Positions 1 through 64,000 of a stretch of 64,000 nucleotides of DNA are shown here, in pieces; the first letter of the stretch is position 1, and each line of letters opens with the position of its first letter. Source of the DNA: Anaspis maculata (lineage: Eukaryota > Arthropoda > Insecta > Coleoptera > Scraptiidae). The notes under the pieces were generated by a model. The model worked only from the letters and a program-made list of their open reading frames with translations, was not told where the DNA came from and made no database searches. The stretch lies in assembly GCA_949128115.1 (NCBI GenBank), contig OX421968.1:744001-808000 (forward strand), given 5' to 3'. A program made the translations under genes and the position numbers.

Positions 1-199
1 CGGGAGTGGTAAGTTTTCAAATAAGTAGCCTGTTGTGAGAGGCAGTGAAACACACGAAAATATCCGTCCGGAACACATCGCCGAGATCATGTTGTGGGGA
101 GAGAGGAAATAAGAGGTTATCAGAGAGATGATCATTGATCACAAATACTGCAAACATTATTATCATTATTAAGATTTTCACTCAACAGGTAGATACCCA

Positions 200-1218
200 T
201 TAACAGAGTGAGGCGCACATCAAGCTAAGAGAGAAGAGGAAAAAAAAGACAACAGGGGAAGAACCGCGATCACTCAACACCGCCAGAAGCAGATCCGTCA
301 AAGCAAGACCTGATCTGGCCAACAGAACAAGAGAATATGTCAATTCGATCCTGGACACTCGCATAATTAAAGCACATTTGATACATGGGAGAAGCCTTAA
401 GAACATTAGTATTAGTAGTAGGGAGGTAAAACGTCTCGGTGCATCTTGAATTTATGCGTGGAACCCTGAACATCAATTTCTGCACCAAATTCTTGGAGTC
501 GAGTAAACCATTAACAAGTTTAAAAAGAAAAACAATAGAATGCGAACATCGTCTTGACTGTAGGCTGACGAACTGCGTCCGTGCCAGCAACATGTCCTGG
601 GGACATCCCCCAGGAGGATAAGTACCCCAAGTTCTGAAATGCAAAAACTTCAAGAATCGACGCTGAACTCTCTCGATAGCGGAAACGTGCACCGAATATA
701 AAGGACTCCAAATGATAGTGGCATACTCAAGACGAGGCCTAACAAATGTCGAATAAAGGAGACAGGCAGTCTGAAGATTCGCAAAGGGTCTGACATTTCT
801 CAAGACAAAACCCAAACTCCTGAAGGCAGCAGCAGTCACATCAGAAATGTGTGGAACAATTTGTTTTGTTCCGAACAAAAGTAAGCTGAGAATCGAAGCG
901 AACCCCCAGGTCACGCACATCATTCACCCTTGGCACCAAAACATCACCAATAGCGTAGTCAAACTGTATTACATTTCTGGCTCTACAATACGAAACAATC
1001 GAGCATTCACTGGGATTAAGTGGTAGGTGATTCGGCTGACACCATCTCCTAACCCTGTCCAAATCAGCCTGAAGTCTCTCACAGTCAGCCACAGCACCTA
1101 TTTCACTACACAACTTAGGTCGTCAGCGTACATCAGAAATCCAGCCTCAACACAGTCACCATTAAAGATAAACGAGTGTAAACGAAAGGGCCACCGTACT
1201 AAAGACCTTCTAATATAG
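200..1218 (-). pseudogene. 5'-truncated non-LTR retrotransposon, reverse transcriptase C-terminal part (broken)
   Basis: Three minus-strand frames together cover the C-terminal half of a jockey-type LINE reverse transcriptase. The active-site box YADDL is at 1116..1130 and is followed by a stop. A second frame (841..1113) carries RLQADLDRVRRWCQPNHLPL and the DVRDLGVRFDSQLTF block. A third (270..923) carries LYSTFVRPRLEYATIIWSPL and the thumb/connection region. Homology begins abruptly near 1218, as in 5'-truncated LINE insertions. At least two frame changes make the copy inactive. It lies in the last visible grh intron. Confidence 0.85.
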
Positions 1219-1413
1219 GCGGCTCTCTTTGCTTGCAGCTTGTGGGCAGATATTCGCATAACATTAAAAAAAAATTTGCGCGTTTGTAGCCATGTGATAG
1301 TGAACAAGTTCATGCAACGTGAACGAAAAGTGCGCCCACTGGAGCAACCAATCGAATGCGACAAATCTGGATTTTACATCGTTCACATTTTACGTGCTAT
1401 GCGCACACCTTGC
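1219..1413. other. intron, nothing recognised
   Basis: Short interval between the LINE fragment and the SINE. I see no coding or structured signal. Confidence 0.5.
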
Positions 1414-1537
1414 CTTGCATTTAGCGAGCATTCCAACTAAATCAAGGAACTTGATGCGCCCAGTGGGAATCAAGCCCACTTTCCTTGGCAGGCAGTCGGA
1501 CGCGAGAACCACCACACCACAAGCTCCTCAAGGTTAA
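1414..1537 (-). repeat. tRNA-derived SINE, copy 1
   Basis: The minus strand begins GGAGCTTGTGGTGTGGTGGT, with an A-box-like region, TCGCGTCCGACT, and a B-box-like GGCTTGATTCCCAC, followed by a unique body ending near ATTTAGTTGGAATGCTCGCT. The same head and the same ATTTAGTTGGAATGCT tail occur in the copy at 42684, so both belong to one SINE family with an internal pol III promoter. Confidence 0.7.
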
Positions 1538-1708
1538 ACAATAATTGCCATGATTTAATAGGACAGAGTACTGGAACATCAAGCTGGCATATCCTATAAT
1601 GAAAACGTTAAAATCGATGACGAGGATTCCAAGTTAGTTTTGGAATAAGTTTAAACGTTGAGCCACCACGTTTCGGATATTGAGCAGTTCAATACATCGG
1701 GTATTATA

Positions 1709-2280
1709 CAGGGTGTTTTGGGGATGATAGCAAAAAATTTAACTGTGAGTAGATCTTGTCAAAATATGACGGAAACCTAGATACCATTTTGCAAAGTTTG
1801 GTCTTATAGTAACGAAGATACAGCCCTTCAAAGTTCACTTTTTTCGGATTTCAAAAATCTGTAACTCAGGAAGGTTTTGACGGAACGAACGTAAATTTGT
1901 CATATGTGCTGATTTGCCGAAACTATCTACCGACCTGCCAGATTTCAACAAAATCCAACTAGTAGCGTGGGAGTTATGAAGGTCATTAATTTAGAAGGAT
2001 AACAAAAAAGTTGACTCTCATATAACTTCTGCGCCACTAATTGGATTCCTTCAAAATTTAACAGGTTTGTGAATAATTTTGACGAATCAGCTTATGTTGA
2101 ATTTGTCAAAACGTTCTGGAGTTACAAATTTTTGAAATTCGAAAAAAGTGAACTCTGTGAACAACTGTATCTTCATCATGAAGCCAAACTTTGCAAAATG
2201 GTATGTAGGTTTTCTCCATATTTTGGCGAGATCTACCCACAGTTGTATTTTTATTTAATATCATCTCTAAAACACCCTAT
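1709..2280. mobile_element. inverted-repeat MITE, copy A (CAGGGTGTTTT ends)
   Basis: The element starts CAGGGTGTTTTGGGGATGAT after a TA and ends with the complementary ATCATCTCTAAAACACCCT. Long imperfect inverted arms can be traced inward; for example, ATATGACGGAAACC near 1766 faces GGTTTTCTCCATATTTTGGC near 2210. It has no coding capacity. A second copy lies at 31020..31606. The TA flanks suggest mobilisation by a mariner-like transposase. Confidence 0.75.
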
Positions 2281-2858
2281 ACTGCATATTTCTTACTTAA
2301 CAATGAACACCAGATGAATACCGATTTGATTCAGCAGTGCGAGTCGATTTCCAGGATATGGCTTCAAAGAATGGGAAAGGCGATGGTTAGTTTTCAAAAG
2401 TGCAGACTGTTAGTGCTCTTGACAGTTAGTGTCCAGTTCACTCTTCAGACTAGTCCAGTTAAAATGAGACTTACCCTTTTTTGTTTTTGCGATACAAGTT
2501 ATTTATGCTCGAAGCGCTTATTTTGTACTTATTCTCAATCTGCAAAATAAGGAAAACAGAATTAATTTTTCCAAATGTAACAACGTTCTGTCTTTCTTAA
2601 TTTTAGCATAGATTTAGAAGAAGTACTGAGCTTTTGTACGTGGAGCTAGCAAAAGTGAACTGATCCCACGTTGGCAAATATATGATTTGTATGTTATAAT
2701 TATTATTCAGCACATTTGTATATTATCCTCCCAACATGCCGGTTTAGTTTGGTTATTGACCGAATGAAATGGTGTAAAAGCCCAGTACGTCCAGGTCCAT
2801 GCATATTAAGCAATAAGCTAAGCGTTATGTTTGATTGGGCTTATAAATTAAAACTTAC
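2281..2858. other. grh intron, no feature recognised
   Basis: Sequence between the MITE and the grh donor at 2858. I searched the minus strand for the missing final grh exon (the ENKYKI-like continuation) and did not find it. Confidence 0.5.
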
Positions 2859-3239
2859 CGCGTTGAGCAAGCCAGCAGTGGTAGGGGGTACCACATGCAG
2901 GGGAGTGTATACATCGTCCACCTCTTGGCGCACATACAACATGACTCTTTCGTGGAGTGGTGGTGGTCCTGCACTTCCTGGACCGCTCGATAGCATTTTG
3001 GACCTTTTCAGTGGTGGAGAAAACACATTCCCGTCCGTATTCAGACTGTTATCTAAGATGTTGTCTTTTTTATCGGCGTCCGGTGGGAAATGATTATGGA
3101 ATTTTAATGTGGGGGTTGTGGGAGGTTTGGCTGCTGTGTGGAGGAGAAAGGGCGATCCGGACTTGACGTGGTCCACAGGGCCTGTTAGGGAACTATCCGT
3201 ATCATGAGCGTAGAATCCTTGAAGTTCCATCGATGTTAG
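2859..3239 (-). CDS. grh: grainyhead, linker and start of the dimerisation domain
   Basis: This exon of 127 codons encodes a divergent linker (SMELQGFYAHDTDSS), the conserved FLLH and PTLKFHNHFPPDADKKDNIL motifs, and then ERVMLYVRQEVDDVYTPLHV and VPPTTAGLLNA, where the C-terminal ubiquitin-like dimerisation domain begins. The acceptor is TTTTAG above 3239 and the donor GCG|GTAAGT below 2859. The rest of the domain (in Drosophila it begins near ENKYKI and ends about 60 residues later) was not found between 1 and 2858, so the last exon is off the window. The gene is therefore partial at both ends. Confidence 0.95.
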
Positions 3240-3301
3240 CTAAAAAAACTCGCGTTTAATAACTCTCACAATTTGGGCCTCACTGACAACTAGGACGATA
3301 C

Positions 3302-3481
3302 CTTGTCGATATCTTCAGCTGGCGAAAATAGTACTGGAGGTTTGGTCAAATCGCTCATCGAATAAAACTCTGACCGTTCACACATGGCGTGATATAACTC
3401 ATCTAGCTTTTTCCTACCAGTGGCCGTCATTTTTCTTTTGGCCGCTCGTCTCTCCTCATCTCTGGTTTTGCGCTCTGCGCC
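3302..3481 (-). CDS. grh: grainyhead, end of the CP2 domain with the basic segment
   Basis: This exon encodes 60 residues starting GAERKTRDEERRAAKRKMTA, the basic helix and nuclear-localisation-like segment that closes the CP2 domain. It continues TGRKKLDELYHAMCERSEFY and KPPVLFSPAEDIDK. The acceptor TTAAAG lies above 3481 and the donor AAG|GTATCG below 3302. Both ends are phase 0, so it joins its neighbours without a frame change. The splice to the 3550 exon restores the conserved CDK-GAERK junction. Confidence 0.96.
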
Positions 3482-3549
3482 CTTTAATTAAATTGTCGTT
3501 TTTCAAATGCCATATTTAAAAATGGTAACAATAAAAAAATAAAACGTAC

Positions 3550-3705
3550 CTTATCACAAAATACTTTGATTTGGCAATAACCCCGATGGTGAACAACAGT
3601 ATCTCGGGGATCTTCATACGTATCAATCTGCAAGTGCAATGGGAGCCCTTTGACACCCTTCTGACTGCTAAAATCTGTACTTAAACACTGTACTGCTATG
3701 TTAAT
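3550..3705 (-). CDS. grh: grainyhead, CP2 domain core exon
   Basis: This exon of 52 codons, phase 0 at both ends, encodes [20 protein letters not shown] and then [15 protein letters not shown] and [14 protein letters not shown]. This is the most conserved block of the Grainyhead family and it carries the C-terminal part of the DNA-binding domain. The acceptor is TTCCAG above 3705 and the donor AAG|GTACGT below 3550. It is nearly identical to Drosophila and vertebrate grainyhead-like proteins, and this identifies the gene. Confidence 0.98.
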
Positions 3706-3763
3706 CTGGAAGGATAAACACAATGGAGTGTAACAATCAATAGATGTAAAATAAGTAATTTAC

Positions 3764-3858
3764 TTTTGCGGGGCTTTCCAGAGGGTTCCAGTAAATGGCA
3801 ATGGCATTATGTGCGACTTCCTCGATACAACCTACGAGTCCAACGCTGTTCTTCGTAT
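3764..3858 (-). CDS. grh: grainyhead, short CP2 domain exon
   Basis: This 95 bp exon reads (D)TKNSVGLVGCIEEVAHNAIA followed by IYWNPLESPAK, matching the Grainyhead CP2 domain. It starts with two bases completing the split Asp codon from the exon at 6436 and ends in phase 0 before GTAAAT. The acceptor is CACCAG above 3858. The intron to the next exon is only 58 bp. Confidence 0.95.
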
Positions 3859-4522
3859 CTGGTGACGAGCGAGAATAAAAAAAAGGTAAGATAAAGAATG
3901 AAACAGAATTGATATTTGGATTTTACTTGAACTTACCGAAAAGCTCTTAAGCTGCTTGAAATTATAGTTTTGTTTTTAAATTAGGTTTTAAATGAGAGAA
4001 TCTACAATAGATCAGCCTAGTATTATTCATTCAGTGATTCACTTGAACTAAAATAGGCACAGGGAAGATTGGGGTTCTAGTTTCAGAGTATTTCATGGTG
4101 TCCGGAGTTTAACGCGAAACTTGAACAGTTGATAGAGCATCAAAAAGTGAACTTTCTTCAGGATAACTTGTTCAAAAACGTACAATAACTGAGATACAGC
4201 CATTCAAAGTTCAGGTTGAAATATCATTTCCCATGTAACTTTCATACCGCTAATTTTCCCAGAATTTTGCACACATGAATGTCAAGTGGATCCCCAAAAA
4301 CTGACTGAAGGATTCTGAAACATTTTGGTCCAGTGGCATGGATATTGGAGGGCTCGTCCCTGTGATTCCCCTAATTCCTGCACAATGATTATTTTGGAAA
4401 AATACTTAGAGAGTTGGATTCTACAATCAATTTACTAGGAAAAGTTACACTTGACAAATAATTCTTTCAAATCTGGAAAAAAAGGACTTTTTTCTTAATT
4501 TTCAATGAGCTCAAACTGAAGC
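3859..4522. other. grh intron, no feature recognised
   Basis: Non-coding intron sequence between the exon at 3858 and the fold-back element. I see only scattered AT-rich sequence, possibly degraded repeat (CTTTCATACCGCTAATTTTCC). Confidence 0.4.
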
Positions 4523-5966
4523 AAACTGCTCCACAATGAAGTTGTCGCCACCAAAAAAGGCTTGACTTTGACGGCCAATAACTTTCGATTGCTGGAAGTG
4601 ATTTCCATTCTGTTTGTTGCGTTTACTGGCCCAATCTATCTTCAACGGATCCTGTAATTGTGAATATCAAGAAACGGCATGTAACATTTATACAGGGTGA
4701 TATGTGAAAAGGTGAAAAATTGCGACAACTTCATCGAACCCCCATTTGCAATTTTTTTTTTTTCAAATTTCAACGTGACAATCATTAATTGTGATGCATT
4801 GTCTCAAAAAGGTTTTGGAATTACCGAGATTGGAGGTCTCACACAGAAGATACGAATTTTTACATGGAATGTAACAGATTTCCCTATTTTCTCGCAAGAT
4901 TGAATCACTTCCAATGAATAGGTGATGGTTGACATTGAGCCCGATTGTTCCTACAACCGTTCCGGATAACTTGAATTTAAAAACAACCCGAAAATTTGGT
5001 GTGGGGCCATGCAGGGGACACTTTTTGAAACGCTAGTCACTGTCTGTTTGTGGCACGTTGAATTTCTGATACCGTTGAATGTTTTTGATACCGTCCTACA
5101 AAGATGATCAAAAATGTGTGTTGCTACAGGAACGCTGAAAACCTATGTTTATGCCATTGTTCATAGTGACACGGCAAGTCACTTCAACAATGCCAAGACC
5201 TATGTTTTCAGCGTTACTGTAGCAATACACATTTTTGATCATCTTTGTAGCACGTCGTAGCGCGTCACCAGAAAAACGCGATCAGGGGTGAAGCTCAGGC
5301 ATAATAGCACAAGCACAACAAATAAACTTCCAGGAGGCTCCCTCTTCCATGGAAAGTGAAGCTCCACCATATTCAAGGGTTTAGACTTGCAAAAAGCATG
5401 TTCCACGTCTGAAATATTGATGAAATTCAACGTACCAAAAACAGACAGTGACTAGCGTTTCAAAAAGTGCCCCCTGCATGACCCCACACCAAATTTTCGG
5501 GTTGTTTTCAAATTCAAGTTATCCGGAACGGTTGTAGGAACAATCGTGCTCAATGTCAACCACCCATTTATTGGAAGTGATTCAATCTTGCGAGAAAATA
5601 GGGCAAACCTGTTACATTCCATATAAAAATTCATATCTTTTGTGCGAGACCTCCAATCTTGCTAATTCCAAAACCGTTTTGAGACAATGCATCACACTTC
5701 ATAATTTTTACGTTGAAATAAAAAAAAAAAAATTCTTGCAAATGGGGGTTCGATGAAGTTGTCGCAATTTTTCACCTTTTTACATATCACCTTGTATAAA
5801 TGTTACATGCCGTTTCTTGATATTCACAATTACAAGATCTGTTGAGGATAGATTAGGCCAGTGAACGCAATAAACAGAATGGAAATCACTTTCGGCAATC
5901 GAAAGTTATTGGCCGTCAAAGTCAAGCCATTTTATTTGTGGCGACAACTTCATTGTGGAGCAGTTT
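4523..5966. mobile_element. 1.44 kb fold-back element, copy 1
   Basis: A near-complete palindrome. The left end AAACTGCTCCACAATGAAGT is mirrored at 5947-5966. GTGAATATCAAGAAACGGCAT near 4660 is mirrored by ATGCCGTTTCTTGATATTCAC near 5806. The centre pairs GATGATCAAAAATGTGTGTT near 5103 with AACACACATTTTTGATCATC-like sequence near 5225. Nested within it are CAGGGTGATATGTGAAAAGG-type ends near 4694. There is no transposase ORF. A shorter relative is at 26999..27704. Confidence 0.85.
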
Positions 5967-6435
5967 ACATCCTTGTAGCTTTCCAAAGAGATCTGAATGA
6001 TGGATTTCTGTCAAGGAATAAGCCCGTAGCACTTGATTTCGCAACGGCTGATTTCACCAATTCAACTCCATCCTTAAGCAATGGCACTCGGTGAATACCT
6101 ATATTTGTGGGACCTGTGGTGAACCTACCTATGTACCTACTTGTGATAATTATTGGGAAGACAAAATAAAAATATTAACTAAATAGATAAATGCTAATTA
6201 ACGTGCCTCTTAGCCTGCATGCAGCTATATTTACTCGTCTGCAGGTAGACGTTTGACCTTTGCGGAGCATCTCATTGGCAATTTATATTTAAATAGAATT
6301 ACTAGATATTCGACTATAAAACATACCTTAATTTCGCAAAATATTCGCTTGAAATTTTTTGTTAGCTATTTGCATAGGTATAGTTGGTATATGATATGTG
6401 GGATGAGGGTTTTGCTTTTTCCGTTAGATACTGAC
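5967..6435. other. grh intron, no feature recognised
   Basis: AT-rich intron sequence adjoining the grh donor at 6435. I see no repeats or ORFs of note. Confidence 0.5.
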
Positions 6436-6547
6436 CTGCATCCAAAATTCGTTGTTTAACGGAATGCTGTCTCCCGTGCCAAAACTGCCACGCTTTGATT
6501 TCGTCTTCCGGACTTTTCTCTTCCCGGAACATCAGCATGACGATACT
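6436..6547 (-). CDS. grh: grainyhead, short CP2 domain exon
   Basis: This 112 bp exon encodes SIVMLMFREEKSPEDEIKAW followed by QFWHGRQHSVKQRILDA. It is an unmistakable Grainyhead CP2 domain segment, and the basic HGRQHSVKQR stretch belongs to the DNA-contacting part of the domain. The acceptor is CAACAG above 6547 and the donor is CAG|GTCAGT below 6436. Phase is 0 in and one base out; the G left over joins AT at 3858 to give Asp. The exon is isolated by an intron of 17.7 kb upstream and one of 2.6 kb downstream. It is too short to appear in most ORF searches. Confidence 0.95.
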
Positions 6548-7974
6548 CTGTTGAAAAGGAAATGTTGACTATTAAACTCTGACAAAGACTGATTTATTGC
6601 GAAAAATTGACCGGCAGATGGTTTCGACATATCGATAAGGGCCATTTATTTTCAAGGTTGCTCATTGCCTTGCTCCTAATTAAATATGGCTAAATTATAT
6701 CATTTACGGGAAGATATCATTACTTGTGCGATTTATTAAAGTACGCAATCATAATAAAACAATTATATTGATTGAGTTTAATTACGCCCGAGGGAACTTT
6801 TTTCTTGCTCTGTTTTTCAACAGTGCGGATCCAGTTTTTGCCATCTTATTACGGATTCGCTTTAATAAGGAATCGCTTAATTGGATTTTGCACAGAATGA
6901 ATTATTCTGCTGATATCGTTCGGGAATAAAACACATCCATTTTAATTATAAAGTTCGCTTAAGCTGAGGTGCTGCTAATCAATTTTTATTGTAAATGCAT
7001 ACAAGGCTGAGCACTTTGTATCGCCTCATTTGTATGTAAATTGAAAAGCCATAGAAATTTCTTATTTTGAAAATATATATATATATATATATATTACTTA
7101 TCAACTTTGTAAACATATTTTAATACTAATGACGACGATTCGACTGATGACGAAGTGTCTATTAACTCTGCATTACCTATCTGATGAAAAATCACAATGT
7201 TTCATAACATAATTTCAACGGTGGCAACTGCGGTTTTGATTTTTTTTTTCGAAATAATGTCCCCTTGAATTATAAAATGTATACATGTAGTTAGTTGAAA
7301 TGTTACTAAAATACTAATTGAACGATGCCAGTAATAAAAAAAAAAAAATCAATTTGTTTTTGGGCAGTAGAAAGCTGTTAAAAATCTGAGTTATGTTGGT
7401 ATTCCTGATTTCTGATGTTCAATGCCAGTTTGACATTTCAAAGTTATGAGCGTGTTGATTATCATTATTCAAAATAACGTGGATAATAGTATATTATTCA
7501 ACAAGCGGGTAATGATAGCTTCTTACTCATGAGGATGCAGTTTGCCGACACAAGCCTTGGCGAGTGTTGTAAAGCATCCGAATGAGTAATAGCCATTACC
7601 CGCGAGTAGAATACTATGCTTTATCCAGTCTTATTGAAAAATGCAGGCATGCATGCGCGTGATAATGCGTGCATTATTCAATAGGATTGGATAAATGTAT
7701 TTTGGCGACCACATGGGTACACCAGGCATGCGAGCTGCTGGAATTTGCGAAAAAATTGACCATTTCGACACTAGTTTAATGACCACCCTGTATATCATGG
7801 GAGCAGCTGTCATTCTCCTCAGCAATGAACGAGTTCAGTAGTCAAAAGATGGAGCTATCTAAATATACAGCCATTTTGAAAATCGGTTGATTTTTTCCTG
7901 AGATATTCTTATTCGAAGTATAGCGATATTTTCGAGTGGCTCACTTCAATCGTTGAGCAGTTTAGTTTCTTTAT
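6548..7974. other. grh intron with an (AT)n tract
   Basis: Non-coding sequence containing an (AT)n microsatellite at about 7072..7094 and two diverged repeat fragments (around 7500-7620 and 7660-7800, where a CACCCTGTATA end is visible). I see no gene. Confidence 0.5.
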
Positions 7975-8844
7975 AAACTACGCAACATTGAATACGACAC
8001 ACGGAAAATTTTGCCCTTTTTCAAATCGGGATAGCTCCTGATTGTATTGCACGATTTGGAATCTGTTTGTGCCGTTGCTTAGCCAAATCTTCTGATAATC
8101 CCTCGGATAATCCATAACCATAACTGTGAATGAGGAACTCAATGCAACTTGAGTGAAGTTTATACAGGTGACATGTAAAGTAAAGCGGTGCAAAACTGCC
8201 AGGCGTTCAACATGCTCCCATTTGAAGAAATTTTCTTCTTTCTGGATTCTAACATTGGAGGCATAAATAATAATCTCATACCTCGCCACGTTAGTCGACT
8301 TATTCCCCTAGCCTCTTTAAATTACAGGGTGGTATCAAAAAAAAAAATTCTTGGTTTTTCGGTAAATGATTTTTTATTATTGACCGATTTCCAAAATCCA
8401 GGGCTCAAATTGAAGCTGAAAGCTCAAGTAAGAAGATCCCATAAGCAGAATCGACTGGAAAGAAACATTAAAAATGTATGGTTCCCTCAAAAGTGACCCG
8501 ACGTTTCATCGGTATCGGGATCTGGCTTGGGATGAGAATGAACTGATAATCAATCTTGCCCTTGAGGAACGCCTTCATTCTGAACATATTCCTAAGTTTA
8601 GAGCTTGTATGAGACAGGTCCTGTTGATAAAGGGACAAAAGTACAACTGTTTGTTATCAAGGCGTTACCACTAACGTTACCAGCCGCAGGTGAGCGACGC
8701 ATTCTTTAACGTTAGCTACAAGCGATTCCATACGAGCAAGAATTATTATTCTGCCTTGATAACATGCAGTTCCAATTTTGCCCCTTCATCAACAGTTCTT
8801 GTCCCATTCAAGCTCTAAACATCGGAAAATTTCAGAATTAATTA

Positions 8845-9338
8845 CTACGTTTCCATGGAGAATCGAAATCGATTTGAAAACGGTATCGGGATTGAATACG
8901 GAAGTGTTCACATGAGTTGTTCGAACTCGGTATTCAAATCGATTTGAATTCTGTTTACATATCTGTCATGTAAGTCTAACCCTAACCTAAAACTATACCA
9001 ACCTAACGTATCAGAGAAAGTGCAAGTACTCTGCAAACTGCAAGTGTGCAGAAGGCAGGAGTGCAGACAACAGGTGCAAGTATGAATGCGATCTTCGATG
9101 CGATCAGAACAGCGGTTTTACTCATTGCTATGCATCAGTTTCTGTTTGTTGATGTTTCGATCCAATCCGATTGGGTTTCCATGAGTATTATTTTGATCCG
9201 ATCCTGATACGATCCCAGAATTTGCCGAATCGACCTTGAAACTCAAATCGATTTGAATACGATGTTGCAAGCGTTTACATGCAGTTTTCAATCCCGATAC
9301 CGTTTTCAAATCGATTTCAATTCTCCATGGAAACGTAG
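8845..9338. mobile_element. CTACGTTTCCATGG MITE, copy 1
   Basis: The 494 bp element is bounded by CTACGTTTCCATGGAGAATC and its inverse, GATTTCAATTCTCCATGGAAACGTAG, with TA on both sides. The arms carry repeated AAATCGATTTGAA palindromes. There is no coding capacity. Related copies are at 22077 and 43672. It sits at the centre of the fold-back element. Confidence 0.9.
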
Positions 9339-9449
9339 TAAATGATTTGCTCAAGGGCAAGGTTGATTATCAGTTAATTCTCATCCCAAGCCAGATTCCG
9401 GAACCGATGACCCAAGAGTGACGCATCTTTATTATTGTTTATGTTTAAT

Positions 9450-9473
9450 CTTATTATTATTATTATTATTGTT
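9450..9473. repeat. (ATT)n microsatellite
   Basis: Short ATT trinucleotide run inside the fold-back element. Confidence 0.8.
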
Positions 9474-9803
9474 TATTTCCAGTCGATTCTGATTATGGGA
9501 CCTACTTACTTGAGGTTTCAGCTTCAATTTGTGTCCTGGATTTTGAAAATCGGTCAAGAGCGAAAAATGATATCGGCGAAAAACCAAGAGATTGTCTCTT
9601 CAATACCACCCTGTAAATAAAGACGCTAGGGGGATAAATCGACTAACGTGGCCAGGTATGAGGTTATCTTTCATGCCTCCAATGTTAAAATCCAGAAAAA
9701 AGAATTTTTTCTTCAAATGGGAGCATGTTGAACGTCTGGCACTTTTGCACCGCTTTACATGTCACCCTGTATGAAGTTCACTCAAGTTGCAATGAGTTTC
9801 TTA

Positions 9804-9969
9804 AGGTGCGTTCAGTCAGCTTATTTAGCCGCAAGTTTTAGTTTTAGTCGCAAGCGCAGCGACGCCCATTGGCTCTTATGAACCAGCCTCCTTAGAACAG
9901 CCAATAGACGATGCGGCGCTTACGGCTAAAATTGAAACTTGCGACTACATAAGCTGACTGAACGCACCT
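9804..9969. mobile_element. 166 bp MITE with TTA target duplication
   Basis: AGGTGCGTTCAGTCAGCTTA at the left end mirrors TAAGCTGACTGAACGCACCT at the right end, and TTA flanks both sides (9801-9803 and 9970-9972). A 3 bp TTA duplication is typical of PIF/Harbinger-type MITEs. Inside are CGCAAGTTTTAGTTTTAGTCGC and a CCAATGGGCG-like block. A diverged partial relative is at 16788..16878. Confidence 0.88.
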
Positions 9970-10107
9970 TTATTCACAGTTATATATTATCAGAAGATTT
10001 GGTTAAGTAACGACACAAACAAATTCCAAATCGTCCAAGACAATCAGGAGTTATCCCAATTTGAAAAAGGACAAAATTTTCGGTGTCGTATTCAATGTTG
10101 CATAGTT

Positions 10108-10691
10108 CATTATAATGTTATGTGTATCTCTTTATTTTCATTTCTCGAGTTTATTTTAGGCCAACACTTTTTCAAGATTTGAAAAATAAATAGATTGATT
10201 ATGTCATAAAACCGTCCCTTCAACTATGCTGTGATCAAATAGAAACAAACAGTTTTAAACAATTAAAAACATGTTTAAGACGAAAAAAAGACACTTTTTT
10301 TTGTTCTTAATTTTTGCCAACCCTGTATTGATTTATCTTTGCGCAAAACTATCTGAGCATTCTGAGTCGTTCATGGTCCGTTTTGGTTACCAAAACAAAT
10401 TGCAATTGCAAAACAAATCAATTGCTCTATTCCTCAACAACAGCAACGAGAAACGCCATCGTCCAAAATTTGATTTCAAATTGTGTGATGTTACCTGTCA
10501 AAGACTACATTTTTCTTTTGTTTTAATCCAATAGACAATTTCGAGCTATGCGTCCATCATCAAGGAATTAAGGCCGTCATTTCCATCAAAGGACAAAAGT
10601 CAGACCGACTTTTGTGTCGTGTCTGCCACAGTGGCACTTTCTTGCTTTTCCCTTCAGATCGAGGGGGCACTCACTCGCAAAGTAGGTGTCC
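10108..10691. other. intron, no feature recognised
   Basis: AT-rich sequence with an 87-codon open frame at 10271-10534 (+). I cannot link it to any family and consider it spurious. Confidence 0.4.
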
Positions 10692-11010
10692 CACATGTGC
10701 AATATTGCACAAAACATTGCACGCATTGCACAGACATTGCACGCATTGCACCAAACATTGCACGCATTGCACAGACATTGCACGCATTGCACCAAACATT
10801 GCACGCATTGCACCAAACATTGCACGCATTGCACCAAACATTGCACGCATTGCACCAAAAATTGCACGCATTGCACCAAACATTGCACGCATTGCACCAA
10901 ACATTGCACGCATTGCACCAAACATTGCACGCATTGCACAGACATTGCATAGACATTGCACGCATTACACAAGCATTCCATCACCATTGCATACACATTG
11001 CATACACAAT
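10692..11010. repeat. ATTGCAC minisatellite, array 1
   Basis: About 14 tandem units of the 21 bp type ATTGCACGCATTGCACCAAAC, with variants containing CAGAC. The period is a multiple of three, so all six frames stay open (Cys/Asn/Ala or His/Cys/Thr repeats). This explains the several long overlapping ORFs here without any gene. A related array is at 14880. Confidence 0.92.
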
Positions 11011-12323
11011 GATGCAGAGGTAATTTTGCACTGGACAAAGTTACTCTCGAAGTTACCTAAGTAACTACTCATGTAAATTATTATTACCTAGGTACTTGTC
11101 CCATCTAATCTACTTGTAATACTATATTATTACCTACCGAGATGGGAAATTCATTATTACAACTGAGGGCTTAAAGAGCTTCTAGGCCAATCCAGAGGCT
11201 TTGCCTGGAAGCCCTAGCCCCAAGCTGGAATGATATATTTACCGTCGAGAGTAGGGATACTATTTTACTCACACCTACCTAGCTAGCTTACATGATTACA
11301 GGCGTTCAAAAGTTCAAATCTGAACTTTTTCCCGAAACGAAACGAAACAAACCGAAATCAGACTTTTTGTCATAACTTCCAAATTGGCCGATCAATTTTG
11401 CTGAAACTTAGTCCAGGCAATATTGATTGCTCACTTTTACTTTGACTGGATGCATTTTTCTAGAATTTTCCTTGTAAAATTACTAAATCTTTATTTTCCC
11501 GCGGAGTAGGTAATGAGTCACTTCCCGTGAACTAACATGGTATGTAATGAAGCGATTACCTACTAGGTGTGAGTAAAGATTTCATTCTACCTAGTCTCAC
11601 TGCCAGCAATAACAATATTTAGTAAGTTAGGTAGGTACCTACCTCATGGAAACATGTATTTTTCCTACTTCTTTGAAATTCTCTCACTTAACTCGGATAT
11701 ATCCCTCACTCGACCTTGATGCTCTCTGTCCCTCAAATGTCAAAGTAGGAGGTGATTCTTCACTCAGATGATTAGCAACACTCGCTATTTGTTCGAGTAT
11801 TTTTTGTTGAGCGTTGTACAAAATTTTTATTTACTTTATACTTACCCTGGATTGCACCAAAATTTTAATTCGCAATTAACGCAAATAAATATATTGTGTT
11901 TAAATAGATTTCATTCTAGTCAATCCTGCTCTCGATCCTACTAATAAGTTGACCTCGAAGTTGACAATGGAAAATGCGTAAAATCTTTAGCTATAACTAT
12001 TTGATCATTTTCTTCTATTAAAACAGAATTTCAATCGTTCACCAAAAGAAATTTTATTATTCTCGTATATTATTTTTATTCAGAGTTAGGGCGGGTAATT
12101 TCATCTCCAGGTAACTTTGCCCCTCGCTTTGCCCGGATGTTAAATGCCATAGTTTCACTTGCTACAACAATTGTTTTCATTCGTGTTTTCATCTCGGTTT
12201 TCATGGTGTTTAAGTTGAGTTTGGAGATAGCCGGAAGTAATCTGGTATGAAAATACCTGCTCTTTAATATTATCATAATAATCAAGAGCAAATACAACAA
12301 ATTATTAATATATGTATAATTCG
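11011..12323. other. intron, no feature recognised
   Basis: Non-coding AT-rich sequence with several GTAGGTACCTACC-like short palindromic motifs (around 11091, 11275 and 11630). I see no gene or long repeat. Confidence 0.5.
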
Positions 12324-13735
12324 ATACAAGGTGTCCGCAAATTAATGTAACAAAGTTCTAGGGCAGATTCCTCTCACCAAAACAATAAGAAAAGTTCCTA
12401 TGAACATTTGCCCGAAAACGCTTCCTAAGGGACCTACAGGCCCCTAAAGGTGGGACCCTGAAGATGGGTTTTATTTAATATCTCCGAAACCGTTCAGGGG
12501 AAATCAATCAAACTTTACCCATCCACTAATCTTTTTATGCCTAAGAAAATGAGGTGAGATTTATTTTAAAATAATTTACCAGAGGTGGGATAGGCTGGTT
12601 GTGGGGTGTAAAAATACTACCAACTTTTTTGCATGAGATTTTTTTTTTATTTTAACAAGAAATTATGATATTCTGGAGTTTTCTATCAAAAAAGGTAGTC
12701 TTATTTATTCTCGATAGAGTGCACCGTTTACGAGATATTTCAGATTGAATGTTTGAAAACATGGCCTGAAACGCTGATTTTAGGACTATAAAAAATAAAA
12801 TTTTAGAAATCAACGTTCTCTTCTCTAAAATCTATTTTTTATGTTTTTTTACATATAAAAACACAACATTTTAACATTTTACAGATTTTCCAAGTTTTTA
12901 TTTTTTATATCCCTAAAATCAGCATTTCTGAACATGTTCTTAAACATTCAATCTTAAATATCTAGGGTTGCTAGATTATCGACAGCTTTGGCTGTACAAG
13001 GGTTACGCAATCATCCGTTGCTAAGAGCCGATAGGAGGGGCTAAAATTCAGCTATGTGTCAAAATTTGTCATGAACGGAGAGAAAAGGAAATTTACGGGG
13101 TCCGGTGCTGTTGCTTGATGTCCGCAACCGAACATACATGAAAATTTCATGCATATAGCGGCATAAAAGACGTGGTTTGAAACTCATCGGGCAAGTCATA
13201 TCCACCTCTCACACGAATTTGTACACCTAAATCCAAAATAAACACGCTCTTGACAGCTAGAACCCGCTGGGACGGACGCCTATGGCCTTCCATGATGCCG
13301 ACAGCTGTCACTCCCTAACTCCGTGAGGCCATTTAGTAAACAAACGCTCAGCCAGAATGCGGTACCCTTACGCCGGCCGACCGGTCGCGTGATAATCAGG
13401 TTCCCTATAAATATCTCGTAAATGGTGCACTCTATCGAGAATAAATAGGACTACGTATGTTGGTAGAAAACTCGAGAATATCATAATTTCTTGTTAATTT
13501 TGAAAAAAAAATTAATGCAAAAAAGTTGGGAGTATTTTTACCACCCACAACCCAGCCTAACCCACCCTTGGTTAATTATTTTAAAATAACTCTCACCTCG
13601 ATTTCTTAGGCATAAAAAGATTAGTCGATGGGTAAAGTTTGATTGATTTCCTCGTTGATTTCCCCTGAACGGTTTCGGAGATATTAAATAAAAACCATCT
13701 TAAGGGTCCCATCTTTAGGGGCCTGTAGCTCCTAA
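12324..13735. mobile_element. 1.4 kb fold-back element
   Basis: The left arm contains TAATATCTCCGAAACCGTTC near 12477, mirrored by GAACGGTTTCGGAGATATTA near 13668. The AAAGGTGGGACCCTGAAGATGG block is also mirrored. The left end has an AAGGTGTCCGCAAATTAATG terminus resembling the GTGTCCCATAATTAG end of the element at 19096, but the matching right end is missing beyond about 13735. The loop at about 12960..13390 differs from the arms and may be a later insertion. No ORF. Confidence 0.8.
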
Positions 13736-14879
13736 TAATAGCCTAATATCCTAATCCTAATAGCAATAACACTTTCAAGTGATCAGGCAGGTCAACCCCT
13801 AATTCCTCGTATATTTTTATCCACAAGAAGTTTTCTTTGGTGGCTTTTAACATGACACCAGCAATGCTGTCACCTGTTCTTTCCATTTTCTTATCTTCCG
13901 AAATTCTCCGCGATTCGCACGCCATCGCCGAGCTTACAATGCATATAATAGACCTATTCGGTGAAAACGAGAGAGACAGACTTATACAGAAATCTGTGTG
14001 AGAAAAGAGACACAAAGTGAGTTGCGCGCGCATCTGAACGACCATCTAGGGAAATTCAGCAGGAGGTTTGCGCTCCTTATATTCCCTGTATGTTTCAATT
14101 TTGACGGAGCATGTGGATAAAGACTTCAACTGCCGTCCGTCATTTTGACGTTTACGCTAGTGAGAATTCACTGCTGAATGATGGGGTGACCTCCACTCAA
14201 CATGGAACAAGATGTGTATCAGGGCTACCCCTCTAAAGGAAGGAGAGGCAGAGACCGTGTAACCGCAAAACATACAGGTCAGCAGCATTCCCACCTATTA
14301 CAGAACATGTATTCCGGGTCAACCTCATGGAAGAAGCTTTGCATCCTTTGTCACTGACAGCAACTCTTCGAGGGCCTAGAGCACTACGACTATGACCTAT
14401 GAATGCTCCCAGAAGGTGACAGTAGCCGAAGTCAGGCCGACCTGTAAGAATTTGTCACACTATCGCGGACAGAAACACTCAGAGGAACTGGGGGTCTGGG
14501 AGCTACTAGCTATTCTGTCCGTGTTTTCCGCGATCGGGGACTTCCAACCACATCTTGTTGCTTTTAACCACTCTTCTTTCAAGGTGCATGATGTTTGCAG
14601 GGAGCATACATGGTATGTACCAGGGATCACGCGTATTTATGTACCGTACACTCATCCCTTCAACTGTTTGACACTTTGACTTTGATTTTTCCAAGGATGT
14701 CATTTTTCACCATTTCACCTGCACCGTTATCATGGCACCGAGTCGTGCAGATGCGCGCGCAGACCAGGTAAAACTGAATGGGTGTATTGATGAAGCAAAA
14801 GCACAAAGCTCGACACAAAGTGATTAACAAAGGCGTCACGTGAGCGGGCGCATGCGCCTTACATCATTCATTGCCTGTT
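13736..14879. other. intron, no feature recognised
   Basis: Non-coding sequence. Its open frames are short and resemble no family I know. Confidence 0.4.
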
Positions 14880-15200
14880 ATGCTCAGACATTGCACAGGC
14901 ATTACATAGGCATTGCACAAACATTGCACGCATTGCACAGGCATTGCACAGGCATTGCACATGCATTGCACAGGCATTGCACAAGTATTGCACAGACATT
15001 GCACGCATTGCACAGACATTGCACAAACATTGCACAGGCATTGCACGCATTGCACAGACATTGCACAGACATTGCACAGGCATTGCACAGGCATTGCACG
15101 CATTGCACAGACATTGCACAGACATTGCACGCATTGCACAGACATTGCACAAACGGTTGCAATGGCATTGCACAACAGCATGTCCCAAATATTGCACAAG
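14880..15200. repeat. ATTGCAC minisatellite, array 2
   Basis: Tandem units ACATTGCACAGG / ACATTGCACGCATTGCACAG with mixed 12 and 21 bp spacing, clearly related to the array at 10692. Overlapping Cys/Ala/Met-rich ORFs on both strands are products of the repeat. Confidence 0.92.
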
Positions 15201-16022
15201 TGATTACCCCCTCGCTTCAGATCTTGCTTGGACCAAACCTTAAGATGCGAAACGAAAATCAGAATTTGTTTTGTGTTTAGCCGGTTTTGTGACTTGGCTT
15301 TAGTATGACTTGGCTTTTGTTACTTGGCTATAATAACTTAATAGTATAAGTATAATTAATTAATTAATTGTTTTAGTTCATTAGTTCATTCAGTAGGACT
15401 TAGAGTTGTTCATTCGGGGTCCATCCAATTATACCTCACCCGTGTTTTAATACACCTGTATTTTGAAACAATCAACTTAACAATTACAACCTGCCTGCCG
15501 AAAAAAAAAACGAAAAAAATCACAGACATTCATTTGAAAACTGGCAAGAGAGTAGGATTTTGTTTTTGAATAAAAAAAAATTTTTTCGAAAAAATGAAAT
15601 CGAATTTTCCGAAATTTGAAATTTTAAAATATACGTTATGTTGTCAAAGCCATTTTAGTTGGCCCCTATTTTTTTCATTTTTTTCTGTAGTATAGGGAGC
15701 ACGCCGTCTAGTTGACGAATTTCGTATACGAATCTTGCGTATTGTAGAGTTGCTGGCACGTCACCGTCAACTCGTCCTTCGGCTTTGCAATCGGAAACGA
15801 TCGTGAAAAGTCGTGTTCGTGGATGCGGGGTAGATATTCTTGAAAGTGTGCTAGAAACTCCCTGGGAGTAAAATACCTTCCGCAGAACACTGATGCAGCG
15901 AATGTTGCCTAAAATCGTGTTTTTTAGGCAACTTTCGCTACAACAATGTAGTACGGATTATATAATAAAACAGTTAAAAACACCCAGGGAGTTTCTCCCA
16001 CACTTTCAAGAATAGCTACCCT
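15201..16022. other. intron, no feature recognised
   Basis: Non-coding sequence with A/T-rich hairpin-prone tracts at 15500-15690. The CTCCCTGGGTGTTT / ACACCCAGGGAGTTT pieces near 15860 and 15980 are repeated in inverted orientation. Confidence 0.4.
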
Positions 16023-16141
16023 GGGGCCTTATTTCTAGAGGGGACTGATCACCAGGCGATCACAGTTCAGCCAATCACAGCCCTGGTTGCCTAGCAACAT
16101 CGCATGTGAACGGATCACATCCTATCTAGAAATAGGGCCCC
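16023..16141. mobile_element. 119 bp GGGGCC MITE, copy 1
   Basis: The ends GGGGCCTTATTTCTAGA and TCTAGAAATAGGGCCCC are inverted. The centre contains CAGCCAATCACAGCCCTGGTTGCCTAGCAAC. A second copy with the centre in the opposite orientation is at 42905..43024. Confidence 0.75.
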
Positions 16142-16787
16142 TGGGCTGTTGTCTGTCGACGGCCGCCATACTGATACTGTTGAAATTTCAGCGACGGAGG
16201 GGGAAGATGCAGATATTATCCCTGACAAGGTGATGCAATTTTACGCAAGCCCACAGGTTGTCGTATTTGATACGAAACGAATGTTGGCTTGTGGGCCCTG
16301 CACGGAATAGGAGATGTAAGGGGTTGGGCGAATTTTACAAAACACGAAAATGGGGTGCTAGCAAAATTCGGACACGAACACAAACTTCGTAACCGATTGA
16401 CGGCGTGCTTCCACCACAGGTTTGGCAGAGGATCACGACATAAAAAAGAACACTAGGGAATGACGTCCTTAAATAAGTGAATATGCCCCCTTCCGCTCGT
16501 GAGACTCGGTAGAACATTTTCTTTTGGGTGGATCTGCATAGTGAACGGTGCATGAAAACAAGCGTATTTATACATGACAGGAAACGAGTATGTTCCCAAT
16601 TTCATCAAAATCCGATTAATACGAAAATTCAATATGGCGAGTTATTAGAATCGGTTTACTACAAAATACGAATATGTATCAAAGTTCACTATGAACAGAC
16701 GAGATGGCGACGGATCGCAAAACTAAGCTTGATTTCACGATTATTCGTATGAAGCGATTATGTGTTCCAAATTCCATCAAGAGAATT
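16142..16787. other. intron with diverged repeat
   Basis: Contains TTCAATATGGCGAG and AGATGGCGACGG within a block resembling the ATGGCGGC repeat family at 28646, strongly diverged. I see no gene. Confidence 0.35.
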
Positions 16788-16878
16788 TTCAGGAGGCTGG
16801 TTCATAAGAGCCAATGGGCGTTTCTGCGCTTGCGACTAAAATTAAAACTTGCGGCTGAATAAGCTGATTGAACCCACC
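16788..16878. mobile_element. partial copy of the AGGTGCGTTCAGTCAGC MITE
   Basis: GAGCCAATGGGCGTTTCTGC, GCGACTAAAATTAAAACTTG and AATAAGCTGATTGAACCCACC match the 166 bp MITE at 9804, but only about half the element is recognisable. Confidence 0.6.
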
Positions 16879-19095
16879 CTAAAATTGGTCGACTAATAAC
16901 AAAGTTTTAACGTTAAATGTCAAGGTCAAGTCTACAGTTTTTATTTGTCGCGACAGCCTAGCTTAACCTACTTTACTGTAGCGATGGCACGTTAGTGTCA
17001 CGGTGCAGTCACGGTGTGCGTGTCGTTTCAAAGGAGAAGATGCGACTGGAGCGGCCCGGGTAGTCGGGGACATCTGGCGATCCGCGCGAGACCAAATCCC
17101 CGCGAGTCCATTCGAATTTAAAGCAAAATGGGTGAAAATTGCATCGGCGACCGGCGACACCGACAAATGTGATCCGCAGTGGCCCTAAGCCCTGGGTGTG
17201 TGGTAGATACCGTAATTCGGCACGGGGCTCTCTTTGATAGCGTTTTCGAGTCACTAGAACCGAACCAGTTCAGCTCTAAAGTCAGGGGATTAGATTGGTT
17301 CACGAAAATTCTTACCCAACCAGTGATAGCGATTTTCGAGCCGAACTGACTCCGTTCTGCCGTTCTGGCCAGTCGAAACGCCATGAGACTCGCTTGTTCA
17401 AGTTGACGCAGGATTGAAAGCTAAGTTGGATAAAATCCCCAGAGCCCCAGAAACTGAAGCGCTTTCTAGCGGGAGCGTGATCGTCCCTGCATACCCTGCA
17501 TCTCATTGACGGTCAATCACCGTCAATCTAACCTCCATGGCTGCAGCTTACTACGACTATTATACCCGTGTCTACGCACCTATCTAACTATTAATTTATC
17601 GGTGTTTTCGTAAGCAAGCACAACAATACAAAGATGGCAACAGTATCAGGCACACGTAGCTGCTATTATTATTCAGTTAAAAGCGCAGTTGGTCATTGCG
17701 TTGTAATTCTTTTAAGAATTGTAATGCCGCAATAAGACTAGGTTTTGTGTTAATTGGCATAATTTCCATTTATCAGTGTTTAATAAGTGAATAGGCAGGT
17801 AAATTGACTTATTAGAATTATCGTATTTGTCATACGTTGGTAACTGGAAGTGGTATGACCATAAGAGGCAACGAAGTCACAGCGACATGTTTTTCGGGCG
17901 GATTCTTGGCCAGTAATTGGCTGTTAATTCTTTCATAATTTTATAATCAACTTGAAGGAAGCCATACTCCATATCAATCAAGACTATTTACAGGGGAAAA
18001 AATGCCAGATGCCGATTTGCACGCTTGATTCAACTCGGAAGAAATACTGATCAATTATCATTATTCTAGATAGTATGAACTGAAAGGCGGTCATTTTTAT
18101 TTCTGCATTCCTCTTTGAAAAACCTGTGTTGTGCATTACAGGTACATAATGACACGTACACTGTCTATACACATTATACAAAGTATTCATGTGAAAACTT
18201 TGTCGATGGTGTCACGCTCTCAAAACATTTTTAACGAAAAAACGAAGCAGTCGATTTTCTTTTCGAGGGGATACACGTTTAACATTATTTCAATTCTGTT
18301 GTACTACTTCCTAAAGCAGGGCAGGGATGTGACCACATATCGAATTTGCGCAATTGAACCACAAATTTCGTAAGTTCATATATTTTGACAAATTTAGATC
18401 AAGGTAGGATAGGGATAAGGAATTTACCGATTTTTATAATCTCTGGAATCGCGCCTTTTTCGTGATATTTTGTGATTGGTGAAAATCGCTTCAGCGTCAC
18501 CAAGAAATCGACCAATAGAAAGTGCTGATCATAAAGCGGGCGTTCGTTGCGTTCTGCTCTGCGAGGTGCGATCAGCTGATTTCACCAACACCAACAGCCA
18601 TCCCATACCCATAGACAGTCTACGTGTGTGTCAGTGTGAGCGCTGTTTTTGACCTGGTTTTTGTTACGTAAATTACGTATAATACGTAATTGTGAAAATG
18701 TCAAGGAAGACACAAGCCAATTTTGAAGAGATTATAGCGGGGTGGTGGGGGCTTGGTCAAGGAGGTGACAGGTGACAGAGAGAAACAAGTGCTTGCCATG
18801 TTGTCATTCACTGATTACTGGTATTTATTTAGACTTAATCAGTGTTATTCTGCATTTTATCTATAACTGATTGATACACTCTTGTCTACTATTTGATGCT
18901 TCATGTAAGTCGAATCAATTGATGTCTTTTCCGATCTGATTATCATCACTGATTATATGAGCAACTCAATCAATGCCACAAATTTCATCCTTGCACGGTG
19001 ATTCTTATTGGTGCATTTCCAGCTTTCGTCACGAAACTGGCGGCAAAAAAGTTTTTGAATACCAAATGACTTCCAACATTTTTTTCTGCATAATA
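16879..19095. other. intron, no feature recognised
   Basis: A GC-richer patch at about 16980-17500 has overlapping short open frames on both strands, but I see no family signature. 18640-18680 contains overlapping TACGTAATTACGT-like palindromes. I support no gene here. Confidence 0.4.
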
Positions 19096-20844
19096 CAGAG
19101 TGTCCCATAATTAGCGTGCAATACTTCACTAGCAGATTGTACGGCTGAAAATAAGAAAAAAAGTTCCCATAAACATAGGTCGAAAAATGCTTCATAAGCG
19201 AGCTACAGCCCTCTAAAAGTAGTACCCTGAAGATGGTTTTCATTCAATATTTTCGAAACTGTTGACAGCAGAATCATGAAATGTTGCACATTGGCCAATC
19301 TTTTGATGTCTAATAATATGCAATAATAATAATTTCAAAATTCTATCCAGAAATGGGTCAGACTGTGGGGGGTGGGGGGTGAAATCACCCCAACTTTTTC
19401 AAGTATCGTTTTTTGCAACTTTAGCATGAAGTTATGAAACGTCAAAGCATTTTGCATGAAAAAAGTCCTCCTGTTCAACTCCGATAGGAAGCACCGTTCT
19501 CGAGTAAAATCGATTTGAAAATTACCCTACCTGTCATAAAAATTCATAATGGAATCACAAAAAGAAAAAAATTGAGTGTAGGTCATGGAACACGACTGCT
19601 ATGTTTGGGGAGAAATAATTAAGACAGGGTGACAGATTCATGACATAAGTGACAGTGTGTTTGAAAGTTGTGTTTTAGGGGTTTCTGATGCGACTAAAAA
19701 AGTTGTTGACGGGAATATTTTTTATTTTGTTTAATTTTTTTCGTCAAGTAGAAACTCCTTCAAGAAAAAAAATTACGGGCATTGCTATCAAATTTTGTAA
19801 ATTTCAAAAAAAATTGAAAATTTTTGATTTTGATTTTTGAAAATTCAAAAACTAGATAGCATCGACAATGCATCTTTCCCCAAGAAAGCCGCATGCCAAA
19901 TTTGAACTTTTTATTTCCAAAAAAAGGTACCAAAAATGTTTTCTACTAATTCACTTTTTCATGTCTACGAGAAATCATTTTTGGTACTTTTTTTGAAAAT
20001 AGAAAACTCAAATTTGGCATGCGACTTTCTTGGGGAAAGATGCATTGTCGATGCTATCTAGTTTTCTAATTTCCAAAAATCAAAATAAAAAATTTACGAA
20101 ATTTTTTGGAAATTTTCAAAATTTGATAGCAATGCCCATACATTTTCTTTTTGGAGGAGTTTCTACTTGACGAAAAAAATAAAATAAGACCGGTTCCCTT
20201 CAACAACTTTTTTAGTCGAATCAGAAACCCCTTAAAGCTAATTAAAGAAGTTTTATTGCGGGTACTGTTTTGTAAAAATGGAATGTTTCAAAAACCAAGA
20301 GCTGGCAGACATGCACTTCGTGTATGGCTTCTGTAATGGTCGTGCTCTGGCCTGTCACCTGTCTCGATTATTTTTTTCCCAAACATAGAAGTCGTGTTCC
20401 ATGGCCTACGCTCAATTTTTTTTTTGTAATTTTCATTATGAATTTTTATGACATGTAGGGTAAGTTTCAAATCGATTTTACTCGAGAACGGTGCTTCCTA
20501 TCGAAGTTGAACAAGGCACAACAAAACGGCACTTGAAAAAGTTGGGGTGATTTTACCCCCCCCCCCCCCCTCACAGTCTGACCCATTTCTGGATAGAATT
20601 TTGAAATTGTTATTATCACATATTATTAGACATGAAAAGATTGGCCGATGTGCAAAATTTCATGATTTTGCTGTTAACAGTTTCGCAGATATTAAATAAA
20701 AACCATCTTCAGGGTACCACTTTTAGAAGGCTGTAGCTCGCTTATGAAGCATTTTTCGACCTATGTTTATTGGAACTTTTTTTTCTTAGTTTTGGTCGCA
20801 GAATCTGCTGGTAAAGTATTGCACACTAATTATGGGACACCCTG
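19096..20844. mobile_element. 1.75 kb fold-back element
   Basis: The ends CAGAGTGTCCCATAATTAGC and CTAATTATGGGACACCCTG are inverted and flanked by TA. The arms run almost the whole length: ATCGATTTTACTCGAGAACG near 20472 mirrors its inverse near 19500, and AAACTAGATAGCATCGACAATG near 19848 mirrors 20043. A C15-like homopolymer is at about 20557..20572. It has no ORF of transposase length. The predicted hairpin is about 850 bp per arm. Confidence 0.88.
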
Positions 20845-22076
20845 TATATTTGAACGAAAAAAATTTTAATGCATTTTTACGATAGACTTGGTTAGAGGTT
20901 TCCTATGCATATTTTTTATAAATCAGGTCAAAGGCCTATTGGACTAGAGGTCGGATGACACTTGGATCACATCATTTTGAAGGTATTTTGATTTATACCG
21001 GCGCAAAGAAAATGTAAATCCAACCGCCCCTTCTCAAGTTATGGATTTTTTTATCAACATCGGTGGGACTATAAGAGTCCTGCTAGTATTTTTTTTATAC
21101 ATACTGCAATAGAAAAAATGTAGCGTTGGAATTATTACATTTTTCATTTTTCAAGTATTACAAGTTACTAATTTGATTTACTAACCATCATCAATAATGA
21201 AATTTCAATCGGAACTGTTGACCTTACCTATTTCATCTGGTTTTTCCAAATTTCATCAAAATTATCGACGAAAAAACCAAACAGAACAAAATTATTATTA
21301 CTTGAGAAATGGCTGTTGGATTTTCAATTTCTTTCTGTCGCTCTACAGATAATCAAAATACCTTTGAAATGATTCTCACTCGACCCCTACTTCCATTTGA
21401 AATTATTGAAAAGGTATATCTACTCTGCTTGAAAGAGTAGAACAACAAAATTAAAATAATGTAATATCCGTTCAGCTTTCATTTTCAACACAACAGGGCC
21501 TGGAACTTTGCGTTTAGGTATTTTTAAAATAAGATTACCTAGCATTGTCATTGTGAATATTCCTTCAGAAATAAAGTTGTACAAAAAATCGGTCTCTCCA
21601 CGTCAATTGTATAATGTATATTTTGCGACGCGTTTCGGCCTTACAAATTGGGGTAAAAAGCCATCTTCAAGGCAATAAATGTGTAAAAATTGGTGTTTGT
21701 CAAAGTCAAAGCGAACAATTAAATAATAATAACAATTAAAACAAAGTTGGTTAGAGACAAGGTATGAGTTTACGATAATATTCCTTCAATTTGTGTCAGG
21801 TAATGCAACGCAATGTTGCCCTTCCCCTTTGACAAGCTGCGGTAAAAATTGTGCCAGTTGTGGCCTCATGTTTTTGAAATGTCAAGAGTAAAAGGCCTGA
21901 TTCAAGGAAAAAAAGGCAAAAAGTTTCATTCATGGTTTGAACACCAACGAAGAAAAAGAAAGCGCTCAGCAAAGGTACCAATACCAGTAAGGTGGAAGAG
22001 AGCAGGGCGAGATCAAGTTTTTCAATGCGCAGTACGCAGTTCGTACCAGGGCAGCACTGCGGCCAAGTGAAAAACT
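20845..22076. other. intron, no feature recognised
   Basis: Non-coding sequence. I see possible inverted segments (AAAATACCTTTGAAATGAT near 21355 and its approximate inverse near 20965), suggesting another degraded fold-back repeat at about 20930-21400. Confidence 0.4.
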
Positions 22077-22540
22077 GTTTTGAAAACGGTATTGGGATTG
22101 AATACTTAAGTGTTCACATGAGTGGTTCGAACTCGGTATTCAAATCGATTTGAATTCTGTTTACATATATCTGTCACGTAAGTCTAACCCTAACCTAAAA
22201 CTATCCCAACCTAACGTATCAAAGAAAAAGCAAGTACTCTGCAAACTGCAAGTGGGCAAAAGGCAGAAAACAGGTGAAAGTATGAATGCGACCCTCGATG
22301 CGACCAGAACAGCGGTTTTACTCATTGCTATGTATCAGTTTCTGTTTGTTGAGGTCTCGAACCAATCCGATTGGGTTTCCATGAGTATTATTTCGATCCG
22401 GTCCCGATACGATCCCAGAATTTGCCGAATCGACCTTGAGAGACTCAAATCGATTTGAATACGGTGTTGCAAGCGTTTACATGCAGTTTTCAATCCCGAT
22501 ACCGTTTTCAAATCGAGTTCAATTCTCCATGGAAACGTAG
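22077..22540. mobile_element. CTACGTTTCCATGG MITE, copy 2 (left end truncated)
   Basis: The body matches the copy at 8845 from AAAACGGTATTGGGATTGAA onward and the right end CTCCATGGAAACGTAG is intact. The left terminal CTACGTTTCCATGG is missing. The intact end abuts the TA of the next fold-back element. Confidence 0.85.
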
Positions 22541-22544
22541 TATA

Positions 22545-23622
22545 CCGGGTGATCATTTGAAAACTATCCACCTGCAATAACTCCCGATTCCTAGTCAAAA
22601 TTTCTTCGAGCAAAAACGGGTCGATTTTTATATCGAGGGGGACATTCAAAACATACATTGGCAAATTTCTATATTCACCCCCCTCGCCCCCACTCACCCC
22701 AACTTTGAAATTTCAAATGACACTACCTACCTTGCGATACATCAAATTAAAGAGAATTAAAATTTTTTTCTGGAAAAAATATTTTCAAAATTTTCTACCC
22801 CACCCCCTTTTTCCTAAAAATTCTCTGACTGTCCCATTTTATATTCTGGACCCCTAATTTTTTTCTCAATTTAGTCGGCGTTATCCTAGATAGCATCGAA
22901 GTAGAAAATTTTTGGTGAGAAAAGTGCTACCCAAATTCACCCCTTTGTCTCCCCCAACTCAACTCCCAAATTTAACAAAACACCACCTACTTTGTGATAC
23001 ATCAAATTGAAGGGAATTGAATCCTCTATCTGAAAAGAATTTTTTTGGAATTTTCTACCCCTCCCCCAATAAATTGGTCATTTGGAGTATTCTAGGGGGG
23101 AAATGGGGGGCTTTAAAAATTGTGAAAAATCGTTTTCATGAAAAGAATTCCTTTTTCTTGAATTTGATGTATTACAAAGTGGGTATTGACATTTTAGATT
23201 TTCAAGGTCAGGTGGGGGGAGCGAAGGGGTGAAATTGGGTAGCACTTTTTTCATAGAAAGTTTTTTCTTTTGATGCTGTGCCGGATGACGTTGACTGTAT
23301 TGAAGGGAAATGGAGGTCAAGAATATTAACTTGGACACTCAGAGAATTTTAGGAAGAACGGGGGGTAGGGTTGAAAAATTTCGAAATATTTTTTTTAGAA
23401 AGAGAATTTAATTCTCTTTAATTTGATGTATCTCAAGGTAGGTGGTGTCATTTGAAATTTCAAAGTTGAGGTGAGTGGGGGCGAGGGGGCTCAAGATATA
23501 AATTCTCCAAGTATATTTTAGATGTCCCCCTCGATATAAAAATCGACCTGTTTTTGCTCAAAGACATTTGCACTGGGAATCGGGAGATATTGCAGGTGGA
23601 TAGTTTTCAAATGATCACCCGG
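22545..23622. mobile_element. 1.08 kb fold-back element (CCGGGTGATC ends)
   Basis: The ends CCGGGTGATCATTTGAAAAC and GTTTTCAAATGATCACCCGG are perfect inverses, flanked by TA at 22543 and 23623. The arms continue (TATCCACCTGCAATA with its inverse; CCCCCTCGATATAAAAATCGAC with its inverse). There is no ORF of note. It is inserted exactly next to the end of the preceding MITE. Confidence 0.92.
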
Positions 23623-24249
23623 TATATATCAACACAGCTGTGATTTACACTTTCACCTCCCGTGAGCATAAAAGCTACCAGCTAGCTACCCATCTACCTG
23701 CTGAGAAGCAGGTTCTAACAACGAAAGTCTTCGTTTCGTTTACAGAATCTTCGAGTTCTCCTATGTAGGAAATATGAAGAGCGTGTCACATAGCATGTCA
23801 CCGAGACATTAATTAAGCAGTCAAAAATGATCTTGAAACACCGTTGTGAATTTTATAGTAAAGCGACAACCCTAGAAAATGATGCATAACCAAAACTCCC
23901 GCATTTCACTTACAGCGCTTTTACAGGGTGGATTCTCTCACACCATGCTCGCCTGCTGTGTTGAAAGTAAAAGCTGAACGTATAATATGCCCCCCCCCCT
24001 CAAAAACAGATCGACTTGTTTCGGCTCTTCCCTTAAAAAAAAATTTGGAGTGAGACATCGGGGTTACTAAGTTTTCAATTGAACCCCTGTATGTAAGCTA
24101 AATTTCGTACCTACACTGAAAATCCACAATCGACTTTGTCTCAATTAACCCATGCATCATCACGGACAGAAGGTTGCCCCTGCTCTAGATATCACATTCA
24201 TGCAAACCAAGCCTTATTATAATATGTAATAAAATAATAAAACTCTTAC
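23623..24249. other. grh intron, no feature recognised
   Basis: Non-coding sequence between the fold-back element and the grh exon at 24250. It includes a C10 run near 23990. Confidence 0.5.
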
Positions 24250-24412
24250 CTTTACTGTTTGAGATTTGAGCTGTTTGTCAGGGTCTGGTATATAGTCTAA
24301 AGTGATGCCATAAAATTGACCTTTGTTTATGTACGTGATACGATCGTCCTCGCGTCTTTGGGAAGTGGAAATTGGCGTTTCCAGTTGATACTTGAAGCCA
24401 ACAGGTGAGTAT
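24250..24412 (-). CDS. grh: grainyhead, CP2 DNA-binding domain exon
   Basis: This exon encodes [20 protein letters not shown] followed by [20 protein letters not shown], a hallmark CP2 domain block nearly identical to the equivalent Drosophila Grainyhead segment. It begins with the single base completing the split Ile codon and ends in phase 0 at AAG|GTAAGA. The acceptor TTTCAG lies directly above 24412. The next downstream exon is 17.7 kb away at 6547, so a very long intron interrupts the DNA-binding domain. It holds many fold-back repeats. Confidence 0.96.
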
Positions 24413-24796
24413 CTGAAATGAGAGTAAACCTGCAAAATTGTCCTTTTTCCATTTTTATGTAGTAACCGAAACGCGACGCCATGCCATTCTAAGAGAACAG
24501 GATATTTTTTGTTACTCGCAGTAGAAACCCATCGTTGATACGATGGGTAACATGACGAAACCACAATAAAAACTTTCTATTTTCCCACCAAGGGGTCTGA
24601 TAGCTTTGACCTAGGATTAGTGCTTTTCTTGAAACAGTGTGTTGCTTGTACACTGGTCGATCAAGTTTGTCCACTTCATTCATGGCACAGGGCATGCAAG
24701 TAATGGTAGCGAAGTAACTGTCCTTTTTTTTAAAAAAAAAAGATCAGACAACAAACTGTTGTTAAAATTCGCATATGAAGAACTTCAAAAACTTAC

Positions 24797-24963
24797 ATTT
24801 TTGGAATTTGGATTTTATCTGCGTCGTTCTGACGGCCGAAGTCATGCCAAGGCCGACTTCTGCTCGTCGACTGAGATCCTGGAGACTGAGAACTGTTTCG
24901 TTGAGAAATTGTTAGTGGATCGAGTATGTTTGGGTTTGGACAGATTTCAGGATATTCGTAGTT
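24797..24963 (-). CDS. grh: grainyhead, exon at the start of the CP2 DNA-binding domain
   Basis: This exon encodes about 55 residues including SRPWHDFGRQNDADKIQIPK, the entry to the CP2/Grainyhead DNA-binding domain, preceded by a Ser-rich linker (NSSQSPGSQSTS). The acceptor is TTCCAG above 24963 and the donor GTAAGT below 24797. The exon starts in phase 0 and ends with two bases (AT) that join A of the next exon to form Ile. The CP2 fold is an immunoglobulin-like domain related to p53 that binds AACCGGTT-type sites as a dimer. The flanking intron to 25086 is only 122 bp. Confidence 0.95.
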
Positions 24964-25085
24964 CTGGAATAAGAAAAACAAAACAAAAACATCGTTAGAA
25001 TTACTGTGTAGGTACATATTATGATCATCTATTATCTATCTGTTCTGAGTAGGGATGGGATTCTGGGGTTCGTGAAGCTGCTCAC

Positions 25086-25805
25086 CTGCTGTAACGTGTT
25101 TTGATCGCGGGGTGTAATTGCATCAGCTCCGATCCCACTGTCAGGACTAGGCAAGTCGACGGTGAGTCCTGCAGCGGTCGCAGCGGCGATAACACCCTTG
25201 GTGTGGTATGACTGACGTACGTAGCGCTCAACGAAGCTGGCGGTGGCATTTCCACTTCCACCACCGCCGCCGACATCTTCGCCGTAGCTTTGTGCCTGCC
25301 GCAATTGACTGGTGTAGACTGGTTCTGGGGTGGCACCGCCAGAAGCTACGGTGGTAAAGTACTCGCGATAGTACGGATCCGAGACGGAAACGGAAAAAGC
25401 GGCAGAGCTAGACGGTCGACCGGCGGAAGTGACATACCCGCTGCCGCCACCTCCCCCAGAACCCACGCTGCTCTGCGTGTACTGCGTCACGTGGTCGCTG
25501 TACGGAATCGGAGAAGGGGAGCCGCTACCGCCGTGGCCACTGCTGCTCATGGCGGCAAATATCTGTGTGGCGTACATTGCCGGTTTGATGCCATCCGAAG
25601 AAATGAACTCGATGGGGCCGGTGTTGGACCCGTCGGCCAGCAGGCTGCTGTGGCTGTGGGTCGAAGTCGGCGTGGCGCTTACCGACCGCGAGCCGTGCTG
25701 GGGCGAGTTCAGTCCTCGGTGGGATTCATCCTTGACGGAGTTCACGTCCACCACCAGGTCGCCGTGGTGTTGATGCTGACCGCCCGCGGAAGACACCAAC
25801 ACAAC
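25086..25805 (-). CDS. grh: grainyhead, large central exon
   Basis: This 720 bp exon (240 codons, phase 0 at both ends) is the largest grh exon in the window. Its sequence is rich in Gly, Ser, His and Gln, with poly-Gly runs. It ends with the strongly conserved Grainyhead stretch that includes KGVIAAATAAGLTVDLPSPD, then SGIGADAITPRDQ. This precedes the DNA-binding domain in insect Grh and is a likely transactivation segment. The acceptor is TTGCAG above 25805 and the donor is CAG|GTGAGC below 25086. GC content is clearly higher than in the surrounding introns, as expected for coding sequence here. Confidence 0.95.
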
Positions 25806-26367
25806 CTGCAACATGTAAAGCAACACCGTTACAGTTACACCGTCACTCACTATAGGTACCTTTGGTATTGCAGCAATGCAGCATCAGCATCCCAATTATG
25901 TACCAGTCTGGTTACATACTTACGCATACAAATGTGTGTACTGAATTGAGAAGTGTCAAATAACAGTCAAATCAAACAGAAAAAACCTTTCTAAATATGT
26001 ACACATAATTACATTAATTACCTACGTATGTATATGTCCAAATAAATCGCATACTTCGAAGTGTTCCCAATAATAACTTTAGATTTATGTGAATAATCGT
26101 TATGATGTTTATCAACGTATCACGCCCAAATGGATTGAAAGTAATGAAGCATGAAGAGTTCAAGAGAAGAACCACTACTATTCGGAAGTACTAACTTGGA
26201 CTCGGAATACGGTTATAAATAATGGTTAATTAACATATTTTGAAAAATTTAAACTGACAAAATTTAAACATGGAAAATTAATGTTCACCGTTTTCACTGG
26301 AAAGCATTGTGATGCACAATAAAACAGGGTGTTTCACTTTTTTTTTCAATATTTCAGGGGATGGTAG
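25806..26367. other. grh intron, no feature recognised
   Basis: AT-rich intron sequence with a CAGGGTGTTTCAC repeat terminus at about 26325. Confidence 0.5.
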
Positions 26368-26640
26368 AGTATCAACAAGCGAATATGCCTCATGGGCATG
26401 TGGCTCGGTAGCGCACTTCTTTTTTAAAGGATTAGTGAACGCAAGATGTTAATTACGGTTCTACCGTTATTGAGGCAAAAAAATTCAACATGGCGGCCAA
26501 AATATCGGCAGAATCATGAAATTCGGAAATCAGAATTATTGTACTAGACAAGGGTAAGTTCCAAGTTTCATGGAAATCGTTCCACTAATAAGAGATTTCA
26601 ATATGGCGGCGGAATAATTAAATTTAGCTTGAAAATAAGA
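26368..26640. repeat. ATGGCGGC repeat family, head module copy 1
   Basis: CAAGCGAATATGCCTCATGGGCATG, CGGTAGCGCACTTC and GTGAACGCAAGATGTTAATTA match the module starting at 28650, followed by AACATGGCGGCC and ATATGGCGGCGG. A weak third relative is at about 42005-42070. Confidence 0.75.
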
Positions 26641-26998
26641 ATGATCAATTGATCATACTAGTTGCAGCGGTACGCTAGCGAAATGACCCTGATTCTTTAT
26701 TTTGTAATACTGGAATGAAATTTGGCATGTGCAAACTACGTAAAATTTCAAGTGATTTGACCCGCAGAACTCAAAAATTTGTCCATTAGGGGGCGACTGG
26801 GAGTCCCTCAAAAATTCAAGATATCAGAACTTTTACTGAGCACCATTCAGTACCGCCCTATCTACCGTACAGGACTTGAACAACTTTGTTTTTGACCATC
26901 ATAACATTTTTCGCCATGTCAATTCCATTCTTCTGAGAGAAAAAAAAATTCTTTGCCTGGTCAAAAAATTGAAGAAAATTTTTTTTTGGACCACAAAT
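26641..26998. other. grh intron, no feature recognised
   Basis: Possibly further diverged repeat (TGGAATGAAATTTGGCATGTGC). I see no gene. Confidence 0.4.
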
Positions 26999-27704
26999 AA
27001 ACTGTTCCGCAGTGAAATTGACGCCACCAAAAAAATGACTTGACTTTGACGTCCAATAACTTCAGATTGCCGAAAGCGATTTCCATTCTGTTTGTTGCGT
27101 TTACTAGCCCAATCTATCCCCAACAGATCCTGTAATTGTGAATAACAAGAAACTGCATGTACAATTTATAAAAGGTGATATGTAAAAAGGTAGAAATTGC
27201 GACGACTTCATCGAACCCCCAATTAAAACTATTTTTTTTTTACAAATTCTAATGTGAAAATCATTGAGTGTGATGCCTTGTCTCGAAAAGGTTTTGGAAT
27301 TACCGAGATTGGAGGTCTTACACAAAAAATATGAAATTTTGTATGGAATGTAAGAGATTTGCCCTATTTTCTGGCAAGATTGGATCACTTCCAATGAATG
27401 GCTGGTTGACATTGAGCACGATTGTTCCTACAACCGTCCCGGATAACTTGAATTTAAAAACAATCACACTTAATGATTTTTACATTAGAATTTGAAAAAA
27501 AAGCACAGTTTTCCACCTTTTTACATATCGCTCTGTATAAATTGTTCATGCAGTTTCTTGATATTCACAATTACAGGATCGGTTGAGGATAGATTGGGCT
27601 AGCAAACGCAACAAACAGAATGGAAATCGCTTTTGGCAATCGAAAGTTATTGGCCGTCAAAGTCAAGCAATTTTTTTGGTGTCAACTTCATTGTGGAGCA
27701 GTTT
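26999..27704. mobile_element. fold-back element, shorter relative of the 4523 element
   Basis: AAACTGTTCCGCAGTGAAATTGACGCC at the left is mirrored by TCAACTTCATTGTGGAGCAGTTT at the right, and the ATTGGCCGTCAAAGTCAAG and GTTTGTTGCGTTTACTAGCC blocks match the 1.44 kb element. The central portion is shorter, so this is an internally deleted copy. Confidence 0.82.
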
Positions 27705-28444
27705 AGATTGTTGAGTAGTTTTTGTGTGATCATCAATAAATTCGCATCCCCTTGATTCATTTATGAGAACTAAACTTTTGCAGTGCTATTTTTCAACAAA
27801 GGAGTGACCTCAACTCACTATTATTTTCAACATTACCTTTTTCAATGATTTATCCCGATAAGTATTATTATTGCTCTAGCGGGAAACGATGTTCACCCCT
27901 AACAATTCTGAATTTTGTGATACATACCACAATGAAAGTTTGTGCGAAAGTACCGGAACCGGTGCTCTCCGGCGGAGTGGTGTGTATCGATATTTTGGCC
28001 GCTCCCGGTAGAAAATAAAAAATCTCAAATTTAATGGCCTTGCAGAAAAATTATTATGCACGGCTTCCAGGTGGAATCTGGGGCCGTTTCATCATCATCA
28101 TCATCAACGCGTTGAAGAAAACTTCAAGCTATATATATATAACGTATGGTCCGAGAGTCTTGGGAAAACTTTTAAAAGCTTATAACTTTTTTTGGATAGT
28201 TTCTATTTCTCAACTTAATATTGCAACAATCAACGTCATATATGACAATAACAAATTCATGTTGAACCCATTGATGATGAACCATTATCTTTGATGGCTC
28301 TCAGTTTTCTTCTGTCATGTTCCATCATTCTTTGGACAACAGCAGCATCAATTTCTCTAATGTCCGCAAGCTTGACCAGTAGATAGCCACGAATAGGAAA
28401 ACGATCTATTACAGAGCAATACGAAATTAAGCCATCCCTGTAAT
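27705..28444. other. grh intron, no feature recognised
   Basis: Non-coding sequence with a (CAT)n tract near 28092 and an (AT)n tract near 28130. Confidence 0.5.
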
Positions 28445-28645
28445 GTTACGCAATCTCCTATAGAATAGAATAGTTTTATTTTTATCACACATGTAACACA
28501 AAAAACATAGAGTAGGCACCTACTGAGTAGGTACATTCACATGTCAATATGCGCGTAAAAACATCAATATCATCTTCTATGTTAGCATAATTTTTGCACA
28601 TTGGATAGATTGGTGATTTTTTCAGACGTTGGCCCGAGAAGCAGG
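28445..28645 (-). pseudogene. 3' end fragment of a non-LTR retrotransposon
   Basis: The minus strand reads LKKSPIYPMCKNYANIEDDI followed by DVF, the same C-terminal tail as the LINE at 200 (SPMYQMCFNYASVQDRIDIF). The 3' side shows TAGAATAGAATAG repeats next to a short T-rich stretch, as in simple-repeat LINE tails. Only the last ~40 codons remain. Confidence 0.7.
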
Positions 28646-30085
28646 CATAAGTAAACAAGCGAATATGCCTCATGGGCATGAGGCTCAGTAGCGCACTTCC
28701 TTTTTGAAGGGTTAGTGAACGCAAGATGTTATTAGAGTTCTACCGTTATTTGGGCAGAAATTTTGATATGGCGGCCAAAATAGCGTCAGAATCATAGAAT
28801 TTGGCTTAAAAATCAAAATGATCCCAAGTTTCATGAAAATCGTTCTACTAATAAGGAATTTCAATATAGCGGCCAAAATGGTGGCAGAATGATGGAATTT
28901 GGCTGGAGAATATAAGAATGATCATACGAAACGAAGGTAAGTCCCAAGCTCCGTGAAAATCGTTGAGTGATAAAAAATTTCAATATGGCGGCCAAGATAG
29001 CGGCAGAGCATCATTTGTCCAAAATCGGATGTAATTTGATGAAGTTCATATCGCCTGTGAATTTCACTCAAATCGGACCACTTTCTAATAATTCAAAATG
29101 GCGGACCAAAGATGGCGGCCAAGTGACGAAAATCATTGGTCAAATTTATATGGTGGACACGTACGCATTTGATTGGCATTCGCACCACATCGATATCTCT
29201 TTTGCGTTGAGGCATAATTGTCTTAGTTCCATCATTTTGAAACAATCATGTTCAATACGGAGAATACAAGATGGCGGCAGGGCATCAATTGTCGAGAATT
29301 AGAGACGTATTTTAGACAATGTATATTGTATCAAAAAATGAATAGACTGATTTGATTTGATATCTTAATGAAGTTCACATCGCCTGCAAATTTCACTCAA
29401 ATCGGACCACTTTCAGAGAAATTCAAAATGGCGGATAAAAAATGGCGGCCAAGTGACAAAAATCATTATTGGTCAACTTTATATGGTGGTCACGTACGCA
29501 TTTGATTGGCGTTTGCACCACATCGATATCTCTTTTCGTTGAGGCATAATTCTTCTAGTTCTATAAGAACTATGGCGGCGGGGCATGAATTGTCGAAAAT
29601 TTGATGTATCTAATAATTGAAGTTCACATCGCCTGCAAATTTCACTCGAATCAGATCACTTTTAGAGAAATTCAAAATGGCGGATCAAAGATGGCAGCCA
29701 AATGACAAAAATCATTGGTCAACTTTATATGGTGGACACGTACGCATTTCATTGGCGTTTGCACCACATCGATATCTTTTTCCGTTGAGACATAATTCTC
29801 CTAGTTCTATCACTTCGAAACATGTTCAATAGTGAGAATACAAGATGGCGGCGGGGCATCAATTGTCAAAAATTGGATAGATCTTGATGTGGTTTACATT
29901 GCCTGCAAATTTCATTTCAGTCGGATCACTTCTAGAGAAATTCAAAATGGCGGATCAAAGATGGCGGCAGAATAACAAAAAACCAAAAGTCAACTTGACA
30001 TCCTGGACATATGTACTATTGATCAGCGTTTACACCACATCGATATCTTTTTTCCCTGAGGAGTTATCCCGGGTACGGGATTTTT
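28646..30085. repeat. tandem ~250-330 bp repeat rich in ATGGCGGC
   Basis: After a head module (AAGCGAATATGCCTCATGGGC), at least four tandem units carry CACATCGCCTGCAAATTTCACT, then TTCAAAATGGCGGA, AAGATGGCGGC, GTACGCATTTGATTGGCGTT and CACCACATCGATATCT. Unit starts are near 29042, 29376, 29628 and 29893. More than ten ATGGCGG words occur in about 1.25 kb. ORFs of 70-160 codons on the plus strand are byproducts of the repeat. Confidence 0.88.
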
Positions 30086-30259
30086 CCCATTTTTTGGGAA
30101 AGTGCGCTAAAAACACTACCACTCCTGGAGCCTGTAGACAATTTGACCCGTCACTCACAATCATACCTTCTGCTGATTACACTGGTCTGCAAAACAATTT
30201 TTTTCTCTACTATTTATTATGCATGCTTTTTATAGATTTGATACTGCTAAATAGATATA

Positions 30260-30605
30260 CAGGGTCATTCAAAAAAGATGTACACCCCCATTTTTCTCAA
30301 GATCCGTTGAAGCTATCGAGTTGCGGTAAAAACCGTTGGATTCAGCTGGGTTTTCTGATCAAATATAATATATGAATAAAACTACTCCACCAAAACTCTG
30401 AGTACGGGGGACCTCAAAATTTTGGGCATTTTTTATTTACATTTTCTCAAACTGCAGACTGCGGCAGCTATCGTGTCAGAACGGTTTTCCTGCATCATCA
30501 CATAACTTTCCCTTCCGAGTGAGGGGACGGGCCGGGAAAGTAAAAATGTGTAGATATTTTTGTCGAATTTTTCAGATTTTTGCACCACTTAATTGTGCCA
30601 CCCTG
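30260..30605. mobile_element. possible short CAGGGT-ended element
   Basis: The left end TA-CAGGGTCATTC and right end GCCACCCTG-TA have the shape of the other TA-flanked elements, but I cannot trace convincing inverted arms. Confidence 0.4.
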
Positions 30606-31019
30606 TATAACTAATGAGAACATCTACACGAAAAATGGCTAATTGTGTGTTGAAATCTAAGAAGCCCAGCTATTCAGAAAAGTAAAAGTCATTCAAAATA
30701 GTCCACAACTTTGGGAGATATGGCACTTTTGAGTGCGACTGGAATTTTTGGGTGGGCCAAATGATATGGCGAGAACTTTAGAAACAATCACTACAAACTT
30801 TTTCACGTACTGTGCACCACGGAATCACAGCGAGAACTGTGCAAGCGCAAGCCACTTCGACACTTTGTGCCTTGTGATAATCAATCCCGAATCACAGAAA
30901 ATTATCACTTCTAATTATTGTGATTCTTTATTGTTATGAATAATCCCTCCAAATAGATATTCCGCGATCAGATAGAATTTCGATCGTATCCAAAGCTGCG
31001 ATAGAAACGCAGTCATGTA
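30606..31019. other. intron, no feature recognised
   Basis: Non-coding. A TGTGATTCT/AGAATCACA-like inverted pair occurs near 30830-30930. Confidence 0.4.
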
Positions 31020-31606
31020 CAGGGTGTTTCAGTGATGATAGTAAAAAAATTAACTGTGGGTAGATCTCGACAAAATATGACGGAAACCTTTATACCATTT
31101 TGCCAAGTTCGGCCTATAGTAACGAAGATAACAGCCCTTCAAAGTTGACTTTTTTCGGATTAAAAAAAAATTGTAGCTCAGTGACGTTCTGACCAAAATA
31201 ACTCAAATTCAGCATACACTGATTTGTCGAAACTATCTACCGACCTGCCAAATTTTGAAAGAATTCAACCAGTGATGTAGGAGCTATAAGGGTCAATAAC
31301 AATAATTTAGAAGTATCTGAAGAAAAGTTGACTCAAGGTGACCCCTCATAACTTCTATGCAACTGATTGGATTCTTTCAAAATCTGGCAGGTTGATAGAT
31401 AACTATGACTGAACAGCTTATGCTAAATTGAAGCTGGCGAAACGTTTGTGAGTACAAATTTTTGAAATCCGAAAAAAGTAAACTTTGAAGGGCTGTATCT
31501 TTGTCATTAGGCCGAACTTTGCAAAATGGTGCATAAAAGGTTTTCGTCATATTTTAACGAGATCTACTTACAAGTAATTTTTTTGCTATTATCGCTGAAA
31601 CACCTG
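31020..31606. mobile_element. inverted-repeat MITE, copy B
   Basis: CAGGGTGTTTCAGTGATGAT mirrors ATCGCTGAAACACCTG, with TA on both sides. The interior matches copy A at 1709 (GACGGAAACC, TAACGAAGATA, CCGACCTGCCAAATTTTGAA). Confidence 0.85.
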
Positions 31607-32633
31607 TATACAGTAAAGGACAGTCTGTAGAGCGTATATGCCAAGTTTCATGGCTTTTATCACAAAATGCAAGGTGGTTCTCACTTACCGCCGCACTATA
31701 GCGCATTTTAGTAGGACATTCGCTATTAGCCGCGCTTTGAAGTCTGTCCGTCTTGTACTTGAGCTCCTTCCTAAAGGAAAAGTCGTAGCGGTAAGGGGTT
31801 ATTGGGGTTTCTTGCAAATTGCTGATTGTCTGCGGATGCGAATAGGCATAAAGAATATTTGGTTCGGCCACGCGATTGCAAGCAAAAAACTTGAGATATT
31901 TAAAAAATCCAGAAAAAGAACCAAAGTCAAGATCCTATCTATGTATACACCGAAAAATGTGGAAAAAATATCTGACACACAAGCTATTATAGCATAGCCG
32001 GCTAGCGAGTGTGGCTATGTCCATGATGTTTTAAATAAATTCAAGATTTTGAGCATGTGTTCCTACCGATGTTATTAGGTTCCAGTATTTTTTTTTTAAA
32101 TACATACCTACTCATTATTTCGATAAATTATATATCATATAATTATAGTATTAAAATTCAATATTTTCACCTACATTTAGATTAAGAAACTACAACCTTA
32201 GGCAATGGCTTCCTCTGAGTAAAACTAAGCAGTTAGTAGCAGTGAATAATGGCGATCATTGAATATTCAGTAAGGTAAGTTATTGTCAAGGTAAAACCCG
32301 AAATCACTAAAACTTTCTTACGTTGTGGTTATAGTGTAGTGCTATGTATAAAGTGTAAAGAACGATAATTGTGCAGAGCTGAGTTGCGAATCTTGCTGAA
32401 TGGTACAACTATTGATTGATTGAGACACTAAGGGGTTGAGGACATAACTGACAAACTGTACGAGTATAGTGTCAACTGGTCGTAAGATTCTGGAATGTCC
32501 AAACAGAATATCATTCCAATGCTAGCGAACATTCGATTGTTGAATCGAATCAAGTCCTGACGAAGAGAGAGGGAGTAAAGTTAGAAGCAGAAGAAGATCC
32601 AACACCGACCCCCAATATCAATCACTAAATCAC
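31607..32633. other. grh intron, no feature recognised
   Basis: Non-coding sequence. A 119-codon open frame at 31638-31997 (+) shows no domain I recognise and overlaps a minus-strand frame, so I do not call it. Confidence 0.45.
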
Positions 32634-32949
32634 CTTGTGTCGGGCGTGCTTGGAGCTGATAATGGATCCCTCCAGGCTGACCGAACCGGGCGAGCTGCAG
32701 TCGAGCTTTCTGTGGTGGCTGAGGTCCTCGGGCTCGCGTTTGACAAGCTGGAAGTTCTGAGCGGCAGTGGACGCCGCAGGCTGTGCGTAACCGACGTGCT
32801 GGTTGATAAATAAGCCTTGGAGGTCCTGAGAGCTGAGCTGGCCGGCGCCGCTCAAAGGTGGGGTCGGCAAGTCTAAGCCCGCCCCGCTTACCAACCCATT
32901 GGTCGCCTTCAGCTGGGACGTTAGGATGCCTCCGGCCTGGGAACTAGCC
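32634..32949 (-). CDS. grh: grainyhead, N-terminal region exon 2 (visible)
   Basis: This exon encodes about 105 residues with the LVKREPEDLSHHRK segment, a short acidic/basic motif typical of the Grainyhead N-terminal region that includes a K-R-E-P SUMO-like site. The acceptor TTGCAG precedes 32949 and the donor AAG|GTGATT follows 32634. It enters with one base completing the split Pro codon from the exon at 60182 and leaves in phase 0, matching the next exon. No DNA-binding residues are expected here. It probably belongs to the transactivation region, which diverges quickly among insects. The upstream intron is 27.2 kb long and contains the Polinton-like element. Confidence 0.85.
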
Positions 32950-34442
32950 CTGCAACAAGCAAATTATGTCATGTAGAATGTAGTGGGGAGTGACTGCGTG
33001 TAAAGTTGAAATTAAATTATTTTATAATAGTAACAGAGTTCGCTCTACTGCCGTCAGTGCGTCAGTTCCGAGACGGATGCCCCGCTTGCGCGCAGTTGAA
33101 GCCCATGCAACAGTTTGTAGTCACGGCCGTGGCGAGCGAGCATACTACTCATTCATTCACTCATTCGATTCTAAATTATATGCAATTCATTCATGTGTAA
33201 GTTAGGTATGGACCAGGAAAATGTCTCCTGTCGTATTTGCTGGAAACGCATAACATGACCGCATGCATATGTAGAAAAAATCACTTGTATATTACGTAAG
33301 TATAACAATTTCTATGGAGTGCCACTGGGACCTTACAGAGGTATTTTACATCTAAACACTGACAGATTCATCACAGGAAAAAAAAAGAGCACAAATACAT
33401 TGGACCTACAAATACAAATCGCACAATTAAAATCATGGTCAAAATAACAGTTTTAGAACCGAAATTTCAAAATGTATCAAACATCAGCTTATAGTGAACG
33501 ACTTCATATGCTTGTATCAAACTCATCGATCTCGTCTTCTTTCGGCTTTCATACCATCTAGAGCCCTTGATTGACTTCTCTGTCTACTCATATCGAATAG
33601 GGGACCTACAGTTCAAAGTGGATTCCAAATCACACGAGTGACCGGTAGTTTTTATGGTCTACATGCTCGAAAAACTTGACCATAGTCTAGCCGAGGAAGG
33701 GTTTCTTTGCGTCGGCATGCGTCTTCAAATGGGTCCCACTACAGCATATTCTTATTGTGGTAGTCACCTAATAGAATTCACACGGCGCCGAATGTTGCTT
33801 GGTCTTGGAGGACTCTTTCTGCGCTACGACCTATGAGATCTTTTGTGCGTGACTATGACTTCTGTTTCTGAAGCCAAGCGCGGTGTTCTACTAGTACTAC
33901 TTCTTCTACACTATACGCGGTCCTCTCTCGATCAAGTAGAATCCGTTTTTTCCTTATTCAAAAAAGACTTGACCCTATGCCTTGATGCCCGGTTGCAAGA
34001 ACAAGGTAGTTAGGTTTGCTACGGAGTAAATGTACTCCGGTTGCAAGAAGAGGGTATTGGTATTAAACACGGTACCAAACACGCTGTGGATGAGGTCACA
34101 TACATTCTGTCACACACAGTAGCGGCCTTAGGGTAGGGCAAGACGGGCGATCGCTCGGGGCGCCTGCTCCTGGGGGCGGAAAAATCGCGGTTGAAATAAT
34201 TTTTTTTACAATTTACGAAAGCAGAAAAAAACTTGCCTGCGGCGATCACCTAATCTGCTTCTGTGAAAGCACACAAAGCTCCATTATTGCAAAAAATTAC
34301 TTCAATTTTGCTCGCTTCGCTCGCGGACGCAAAATAGGGGCGGCGATTTCGCATTCTTGCCCGGGGCGCCAAAATTACTAAGGCCGGCACTGGTCACACA
34401 TCTGAACTACCTGCGTCGTTTTATGCGTTGGTAGGTGCTAAG
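32950..34442. other. grh intron, no feature recognised
   Basis: Non-coding. The GC-rich stretch at 34130-34390 (GGGGCGCCTGCTCCTGGGGG; CCCGGGGCGCCAAAATT) looks like a degraded repeat. I support no gene. Confidence 0.4.
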
Positions 34443-34571
34443 ATGTCTGATTCGACACTTTCTTTTGAATTTTCTAACGTCTCCGATTTATATTCTTCTG
34501 AAGAAGAACGAGAATTAGCAGATGCAGTTCGTCGTATCATTGCCGATCGCAGAAAATTACCTCGTAGATAA
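34443..34571 (+). CDS. short ORF, 42 aa, probable transposon remnant
   Basis: ATG at 34443 to TAA at 34569 encodes a 42-residue acidic then basic peptide (MSDSTLSFEFSNVSDLYSSE to RRKLPRR). It is preceded and followed by further short, disrupted frames on both strands (34600-35190), including Cys/His-rich pieces on the minus strand. This suggests a decayed transposon or processed gene. No family is recognised. Confidence 0.25.
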   Translation: MSDSTLSFEFSNVSDLYSSEEERELADAVRRIIADRRKLPRR

Positions 34572-35836
34572 AATGTACCTCGCGAAGTTGACTTTGAGCT
34601 TTGGGCTGTCAAAGAAGCGTCAGGAATTTTAAAGTTAACAGCATGCTTTATTTCTGCAGGTTTTGAACAATAATAGGGGAATAATTGCACCGAATTGAAA
34701 ATTTGAAGCATAAATCCATGCACAGGCTCTCGATCAGATGAATATGACGAACTGCCTCTGTAAATGCTATTGTCGGACAACAATTCCAGGCACGTGTTGG
34801 CAATGGGAATTTTCCACTGAAATAACGCTTACTGGTGAATCCACGAGCTCTGTACGGCGGAAACAAACATGTTGTTCACACGCACAATGTGGAGCCCCTT
34901 ATTGCACCGCGCAACTTACCCACAAGGACTACAACAAACAGAATTAACCCTCGGCCAAAGTATGAAGGCAATCCAGATCCAGAACCCCTGCAAGAGCAAC
35001 CGAGTGCTTCGCTGACAACGATGTGTTGCGGAACAATTGGGACAGTGATCGTTGTGACGAAACTTGTACAATCCTGGACCGCCAGTGACATTGATGTGTG
35101 AAGGTGATATCCAGTACCGATTCATGCAGTGACACTGTACTACAACTTTTCTACCTCGACAGGCGGTCGAACAGCTTTTGAGGGGGGACATTTTGTCTAA
35201 TTAATGTCGTAATCAAAATTCGTTGATCACTTCCTAGTGATATTTTCTTTTTGTTTTTCTAATTACTAGATGTTTTCATCAAATAGTTCCCTTTCGTGGC
35301 CAACGAGCTAGAACTTTGGGCCAACATAAAAAAAAAAGCTTTTGAGGGCAGGAAATGCTTCAGGAGTGGCCTTACAGTAATCGTCCACCACAGGACGGAC
35401 AACAAATGTACATGAAAATGAGAAATACGGATAACCTTTTGGAGATGTTGGCATGAACAAGAGCGGAAGAAATTGGGAGAAAGTAAATTGAATGCCGGAT
35501 TTCTCGAAGTTATTTTTTGGAACAAAAATAAATTTCACACACTGAAAATGTCTGTCTCTTTTCATGTCGCATTTCAAATTCTACTCAAAAACATGTCATA
35601 GGCTGTATAACTGGTTGCCTACACCCACTAGCCAAACCTCGCAGCTTCTGAGCATAAAATTAGAGCCCAAACGTACGTTCGCCTTAAAATTAGGCGTAAC
35701 AGTGCTCTTTCATCTTCTTCCGTGCATCTTTCCCCACGCATTATCTCAGCTCAACTTTGAATTTCCAATCTTTAATTTTTTTGTTTGACACATGACACAT
35801 GTCAGTCGTTACTCTAGACACGTCAGTTAAGAAGCT

Positions 35837-35856
35837 AATTTGCTCCGGAGCAAATT
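35837..35856. repeat. 20 bp perfect palindrome
   Basis: AATTTGCTCCGGAGCAAATT is self-complementary over all 20 bases, and the flanks are not symmetric. Confidence 0.95.
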
Positions 35857-37750
35857 TGACCTTTTTGCAATCAAAGGTAAGAGGTTCAAAGTTAATACTT
35901 CCCAAGACTTCCAAGCGAATTGAACAACTTGTAGGGTAGGCCACGAATTTGACAGATCCTGGAACATGGAAAAGGTATGGCATTGTTTCTGATCGCGTGG
36001 AACTTAGCTGAACACCAGTCATGACACGCATTGCTTGTTTTTACGAAGTCAAAATATCCCTTGCTTACGGCGAAAGATCCCAGAACAAAACACCGTATTA
36101 TATAACTATAACTATTTAAATAGAAACGAAGAAACGTGAGTTATATGCCATGTCAACGCAAACGCAGTCCATCGATAGATTTGTCTTCAAACTTCTAAGA
36201 ACAAATGCGACTGTCGATACTCTCGAGTCTACCCCTCTCTTGTCAATATAATATACGGAGTAAAAATCTAGTGGATATTCTACTTATCAACGCTAATGAT
36301 TCATATGGCATCCTCCAATATGGACGTCAACGAAAAGAACTAACTATTTCAAGTCTTGCGAATAAATAGGTGAGTGCATAACCTTGATTTTCAATAAAAT
36401 GTTCGAGAAATTTAAAAAACCTGATCACTCGCTGAATACACTACCAGCGTGCCTACCTGCCATCATCTGGACCGAATTTGGACCATACAACCAAACCACA
36501 CCCTACATTCACATCAGGGACGACAGCATATACGTTCAGTCTAGTACGATTAGTATTATTATTATGGTTATAACACTACAAACCTCACTGAATTTCAACT
36601 TTGAACTTTTTTCATTTGATGTCGAAAAACTTGACAATCAAGCTTGGCCCACAAAGCTTGATAGGTAACATGATAGCAAGGTATACCAACCAGAAACGTG
36701 CTTGCGCCGCGCTTATAGTAAAAGGACTTCACATAATAATTATTATAGATCTTTATTTCTTTCTAGAGTATGTTCACTTCTACCGTGATTCTTGTCGGTT
36801 CTGAGATTTTGTTTTCAAGTTTCCAAATCTGAAATATAGACAATCTCCAAAACTTTACGGTTGGCTGCTTTGGCTTCACTCGGCACAATAATAATTCACG
36901 AAGAGACACCACTCGGAACAATAATTCACGAAGAGAACATGAAGTCGTTCGGACCACTTTTGGTACACATTTTTCACGCATTTCCTCTGCAGATGGACGG
37001 AACATTTTTTGCGGGACGTGATGTCTGACGCTTTTTTCCATTTTAATGGAAAATGTAGTAGTTTTTCGACCTGTTTTTAATTTTCGCCAATGAACAAATG
37101 AATCAAAGCAACTTTGAAATTTGACAGTTGTGGAAAAATATTTTCAACCTCTCGAAGCCAGTTCCAACTTTACGATGATGATTCAAACTAAAAATATACC
37201 AGCCCTTCGTTCAAAAAAAAGGAACTCATGGAATCATCAATCTTTTCACATCTTCCAGTCGAAAAGACACGCCAAGCCATGAAGAACTATAGGCAAGACA
37301 AGGAAGATCCTAACAGGTCTGCAGTTGCAGCAGGATTTACGTGTAAAAAGTTTAATAAACCGAATTTAAAAAAAAAACAGCCGTTCAAAGTTGCGTATTG
37401 GACCGAAATTCATGTGAGTACCTTCAATTTGCAATTTGCTTTTGTTTTCGAGCTTAGCAGAACAAGTTTTTGTCGGCCTCGGATGGCCGCCGTCAAGATA
37501 ACTTAGGATGAAGGCGGCCCCGTGCGGTTTTGGCGTCTAAATGACGGTAGTACAGCTCTCTGCCCCTCTAGTCGCATTTCCACGTATGACAAGGTCAGTT
37601 TTCCAAGATTTCAATATCAATTTGATAAGAAATATAACTTTACTTTCGGAGAGGCCAGTTTCACACCAGGTAAAAAGGCGGCAAGCCTACAATGCTAAAG
37701 TAGAGAATTTGCCCAGACAACTAGTCACAGTAGAAGTGAACCTACTCTAT

Positions 37751-37855
37751 CTTCACAGAATGCCAAATTATGGTAAATCGGGAGTACTGGATGGAACAAT
37801 TTCTTCACAGAATGCCAAATTCTGTTAAAACGGGAGTACTGGATGGAACAATTTC
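37751..37855. repeat. 52 bp direct tandem duplication
   Basis: CTTCACAGAATGCCAAATT...GGATGGAACAATTT occurs twice back to back with few differences, so the duplication is recent. Confidence 0.9.
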
Positions 37856-39529
37856 CCGAAGTAGAATTGTTTTATTAAAGCTTCAAAACAAAACTCAAAA
37901 ATTTTGGTGAGCTGAACCAGCCGGCTACGGTCGCGGCTATGGCTACAGCTAATACTAAAACCACGGCTGAACATGCTGGACTAAACCCACCTCAAGAATC
38001 GGAATGAACTGCTACTATAGTCTATTCACGGATAGAACGGACTTTTTTGAATTTCAGTGATGTAACCTATAGCAAACAAAATCACCAAAGACTGTAACAA
38101 CATAGACGCGTTTGGAACTACTATTAGTTTTGTTCAGTTGGTAGTCTTACCCGGGCAAATTATTCCTACGCCAAGCCAATGGCATTACATTCAGCGAGTT
38201 TGACACTTACGTATGATTTCTAACCTCCATTTCTCTATGATGTTTGTTATTTTCAGTCGGCTCAGCTGTTGTGAGTGTTGTGTAATAAAATCAGCATCAT
38301 TCAAAAAAATTATTTTATCATTCATTAAAATTGGTATTAAACTGGTGTCATTTAAAATTACCACAGCACTTAGCTGTGATTAGCGGAAATAAGCACCTCT
38401 TTCTGACTGGAATTTAAAATTTCGCGCGTAACGCTCGGGGACTACTTTTCAAGCGGAGGAATCTGGTGGTTCTTTCTATCAGTGTATAGAGTATACCTCT
38501 TGTGAAGACATTTTCATATTATTCAAGGGAAACACAAATTTACAAAGTCCTCTTTAATTTTACACTTTTTATTCTTCATTTATATGACGCGTTTCACTTC
38601 TTACTCGAGGGCGTCTCCAAGTTTTTGGATTCACATACATCTACAGCATACGTATATTTTTGCCATTTTGAAGATGCCTTTTAATAGAAATAAAAAATAA
38701 AATGCAGAAGTTGACGTTTAGTGATGACGTATTTTATGCAAACATATATTGCAAACAAAAATGAATAAATTGAGTTTGAGACCCAAATAGGTCGAAACAC
38801 GTGTCTGATGTTGGACTTCTATGGTGGTGCTCGGTCGGTTCGAGGTGAGAGGAGATTTTTCATTTTCAATAATAATAATGAAAATTACTTTCTTGTTTCC
38901 CTCGAGTAATATAAACTAAACATCAAAAGTAAAACAGAAAAAAAATCATCAACTTGGGGCCGCTTTTACAATCGTAGTATAAAACAGGAACAAGAAAAAT
39001 TCTAGAAATAAACTCGGAACGAATACATTCTACAGTTCCGATATAGAATAGAATAGATTTATTTCCCACAGATATAGGATATGGATGGAGCTTTCAAAAA
39101 AATTAAATAAGACACGTACAAATCAAAGGTCGGTTCCAATAATTTTTCAATTTTCTGGATGTGAAAGATCTTTTCAATGATATCGTTCACCTCAGCCCAT
39201 CCACAATCTCCCTTACTTGATTCCGCTGAATCCCTCGGGAATTGATTTTAATAGGCTATTTCGTTTGGGCTCGTGCGCATGCGAAAAGGTGCCAAATTTT
39301 GAAAACTTCCGTACACCTGTCAGTTTGAATGATTGAATGGCAACGCTGCATGCTCTTTCTATCCCCCTGGCCGGATATTGGTTCCTGGCTGTCAGTTTTA
39401 CACACACTGTAAACGCAGCTCTTCGTAGCTCATTTGAACTTCCTTCTCGGTAGAACAATTTCCAATCAGTTGTGTTCTTTCGTCAAAACATGAACAAATG
39501 AAATGGGGGTTAGGTAGAAACGAGAAGTA

Positions 39530-39893
39530 TTATAATAGGTCGCGGGAACATAACCGTCACCCTGGCACCCGCTATGGCAACGTTGCAGGCACGCCGGCCC
39601 AACGAAGCCGAGAGCGAAGCGCCTCTTGCCAGCTTCTTGCCCGCAGTTGCGCCTGAGGGGGTGCCAAAGTACCGCTGTAGAGATTCGCTTGTTTTTGACA
39701 TTACTCAGTTGAATCTTGAGTTTAGCACATTCATTTTTATGATAAAGCGATAATTGTTCAATAAATTATCTATATATTTATTACAACTTTACAACTGAAG
39801 AAAATTGTATCAACAAGTACGTAGTAGTGAAAATAACATCATACCATATACCCATCTTTAGCACGCCATTTTTGTTCCCGCGACCTATTATTA
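39530..39893. mobile_element. short inverted-repeat element (TAATAGGTCGCGGGAACA ends)
   Basis: TATAATAGGTCGCGGGAACA at the left mirrors TGTTCCCGCGACCTATTATTA at the right. The interior is GC-rich near the left end and contains CCGCTATGGCAACGTTGC. No ORF is assigned. Confidence 0.65.
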
Positions 39894-40408
39894 TCACAAG
39901 TGACAATTGGCGCCGATCTCTTGTTGTTTCGAGCGCTGTTTCCATTTTCGTTGTTCCTGTACTTCCACCAATGATCATTGAACTTAATTCCAATAAAACA
40001 TTTCCTTTGAATACCAAAATGGTATTTAACATTCAACCAAATTATTTGTGGAATTTTGATTGCACTATAACATTTTCTAGTGCTAATTTTCAATCTCGGT
40101 GTACGAGCCGAGACTATGAAATTTGCGCCACACATGCGCACTCAAAAAAAAAAACGAAACGACCTATTGTGAGAACGATATTATCCTTGTACCTTTTGTA
40201 ACATTGATTTCGTCGTCGCACATCAAAATGTTGCCGATTATACGAATTTTTTGTAATTCCTTTAAACTGAAGTACAATGTGAGATTACCATAGACATAGC
40301 AACATAGTATCTCAGAAACAACTACATTTCTTGAAAAAAAATTGAAAATCGAGGCGCGAAGCAGAGCGGTTTGATTTCAACGTCTAGTGACGTAACTAGA
40401 CGTTGCGT

Positions 40409-40422
40409 GTTGCTATGGCAAC
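40409..40422. promoter_or_regulatory. RFX X-box-like palindrome
   Basis: GTTGCTATGGCAAC matches the RFX half-site consensus (RYYRCC...GGYRAC). It is a single site in an intron with no mapped promoter, so function is unproven. Confidence 0.35.
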
Positions 40423-40829
40423 GATGCTGTCGTTGCTGCTGATACGTTGCTGTCATGTCAACCTTGTCCATGCTTTGTTTTCATTCGCGCTACCGCTGCG
40501 CGCGATTTCACTTGATTTAAACCGATAGACTGGAACAAGCGAAACTTCAATTATTATCATTTTCTCGGCCGAATTTTTTTTTTGTGTTTTAGCTTCACAG
40601 TTGCTAATTTTATCTATTTAATGAAAGGTCCATACCAATAAAATTGTATTTTGTGATTCTTGTAAACGACCCCATTGGAATATTTTCTGAGAGCTACGAA
40701 CTTACGAAACGAACGGTTTGAACTGTATTCGAACTGTCCGGTAGTTTAGTCTTTTGGCTATCATCCTGTATTGTTGGGAAGCATAATTAAGGAATTTCAT
40801 ATACTATTTCTACAATTGACTGGAACAGA

Positions 40830-40887
40830 GCGCGCGCGCGCGCGTGTGTGGTGTGTGCGCGTATGTGTGTGTGTGAGAGAGAGAGAC
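40830..40887. repeat. alternating CG/TG/AG dinucleotide tract
   Basis: (CG)n then (TG)n then (AG)n, with CGCGCGCGCGCGTGTGTG at the start. The alternating purine-pyrimidine part can adopt Z-DNA. Confidence 0.9.
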
Positions 40888-42683
40888 TGTGTTATGTCGA
40901 ATAATGGGAACAAGTTGAGTGTAACGCTCTGTTCACTTTTACGATTGTTTGGCGTGTCGGAGATTTATTATTTAAGTAGCGGTGGGCGTCTAGGTGCAAC
41001 ACATAATCCATAAGTAGTCACGTGCCCGTGCATTTGGCGTGTGGACGCGGCATTGTGAAGGTGACCGGGTGCAGGTCGTGCCGATCACGATTACCTCAGA
41101 ACCAGTCTTCTTTCTACTATACTATATTCTAGATTCTAACGCCAGATAATTGCCTATAGAAATTGCTGAAATCATTTCTGCCGGTTAACACCTCGCGCGC
41201 CATCAGATAGGTCGTAATTAAGCTAGAACAAGAATTTACCTCACCATAGACAACCAACCAACAACTTGGTATTATTGCCTGTATCAAATTAACAAATCGA
41301 AAGTGTTATTTCGTATCCGCTCGGACACTTGAAAAGTCCATCTGCGTACACTTTGTACATAGTTATGTCTTCTCGATGCACACATTCTTTTACTGGCTTC
41401 TTTCATTTTGTAACAAAAATCATTTAAGGAAACCGATTTGTAATCACATATTTTGCAACGAGAGATCTGCGGTGATCTACCACTACCACCCGTACCTATG
41501 ATCATAGTAAAAAGCAAAAAAAAAATAAAGAAAAACGATGTCATCACTCATCTTACGTCATTGTGCTACCGAACCCTTGTGTGATTTCTTATACAAATTT
41601 AGTTCTATTGTGCTCTGAGCCATTCTTATTCATATCGGAGAACATCCTCGGGATAATGCACACAGCACCAGCTCCGATCCCGCGTTCGAAAGAAAGAAGG
41701 GGTGCAAGAAAGGCGATGCCGTAAAATTTTTCGTAGACGTTTTATTACTGTTGCGCTTGCATATAAAACATACGGTTTGCTCTTTTATTTTGCCTGATTC
41801 TATGGCATGGAATAATTTCAAAGCAGACTATATGCAGTGCTATTTTACGACTTCTGAAACTTCTATTGAAATCACTTAAATTTGACTGCGTAGGTACCTA
41901 CACACTACACACACATGGAAAATAATAAACACATTACCGCTAATGATTCATACGATACAACACAAATTTACGATTGTACATGCACGCAGGGTGGTGAATT
42001 TTTACACCCGCACGGGTTGACAAGGTTCAGTAGCGCACTCCCTCTTGGGCGGATCAGTAAACGTAAAATGTATACCTGAAAAATGGGTCACGTGATTACC
42101 CAATATTATCAATACATTTAAATAGCCTTTAGTTTAAAAGACCATCAAGGTTTACCTAAGTATACTCTGAATTTTAACGTTCATGTTCAAAACCGGGAAA
42201 AATATACCCCGGGGGCCTGGGACTGGTCTCAACCACCCTTGGTATATATCTGGATATTTTAAATATACCTACCCACGCAGAGTTTCCACCTGCATAAAAT
42301 ATTTTATGGTCTTTCAAAATGTCAAAAAGCCGAATTTGATATAAACATGTTGATTCTCTATTAGAAATACGTGAATATTTCGATCTTGGGAGAATTTGGG
42401 TGTGTGGACTTTCTGAGGGAAACTCGCATGTTCACGTCCCAGCCCCCAGCCCAGAAAGGGCTAGATTCCACCTCACCCGAAGTAGAACGTAACTGCTGTA
42501 AACCCTAGAGCGACCTCTATACAGGTGTCCCCCGATTGTCACACCGGAACAGTACCTACCACATTTATGGAACCTTTAACGAAACCTGCACAAAAAAAAA
42601 ATTCTAGACCTTAATTTTCAAGTGATGACTTATGACGGGTCAGAAAGAAACACATTCAATTTCGTATATTAGCTCAATCTCGC

Positions 42684-42826
42684 GAGGAGCTAGTGGTGTG
42701 ACGGTCAGCGCGTCCGACTACCATGCTAAGAGTCGTGCGATCGATCCCCACCAAGGGGGGTCGGATTTTCGTTCCGAAATTAAGTCACTTCATTTAGTTG
42801 GAATGCTTGCTAAATGCCACGTTTGG
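42684..42826 (+). repeat. tRNA-derived SINE, copy 2
   Basis: GAGGAGCTAGTGGTGTGACG with GCGCGTCCGACTACCATGCT and the B-box-like GATCGATCCCCACC reads like a tRNA pol III promoter. The tail ATTTAGTTGGAATGCTTGCT matches copy 1 at 1414. Confidence 0.72.
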
Positions 42827-42904
42827 CAGAGCATCTAAAATATGGACGATGGTGCCGACGTCATGCGATGTTGGTGGTAGTTGAAATCCCTACCAGGGGC
42901 CGGA

Positions 42905-43024
42905 GGGGCCCCATTCTTGAAACAGAGTTCACACGTGTAGTTGCTAGGCAAGGGCCAATCATAGCTCTCCTTGCATATCAACACCGCATGAGAACTTTGT
43001 TCCCCATTTCAAGAATAAGGCCCC
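42905..43024. mobile_element. 120 bp GGGGCC MITE, copy 2
   Basis: GGGGCCCCATTCTTGAAAC mirrors TTTCAAGAATAAGGCCCC. The centre GTTGCTAGGCAAGGGCCAATC is the inverse of the copy at 16023. Confidence 0.75.
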
Positions 43025-43671
43025 AGGTGTTGGAACACACAGGGGTTAGACAAAATTTCCGTTATAGTGGAGGAAGCATTCACAAGCGTCGGTGTTAGGA
43101 CTTGTTGCGGAAATGGACTCACGTTGAATAAACCAAGAAAAAAGCTTCCGTGCGTTTTCTACATGATATAAAGATGGCGTGCGACGGTTTGCGCTGTCGA
43201 AAACTAAGCGATCCAAATTCCACCTAAACATGTTCTTGGTCGCTTTGATGTAAACGCTTGATTTTATTTGTCACTTGCGTCAGGGTATAGGTGATGACTT
43301 TTAGGTCAGCCCGTGTACTGGTAAATCCAGCCACTGGCGACGTGGAAGGAAATGGAAAGAAAACGTCTAAGCAAGGATAACAAGCGTTGAAATACGCAAA
43401 ACCAGCAACCTACATTAGCCCAGTCAACGAAGAAGAAATTGCAAAAATAAATAGTGTAGTTCTGAAAATTGGCAGAGATGTTCTCGAAAGCTTGCTGATT
43501 ACTGTGTAAAAAGTTACCAGTGCCAGTGGTGTGAAACCGGCGGACTTTCCAGAGAAAGAGGGAAAGAATTAATAAATCTTAGCAAGAGCCAGTTAAGATG
43601 GGCAGTTGGACTATTTACGGGACACTGTTCGCTCATGAAACATCTTACCTGTCGGCTATGTAGCGAAGATA
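43025..43671. other. intron, no feature recognised
   Basis: Non-coding sequence. A stretch at about 43540-43660 reads protein-like for a short way (GGACTTTCCAGAGAAAGAGG ... GGACACTGTTCGCTCATGAA), which recalls the RNase H tail of a LINE on the plus strand (SKSQLRWAVGLFTGHCSLMK then HLTCRLC). It is then broken by the MITE. Confidence 0.45.
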
Positions 43672-44220
43672 CTACGTTTCCATGGAGAATTGAAATCGAT
43701 TTGAAAACGGTATCGGGATTGAAAACTGCATGTGAACGCTTGCAACACCGTATTCAAATCGATTTGAGTCTCAAGGTCGATTCGGCAAATTCTGGGATCG
43801 AATCGAAATAATACTCATGGAAACCCAATCGGATTGGATCGAAACATCAACAAACAGAAACTGATACAATAGCAATGAGTAAAACCGCTGATCTGGTCGC
43901 ATCGAGGGTCGCATTCATACTTGCACCTGTTGTCTGCATTTCTGCCTTCTGCACACTTGCAGTATGCAGAGTACCTACTTGCACTTTCTTTGATACGTTA
44001 GGTTGGGAGAGTTTTAGGTTAGGGTTAGACTTACGTGACAGATGTATGTAAAAAGAATTCAAATCGATTTGAATACCGAGTTCGAACCACTCATGTGAAC
44101 ACTACCGTATTCAATCCCGATACCGTTTTCAAATCGATTTAAATTCTCCATGGAAACGTAGTACATGTCAGTGCCCTGCTCTTGGAGCAGTCCGACACTC
44201 TTACTTTGAGGCTATGTACC
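43560..44220 (+). pseudogene. LINE RNase H-like fragment split by a MITE
   Basis: Plus strand, about 43565-43671: the frame reading LSKSQLRWAVGLFTGHCSLM followed by HLTCRLCSEDTT resembles the end of insect retrotransposon RNase H domains (GHC..., then C..C). Sequence beyond the MITE (TGTCAGTGCCCTGCTCTTGG, near 44167) continues with a C-x-CPALG-like zinc-binding pattern, CQCPALGAVRHSYFEAMYR. This fits one coding sequence interrupted by the 490 bp MITE insertion. Confidence 0.6.
43672..44161. mobile_element. CTACGTTTCCATGG MITE, copy 3
   Basis: CTACGTTTCCATGGAGAATT and its inverse CTCCATGGAAACGTAG bound 490 bp, with TA at 43670 and 44162. The body is inverted relative to copies 1 and 2 (GTTAGGTTGGGAGAGTTTTAG). 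It interrupts an RNase H-like reading frame. Confidence 0.92.
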
Positions 44221-44368
44221 GATAGTTCATAAATTAAATGGATCAAGGGTGCCTGTGAGTGAGTGCCTGGAAAACGTCTGTCAGAACTAGCATCGTTCAT
44301 TTTATGTCTATAATTTTTTGGTTGTCGTAATTTGTCAAACCAATCGCAGTTTTAGGAACACGAACAAT

Positions 44369-44790
44369 ATGGTTTTCACGGCAGGGCACAAAACATACAT
44401 GATCGAGGCGTATTTTCGAACTGGTGTGCGAAGAAATGAAGTTTGGGAGTACAGCCATCAGGCCAGCGTTTATGTTTAGAAGATTTCCAACACCAATTTC
44501 CGGATTTTGCAGTAGTACCAGATAAGTTTTTCAAGTGTCTTGCACATTGCGTCAGTCTGTTGCGTGAAACTGGCTCTGTGTGACACACAAAAGAGGTGCT
44601 GGAAGGCCAACCGTTCGTCCGTTCGCACAGAAGAAGTTGTTAATAATGACGTTCGTCAACGTATGGACCAAGAAGCTAGAAAACCTTCGAGACATCTCTC
44701 TCAAGAAATTGGACTCTCTTTGGGAACATGCCAGAAGATTGTCAAGAGGAATTTGGCCATGAATAATGAAATCATACAGGATGCAGTCAT
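44369..44790 (+). pseudogene. mariner/DUF4817-type transposase N-terminal fragment (broken)
   Basis: ATG at 44369 opens MVFTAGHKTYMIEAYFRTGV, a helix-turn-helix N-terminus common in insect DUF4817/mariner-like transposases, and is stopped by TAG near 44477. After frame changes the second half reads VCVTHKRGAGRPTVRP and then VRQRMDQEARKPSRHLSQEI and GLSLGTCQKIVKRNL, the second HTH. No DDE catalytic domain follows, so the copy is truncated and frameshifted. Confidence 0.72.
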
Positions 44791-44949
44791 ATTTATTTCT
44801 TTCTTTATTTATTATTTGAGGCACATTCAACGGGAGAAAAGTCCTATTTATGGAATGTGTGGAATCCTGAAGTCAGAAAAAGAGATCAAATTGGCCTCAA
44901 TGAAGTATCAGCGTCATGCTGACACATGTTCAACTCTTTGGTAGCTGAA

Positions 44950-45430
44950 ACAGTGGTATGAAGGATATCACAGCGAATTTCGGCGTCGCGGTCGGAGTGA
45001 ATCATTTGATGGAGAGGGGAGCAGGTGAGTCCACGAGTTCTCGCTTAGGGTAGATGGAGCAGCTGAGTGTCGCGGGAGTTCGGTCTGGGTATCAGAAAGT
45101 CTATGCGATACAGCAACTCCGGGCAGTCAAACTCACCCTTGATAATCTTGTACAGAAAGATCACAGAATCCATGTCACGTCTGGTATGAAGGGAGTGCAT
45201 GTTAAATTGACGCAAAAGGTCCCGCTGCGAAGCGCCCCTTGCAGGAAATGAGCCTGGTTACATGAAAGTCGCTGTTTTAAGAAATCTCCTCTGGATTTTT
45301 TCGAGGGATGCTGTGGATTTTATATCTCGGCCTCCAGGCAAGTGAGGCGTACTCAAGACGGGAACGAACAAACGACATATACCAGGGTCCGAAAGGCCTA
45401 TTGCCGTTAGACCGCGCCCCAGACGTCTTG
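44950..45430 (-). pseudogene. non-LTR retrotransposon RT C-terminal fragment (broken)
   Basis: The minus strand reads YMSFVRSRLEYASLAWRPRY at 45310-45400. After a frame change it continues FNMHSLHTRRDMDSVIFLYK and then LLYRIDFLIPRLNSRDTQLL to a stop near 45045. This is the thumb and C-terminal part of a jockey-like reverse transcriptase, a different lineage from the copy at 200. It is truncated and frameshifted. Confidence 0.75.
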
Positions 45431-47124
45431 CGTACTGCCAGTGGTTTGTGGATTAATTTGATGAACGACAACCTGCTCAACTTGACTTTTATTTTCCCGA
45501 CCCGTCCCCTCACTCGGAAGAGAAAGTTATGTGATGATGTAGGGAAAACGTTCTGACATGATAACTGCCGAACCGTAAGCTCGATCAACTTGAAATTTGG
45601 CATACAGGTATTATACATATGCAGGTATTCTTGCCAGAAGTTGAATTCTAGACTTTGAAATTTATCAACGAGAAAAAGTTACTACGGTAAAATGAGAAAA
45701 AAATAATAGATCACTCTGCGTGAATAAAGAAGGTACCTAAGTGGAAAATTCGAAAACCGTTTCGGATTCGAGGTTAAGACATCAATCTTTTCAATGTTGT
45801 CGCTGAAGTTTGTGAATATTCTTGCTCAAAAAGGGCGCTAACAAAATTTTCAGCCATTGTATTCTGCTATTTCCCACCACACGGAAATTTTACTTGGCGT
45901 GTTTCGATTCTCACATAAGATTGGTTGTATTCCCAGAAAATAAATCTTTCGATCACCAAAAATAGAATTGAAATTGACTGAGGTCCTAATGAAAAATTAT
46001 TTTATCCAATTTTCAAGGACTGAAGTTTTGAACCAGGGCAATTCTTTTGCTGCGTATAGTTTAGTACCGGTAGGTACAATTTGGCTGGCTGATAAATACA
46101 AAGGCTAATAATTACCTTACGATCGTGGGTTGAAGTTGGTGTTTCTGTTATAATACAGGTGTTCACTATAAATTTAAATTAAGACGTAGAAATACTGCAG
46201 GCGGCAATTGAATAGGTCACTGTAAATTTTGTTTTGACATTACGTCAAAATATGGAGTATGTAAGGATACCTACAGGTGTGCCTTGCATAGCTCTATGAT
46301 AATAATTCTCTGTTTTAATTTAATAAACAGGAACACATGTGTGAAAAATAACTCTACGTCCTACCTATACATATGTATATGTGCATAATAGGTATAGATA
46401 GATGTTGATTGTTCCATTAAAATAAACGTTAAAATCCTGAGGTTTGTAACGTAACACAACAAGGGTAGGCTGTGGGGTGTCCCAGGACCTATAGGTAAAT
46501 CGTATTGTGTACCTTTCTTCAATGTAATTTGTTAAAGCTGAGGGTATTCCAACCTGATACAATCAGTATCATGTTACAATGCAGATCAAAGATAAGCATT
46601 TTTAATGAGCCTGGTTTGTAAATATATACATACCTAGATATGTGACATTGTATAGTGCAAAGGTAAAGCCAAGGATACTGCCTCCGGAAGTAGACAGCCC
46701 TTTGGGAAATGATTTGGATTAAAGTTTGTCATCACGGCCTCTTGGGTTATTTAGATCCGCGAGATACGAGATGTTAAATTCCGATTTCAGCACTTCCGCG
46801 ATACTTTTATATAGCAGTGATTTTCTGTGGAAAGTGCCGTAGCTAGAAGCATATATTTAGTTAATTGAAAGCAGGTTCCATGCCTTTTGAACTCCCCCCC
46901 CCCCCTCCCCAACTAATTAAAGGGAAAGTATTGGGATCGTGCTGAATGTCCCCTAAGATGATTAAGACCATCTTACAGGTCTTAAGTACAAAGACGTCCC
47001 CTGTTTATTACCCATATACAGTTATAATTAAGTTAGTTAGATTATTGGATTGAATGAAATCTAGCGGTTGAGTGAAAAAAAATGTCGCTTCAGAGAGTTC
47101 AGGCTAGTCTAAACAGAATGTTCC
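45431..47124. other. grh intron, no feature recognised
   Basis: AT-rich non-coding sequence with a C10 run near 46895. I see no gene or clear repeat. Confidence 0.5.
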
Positions 47125-47185
47125 GTGATTTATGTGACAAACTTCAACACTAGATGGAAGACTCCAAGGCGAGTTGAGACCAACA
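47125..47185. repeat. left partner of a distant inverted repeat
   Basis: TGTGACAAACTTCAACACTAGATGGAAGACTCCAAGGCGAGTTGAGACCAACA-like sequence is the inverse of 59010..59065, lying outside the tandem array on the other side. The pair may mark an older element around the whole locus. Confidence 0.65.
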
Positions 47186-47450
47186 ATTTTTTTTTTCGAT
47201 CATTGGTTATGAAGGTATTTGAAAAAAGAAACTTGAGCTTGCTTGAGAAACAAAAAAAATTAATGGATTTTATTTACTATTATTAATTAGTGCATAAGCT
47301 GTTTTCCACTTTTTTTTTGCTCGAAAACCTCAAGTGTGCCGTCAGAATTGAAAAGTCGATTGTATAGAGTCTTTCCTCAGTTTTATGAATATGGTGACTA
47401 TTTTTAGCGCATTTTCCATCTTGATGAAAATCGCTATTGCAACCGCTTTG

Positions 47451-47484
47451 TCCGTCCGTCCGTCCGTCCGTCCGTCCGTCCGTT
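47451..47484. repeat. (TCCG)n microsatellite
   Basis: Eight tetranucleotide units of TCCG/CGTC type. Confidence 0.95.
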
Positions 47485-48011
47485 CCTCGAATTCCTCCCA
47501 AACTAGACGACCTAGCTTTCTAATTTTTTCGCTGTTACATAGCTGCCACTCCCAAAGGAGGGCTAGGCTATATTGGATGTCTATATTGCGCCGCCAACAT
47601 AGAGAAAACCGCCCCCGATAAACTTGAAATAACATAATATTGCACTTTCTACCAGACCTGATGCTCTGGTGTTCTCATTTTTTGAATAATACATAGTTGC
47701 CACTTATAAACGTAAGCCAAGAAACATTCCGTCATTGATATGCGCCGCCGACATGAAAAAACTGCTAAAAACCGCCCCCAATCACTTTGAAATGAAAAAC
47801 ATAAACCCGAAGACATAGCGATCTGATTCTTTCGGTATATAAATAGCTGACTAAAAATGGGAAAGGATAGGCCACTTTTGGTTAGTCGCCGCCCCCAGAT
47901 TCCGCCCCCAAACGATAAAAAGTGCAATAAAATGAAAAACATAAACCCGAAGACATAGCGATCTGATTCTTTCGGTATATAAATAGCTGACTAAAAATGG
48001 GAAAGGATAGG
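47485..48011. repeat. left remnant of the ~265 bp tandem array
   Basis: Two copies of ACATAAACCCGAAGACATAGCG ... ATAGCTGACTAAAAATGGGAAAGGATAGG (ending at 47871 and 48011) are 140 bp apart, joined by an internally deleted unit. The second copy ends exactly at the 6 bp target duplication of the Polinton-like element. GCCGCCCCCA words recur. Confidence 0.88.
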
Positions 48012-49152
48012 AGTAGGTAGTGGGATACCTTGGACCAGCCCCTCTCCTTCTCCTTTAAGCCCCGCCCCCTCACTCTGAGGCCACGCCCACCTGTCAGATT
48101 TTGACAGGTGACATTTGACAGCTGTCATCTGTCAGATTTTGACAGCTGTCACATTTGACAGGTGACTTTTGACAGCTGTCACATTTGACAGGTGACGTTT
48201 GACAGCTGTCACATTTGACAGGTGACTTTTGACAGCTGTCACATTTGACAGGTGACGTTTGACAGCTGTCACATTTGACAGGTGACGTTTGACGGCTGTC
48301 ACATTTGACAGGTGACATTTGACAGCTGTCTAACTTGACAGGTGATGGCCGCCATGACAGTGGAGGGAAAGCGGGAAATTTGAATTAGACAGCTGTCTCA
48401 ATTGACAATTGACAGCCGTCAGATGATGGCCGCCATGACGGTTGAGGGAAGAGCGGGAAATTTGAATTTGAAATCTGACGTATGTGATAGGTGACAGCTG
48501 TCAGATTGACATTTGATACCTGTCAGATGATGGACGCCATGACAGTTGAGAAAAGAGCGGGACATTTGAATTTGAAAGGTGACGTACGTGACAGCTGACG
48601 TATGTGGCAGGTGACAGCTGTCAGATTGACATTTGACACCTGTCAGATGATGGCCGCCATGACAGTTGAGAAAAGAGCGGGAAATTTGAAATAGACAGGT
48701 GACAGGTTTTTGACAAATGGTTGATGATGGACGCCATGACAGTTTTCGGAACTGTGCTATCTTCAAGCCTCCGCTAGATAGAGCTGCCTACTACAGGTTT
48801 CTAACGGTGATTTCCTCAAGCTTCCGCTAGATGGAGCCACTGGTATTAGAGGTTTCTAACTGTGATATCCGCAAGCCTCCGATAGATGGAACCACCCGGA
48901 AGTTTGTTGTAAAAGAGCGGGAAATTTGAATTTCAAACAAATTGGTGATTCTGATAGGTACCTACAGCTAACTTGTTCGCCAACGCGGGTTTCTAACTGT
49001 GGTATCCTCAAGCCTCAGCTAGATGGAACCACTTCATATATCTGTCCGTTTGTTGTAAATGAGCGGGAAATTCAAATTCGGTAGGCCATAGATATAGGTG
49101 ACATTTGACATATGCCTAATTCAAATATGACGGGTGACAGATGATGGCCGCC
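48012..49152. repeat. left terminal inverted repeat (1,141 bp)
   Basis: Inverse of 56355..57495, with one visible mismatch near the inner edge (GATGGCCGCC versus GATAGCCGCC). It holds a 30 bp minisatellite, repeated GCGGGAAATTTGAA boxes, ATGGCCGCCATGACAGT palindromic boxes and CTCAAGCCTCCGCTAGATGG repeats. Open frames inside it are by-products of the repeats and occur identically in the right copy. Confidence 0.95.
48141..48350. repeat. 30 bp minisatellite in the left TIR
   Basis: About seven units of GACAGCTGTCACATTTGACA plus GGTGACNTTT, each holding the palindrome GACAGCTGTC with an E-box core CAGCTG. Units start every 30 bp from 48141. The mirror copy is at 57157..57366. Confidence 0.95.
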
Positions 49153-49764
49153 ATGACATTCAGAAAATGAGCGGGCATTTTGAAATAGACAAATGACGTA
49201 GGTGGCAAATGATTGATGATGATCGCCATGACAGTTTTGGAACTGTGCTATCCTCAAGTCTCCGCTAGATAGAGTTGCCTACTACAAGTTCCTGACTGTC
49301 AGATGATGGCCGGCATGACAGTTTAGAGAAAAGCGGGAAATTTGAATTTCAAAACAGAAAGCGAGAAGTTTGAATTTGACTCTCGCTTGATGGGGCAACC
49401 GGTATTACAGATTCCTAACTGTGATACTTACTTTCAAGCCTCCATTAGATTGAACCGTCTAATACGTCTGGCAGTTTGATTCAAATATCTTGGCGCTAAA
49501 TTCAAAGATCCAAACTGCTAAAAATAGCGAGGATGTGTGGACAAGAATTTTGAATAGTGTCAGAATTCAATGATATCAATAATATACTAGAGAAGATTTT
49601 GCCTTTATCTGAATACCTACTTACTAAGGCTTGCGTTATGACAGATTTAAGTTCTATACATCTAAAAACAAACAAAAAACACGTTTATATCACACCCAGA
49701 AATTAGAATATATTTCTCACAAACTAAATAAACACTTATAATGATACATTTTTCATCATAATTG
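49153..49764. other. non-coding inner segment next to the left TIR
   Basis: It continues the TIR-type repeats outside the duplicated region (CTCCGCTAGATAGAG near 49259, AAGCGGGAAATTTGAATT near 49331, CTCGCTTGATGGGGCAACC) and then becomes AT-rich before the stop of the 107 aa gene. It probably includes 3' untranslated sequence. Confidence 0.6.
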
Positions 49765-50088
49765 TCAAATTTTGGCGATATCGATTATTGCGCACAGAGA
49801 TCCGCGAATGGTGATAATTTTCTTCACTTCCAGGTACATTTTGCCTCCGTGATTTGAATTGAAGTCCTCAATTGCAGCGTTATGGAATATTTCGCGATAC
49901 CGTTTTGGTAGGTTGACTAAGAAGTCACCCAAATCTGCTACAACGGTGTCTCCATACCGTGTTGGGTTTCTTGATATTTTGTAGATTTTGTAATGGGTGC
50001 CTATTTCCAAAGTTGATAGTTTAATGAACTCCTTCAAGGCACCAGCGCGGTCTAGTTCCTCGAAATTCATAGTAAATCGAAACTTCAC
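49765..50088 (-). CDS. 107 aa OB-fold-like protein, candidate ssDNA-binding protein
   Basis: This is the last gene of the element. It has a segment LKEFIKLSTLEIGTHYKIYK with ISRNPTRYGDTVVADLGDFL and VNLPKRYREIF. The pattern of an initial Y-x-I strand, T-x-YG and LP-x-R resembles a small OB-fold-like family seen with insect virus-like elements; that resemblance is from memory. A role in binding single-stranded DNA is inference. The start at 50088 gives a short N-terminal MKFRFTMNF, and the second Met (residue 7) is an alternative start. It is separated from the 169 aa gene by 636 bp of non-coding repeat. Confidence 0.65.
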   Translation of the reverse strand: MKFRFTMNFEELDRAGALKEFIKLSTLEIGTHYKIYKISRNPTRYGDTVVADLGDFLVNLPKRYREIFHNAAIEDFNSNHGGKMYLEVKKIITIRGSLCAIIDIAKI

Positions 50089-50724
50089 GATTTTGAAAAA
50101 ACAAAATTAATATTAACGACGGAACTTCACAATGGCTACTGTAGTAGAACTTCTTTCAACCGAACTATTAATACCAGCACTATCTCTGCCTCATTACACA
50201 CAGGACAAAATCGTAATTCTCAATAAACCTGACTAGCTATTTTGTGTCTCTTTTTGTTTGGTGAAAAAGAATTCAAACCTTATCAAAATTTGAAGTAATG
50301 TTTTTCTGTTTCTGCATGTTTTTGTAGGTAGGTAGGTAGGTTATATCTACTGGTGATTTAATTCAAATAAAAAAACGACTGAAATGTTTCGTCAATGCGA
50401 GTTTCTGTGATATCCTCAAGCCGCCACTAGATGGAACCACCTCATATATCTGTCTGTTTGTTGTAAATGAGCGGGAAACTTGACTTCGATAGATAAAGGT
50501 GACATTAAATTCGTGATTCTGCAAGTAGGTACCTACAACTAACTTGTCCACCAATGCGATATTGCAAGGATGTTTTGTTTTGTTGCATTATAATAAAAAA
50601 CGAATAAACTTTTCACATTTTTATTAAAAATTATCATCTATTCAGTTAGGTATTGTAGTTACAAAATAATTATTTATCCTAATATACAGAGTTTACGCTG
50701 TGAAATATGTGCAAAAGACCAACT
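50089..50724. other. non-coding repeat spacer inside the element
   Basis: It contains another block of the TIR-type repeat (TCCTCAAGCCGCCACTAGATGGAACCACC near 50413, TGTAAATGAGCGGGAAACTT near 50462) and a GTAGGTAGGTAGG run at 50327. It is likely the promoter or upstream region of the 107 aa gene. Confidence 0.55.
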
Positions 50725-51234
50725 TTAATTGATAGATTTGGAAAATTTCTCCAAAATATCTAGTAATTTCAGGAGCTCATCATATTTCTCAGAAATTAAA
50801 TTCCATTCACTTTTGACCAGAGAAATTTCTGGATGTAGCCCGACAGAGAAATAAATGTCGTGAAGTTCTTGTTCTTTCCGAAATTTAACTACTTTTCGAC
50901 GTCCACTTCCATCAAAGTCAATATTTATGAATGGTAGGTTTTCAGTTGCTGGTATTGGAACGGCATTAGTGTTGAGAAAACCGTCGATTTTCGTTTTGCA
51001 GCCTGATGTTTCGATATTTTTGAATACTTCCGGTGATATGAGAAGTCTTCCTCTGTTTCTTTCTTCAATGACGACACATGGAACCATTCCAACCAAACAA
51101 GGTACTAATCGCTTCGAACCACTTTTGTTTAGAGGATATTCTGTTGACAAAGCATACAAATGTTGAAGGAACTCCATGATGTTCACTATGCTATGGGTCT
51201 TGACAGAATGATGTTTTTGAAGGTTCTTTTCCAA
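50725..51234 (-). CDS. 169 aa protein of unknown function
   Basis: This ORF lies directly downstream of the capsid-like gene (58 bp gap) on the same strand. It has a hydrophobic-alternating central region (RLVPCLVGMVPCVVIEE, RGRLLISPEVFKNIE) and a Leu/Ile-rich C-terminal helix (YDELLKLLDILEKFSKSIN). I recognise no family. Its place after the capsid-like gene makes a minor capsid or penton-like protein possible, but nothing in the sequence proves it. Met 20 (MEFLQHLYALST) is an alternative start at about 51177. Confidence 0.65.
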   Translation of the reverse strand: MEKNLQKHHSVKTHSIVNIMEFLQHLYALSTEYPLNKSGSKRLVPCLVGMVPCVVIEERNRGRLLISPEVFKNIETSGCKTKIDGFLNTNAVPIPATENLPFINIDFDGSGRRKVVKFRKEQELHDIYFSVGLHPEISLVKSEWNLISEKYDELLKLLDILEKFSKSIN

Positions 51235-51292
51235 TTTATAGGCGATTTTCGCGTTCCAAAGTGTAGGTTTACGCCTTCTCTAGCCGAAACGT

Positions 51293-52534
51293 TTATAGGG
51301 AGACTCTTTTTCGAACGATGCTGGTTAGTGGATTATATTCAATTATTCGATCGTGTATTATCAGACAGTAAGCAGTTGTATCGTTGGGAAAAGCAGCGGA
51401 TGCTTCAAATTCAAGCTTAACATCAACTGGACTTGTTTTTACAACTTCTGACTGCTTTGAACAATCAATTACAATTAAAGGGGCAATATCTTTAAAATTT
51501 TCAAATGATAGAAGTGGATAGGTTACTTCATCGTTATAAAATGATTCTCGGAATTTGTAATATAAATTGTATGGCAAAGCATAGTAATTTTTGGCGAAGT
51601 CAATATTTAAATCATCATACGGGTATGATTTAGAATTGAGAAATAATTTGACATTGCTGATGTTGCAATGATCGAATATGCTAGTGTCTTTTTTCACTGT
51701 ATTATTTCTTCCTGTTTGGAAAGCCAGAATCACATAGCGAGGTTTCTCCATTTGAGTTGAAGTCTTGATACTCCATACTTGTTTTCGAGATGATGGTAGT
51801 ACTGGATATTCAAAAAGCTCCCAACTTCGAAAACCGACTGAAATAATTTTTTCGGTCTTCAAATATTGCATCAAATAAAGTCTCTGATGATCATCAACTC
51901 CAACATACGGAACGTTCCAAGACAATTTTGTTATCTCGATTGTTGCTTTGGGGGGCTCTTCATTTTGTACCAATACAGGTGATACATAACAATTATCCTG
52001 ATTTCTAGATCTCAAAAGTATTAATTCTTGTTTAACGTTTATTATAACTTTCCGATAATCCTCTGCAAAGCCAATCAGATTGGACAGCGGTAAGCAAACA
52101 CTGAAGAAGCCATTTTTCACGATGTCAAGCGAACTACTTTGTGGTCTGCACCATCCATGATGTTGATGTTTGTCATATCCCAGAGAAGAAGACACGAATG
52201 TTTTAAGAGTAGTGGTTATTCCCAGATTTCTTACTCGATCGATTTCTACACCACCGAGTTCGTATCTAATGTCATCGAACAGGAAAGCAAAAGCATTATT
52301 GATCAATTTACAGGAATCCTTGGCTTTAGCACTACCATCTTCATTTAAAAATTTTCCTTCTAAGTATAAAAAACTTTGACTAGGTAATGTGTAAATATCC
52401 TGATGTTGAAGGCTGATGCGTATCTCATCCCCCGGTTGAAATTTATTTGCAGCATAGGGATGATGACTGTGAAACTCAATACCTTCTATTGAATTATCAG
52501 CTGCGGGTGTTTCTTCTAATTCCAACATATCCAT
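51293..52534 (-). CDS. major capsid protein candidate (double jelly-roll-like), 413 aa
   Basis: The protein begins with an acidic stretch and then FHSHHPYAANKFQPGDEIRI, LPSQSFLYLEGKF and NNAFAFLFDDIRYELGGVEI, and ends TTAYCLIIHDRIIEYNPLTS. Related proteins recur in insect genomes as uncharacterised ORFs next to the same integrase, ATPase and protease genes. Beta-strand-rich alternation throughout and its location between protease and ATPase-side genes fit a double jelly-roll major capsid protein. The length is short compared with classical Polinton capsids (about 500-700 aa). Assignment is inference from context and pattern, not from a motif. Confidence 0.62.
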   Translation of the reverse strand: MDMLELEETPAADNSIEGIEFHSHHPYAANKFQPGDEIRISLQHQDIYTLPSQSFLYLEGKFLNEDGSAKAKDSCKLINNAFAFLFDDIRYELGGVEIDRVRNLGITTTLKTFVSSSLGYDKHQHHGWCRPQSSSLDIVKNGFFSVCLPLSNLIGFAEDYRKVIINVKQELILLRSRNQDNCYVSPVLVQNEEPPKATIEITKLSWNVPYVGVDDHQRLYLMQYLKTEKIISVGFRSWELFEYPVLPSSRKQVWSIKTSTQMEKPRYVILAFQTGRNNTVKKDTSIFDHCNISNVKLFLNSKSYPYDDLNIDFAKNYYALPYNLYYKFRESFYNDEVTYPLLSFENFKDIAPLIVIDCSKQSEVVKTSPVDVKLEFEASAAFPNDTTAYCLIIHDRIIEYNPLTSIVRKRVSL

Positions 52535-52689
52535 CGTGATGTTACCATGGAATTTTATAACCCATCAACTGCAAAAATTTTATATTTTTTGCTGTAAGCC
52601 TTGTGTTAGGCTTGCTTGTGGTATTTAGACTGTGCTTTTTCTTAGATATACATCGTGATTTATATACTTTTCCAAAATTCAAACCCATG
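52535..52689. other. AT-rich spacer between capsid-like and protease genes
   Basis: 155 bp non-coding, T-rich on the plus strand. It may contain the capsid gene promoter. Confidence 0.5.
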
Positions 52690-53145
52690 TTAGCAGATGT
52701 AACCTAGTAAAAATAATAAGCACAGTTGTCCGCAGATGTACGTATTGGGTTCTTGATATTTAGTCCTATTTACAGTGATGTTAAATCCTTTCATATATCG
52801 ACTCAAACTTCTTGGAGGCTTTTTGTTCCCTAAGCTGTTGAAAAACTTCACACTGTTGCCAACTTTTTTGTAACAAACCCAATGAGTACCACTTCTTCTG
52901 ATAGTATCTAAGTTCAAAATTGCAAATTCGATTTTCTTAGGCTTTTTGGGGAGTGTATCGCTCATAAAAACACCTCTGAAATGTGGTATTTTGTATTTCT
53001 TTGCTAGATAAGCCAAATCTACATTTGACAATTTTCTTTTCGGTAAAAGAGATAAAAAATTGTCTGCACTAATGGATAAACCAGATCCAAACCGCGGTGT
53101 TGGTATAATACGCTTTTTTCGTGAGCCTCTCGAAGGTTTTACCAT
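52690..53145 (-). CDS. adenain-type (Ulp1-like) cysteine protease, 151 aa
   Basis: The catalytic pattern of adenoviral and Polinton maturation proteases is visible: His88 in GTHWVCY, Asn103 in FFNSLG at the position usually held by Asp, Gln131 in YQEPNTYICGQ and Cys138 in the same motif. The N-terminal 30 residues are basic (KPSRGSRKKRIIPTPRFGSG). In related viruses this enzyme cleaves capsid and core precursors during virion maturation. The length is near the lower end for the family. The replacement of the usual Asp by Asn is tolerated in some members. A 48 bp gap separates it from the integrase. Confidence 0.87.
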   Translation of the reverse strand: MVKPSRGSRKKRIIPTPRFGSGLSISADNFLSLLPKRKLSNVDLAYLAKKYKIPHFRGVFMSDTLPKKPKKIEFAILNLDTIRRSGTHWVCYKKVGNSVKFFNSLGNKKPPRSLSRYMKGFNITVNRTKYQEPNTYICGQLCLLFLLGYIC

Positions 53146-53193
53146 GACTAGGACATAAGCAAGAATGCTGTCGAAATAAAAAACACTTTCTAT

Positions 53194-54126
53194 TTATACT
53201 ATATCATTTTTATTAATCCAACTATTATGCATTGTGTCAAAACCTAACCATTTAACAAGAGCTTTATTTCCTTTCAGCTTCAGAATCTTCTCAACCAGAT
53301 AGTGTTTCGGATACTTGACGTGTTGAATTTCTTCCTTGTAGAAACCACCAGCTATATCTTTCCCAAGTGAATCTTTTAAAAGATACGTTACAGGATCTGT
53401 TCTTTTAATTTTTCTGATCTTGAATATTTCAGTACTCCATGAAGGAGTATATCCCTTAGCAAATAACGCTTTGTATTTGGAAATTCTCACATGATCTCCA
53501 ACTTTATGATTCGGAAGAACTTTTGGAGGTGTATCATCATCTTTGTAAACATATTTCAACAGATATTTCTCAATACGTTTCCCTTTAACTGAAATTGGAC
53601 TTCTCCCAATAGTTCTATGTTTAGTTTCATTATACTTTGATACCAATGATTCTATGATTGTATACCATTTATAGTTTCCTTGTAGACTGAACTGCTTCCA
53701 AAGAGCGTTTTTCAGCGTTCTGTTGAATCGTTCAACGATAGAGGCCTTGAGAGTGCTATATGTTGAGTAGTGGTTGATTTTGCATCTTTTTGTGATAGAT
53801 TTGAATAATTTGTTGTAAAATTCAGTTCCATCATCAGTTTGTAGATTTTTAGGCGCTCTTTTTCCTAGTAAGATGTTTTCAAACGCGGTTGCAACCTCTG
53901 CAGCAGATTTTTGTCTCAGTGGTCGTACCCAGGCGTACTTTGAAAAGCAATCAATCACACAGAGTAAATAGGAATATCCTCTATTTTTTTCAGCATAAAG
54001 CTTCAAGTCAATAAGATCGGCTTGCCACAAATCATCTATGCCTTTTAGTATAACTCGTCTCCTTTTGAAATTTTTTCTGGCTGGTTTATGGATTTCATCC
54101 ACAATTTGCTTTTTCACAGTTGACAT
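53194..54126 (-). CDS. retroviral-type integrase (rve) with C-terminal chromodomain, 310 aa
   Basis: The DDE triad is visible as Asp37 in LWQADLIDL, Asp98 in LQTDDGTEF and Glu132 in ASIVERFNRTLK, in the order and approximate spacing of Polinton integrases. The C-terminal 40 residues (YLVEKILKLKGNKALVKWLG, then NSWINKNDIV) form a chromodomain, which can steer integration to marked chromatin. No N-terminal HHCC zinc finger precedes the core; the protein starts with a basic segment (KPARKNFKRRRVILKG), as in the shorter integrases annotated elsewhere as F54H12.3-like. It should catalyse the strand transfer that produced the 6 bp duplication. Confidence 0.93.
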   Translation of the reverse strand: MSTVKKQIVDEIHKPARKNFKRRRVILKGIDDLWQADLIDLKLYAEKNRGYSYLLCVIDCFSKYAWVRPLRQKSAAEVATAFENILLGKRAPKNLQTDDGTEFYNKLFKSITKRCKINHYSTYSTLKASIVERFNRTLKNALWKQFSLQGNYKWYTIIESLVSKYNETKHRTIGRSPISVKGKRIEKYLLKYVYKDDDTPPKVLPNHKVGDHVRISKYKALFAKGYTPSWSTEIFKIRKIKRTDPVTYLLKDSLGKDIAGGFYKEEIQHVKYPKHYLVEKILKLKGNKALVKWLGFDTMHNSWINKNDIV

Positions 54127-54176
54127 TGTTCTTGGAGCACATCTAGAGACAGACTAATTAAAAATACTCCTGCATT

Positions 54177-55373
54177 TTATAAAATAATCCCCGATTCCCT
54201 CAAGCTCCTCTCAATACGTATAATTTCTTGTGAGTGGTCAGATGTTTTATCATAGAATAAGGTTTCTAGCTGTTCAACCAATTTATTTGCATTTATTTCT
54301 TTCACACCTCCACCAGTTTTACTTTTAGCTTTGTTTCGAGATATAGACAATAAAGGTTCAATAACCGTTTTGTACTTTGGATTTCTCTTCACTTTTTCAC
54401 AAATATTTTCGGTCGAACTATAACGTTTTCGAAGCGCATTGGTCGTTTTTAAAATCGTACAATATAATTTTTTATCTGCTTCTTGAATCACTCCCAAATT
54501 AGGATCTTTCTTGAAGATCAGTTCAGCCAGGCCTGGAGTAATGTCGTAAGTTCGATCATCCACTTCTAGCTGATTTTCTTTGAAATTTATAACAGAATCT
54601 CCAAGAATATAACGTCTGTCTGAATATCTAACGCCCGACGTTAAATCCATTGTACTGCAATCACCGCCACTTTTGAGTTTGGAGAGGTAATAGGAAACAT
54701 CTAAATGTTGTTTGCGCGTGTTAGCTGCTGACGACGGTTGCTCTATGTGTGTTTTCTTCTCTTCTCCTTCTCTACTTTGACTATTCGATTGTAATTCATT
54801 TTCATTCAATTTTGAACTTGATGTGGTAGATGTCGTTAGGTTTGCTGAGTTATACTTCATATTGCGGTAATGTACAACATCCCGAGGTCGCGTCAATTTG
54901 GGTTGATTCTCCAATGTGAAGATTGTTTCCTGACTTGGTGTGGTAAAAGCTGATGCTTTCGAGGATTCTTCTTTCTCTTCTTTATCTTCTCTTTGGGGCT
55001 GACATTTAGTTTCGGAAATAGAAACTGATTCACGGTCCGATGTGGTATGTGTTGGTTTTAGTGATTTATTTTTTATATTTCTGAGATGTACAACGTTCCG
55101 AGGTCGCTTTAATGTTTTCTTGTGTTGTTCTTTGCTTGTTGAAGACGTGCATTTGGAAATTATAGGTGGTAGTGCTGATATTGATTTTTGACTATGATTA
55201 GTAGTGCTTCCCAAAATTTTGCTTAGCGGTTCTGTTATTGGTCTGTATTTCATTTTCAAAAATTCCTCATCATCTTCTCGTTTTCTTTTGATTAAATTAC
55301 ATTTTTCTCTTATAATATTTCTAGTGTGAATAATGTTCTGTTGTAAGTCGAGGGAAGTACTTTCCCTTTGCAT
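54177..55373 (-). CDS. 398 aa basic protein with DUF8207-like C-terminal domain
   Basis: The N-terminal ~230 residues are low-complexity, rich in Ser, Thr, Lys and Glu, and contain three copies of a short basic motif: RNIIREKCNL, HLRNIKNKSL and HYRNMKYNS, the latter two after RPR(N/D)VV. The C-terminal ~160 residues carry GVRYSDRRYILGDSVINFKE, LEVDDRTYDITPGLAELIFK and a basic tail. That block matches my memory of the DUF8207 family found in insect virus-like elements. The function is unknown; a nucleic-acid-binding core or terminal-protein-like role is conceivable but unproven. It starts 33 bp after the ATPase stop. Confidence 0.72.
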   Translation of the reverse strand: MQRESTSLDLQQNIIHTRNIIREKCNLIKRKREDDEEFLKMKYRPITEPLSKILGSTTNHSQKSISALPPIISKCTSSTSKEQHKKTLKRPRNVVHLRNIKNKSLKPTHTTSDRESVSISETKCQPQREDKEEKEESSKASAFTTPSQETIFTLENQPKLTRPRDVVHYRNMKYNSANLTTSTTSSSKLNENELQSNSQSREGEEKKTHIEQPSSAANTRKQHLDVSYYLSKLKSGGDCSTMDLTSGVRYSDRRYILGDSVINFKENQLEVDDRTYDITPGLAELIFKKDPNLGVIQEADKKLYCTILKTTNALRKRYSSTENICEKVKRNPKYKTVIEPLLSISRNKAKSKTGGGVKEINANKLVEQLETLFYDKTSDHSQEIIRIERSLRESGIIL

Positions 55374-55406
55374 GACTGAAATAACACTGAGGTGTTTGCT
55401 GAAATG

Positions 55407-56096
55407 TTACAGTATTATAAATACGTCAAAGCCCTTCCTGTAGCGACCATTCTTAGGCTCACGATCTTTATCAATAACCAAAAATCCATATTTATAATCA
55501 TTCCAACAGAGCGCACATACTTCTTGGAAGGTTTTAAAAGACATGTCCGAATTAATATGGTCGTCGTATATCTTTCTCAAATTCATATTATCTTGTTTGA
55601 ATAATACCAGTAGGTTTGCGTTATCTCGAATTAAATGTTTTGGAATTCTACTATAACTCTGACACAAGTAAAAACTGTCAATTCCATTATGACGTCCCAT
55701 GCAAAAATATGATCTGACTGCATGTTGCTTATCACATGCTATATCATCAAATATGAAAATAGAATTGGATAAAGCGTCATTCGGTGGTGGTATTTCATCA
55801 TTGTTACCATAAGTAAAGAATTGAATTTCCTTAATCGGCGAAAGGATATCTGCAAGCTGCAGATATTTGAATTGATGTAATGATTTACTAAATACGTACA
55901 GATTCTCAAATTTCAATCCATTTTTGTCGTAAATCAGACTCAACATCAAATTTGTTTTTCCACAGTTCGATGGACCGCAAATTAAGCATCTGACGTTTGT
56001 TGGCAACAAAGATCCATGTTTAGATGAATCAGATACATAACTAGAATTATGAATAGCATTAATGCATATAGTAGCATGTTGCTTGATCAAACGCAT
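55407..56096 (-). CDS. FtsK/HerA-like DNA-packaging ATPase, 229 aa
   Basis: Walker A is GPSNCGKT at residues 41-48 and Walker B is SIFIFDDI at about 112-119. The conserved downstream stretch QSYSRIPKHLIRDNANLLVL is typical of Polinton, adintovirus and virophage packaging ATPases. I chose Met at 56096 (MRLIKQHATI) because the open frame further upstream to 56366 runs through a 20 bp tandem repeat and has no family resemblance. The protein should pump genome DNA into preformed capsids. It is the first gene after the right TIR. Confidence 0.9.
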   Translation of the reverse strand: MRLIKQHATICINAIHNSSYVSDSSKHGSLLPTNVRCLICGPSNCGKTNLMLSLIYDKNGLKFENLYVFSKSLHQFKYLQLADILSPIKEIQFFTYGNNDEIPPPNDALSNSIFIFDDIACDKQHAVRSYFCMGRHNGIDSFYLCQSYSRIPKHLIRDNANLLVLFKQDNMNLRKIYDDHINSDMSFKTFQEVCALCWNDYKYGFLVIDKDREPKNGRYRKGFDVFIIL

Positions 56097-56204
56097 CTTG
56101 ACAACTGTCTTGAAGAAGGAAAACTGTTTTAGATATAATAATAAATATAATCTCGTATTAGTCATTAGTTCATGGGTGGAGTAGAGTAAAACGTAGGTAT
56201 GTAT

Positions 56205-56354
56205 AAGCAGCATCCCACTGTCCCATTGTGTGTCCCACTGTCCCATTTTGTGTCCCACTGTCCCACTTTGTGTCCCACTGTCCCATTTTGTGTCTGACTG
56301 TCTAATTTTGTGTCCAATGTAATAGTATAAGCAACGTCCCATTGTCCCATTTTG
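56205..56354. repeat. 20 bp tandem repeat upstream of the ATPase gene
   Basis: About six units of TGTCCCACTGTCCCATTTTG with few changes, directly abutting the inner end of the right TIR. It is unique to this side of the element. Confidence 0.92.
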
Positions 56355-57495
56355 GGCGGCTATCATCTGTCACCCGTCATATTTGAATTAGGCATATGTC
56401 AAATGTCACCTATATCTATGGCCTACCGAATTTGAATTTCCCGCTCATTTACAACAAACGGACAGATATATGAAGTGGTTCCATCTAGCTGAGGCTTGAG
56501 GATACCACAGTTAGAAACCCGCGTTGGCGAACAAGTTAGCTGTAGGTACCTATCAGAATCACCAATTTGTTTGAAATTCAAATTTCCCGCTCTTTTACAA
56601 CAAACTTCCGGGTGGTTCCATCTATCGGAGGCTTGCGGATATCACAGTTAGAAACCTCTAATACCAGTGGCTCCATCTAGCGGAAGCTTGAGGAAATCAC
56701 CGTTAGAAACCTGTAGTAGGCAGCTCTATCTAGCGGAGGCTTGAAGATAGCACAGTTCCGAAAACTGTCATGGCGTCCATCATCAACCATTTGTCAAAAA
56801 CCTGTCACCTGTCTATTTCAAATTTCCCGCTCTTTTCTCAACTGTCATGGCGGCCATCATCTGACAGGTGTCAAATGTCAATCTGACAGCTGTCACCTGC
56901 CACATACGTCAGCTGTCACGTACGTCACCTTTCAAATTCAAATGTCCCGCTCTTTTCTCAACTGTCATGGCGTCCATCATCTGACAGGTATCAAATGTCA
57001 ATCTGACAGCTGTCACCTATCACATACGTCAGATTTCAAATTCAAATTTCCCGCTCTTCCCTCAACCGTCATGGCGGCCATCATCTGACGGCTGTCAATT
57101 GTCAATTGAGACAGCTGTCTAATTCAAATTTCCCGCTTTCCCTCCACTGTCATGGCGGCCATCACCTGTCAAGTTAGACAGCTGTCAAATGTCACCTGTC
57201 AAATGTGACAGCCGTCAAACGTCACCTGTCAAATGTGACAGCTGTCAAACGTCACCTGTCAAATGTGACAGCTGTCAAAAGTCACCTGTCAAATGTGACA
57301 GCTGTCAAACGTCACCTGTCAAATGTGACAGCTGTCAAAAGTCACCTGTCAAATGTGACAGCTGTCAAAATCTGACAGATGACAGCTGTCAAATGTCACC
57401 TGTCAAAATCTGACAGGTGGGCGTGGCCTCAGAGTGAGGGGGCGGGGCTTAAAGGAGAAGGAGAGGGGCTGGTCCAAGGTATCCCACTACCTACT
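56355..57495. repeat. right terminal inverted repeat (1,141 bp)
   Basis: Mirror of 48012..49152. It lies upstream of the whole gene cluster, so its TTTCCCGC and GACAGCTGTC boxes are candidates for promoter or replication control. Confidence 0.95.
57157..57366. repeat. 30 bp minisatellite in the right TIR
   Basis: Mirror of the GACAGCTGTC array in the left TIR, with the same unit order. Confidence 0.95.
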
Positions 57496-58600
57496 GATAG
57501 GCTACTTTTGGTTAGTCGCCGCCCCCAGAGTCCGCCCCCAAAAGAAAAAAAGTGCAACTTTCAACAATTTCCACTGATTTAGCTGATACTGTTACCTCGA
57601 ACATTTAGAAACTCTTGACTCAAACTGTGCAAGAATTTCTTTGCCAAACTCTGCCGCTCCCACACGCCGCCCCCAAAGTGAGAGATGAATGTAAAACATG
57701 AACCTGAAGACATAGCGATCTAATTCTTTCACTATATTGATAGCTGACTGAAATTGGAAAAATATAGGCCACTTTTATTCAGCCGCCGCCTCCAGCTGCC
57801 GCCTCCAAACAAACAAAAAATGCAACTTTCACAATTTTCACTGATTGTCATATTTCCCTCACATTTAGAAACTCCCAACTCAAACTGTGCAACAGTTACT
57901 TTGCCGAATGCTGCCGCCCCCACACGCTGCCCTCAAAGTGAGAGATGAATGAAAAACATAAACCCGAAGACATAACGATCTAATTCTTTCGCTATATGGA
58001 TAGCTAACTAAAAATGGGAAAGGATAGGCTACCTTTGACATGGCGCCGCCTCCAACTTCCACCCCCAAAAGAGAAAAAGTGCAACTTTCAATAATTTCCA
58101 CTGAATTACATTTTAATGTTACCTCAAACATTCAGAAACTCTCAACTCAAACTGTGAAAGAATTTCTTTGCCAAACTCTGCCGCTCCCACACGCCGCCCC
58201 CAAAGTAAGAGATGAATGTAAAACATAACCCTGAAGACATAGCGATTAAATTGTTCCGCTATATAGATAGCTGACTAAAAATGGGAAGATAGGCCACTTT
58301 TGATTAGTCGCCGCCTCCAGCTCCCGCCCCCAAACAAAAAAATGCAACTTTTACAATTTCATTGATTGTCATATTTCCTTAAACATTCAGAAACTCTCAA
58401 CTCAAACTGTGCAACAGTTACTTTGCAGAATGCTGCCACCCCCACACGCTGCCCTCAAAGTAAGAGATAAATGGAAAACATGAACCCGAAGACATAGCGA
58501 TCCAATTCTTTTGCTATATGGATAGCCGACTAATAATGGGAAAGAATAGACTACTGTTGATTAGTCGCCGCTCCCAGCTCCCGCCCTCAAACAAAAAAAT
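57496..58600. repeat. ~265 bp tandem array, right part
   Basis: Four to five imperfect units, each containing TTAGTCGCCGCCCCCAG-like, GTGCAACTTTCA, TCAAACTGTGCAA, CACACGCCGCCCCCAAAGTG and GAAGACATAGCGATCTAATTC blocks and ending ATAGCTGACTAAAAATGGGA. Unit junctions lie near 57730, 58000, 58266 and 58521. An unoccupied equivalent of the Polinton insertion site (GGGAAAGGATAGGCTACCTT) is at 58015. Confidence 0.88.
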
Positions 58601-59009
58601 ATATTGATGAGTAAAAGAATTTCCATTCAAATCTATTTCATTGGCAAGTACCCCATTCTGATAACACAATATCACAATGAGTTTCGAGTGAAGAAAGTGG
58701 GCAAGGAATGGTGTTTCTCCTTCAACCAAATTTCTTTACGTTCACAATATGCCTCTTTGAGAAAATGCGCTACTGAGACTCACGCACGTGAAGGCATACT
58801 CACTTGTTTTTTATTCGCTCCAAAAATGTATTTTTTGACATGGGTGTACGGTCCTGGAATTTTTTCCTACCTGCTACGGCTTTTTATGGAGTATCAGTGG
58901 GGGAATGCAACACAAAAATTTCAATCGATAATACCAAAGTGTTGCAAAAATATTGCATTTAGAAAATAGTGACTAAATGTACAAAGCACCCTGTATTTTC
59001 GTGACAAAT
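58601..59009. other. intron, no feature recognised
   Basis: An open frame of 121 codons (58604-58969, +) shows no recognised domain. Repeat-like CACCCTGTATTTT occurs near 58988. Confidence 0.4.
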
Positions 59010-59085
59010 GTTGGTCTTCACTCGCCTTGGAGTCCTCTATCTAGTGTTGAAGTTTGTCACATATATCTTGTAACACCCTGTATAC
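59010..59085. repeat. right partner of a distant inverted repeat
   Basis: GTTGGTCTTCACTCGCCTTG through GTGTTGAAGTTTGTCACATA is the inverse of 47125..47185. It ends with AACACCCTGTATAC, a typical end of the local TA-flanked elements. Confidence 0.65.
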
Positions 59086-60181
59086 AAAATCATGAATCGT
59101 GACCTATTCGAGCATTGATTCTCCCTTGATTTTCAAGCTTTTAGGAAAACTGAAACTGAACAGGTGTTTTCAGTTGCATAGGAAACTTAGATAATTTCGT
59201 ATCACCCACACGTCGTAAATTATGGATACATGAATTATTTACAGCATCCCAGAGAAGTTAAAAAGTCGGCATATGCACGCTGGGAGATTAAAGCATTCAT
59301 TTTGATTCGACCGACCCTCTTCTCTTTCCTCTCATCTTTTGAATTAAAAAAAAAACACCTTGATGGTTGAAATTTATAGCAGTAGTCTGCTTTATTGCAC
59401 TATATATTATGTTGCACAATAGGATTAAAGTAAAAAATATTCTGAATAGCCTCTGTTTGCTATCCCTGCAAACGGTTGGCATATAATTTGTGCAAATTTA
59501 TCTCTGTATTTCGTATACGCGTTCATCCTTTTTGGTGAGATTTCTAAGCTAAAACTAAAGTTATGCGTGTAGGTATAAACAGAAGTGAGTGTGGAATGTA
59601 GGAGCATACTTGACGATATGACGATATTATTTAATCATGACCTAGTGTACAGGTATGCGTATGCATTACGTAGAAGTTGTCAGTTTTATCAATGAGTACA
59701 ACAAGCACATTCACCCCCGGTGTGATCACGCCTTGCCTGCGTTTCTTTCGCCCCATTTCACACAAACCCCTATCTGGGCTATTTACATCAACTTCGCATA
59801 TATTACTTACTGGTAGACATGCATGAATGCTTCGTGCCGTATTGCAGAACTCTTCTAAGGGTACCTAATATATCTTCTCCAGTTTAAAAGTGGAAATGCT
59901 ACTCTCTCATATTTCCACCCTTTGACTATTTTGCCGTGATAGAGAACGTGACAGAGAAAATGTTTGTGATGGAAAAGGGAAAACTTTAATAAATTATAAT
60001 ATGAAGCCTATTTAGTTGTCTTGAACTTGACCCTATCTCTAAGCAACAGTGTGCCGGTGATAGGGATTTTGGTTTGATTGTCATTTCTTGTCAATAATAA
60101 GAGACCCTCTTGGCATGTGGCTTAGTGCTAGAAATATGGGGGCCGTCTTGACTTCTTTCTTCAAAAAAACTGTTAACTTAC
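59086..60181. other. grh intron, no feature recognised
   Basis: Non-coding AT-rich sequence leading to the grh donor at 60181. Confidence 0.5.
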
Positions 60182-60484
60182 GGCCAAATATCCGCGAGTT
60201 TTTCTTTCGATTCCCCTTGCAGCGGTTGGAATTTGTAATATTCGTATATCAGTCCCATCGTGGCGGACTGATCTTCGGCGCCGCCGCTGATGTTCAACAT
60301 TGCTGTGGTGGCGGCGGTCAGGGGGTGCTCGTATGTACGCCAGGGGTGCTGGTCCTCAGGAGGCGCGGCCCCCTCGGGCAACTCTGCCATACCCCGTGGA
60401 ACAACTACGGGTAAGTCGCCAGTGCCACCACTGCTAGATTGGTGCACCGAATTGCCTTCAGACTCTAAATTATCTCTCCTTTTC
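60182..60484 (-). CDS. grh: grainyhead, first visible coding exon (N-terminal region)
   Basis: This internal exon encodes about 101 residues of the N-terminal, Ser/Gly/Pro-rich and probably unstructured part of Grainyhead, which ends with a conserved-looking GLIYEYYKFQPLQGE stretch. The acceptor TTGCAG lies at 60485 and above, and the donor GTAAGT follows base 60182. The first base completes a codon begun upstream. The last two bases (CC) join the first G of the exon at 32949 to give Pro, so the two exons splice in frame. The preceding exon, which must leave a two-base overhang, is not in the window or was not recognised. Assignment to grh rests on strand, phase and continuity rather than on a family domain in this exon. 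Confidence 0.78.
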
Positions 60485-62892
60485 CTGCAACAAAACCACA
60501 CTACCATCAGTTTTCGGCCAATTCGGGCATCGCAGTTCCAACGACAGAAATTGCACTGCACGGCACAGTAACCGTATGACAGCCAAAATCACTGCCTATC
60601 GACAAAAATGGTGCTGCATAGTACCTATCAAGTAATGGAGTTTTCCATATATAGTGAAAGATCTTAAAATTGAACATGGTGTTAAAGTGATACCTGATGA
60701 TTTTGTGTTTACTTTGGAAGGAATTAATGCTGTTTGTGACATTTGTTCGGAAAATTACATTGGGCAACTAATGGCTTCAACAGCTTTGCTGTTCGATACG
60801 AATAATTTTTGGCAAAGATCCGGGCTATGTTTCATCAATAAAGCGGAAGATAAGGTTTATTTGGGTACATCAGAAGCTTCACGACGGTGCCTCTTAACAA
60901 AACAGTGAAGGGAGTTTGAATACACAATAATATCGGCGGTCAGAAATTGATAGTATGACCACCAATTCCAAGTAACGCCGCCAAGGCATGAGAGTTTTGC
61001 GTTCCGAGAGCAAATTTTGTTGATTTTGAACTATTAATTGATAACGAAATATTTTCAAACTTGAACGGTCTTGGATGGTGTTTGATCTATCACTCTCATT
61101 AGTCTTATTGGAAAACCCTGTATTAATATTCAAATTACATATGCATTATAAAGACGGCGGCTGGCCAAATGCAGTTTAGTTAACCAAAGTCACAAAGGGC
61201 ATTTCATTTATGATGATGCCTTATGTCGCATGGAAGTGTTCGTAGTAGGCGAGATGGGAATTTGAAAAGTCAAAAATGTGAGTTTGATTTATGCGGCACG
61301 GTAGGTGTCACATTATTGTTTTGCGACTCGCATTACTAAAAGGTGGACATGTATACATACACTATATACAATTCTACAAACCACACAAACACACCCGAGT
61401 GGAAAGTACGATGAAACGAAACGATCTCATAAATAAATTGATTTGCGATGGTGATTTGAAAGTAATCCAAGAAAAGCCATAGAGAAAATACGCACACATT
61501 GCAGCAAATTTCACAAAATCGTGTTTGGTATTTTTTCCTTGTTTCCTATAAGTTTAATGTAAAAGTAGGTATGGTATAGGTACCTATACTACTGCATATA
61601 AGATGGCACATAACATTCGCTGACAAACACTGAAATCTCTGACATTAATTAAAAGGGTGTGGTGATTTTAGTGTTTTTCACCATGTAGAACTTAGATGGC
61701 CATTCGTCATTTTAAAACAACTTTCGCGAAACAACGCACAGGTCTCTCTCCCAGCTCGCCAGAGCTCTCCAAGTCTCGCGTATATCTAAGTGATCTCTTT
61801 TAAATGTCAACTGAACGATTTTAGTCGATGCCCAAATTAATATTCATCGCAGCATACGATTCAGAAGTTACCTACCTATAATAAATACCTGTTCCAAGCC
61901 GTTCCGTTAAGACGACCATGATCGTCATGTAAATATTCCGTCATCTATATATCCAAACCGAAGAAAAATAATAATCAGATTAATTTCCTGTGTGAAATTG
62001 ATCAGTAAACATTCGGTATAGGTATATAATAAATGAAACAAGACTGCCTTATTTAACCTATTAAAACCGGAGAAAAGCACCTATGAGTTTCGAAGGGAAA
62101 AGGATCCTTAATGATACCTACCTGTCTGTAAAATCGCATAATGAAAAACGAAGCATAGCTTATCGCAAGCTATCAATATGCCGGCTGAAACTGCGATGTG
62201 AAATATTTAATGAATTGTGTACTTTGTATTATTCACGGTTAAAAGGTCGACGTTGATAGATTGACCTTAATTTCTCAACCCGATCCGAAGGTCCTTTAAT
62301 CCCTTTTTTTCGCAATGGCATACTGACGCGAGCTTCTGCATGCTGATTTTGAATCGGTGGTAGATTTTTTCAGTTCGTTTATTTCTGAAGAGGCCTAAGC
62401 ACTTTATAAATAGCGTGGTGGTAATCGCTGTATAAACGGCAGTGGCGCCGATACGCGGGTAAAAAGTTGCGCACCGCTCTCTGGAAATTAACTGGATTGG
62501 TTACAGTTTAATAAACGGCTGTCTAAAATACTACTCTTTTTCAAATGTTTTCTTTTTATGACCAATTTACATTTACTAGGATACATCTGAATAAGATTTA
62601 TCAAAAAAATTGTGTAATAAAGCAATTACCGCAAAAGTGACCAAAAGCACTAGTGCTAGCGGTTCACGAAATAATACTGCAAATTGTGATAAAAGCAACA
62701 GATTTGGCACAGTTTTTCCTTGAACCAAAATGAACAATTTGACCCGCTGCACTAATCGATTAATCGCCGGGGGGCCGAGATTTCAAGGGGGCCAACTAAA
62801 AGACAACCACTTTTTTTAAAGCATCAAATGACGCTACAGAACTATGCCAGGGGACGTTTCCTTATCAAACAAATGTCTAGATCATGATTTTG
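60485..62892. other. grh intron, no feature recognised
   Basis: Non-coding. The open frame at 60654-60908 (+, 84 codons, with GINAVCDICSENYIGQ) has a faint zinc-binding look but no partner motif, so I do not call it. Confidence 0.45.
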
Positions 62893-63047
62893 TCACTGCA
62901 AGACGCTGCTGTCGCTGGGAACCCCCAGTATCACCCCCATGTAGAATTTGGGATCTTTCTTGAACTGGATGGCAATGGTATCCGAAGTGGACGTGTGAAT
63001 CGTGTGATATGTTATTTCCAATGTTTTCAGGGTCTGCGAATGTGATT
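62893..63047 (-). CDS. possible alternative exon upstream of grh
   Basis: Reading the minus strand after a good acceptor (polypyrimidine then CCCAG above 63047) gives an open stretch of 50 codons. It includes SQTLKTLEITYHTIHTSTSD and IAIQFKKDPKFYMGVILGVP and ends at a TGA. The composition looks protein-like. No downstream donor restores the two-base overhang needed by the exon at 60484, so it would have to be an alternative terminal exon, another gene or chance. I do not recognise the protein. Confidence 0.25.
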
Positions 63048-63423
63048 CTGGGGAGGAAACAAAATATCAATAATTTTTTCCAATGCACTCCGAATTGCTA
63101 CTGAATCGGCTCTGGTAATATTATGGCATGAGTTTGATATGTATAGATTACGATTCCGCCACTGTCGGAGCGGCGCGACAACCGGGAGTCAAGTAACAGC
63201 CACCATATCTGAATTCAAATACTATCTCGTTTCTTTGGCATTGATCGACAGAAGGGGTGTGAGGTATCATTTCTGAGGTTTCTGGGGTCTCGGAACTCAT
63301 TTTTGAGAGTAAAAATGTGATCAGATCATGATTGGAGAAGCTGGTCAAAATATGGACTTTTTTATCAAGGCACCTAACACCATCATAACATCATGCTTGG
63401 GGACTTTTCTCCATAAATCAACT

Positions 63424-64000
63424 ATGCAGATCACGATGCCGCTATTGCGAAAGCGATGCGACAACTGTGAGTCGAGTTAAAATTGGTTTGAAAACACGTG
63501 TTTTGAGGCTATTCTTCAATTTTGTTCCAAACCCCATTTTTACTTTCAAAAATTAACTCCGAGACCCTAAAAACCTTAGAAACGAGAACCCACACCACCA
63601 CTGTCGACCAATGCCAAAGAAACGAGATACTACTCGTATTCATATAATGGCGGCCATAACTTCACTTCCGGTTGTCACACAGCTTTGACAGTGGCAAAAT
63701 CGTGACACATATATCCAATTCATGCTACAACGTCAGCAAGCTTGATTCAAAAGTATCTTAGAGTGCTTGAAAAAAAATTAATTTTTTATTCTCCCTCTCC
63801 CTCCAAATTCATTAAAAAACGGATAGCATGTGAAAACGTGAATTCATGGACCCAGAGACTATAAGGAAAGATACTTTGCACGTTCAATTTGATTTCCATT
63901 ATTATTATATAAAAATATTAAGTTTTTCTTGAATATGCTAAATTTAACTCGACTCACGATTGTCGCATCGCTTTCGCAATAGCGGCATCGTGATCTGCAT
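63424..64000. mobile_element. fold-back element reaching the window edge
   Basis: ATGCAGATCACGATGCCGCT at 63424 mirrors the last bases of the window, and the AGCGATGCGACAA blocks also pair (arms of about 58 bp visible). A diverged half copy (GATTCCGCCACTGTCGGAGC) is at about 63148. It may extend beyond 64000. Confidence 0.75.

What the first reader, a model, noticed from the sequence alone, without database searches (positions are those of the whole stretch)
48012..57495. Intact, recently inserted Polinton-like element with perfect 6 bp target duplication
The ends AGTAGGTAGT...ACTACCTACT, the GATAGG duplication at both sides, and 1,141 bp TIRs with only one mismatch and no indel that I can see define exact boundaries. 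The seven genes are uninterrupted. Such a clean virus-like element is rare and may be active. The target can be reconstructed by eye as GGGAAAGGATAGG|CTACTTTTGG.
Basis: partly seen in the sequence, partly recalled or inferred. Interest (0 to 1): 0.92.

Follow-up and report, generated by a model that had tools for sequence, protein, structure and literature searches.

The report
Capsid half of a split Polinton
A 9.5-kb virus-like element in what is probably an insect genome carries capsid and integrase genes but no DNA polymerase, while the polymerase sits alone on other elements with the same ends, so the two are likely halves of one mobile virus that would have to help each other to multiply.

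Summary
"Intact Polinton" is only half right. The element has integrase, C5-type protease, packaging ATPase and a double-jelly-roll capsid protein, but no DNA polymerase. Nor is it rare: 32 convergent pairs of its 30-nt termini lie in the same genome. By capped match lists, 19 carry integrase without polymerase, 3 carry a PF03175 polymerase without integrase or capsid gene, 10 carry neither, none both. Exact 6-bp duplications flank 11 of 11 pairs examined (10 independent sites), including all three polymerase elements and a gene-poor one, so elements without integrase were inserted in trans. A sister family (F) keeps everything on one element but has different termini. Termini, the small gene P101 and polymerase differ together between the families (26-30% of nucleotides), while capsid proteins are 98-100% identical. 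I read the window element as the capsid/integrase half of a split Polinton whose polymerase likely comes from the polymerase-only elements. Replication, packaging and present activity are inferred. A satellite of F is the main rival.

The parts
48006..48011 (.). target-site duplication GATAGG, left copy
48012..49152 (.). left terminal inverted repeat, 1,141 nt, with a roughly 30-bp tandem array (about 48137-48346)
49765..50070 (-). P101: 101-aa ORF of unknown function; a 36-nt P101 marker occurs 80 times in the genome and is identical in 43; it also lies in 2 of 3 polymerase-type pairs and in gene-poor elements
   Evidence: no Pfam match, no PDB match better than E 0.5
50725..51177 (-). P150: 150-aa ORF, no convincing domain hit; by size and place next to the capsid gene a candidate minor capsid protein (inferred; compare ORF8 of Sf Mavericks, PMC5803895 passages)
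51293..52534 (-). major capsid protein, double jelly roll (PF21738, E 1.1e-112; AlphaFold2 pLDDT 86; Foldseek to iridovirus, PBCV-1, Sputnik and mavirus capsid proteins)
52690..53145 (-). adenain-type C5 cysteine protease (E 0.0016, below Pfam's cut-off)
53194..54126 (-). rve integrase (E 1.3e-10) with candidate residues D37, D98, E132 (motifs recalled) and a weak chromodomain
54177..55373 (-). P398: 398-aa ORF, no domain hit; its C-terminal part is 26-34% alike to the neighbour of integrase in other Polinton subfamilies here
55407..56366 (-). A32/FtsK-like packaging ATPase with Walker A GPSNCGKT; the first about 55 codons are mostly minisatellite, so the real start is probably further in
56213..56312 (.). 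20-bp minisatellite at the point where the polymerase lies in complete relatives; similarity to family F begins at 56202, directly inside it
56355..57495 (.). right terminal inverted repeat, 1,141 nt
57496..57501 (.). target-site duplication GATAGG, right copy
47859..47885 (+). unfilled paralogous copy of the target (26 of 27 bases)

Best explanation
The window element (type A) carries the integrase, protease, packaging ATPase and capsid genes of a Polinton but no DNA polymerase, and it is likely replicated in trans by the protein-primed polymerase that lies alone on separate elements with the same ends (type B), so that A and B are likely two halves of one split genome. Shown: the gene content of the window element and of one B element read through, the shared termini, the lack of any A-terminus pair in which both modules were found, and the same kind of 6-bp target duplication on A, on B and on a gene-poor element, which means that elements without an integrase were inserted in trans. 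Inferred: that B's polymerase primes on these termini, that A's capsid and ATPase package A, B and the gene-poor elements, and that A's integrase inserts them. Inferred origin: loss of the polymerase in A and of the capsid block in B; in the window and in the B element read, the break lies beside a related minisatellite.
For: Partition: 32 end pairs = 19 integrase only, 3 polymerase only, 10 neither, 0 both (from the lists). A 36-nt polymerase marker (up to 3 mismatches) occurs exactly 3 times, each inside an A-terminus pair. The other two B copies are 99% identical in residues to the C7 copy, and all three have a stop-free 773-aa frame; PF03175 E 5e-40. The C7 copy shares 2,957 nt at 95.4% with the window, P101 included (100% of residues); integrase, protease, capsid and P398 give no match better than E 1, and the significant ATPase matches are to its minisatellite part. 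No capsid match falls in any B pair. TSDs of B: CAGGGT, TTTGTG, CACGTG; of the gene-poor element read inside: TCTATA. Between A/B and the complete family F: termini 73.5%, P101 73.7%, polymerase 70.6% nt identity, but capsid protein 98-100% and integrase 91-100% aa: replication parts differ together while the capsid block is shared, which points to B, not F, as the polymerase that fits A's ends. Polymerase B against F: pN 0.14-0.19, pS 0.65-0.83, dN/dS 0.065-0.149 in the three of four pieces where it could be computed. The minisatellite junction stands on the ATPase side in 14 of 17 non-F loci fetched (the other three pieces do not show it) and in 0 of 3 F loci, so polymerase loss is probably ancestral to type A.
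Against: The two ends of the C7 copy are only 84.5% alike over 763 nt, so it is older or recombined, and the P101 marker is missing from one of the three B pairs. Complete F elements with polymerase frames up to 1,273 aa sit in the same genome and could be the helper; one (C6:73.36 Mb) carries integrase and capsid protein identical in residues to the window's beside an F polymerase. With 3 B among 32, no overlap with 19 A is expected in 6% of random draws. The test 0 of 19 against 6 of 9 gives 2e-4, but copies share descent. Protein lists score only the best candidates (128 of 2,949; 74 of 148; 101 of 282), so absence from them is not proof, and only one B and one 'neither' element were read inside.
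Confidence: 0.5

Rival explanations
1. Type A is a satellite of the complete sister family F: it lost its own polymerase and is likely replicated by F's polymerase, and type B is a side branch without a role.
For: F elements carry polymerase frames up to 1,273 aa and capsid protein 98-100% identical to A. F termini resemble A termini (73.5% over 1,022 nt). One F copy at C6:73.36 Mb holds an A-like integrase and capsid gene.
Against: A's ends match B's (95.4% over 2,957 nt; 97.1% over 1,804 nt), not F's. P101 and polymerase differ between F and A/B to about the same degree as the termini, as if each polymerase were tuned to its own ends. B has spread to three sites with exact duplications.
Confidence: 0.3
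2. A, B and the gene-poor elements are an ordinary swarm of deletion derivatives left over from a complete parent with A termini that is now lost or unsampled, and no lasting division of labour exists.
For: Ten of 32 pairs have neither marker; elements with P101 at both ends and capsid-gene fragments are common. Exchange of ends between types is frequent.
Against: 12 of 19 A pairs keep full-length stop-free integrase and capsid frames. The minisatellite junction is shared by 14 of 17 non-F loci fetched, so A has spread many times since losing polymerase. No complete parent with these termini was found among 32 pairs.
Confidence: 0.17
3. The pattern is an assembly artefact.
For: Long near-identical repeats can confuse assembly; one insertion (C5:27.87 / C6:0.905 Mb) does appear twice with identical flanks, as a segmental or assembly duplicate.
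Against: 10 independent sites with an exact 6-bp duplication each, in an assembly of 758 Mb in 50 contigs.
Confidence: 0.03

Closest known systems
Insect Mavericks/Polintons (Sf Maverick 1 and 2, PMC5803895, passages read)
   Same: integrase of 310 aa, A32-like ATPase, adenain-like protease, a 404-aa ORF7 close in size to the 413-aa capsid protein, and a 158-aa ORF8 close in size to P150
   Different: Sf Mavericks carry a POLB of about 1,160 aa and a VP1/PLA2-like CAP on the same element; neither was found in the window element
Vertebrate Mavericks (PMC8097293, passages read)
   Same: 6-bp target duplications, terminal inverted repeats, end motif close to (AGT)2, purifying selection
   Different: there ppolb is one of eight core genes and intact elements have no introns; here the polymerase is on other elements and shows intron-like stretches
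Bidnaviridae (PMC11071308 and PMC5680193, passages read)
   Same: a Polinton-derived protein-primed polymerase in an insect virus, in a family listed with two segments
   Different: ssDNA viruses of parvovirus ancestry; that they lack a double-jelly-roll capsid is recalled
Virophages and polinton-like viruses (PMC11071308, abstract, one section and passages read)
   Same: double-jelly-roll capsid proteins and, for virophages and some PLVs, dependence on another replicon (giant viruses)
   Different: those described there encode replication proteins of their own; the window element has none

Membership tests
Polinton/Maverick | exact 6-bp target-site duplication | tested here: met
   GATAGG; 11 of 11 pairs examined, 10 independent sites
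Polinton/Maverick | long terminal inverted repeats with (AG)3 or (AGT)2 ends | tested here: inconclusive
   1,141-nt TIR, ends AGTAGG: one letter off (AGT)2
Polinton/Maverick | retrovirus-like rve integrase | tested here: met
   PF00665 E 1.3e-10, above cut-off
Polinton/Maverick | adenain-type protease | tested here: inconclusive
   PF00770 18.6 bits, below the cut-off of 21.3; relatives at 43-49% in other subfamilies here
Polinton/Maverick | A32/FtsK-type packaging ATPase | tested here: met
   PF04665 21.7 bits, E 1.6e-4, just under the cut-off of 22.8; its relative in L042 (49% identical) passes at 4.4e-8; Walker A present
Polinton/Maverick | double-jelly-roll major capsid protein | tested here: met
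Polinton/Maverick | minor (single jelly roll) capsid protein | not tested
   P150 has no convincing domain hit; not folded
Polinton/Maverick | protein-primed DNA polymerase B on the same element | tested here: not met
   no polymerase in the window element; none in the other 18 integrase-bearing pairs by the capped list and the marker search; so the element is a polymerase-less relative, not a complete Polinton
Split-genome (multipartite) element | complementary gene sets on separate replicons with the same termini | tested here: met
   19 / 3 / 0 partition by lists; shared ends
Split-genome (multipartite) element | one part cannot multiply without the other | not testable with these tools
   needs expression and particle data
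Split-genome (multipartite) element | parts are packaged and transmitted together or in separate particles | not testable with these tools
   no virion data

The most novel reading that the evidence does not exclude
This is a bipartite double-jelly-roll dsDNA virus/transposon: its genome is permanently divided into a capsid-integrase segment (the window) and a polymerase segment, joined only by common ends, a common integration mechanism and the shared gene P101. It would be a multipartite Polinton caught in the chromosomes of its host, beside its unsplit sister.
Probability: 0.35. Interest if true: 0.92.

Novelty: new variant of a known kind. Interest (0 to 1): 0.75.

Why it matters
Polintons are seen as self-synthesizing elements that carry polymerase and capsid together and stand near the root of many eukaryotic dsDNA viruses. 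A Polinton divided into a capsid half and a polymerase half, beside its unsplit sister in the same genome, would show genome segmentation of a dsDNA virus lineage in nature and make an old question testable: how an unsegmented virus becomes a multipartite one. The inserted elements that lack an integrase gene also indicate that these integrases work in trans.

Tried and rejected
Dead ends. Capsid relatives in IMG/VR: 3 pattern hits, none confirmed. Phage records: none. P398 and P101 against 5.8 billion proteins: none at E 1e-3. P101 fold: pLDDT 55 without an alignment; Foldseek best E 0.17 (a kinase, a secretion chaperone), taken as meaningless. Other Polinton subfamilies first looked like the missing parents; five of eight long ORFs examined there have a DTDS motif but BLAST against B's polymerase gives at best E 0.006, and none of the ten loci fetched is in the end list; one of them (L050) does hold a stretch 42-52% alike to the first two B polymerase pieces. 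C1:35.908 Mb has the same kind of ends as the C7 copy of B and nearly the same length, but the 401-nt piece read matches only the minisatellite, so it was not counted as B.

Rejected: assembly artefact (10 independent duplications); plain autonomous Polinton (no polymerase); unique insertion (32 pairs). Not in print as far as searched: listings seen only (two returned no paper), none describing a split Polinton; PMC5680193 (passages) tables no dsDNA family among multipartite viruses.

Not obtained: integrase-marker, F-terminus and PF03175 searches of the genome; further letters from the genome; dN/dS among A copies.

Full report
Observation. Its 1,141-nt arms (48012-49152, 56355-57495) differ at one base, there is no gap, and GATAGG flanks both ends. 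Seven ORFs lie on the minus strand. The insertion sits in a local repeat array, and a neighbouring copy of the array at 47859-47885 shows the unfilled target, 26 of 27 bases alike to the joined flanks.

Genes. The 413-aa protein is a double-jelly-roll capsid protein: PF21738 E 1.1e-112, 1,250 relatives at E 1e-3 of which the best 120 were listed, the nearest named ones from Rhodnius prolixus (60%) and Cimex lectularius (57%), an AlphaFold2 model with pLDDT 86 from 32 sequences, and Foldseek matches to iridovirus, PBCV-1, Sputnik and mavirus capsid proteins. The other named genes are an rve integrase, a weak C5 protease match and an A32-like ATPase. P398, P150 and P101 have no convincing domain hit. 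By size and neighbourhood the set corresponds to ATP, ORF2, INT, PRO, ORF7 and ORF8 of the Sf Mavericks (PMC5803895, passages), without their POLB and CAP; the longest gap between genes is 654 nt, too short for a polymerase.

Copies. The genome has 758 Mb in 50 contigs. The terminal 30-mer with up to 3 mismatches occurs 73 times, the reversed control 0 times. These make 32 convergent pairs of less than 30 kb (one of them 29 kb long and perhaps not one element) and 9 single ends. Integrase relatives: 128 scored of 2,949 candidates, 28 of them at 91% identity or more, the window included. Of the 32 pairs, 19 hold such an integrase, 3 a polymerase, 10 neither, 0 both. Of the 19, 12 hold full-length (one lacks the first residue) stop-free integrase and capsid frames; the other seven have a partial, broken or missing one.

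Polymerase elements (B). I read one (C7:55543554-55554868) in two pieces. Its right end shares 2,957 nt at 95.4% with the window's left end, with a P101 identical in all residues; in place of the capsid block it has a PF03175 polymerase (5.1e-40) followed by minisatellite. A 36-nt marker of this polymerase occurs exactly three times, in C7, C3:6167443-6179073 and C5:1275310-1283066, all A-terminus pairs, each with a 773-aa stop-free frame. The P101 marker lies in the first two, not in the third. Upstream the polymerase continues in other frames, the same in C7 and C3. Against F in C7, the first change of frame falls at a stretch of about 50 nt that F lacks, with GT and AG at its ends; the second falls at a similar stretch that F also has, read open there.

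Duplications. All 11 pairs examined, of 32, have an exact 6-bp duplication: the window, three B, two pairs without integrase or polymerase in the lists whose insides were not read or only in a 401-nt piece (C6:39.4, C1:35.9), the gene-poor pair C5:27.87 whose inside was read and C6:0.905, and three further A copies (C1:132.9, C2:33.4, C7:2.6). C5:27.87 and C6:0.905 have identical 60-nt flanks in opposite orientation and are one event later duplicated or assembled twice, so there are 10 independent sites. The C3 copy of B sits in a related copy of the same host repeat, at a place a few bases away. B (C7) and the gene-poor element lack an integrase, so they were inserted by an integrase made elsewhere.

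Sister family F. Six loci outside the A pairs have both an integrase at 91-100% (two of them with stops) and a polymerase at 69-70% to B. Three further integrase loci outside the pairs (C7:59.6, C6:10.6, C3:20.3) show no polymerase in that list; one end of each of the first two matches the A repeat at 93.6 and 91.5%. One F end was read: termini 73.5% over 1,022 nt, P101 73.7% nt (67.7% of residues), polymerase 70.6% over 1,758 nt. Capsid protein of the six is 98-100% identical to the window's. So termini, P101 and polymerase differ together while the capsid block is shared: the block was probably exchanged recently, and each polymerase travels with its own ends. Polymerase pieces of B against F give pN 0.14-0.19 against pS 0.65-0.83; dN/dS 0.149, 0.065 and 0.104, the fourth not computable because pS is saturated; P101 0.23. 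This means long purifying selection before the copies now seen.

Junctions. In the window, similarity to F begins at 56202, where the minisatellite ends (95.3% over 107 nt); in B, similarity to F ends just after the polymerase stop, and minisatellite follows. On the ATPase side, 14 of 17 non-F loci fetched carry at least ten minisatellite motifs, the pieces of C9:23.4, C6:8.5 and C6:10.6 do not show them, and 0 of 3 F loci do. Loss of polymerase is therefore probably ancestral to type A, which has spread since.

Age. One mismatch in 1,141 nt gives, with a recalled insect rate of about 3e-9 per site and generation, roughly 0.15 million generations, with wide limits (thousands to most of a million). 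Of 20 further loci compared, 13 gave an arm-to-arm match of more than 200 nt, from 94.4% to 100%; six are at 99.4% or more, each over about 1.0-1.2 kb; the other seven gave none or a short one. The C7 copy of B has arms only 84.5% alike over 763 nt. Waves of insertion, recent ones included, are likely.

Mechanism. Likely steps, all inferred except the duplications: B's polymerase primes on the common ends and copies A, B and gene-poor DNA; A's capsid, protease and ATPase package it; A's (or F's) integrase inserts it with a 6-bp duplication. Whether F is the helper instead is the open question; I put B at 0.5 and F at 0.3.

Statistics. 0 of 19 paired integrase loci have a polymerase beside them against 6 of 9 unpaired ones, 2.2e-4; 0 of 3 against 6 of 6, 0.012; non-overlap of 3 and 19 in 32, 0.058. 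Copies share descent, so these are descriptive.

Literature. None of the listings names a split Polinton (searches returned no paper). PMC11071308 (abstract, one section, passages) suggests the protein-primed polymerase as the ancestral replication protein; PMC8097293 (passages) counts ppolb among eight core genes; PMC6431247 (passages) describes Polintons as encoding it; PMC5680193 (passages) tables multipartite families without a dsDNA one and recounts a foot-and-mouth disease virus that became bipartite in culture.

Noticed in passing
window 25032-25883 (-): 283-aa open frame ending in a stretch that recalls the insect transcription factor Grainyhead (label recalled, no call); the Polinton lies about 22 kb away
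   Followed up: no
window 47791-48067 and 57496-58606: repeat array of about 260- and 140-nt spacing into which the element is inserted
   Followed up: partly
L041-L060 and the integrase list: Further Polinton subfamilies in the same genome (integrase 52-59%), 100 of the 128 scored matches, many scoring identically; five long ORFs (885-1,099 aa) there match Endonuclease_7 and have DTDS but no PF03175 hit at E 0.01, so perhaps a second, very distant polymerase type
   Followed up: partly
G000 C5:27866430-27876630 (inside = L083): Gene-poor element with A termini: P101 at both ends, P150-like remnants, 39-bp minisatellite arrays and a 103-aa frame of unknown origin; the same insertion appears at C6:904977-915176 with identical flanks in opposite orientation
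   Followed up: partly
G000 C2:108744124, C6:2380443, C2:8044698, C3:11896202 and 11898115, C5:39469091, C5:1845084, C4:94599943, C7:55063458: C-terminal capsid-gene fragments, eight of these nine between two opposed P101 copies, as if the element ends had been copied onto both sides
   Followed up: no
window 49765-50070 and 80 places: A 36-nt marker in P101 is identical in 43 of 80 copies, across elements whose other genes differ or are missing
   Followed up: partly
G000 C6:73.360-73.374 Mb: Chimera: F-type polymerase with integrase, capsid protein and P101 marker identical to the window's, and a right end 76.6% like A over 726 nt
   Followed up: partly
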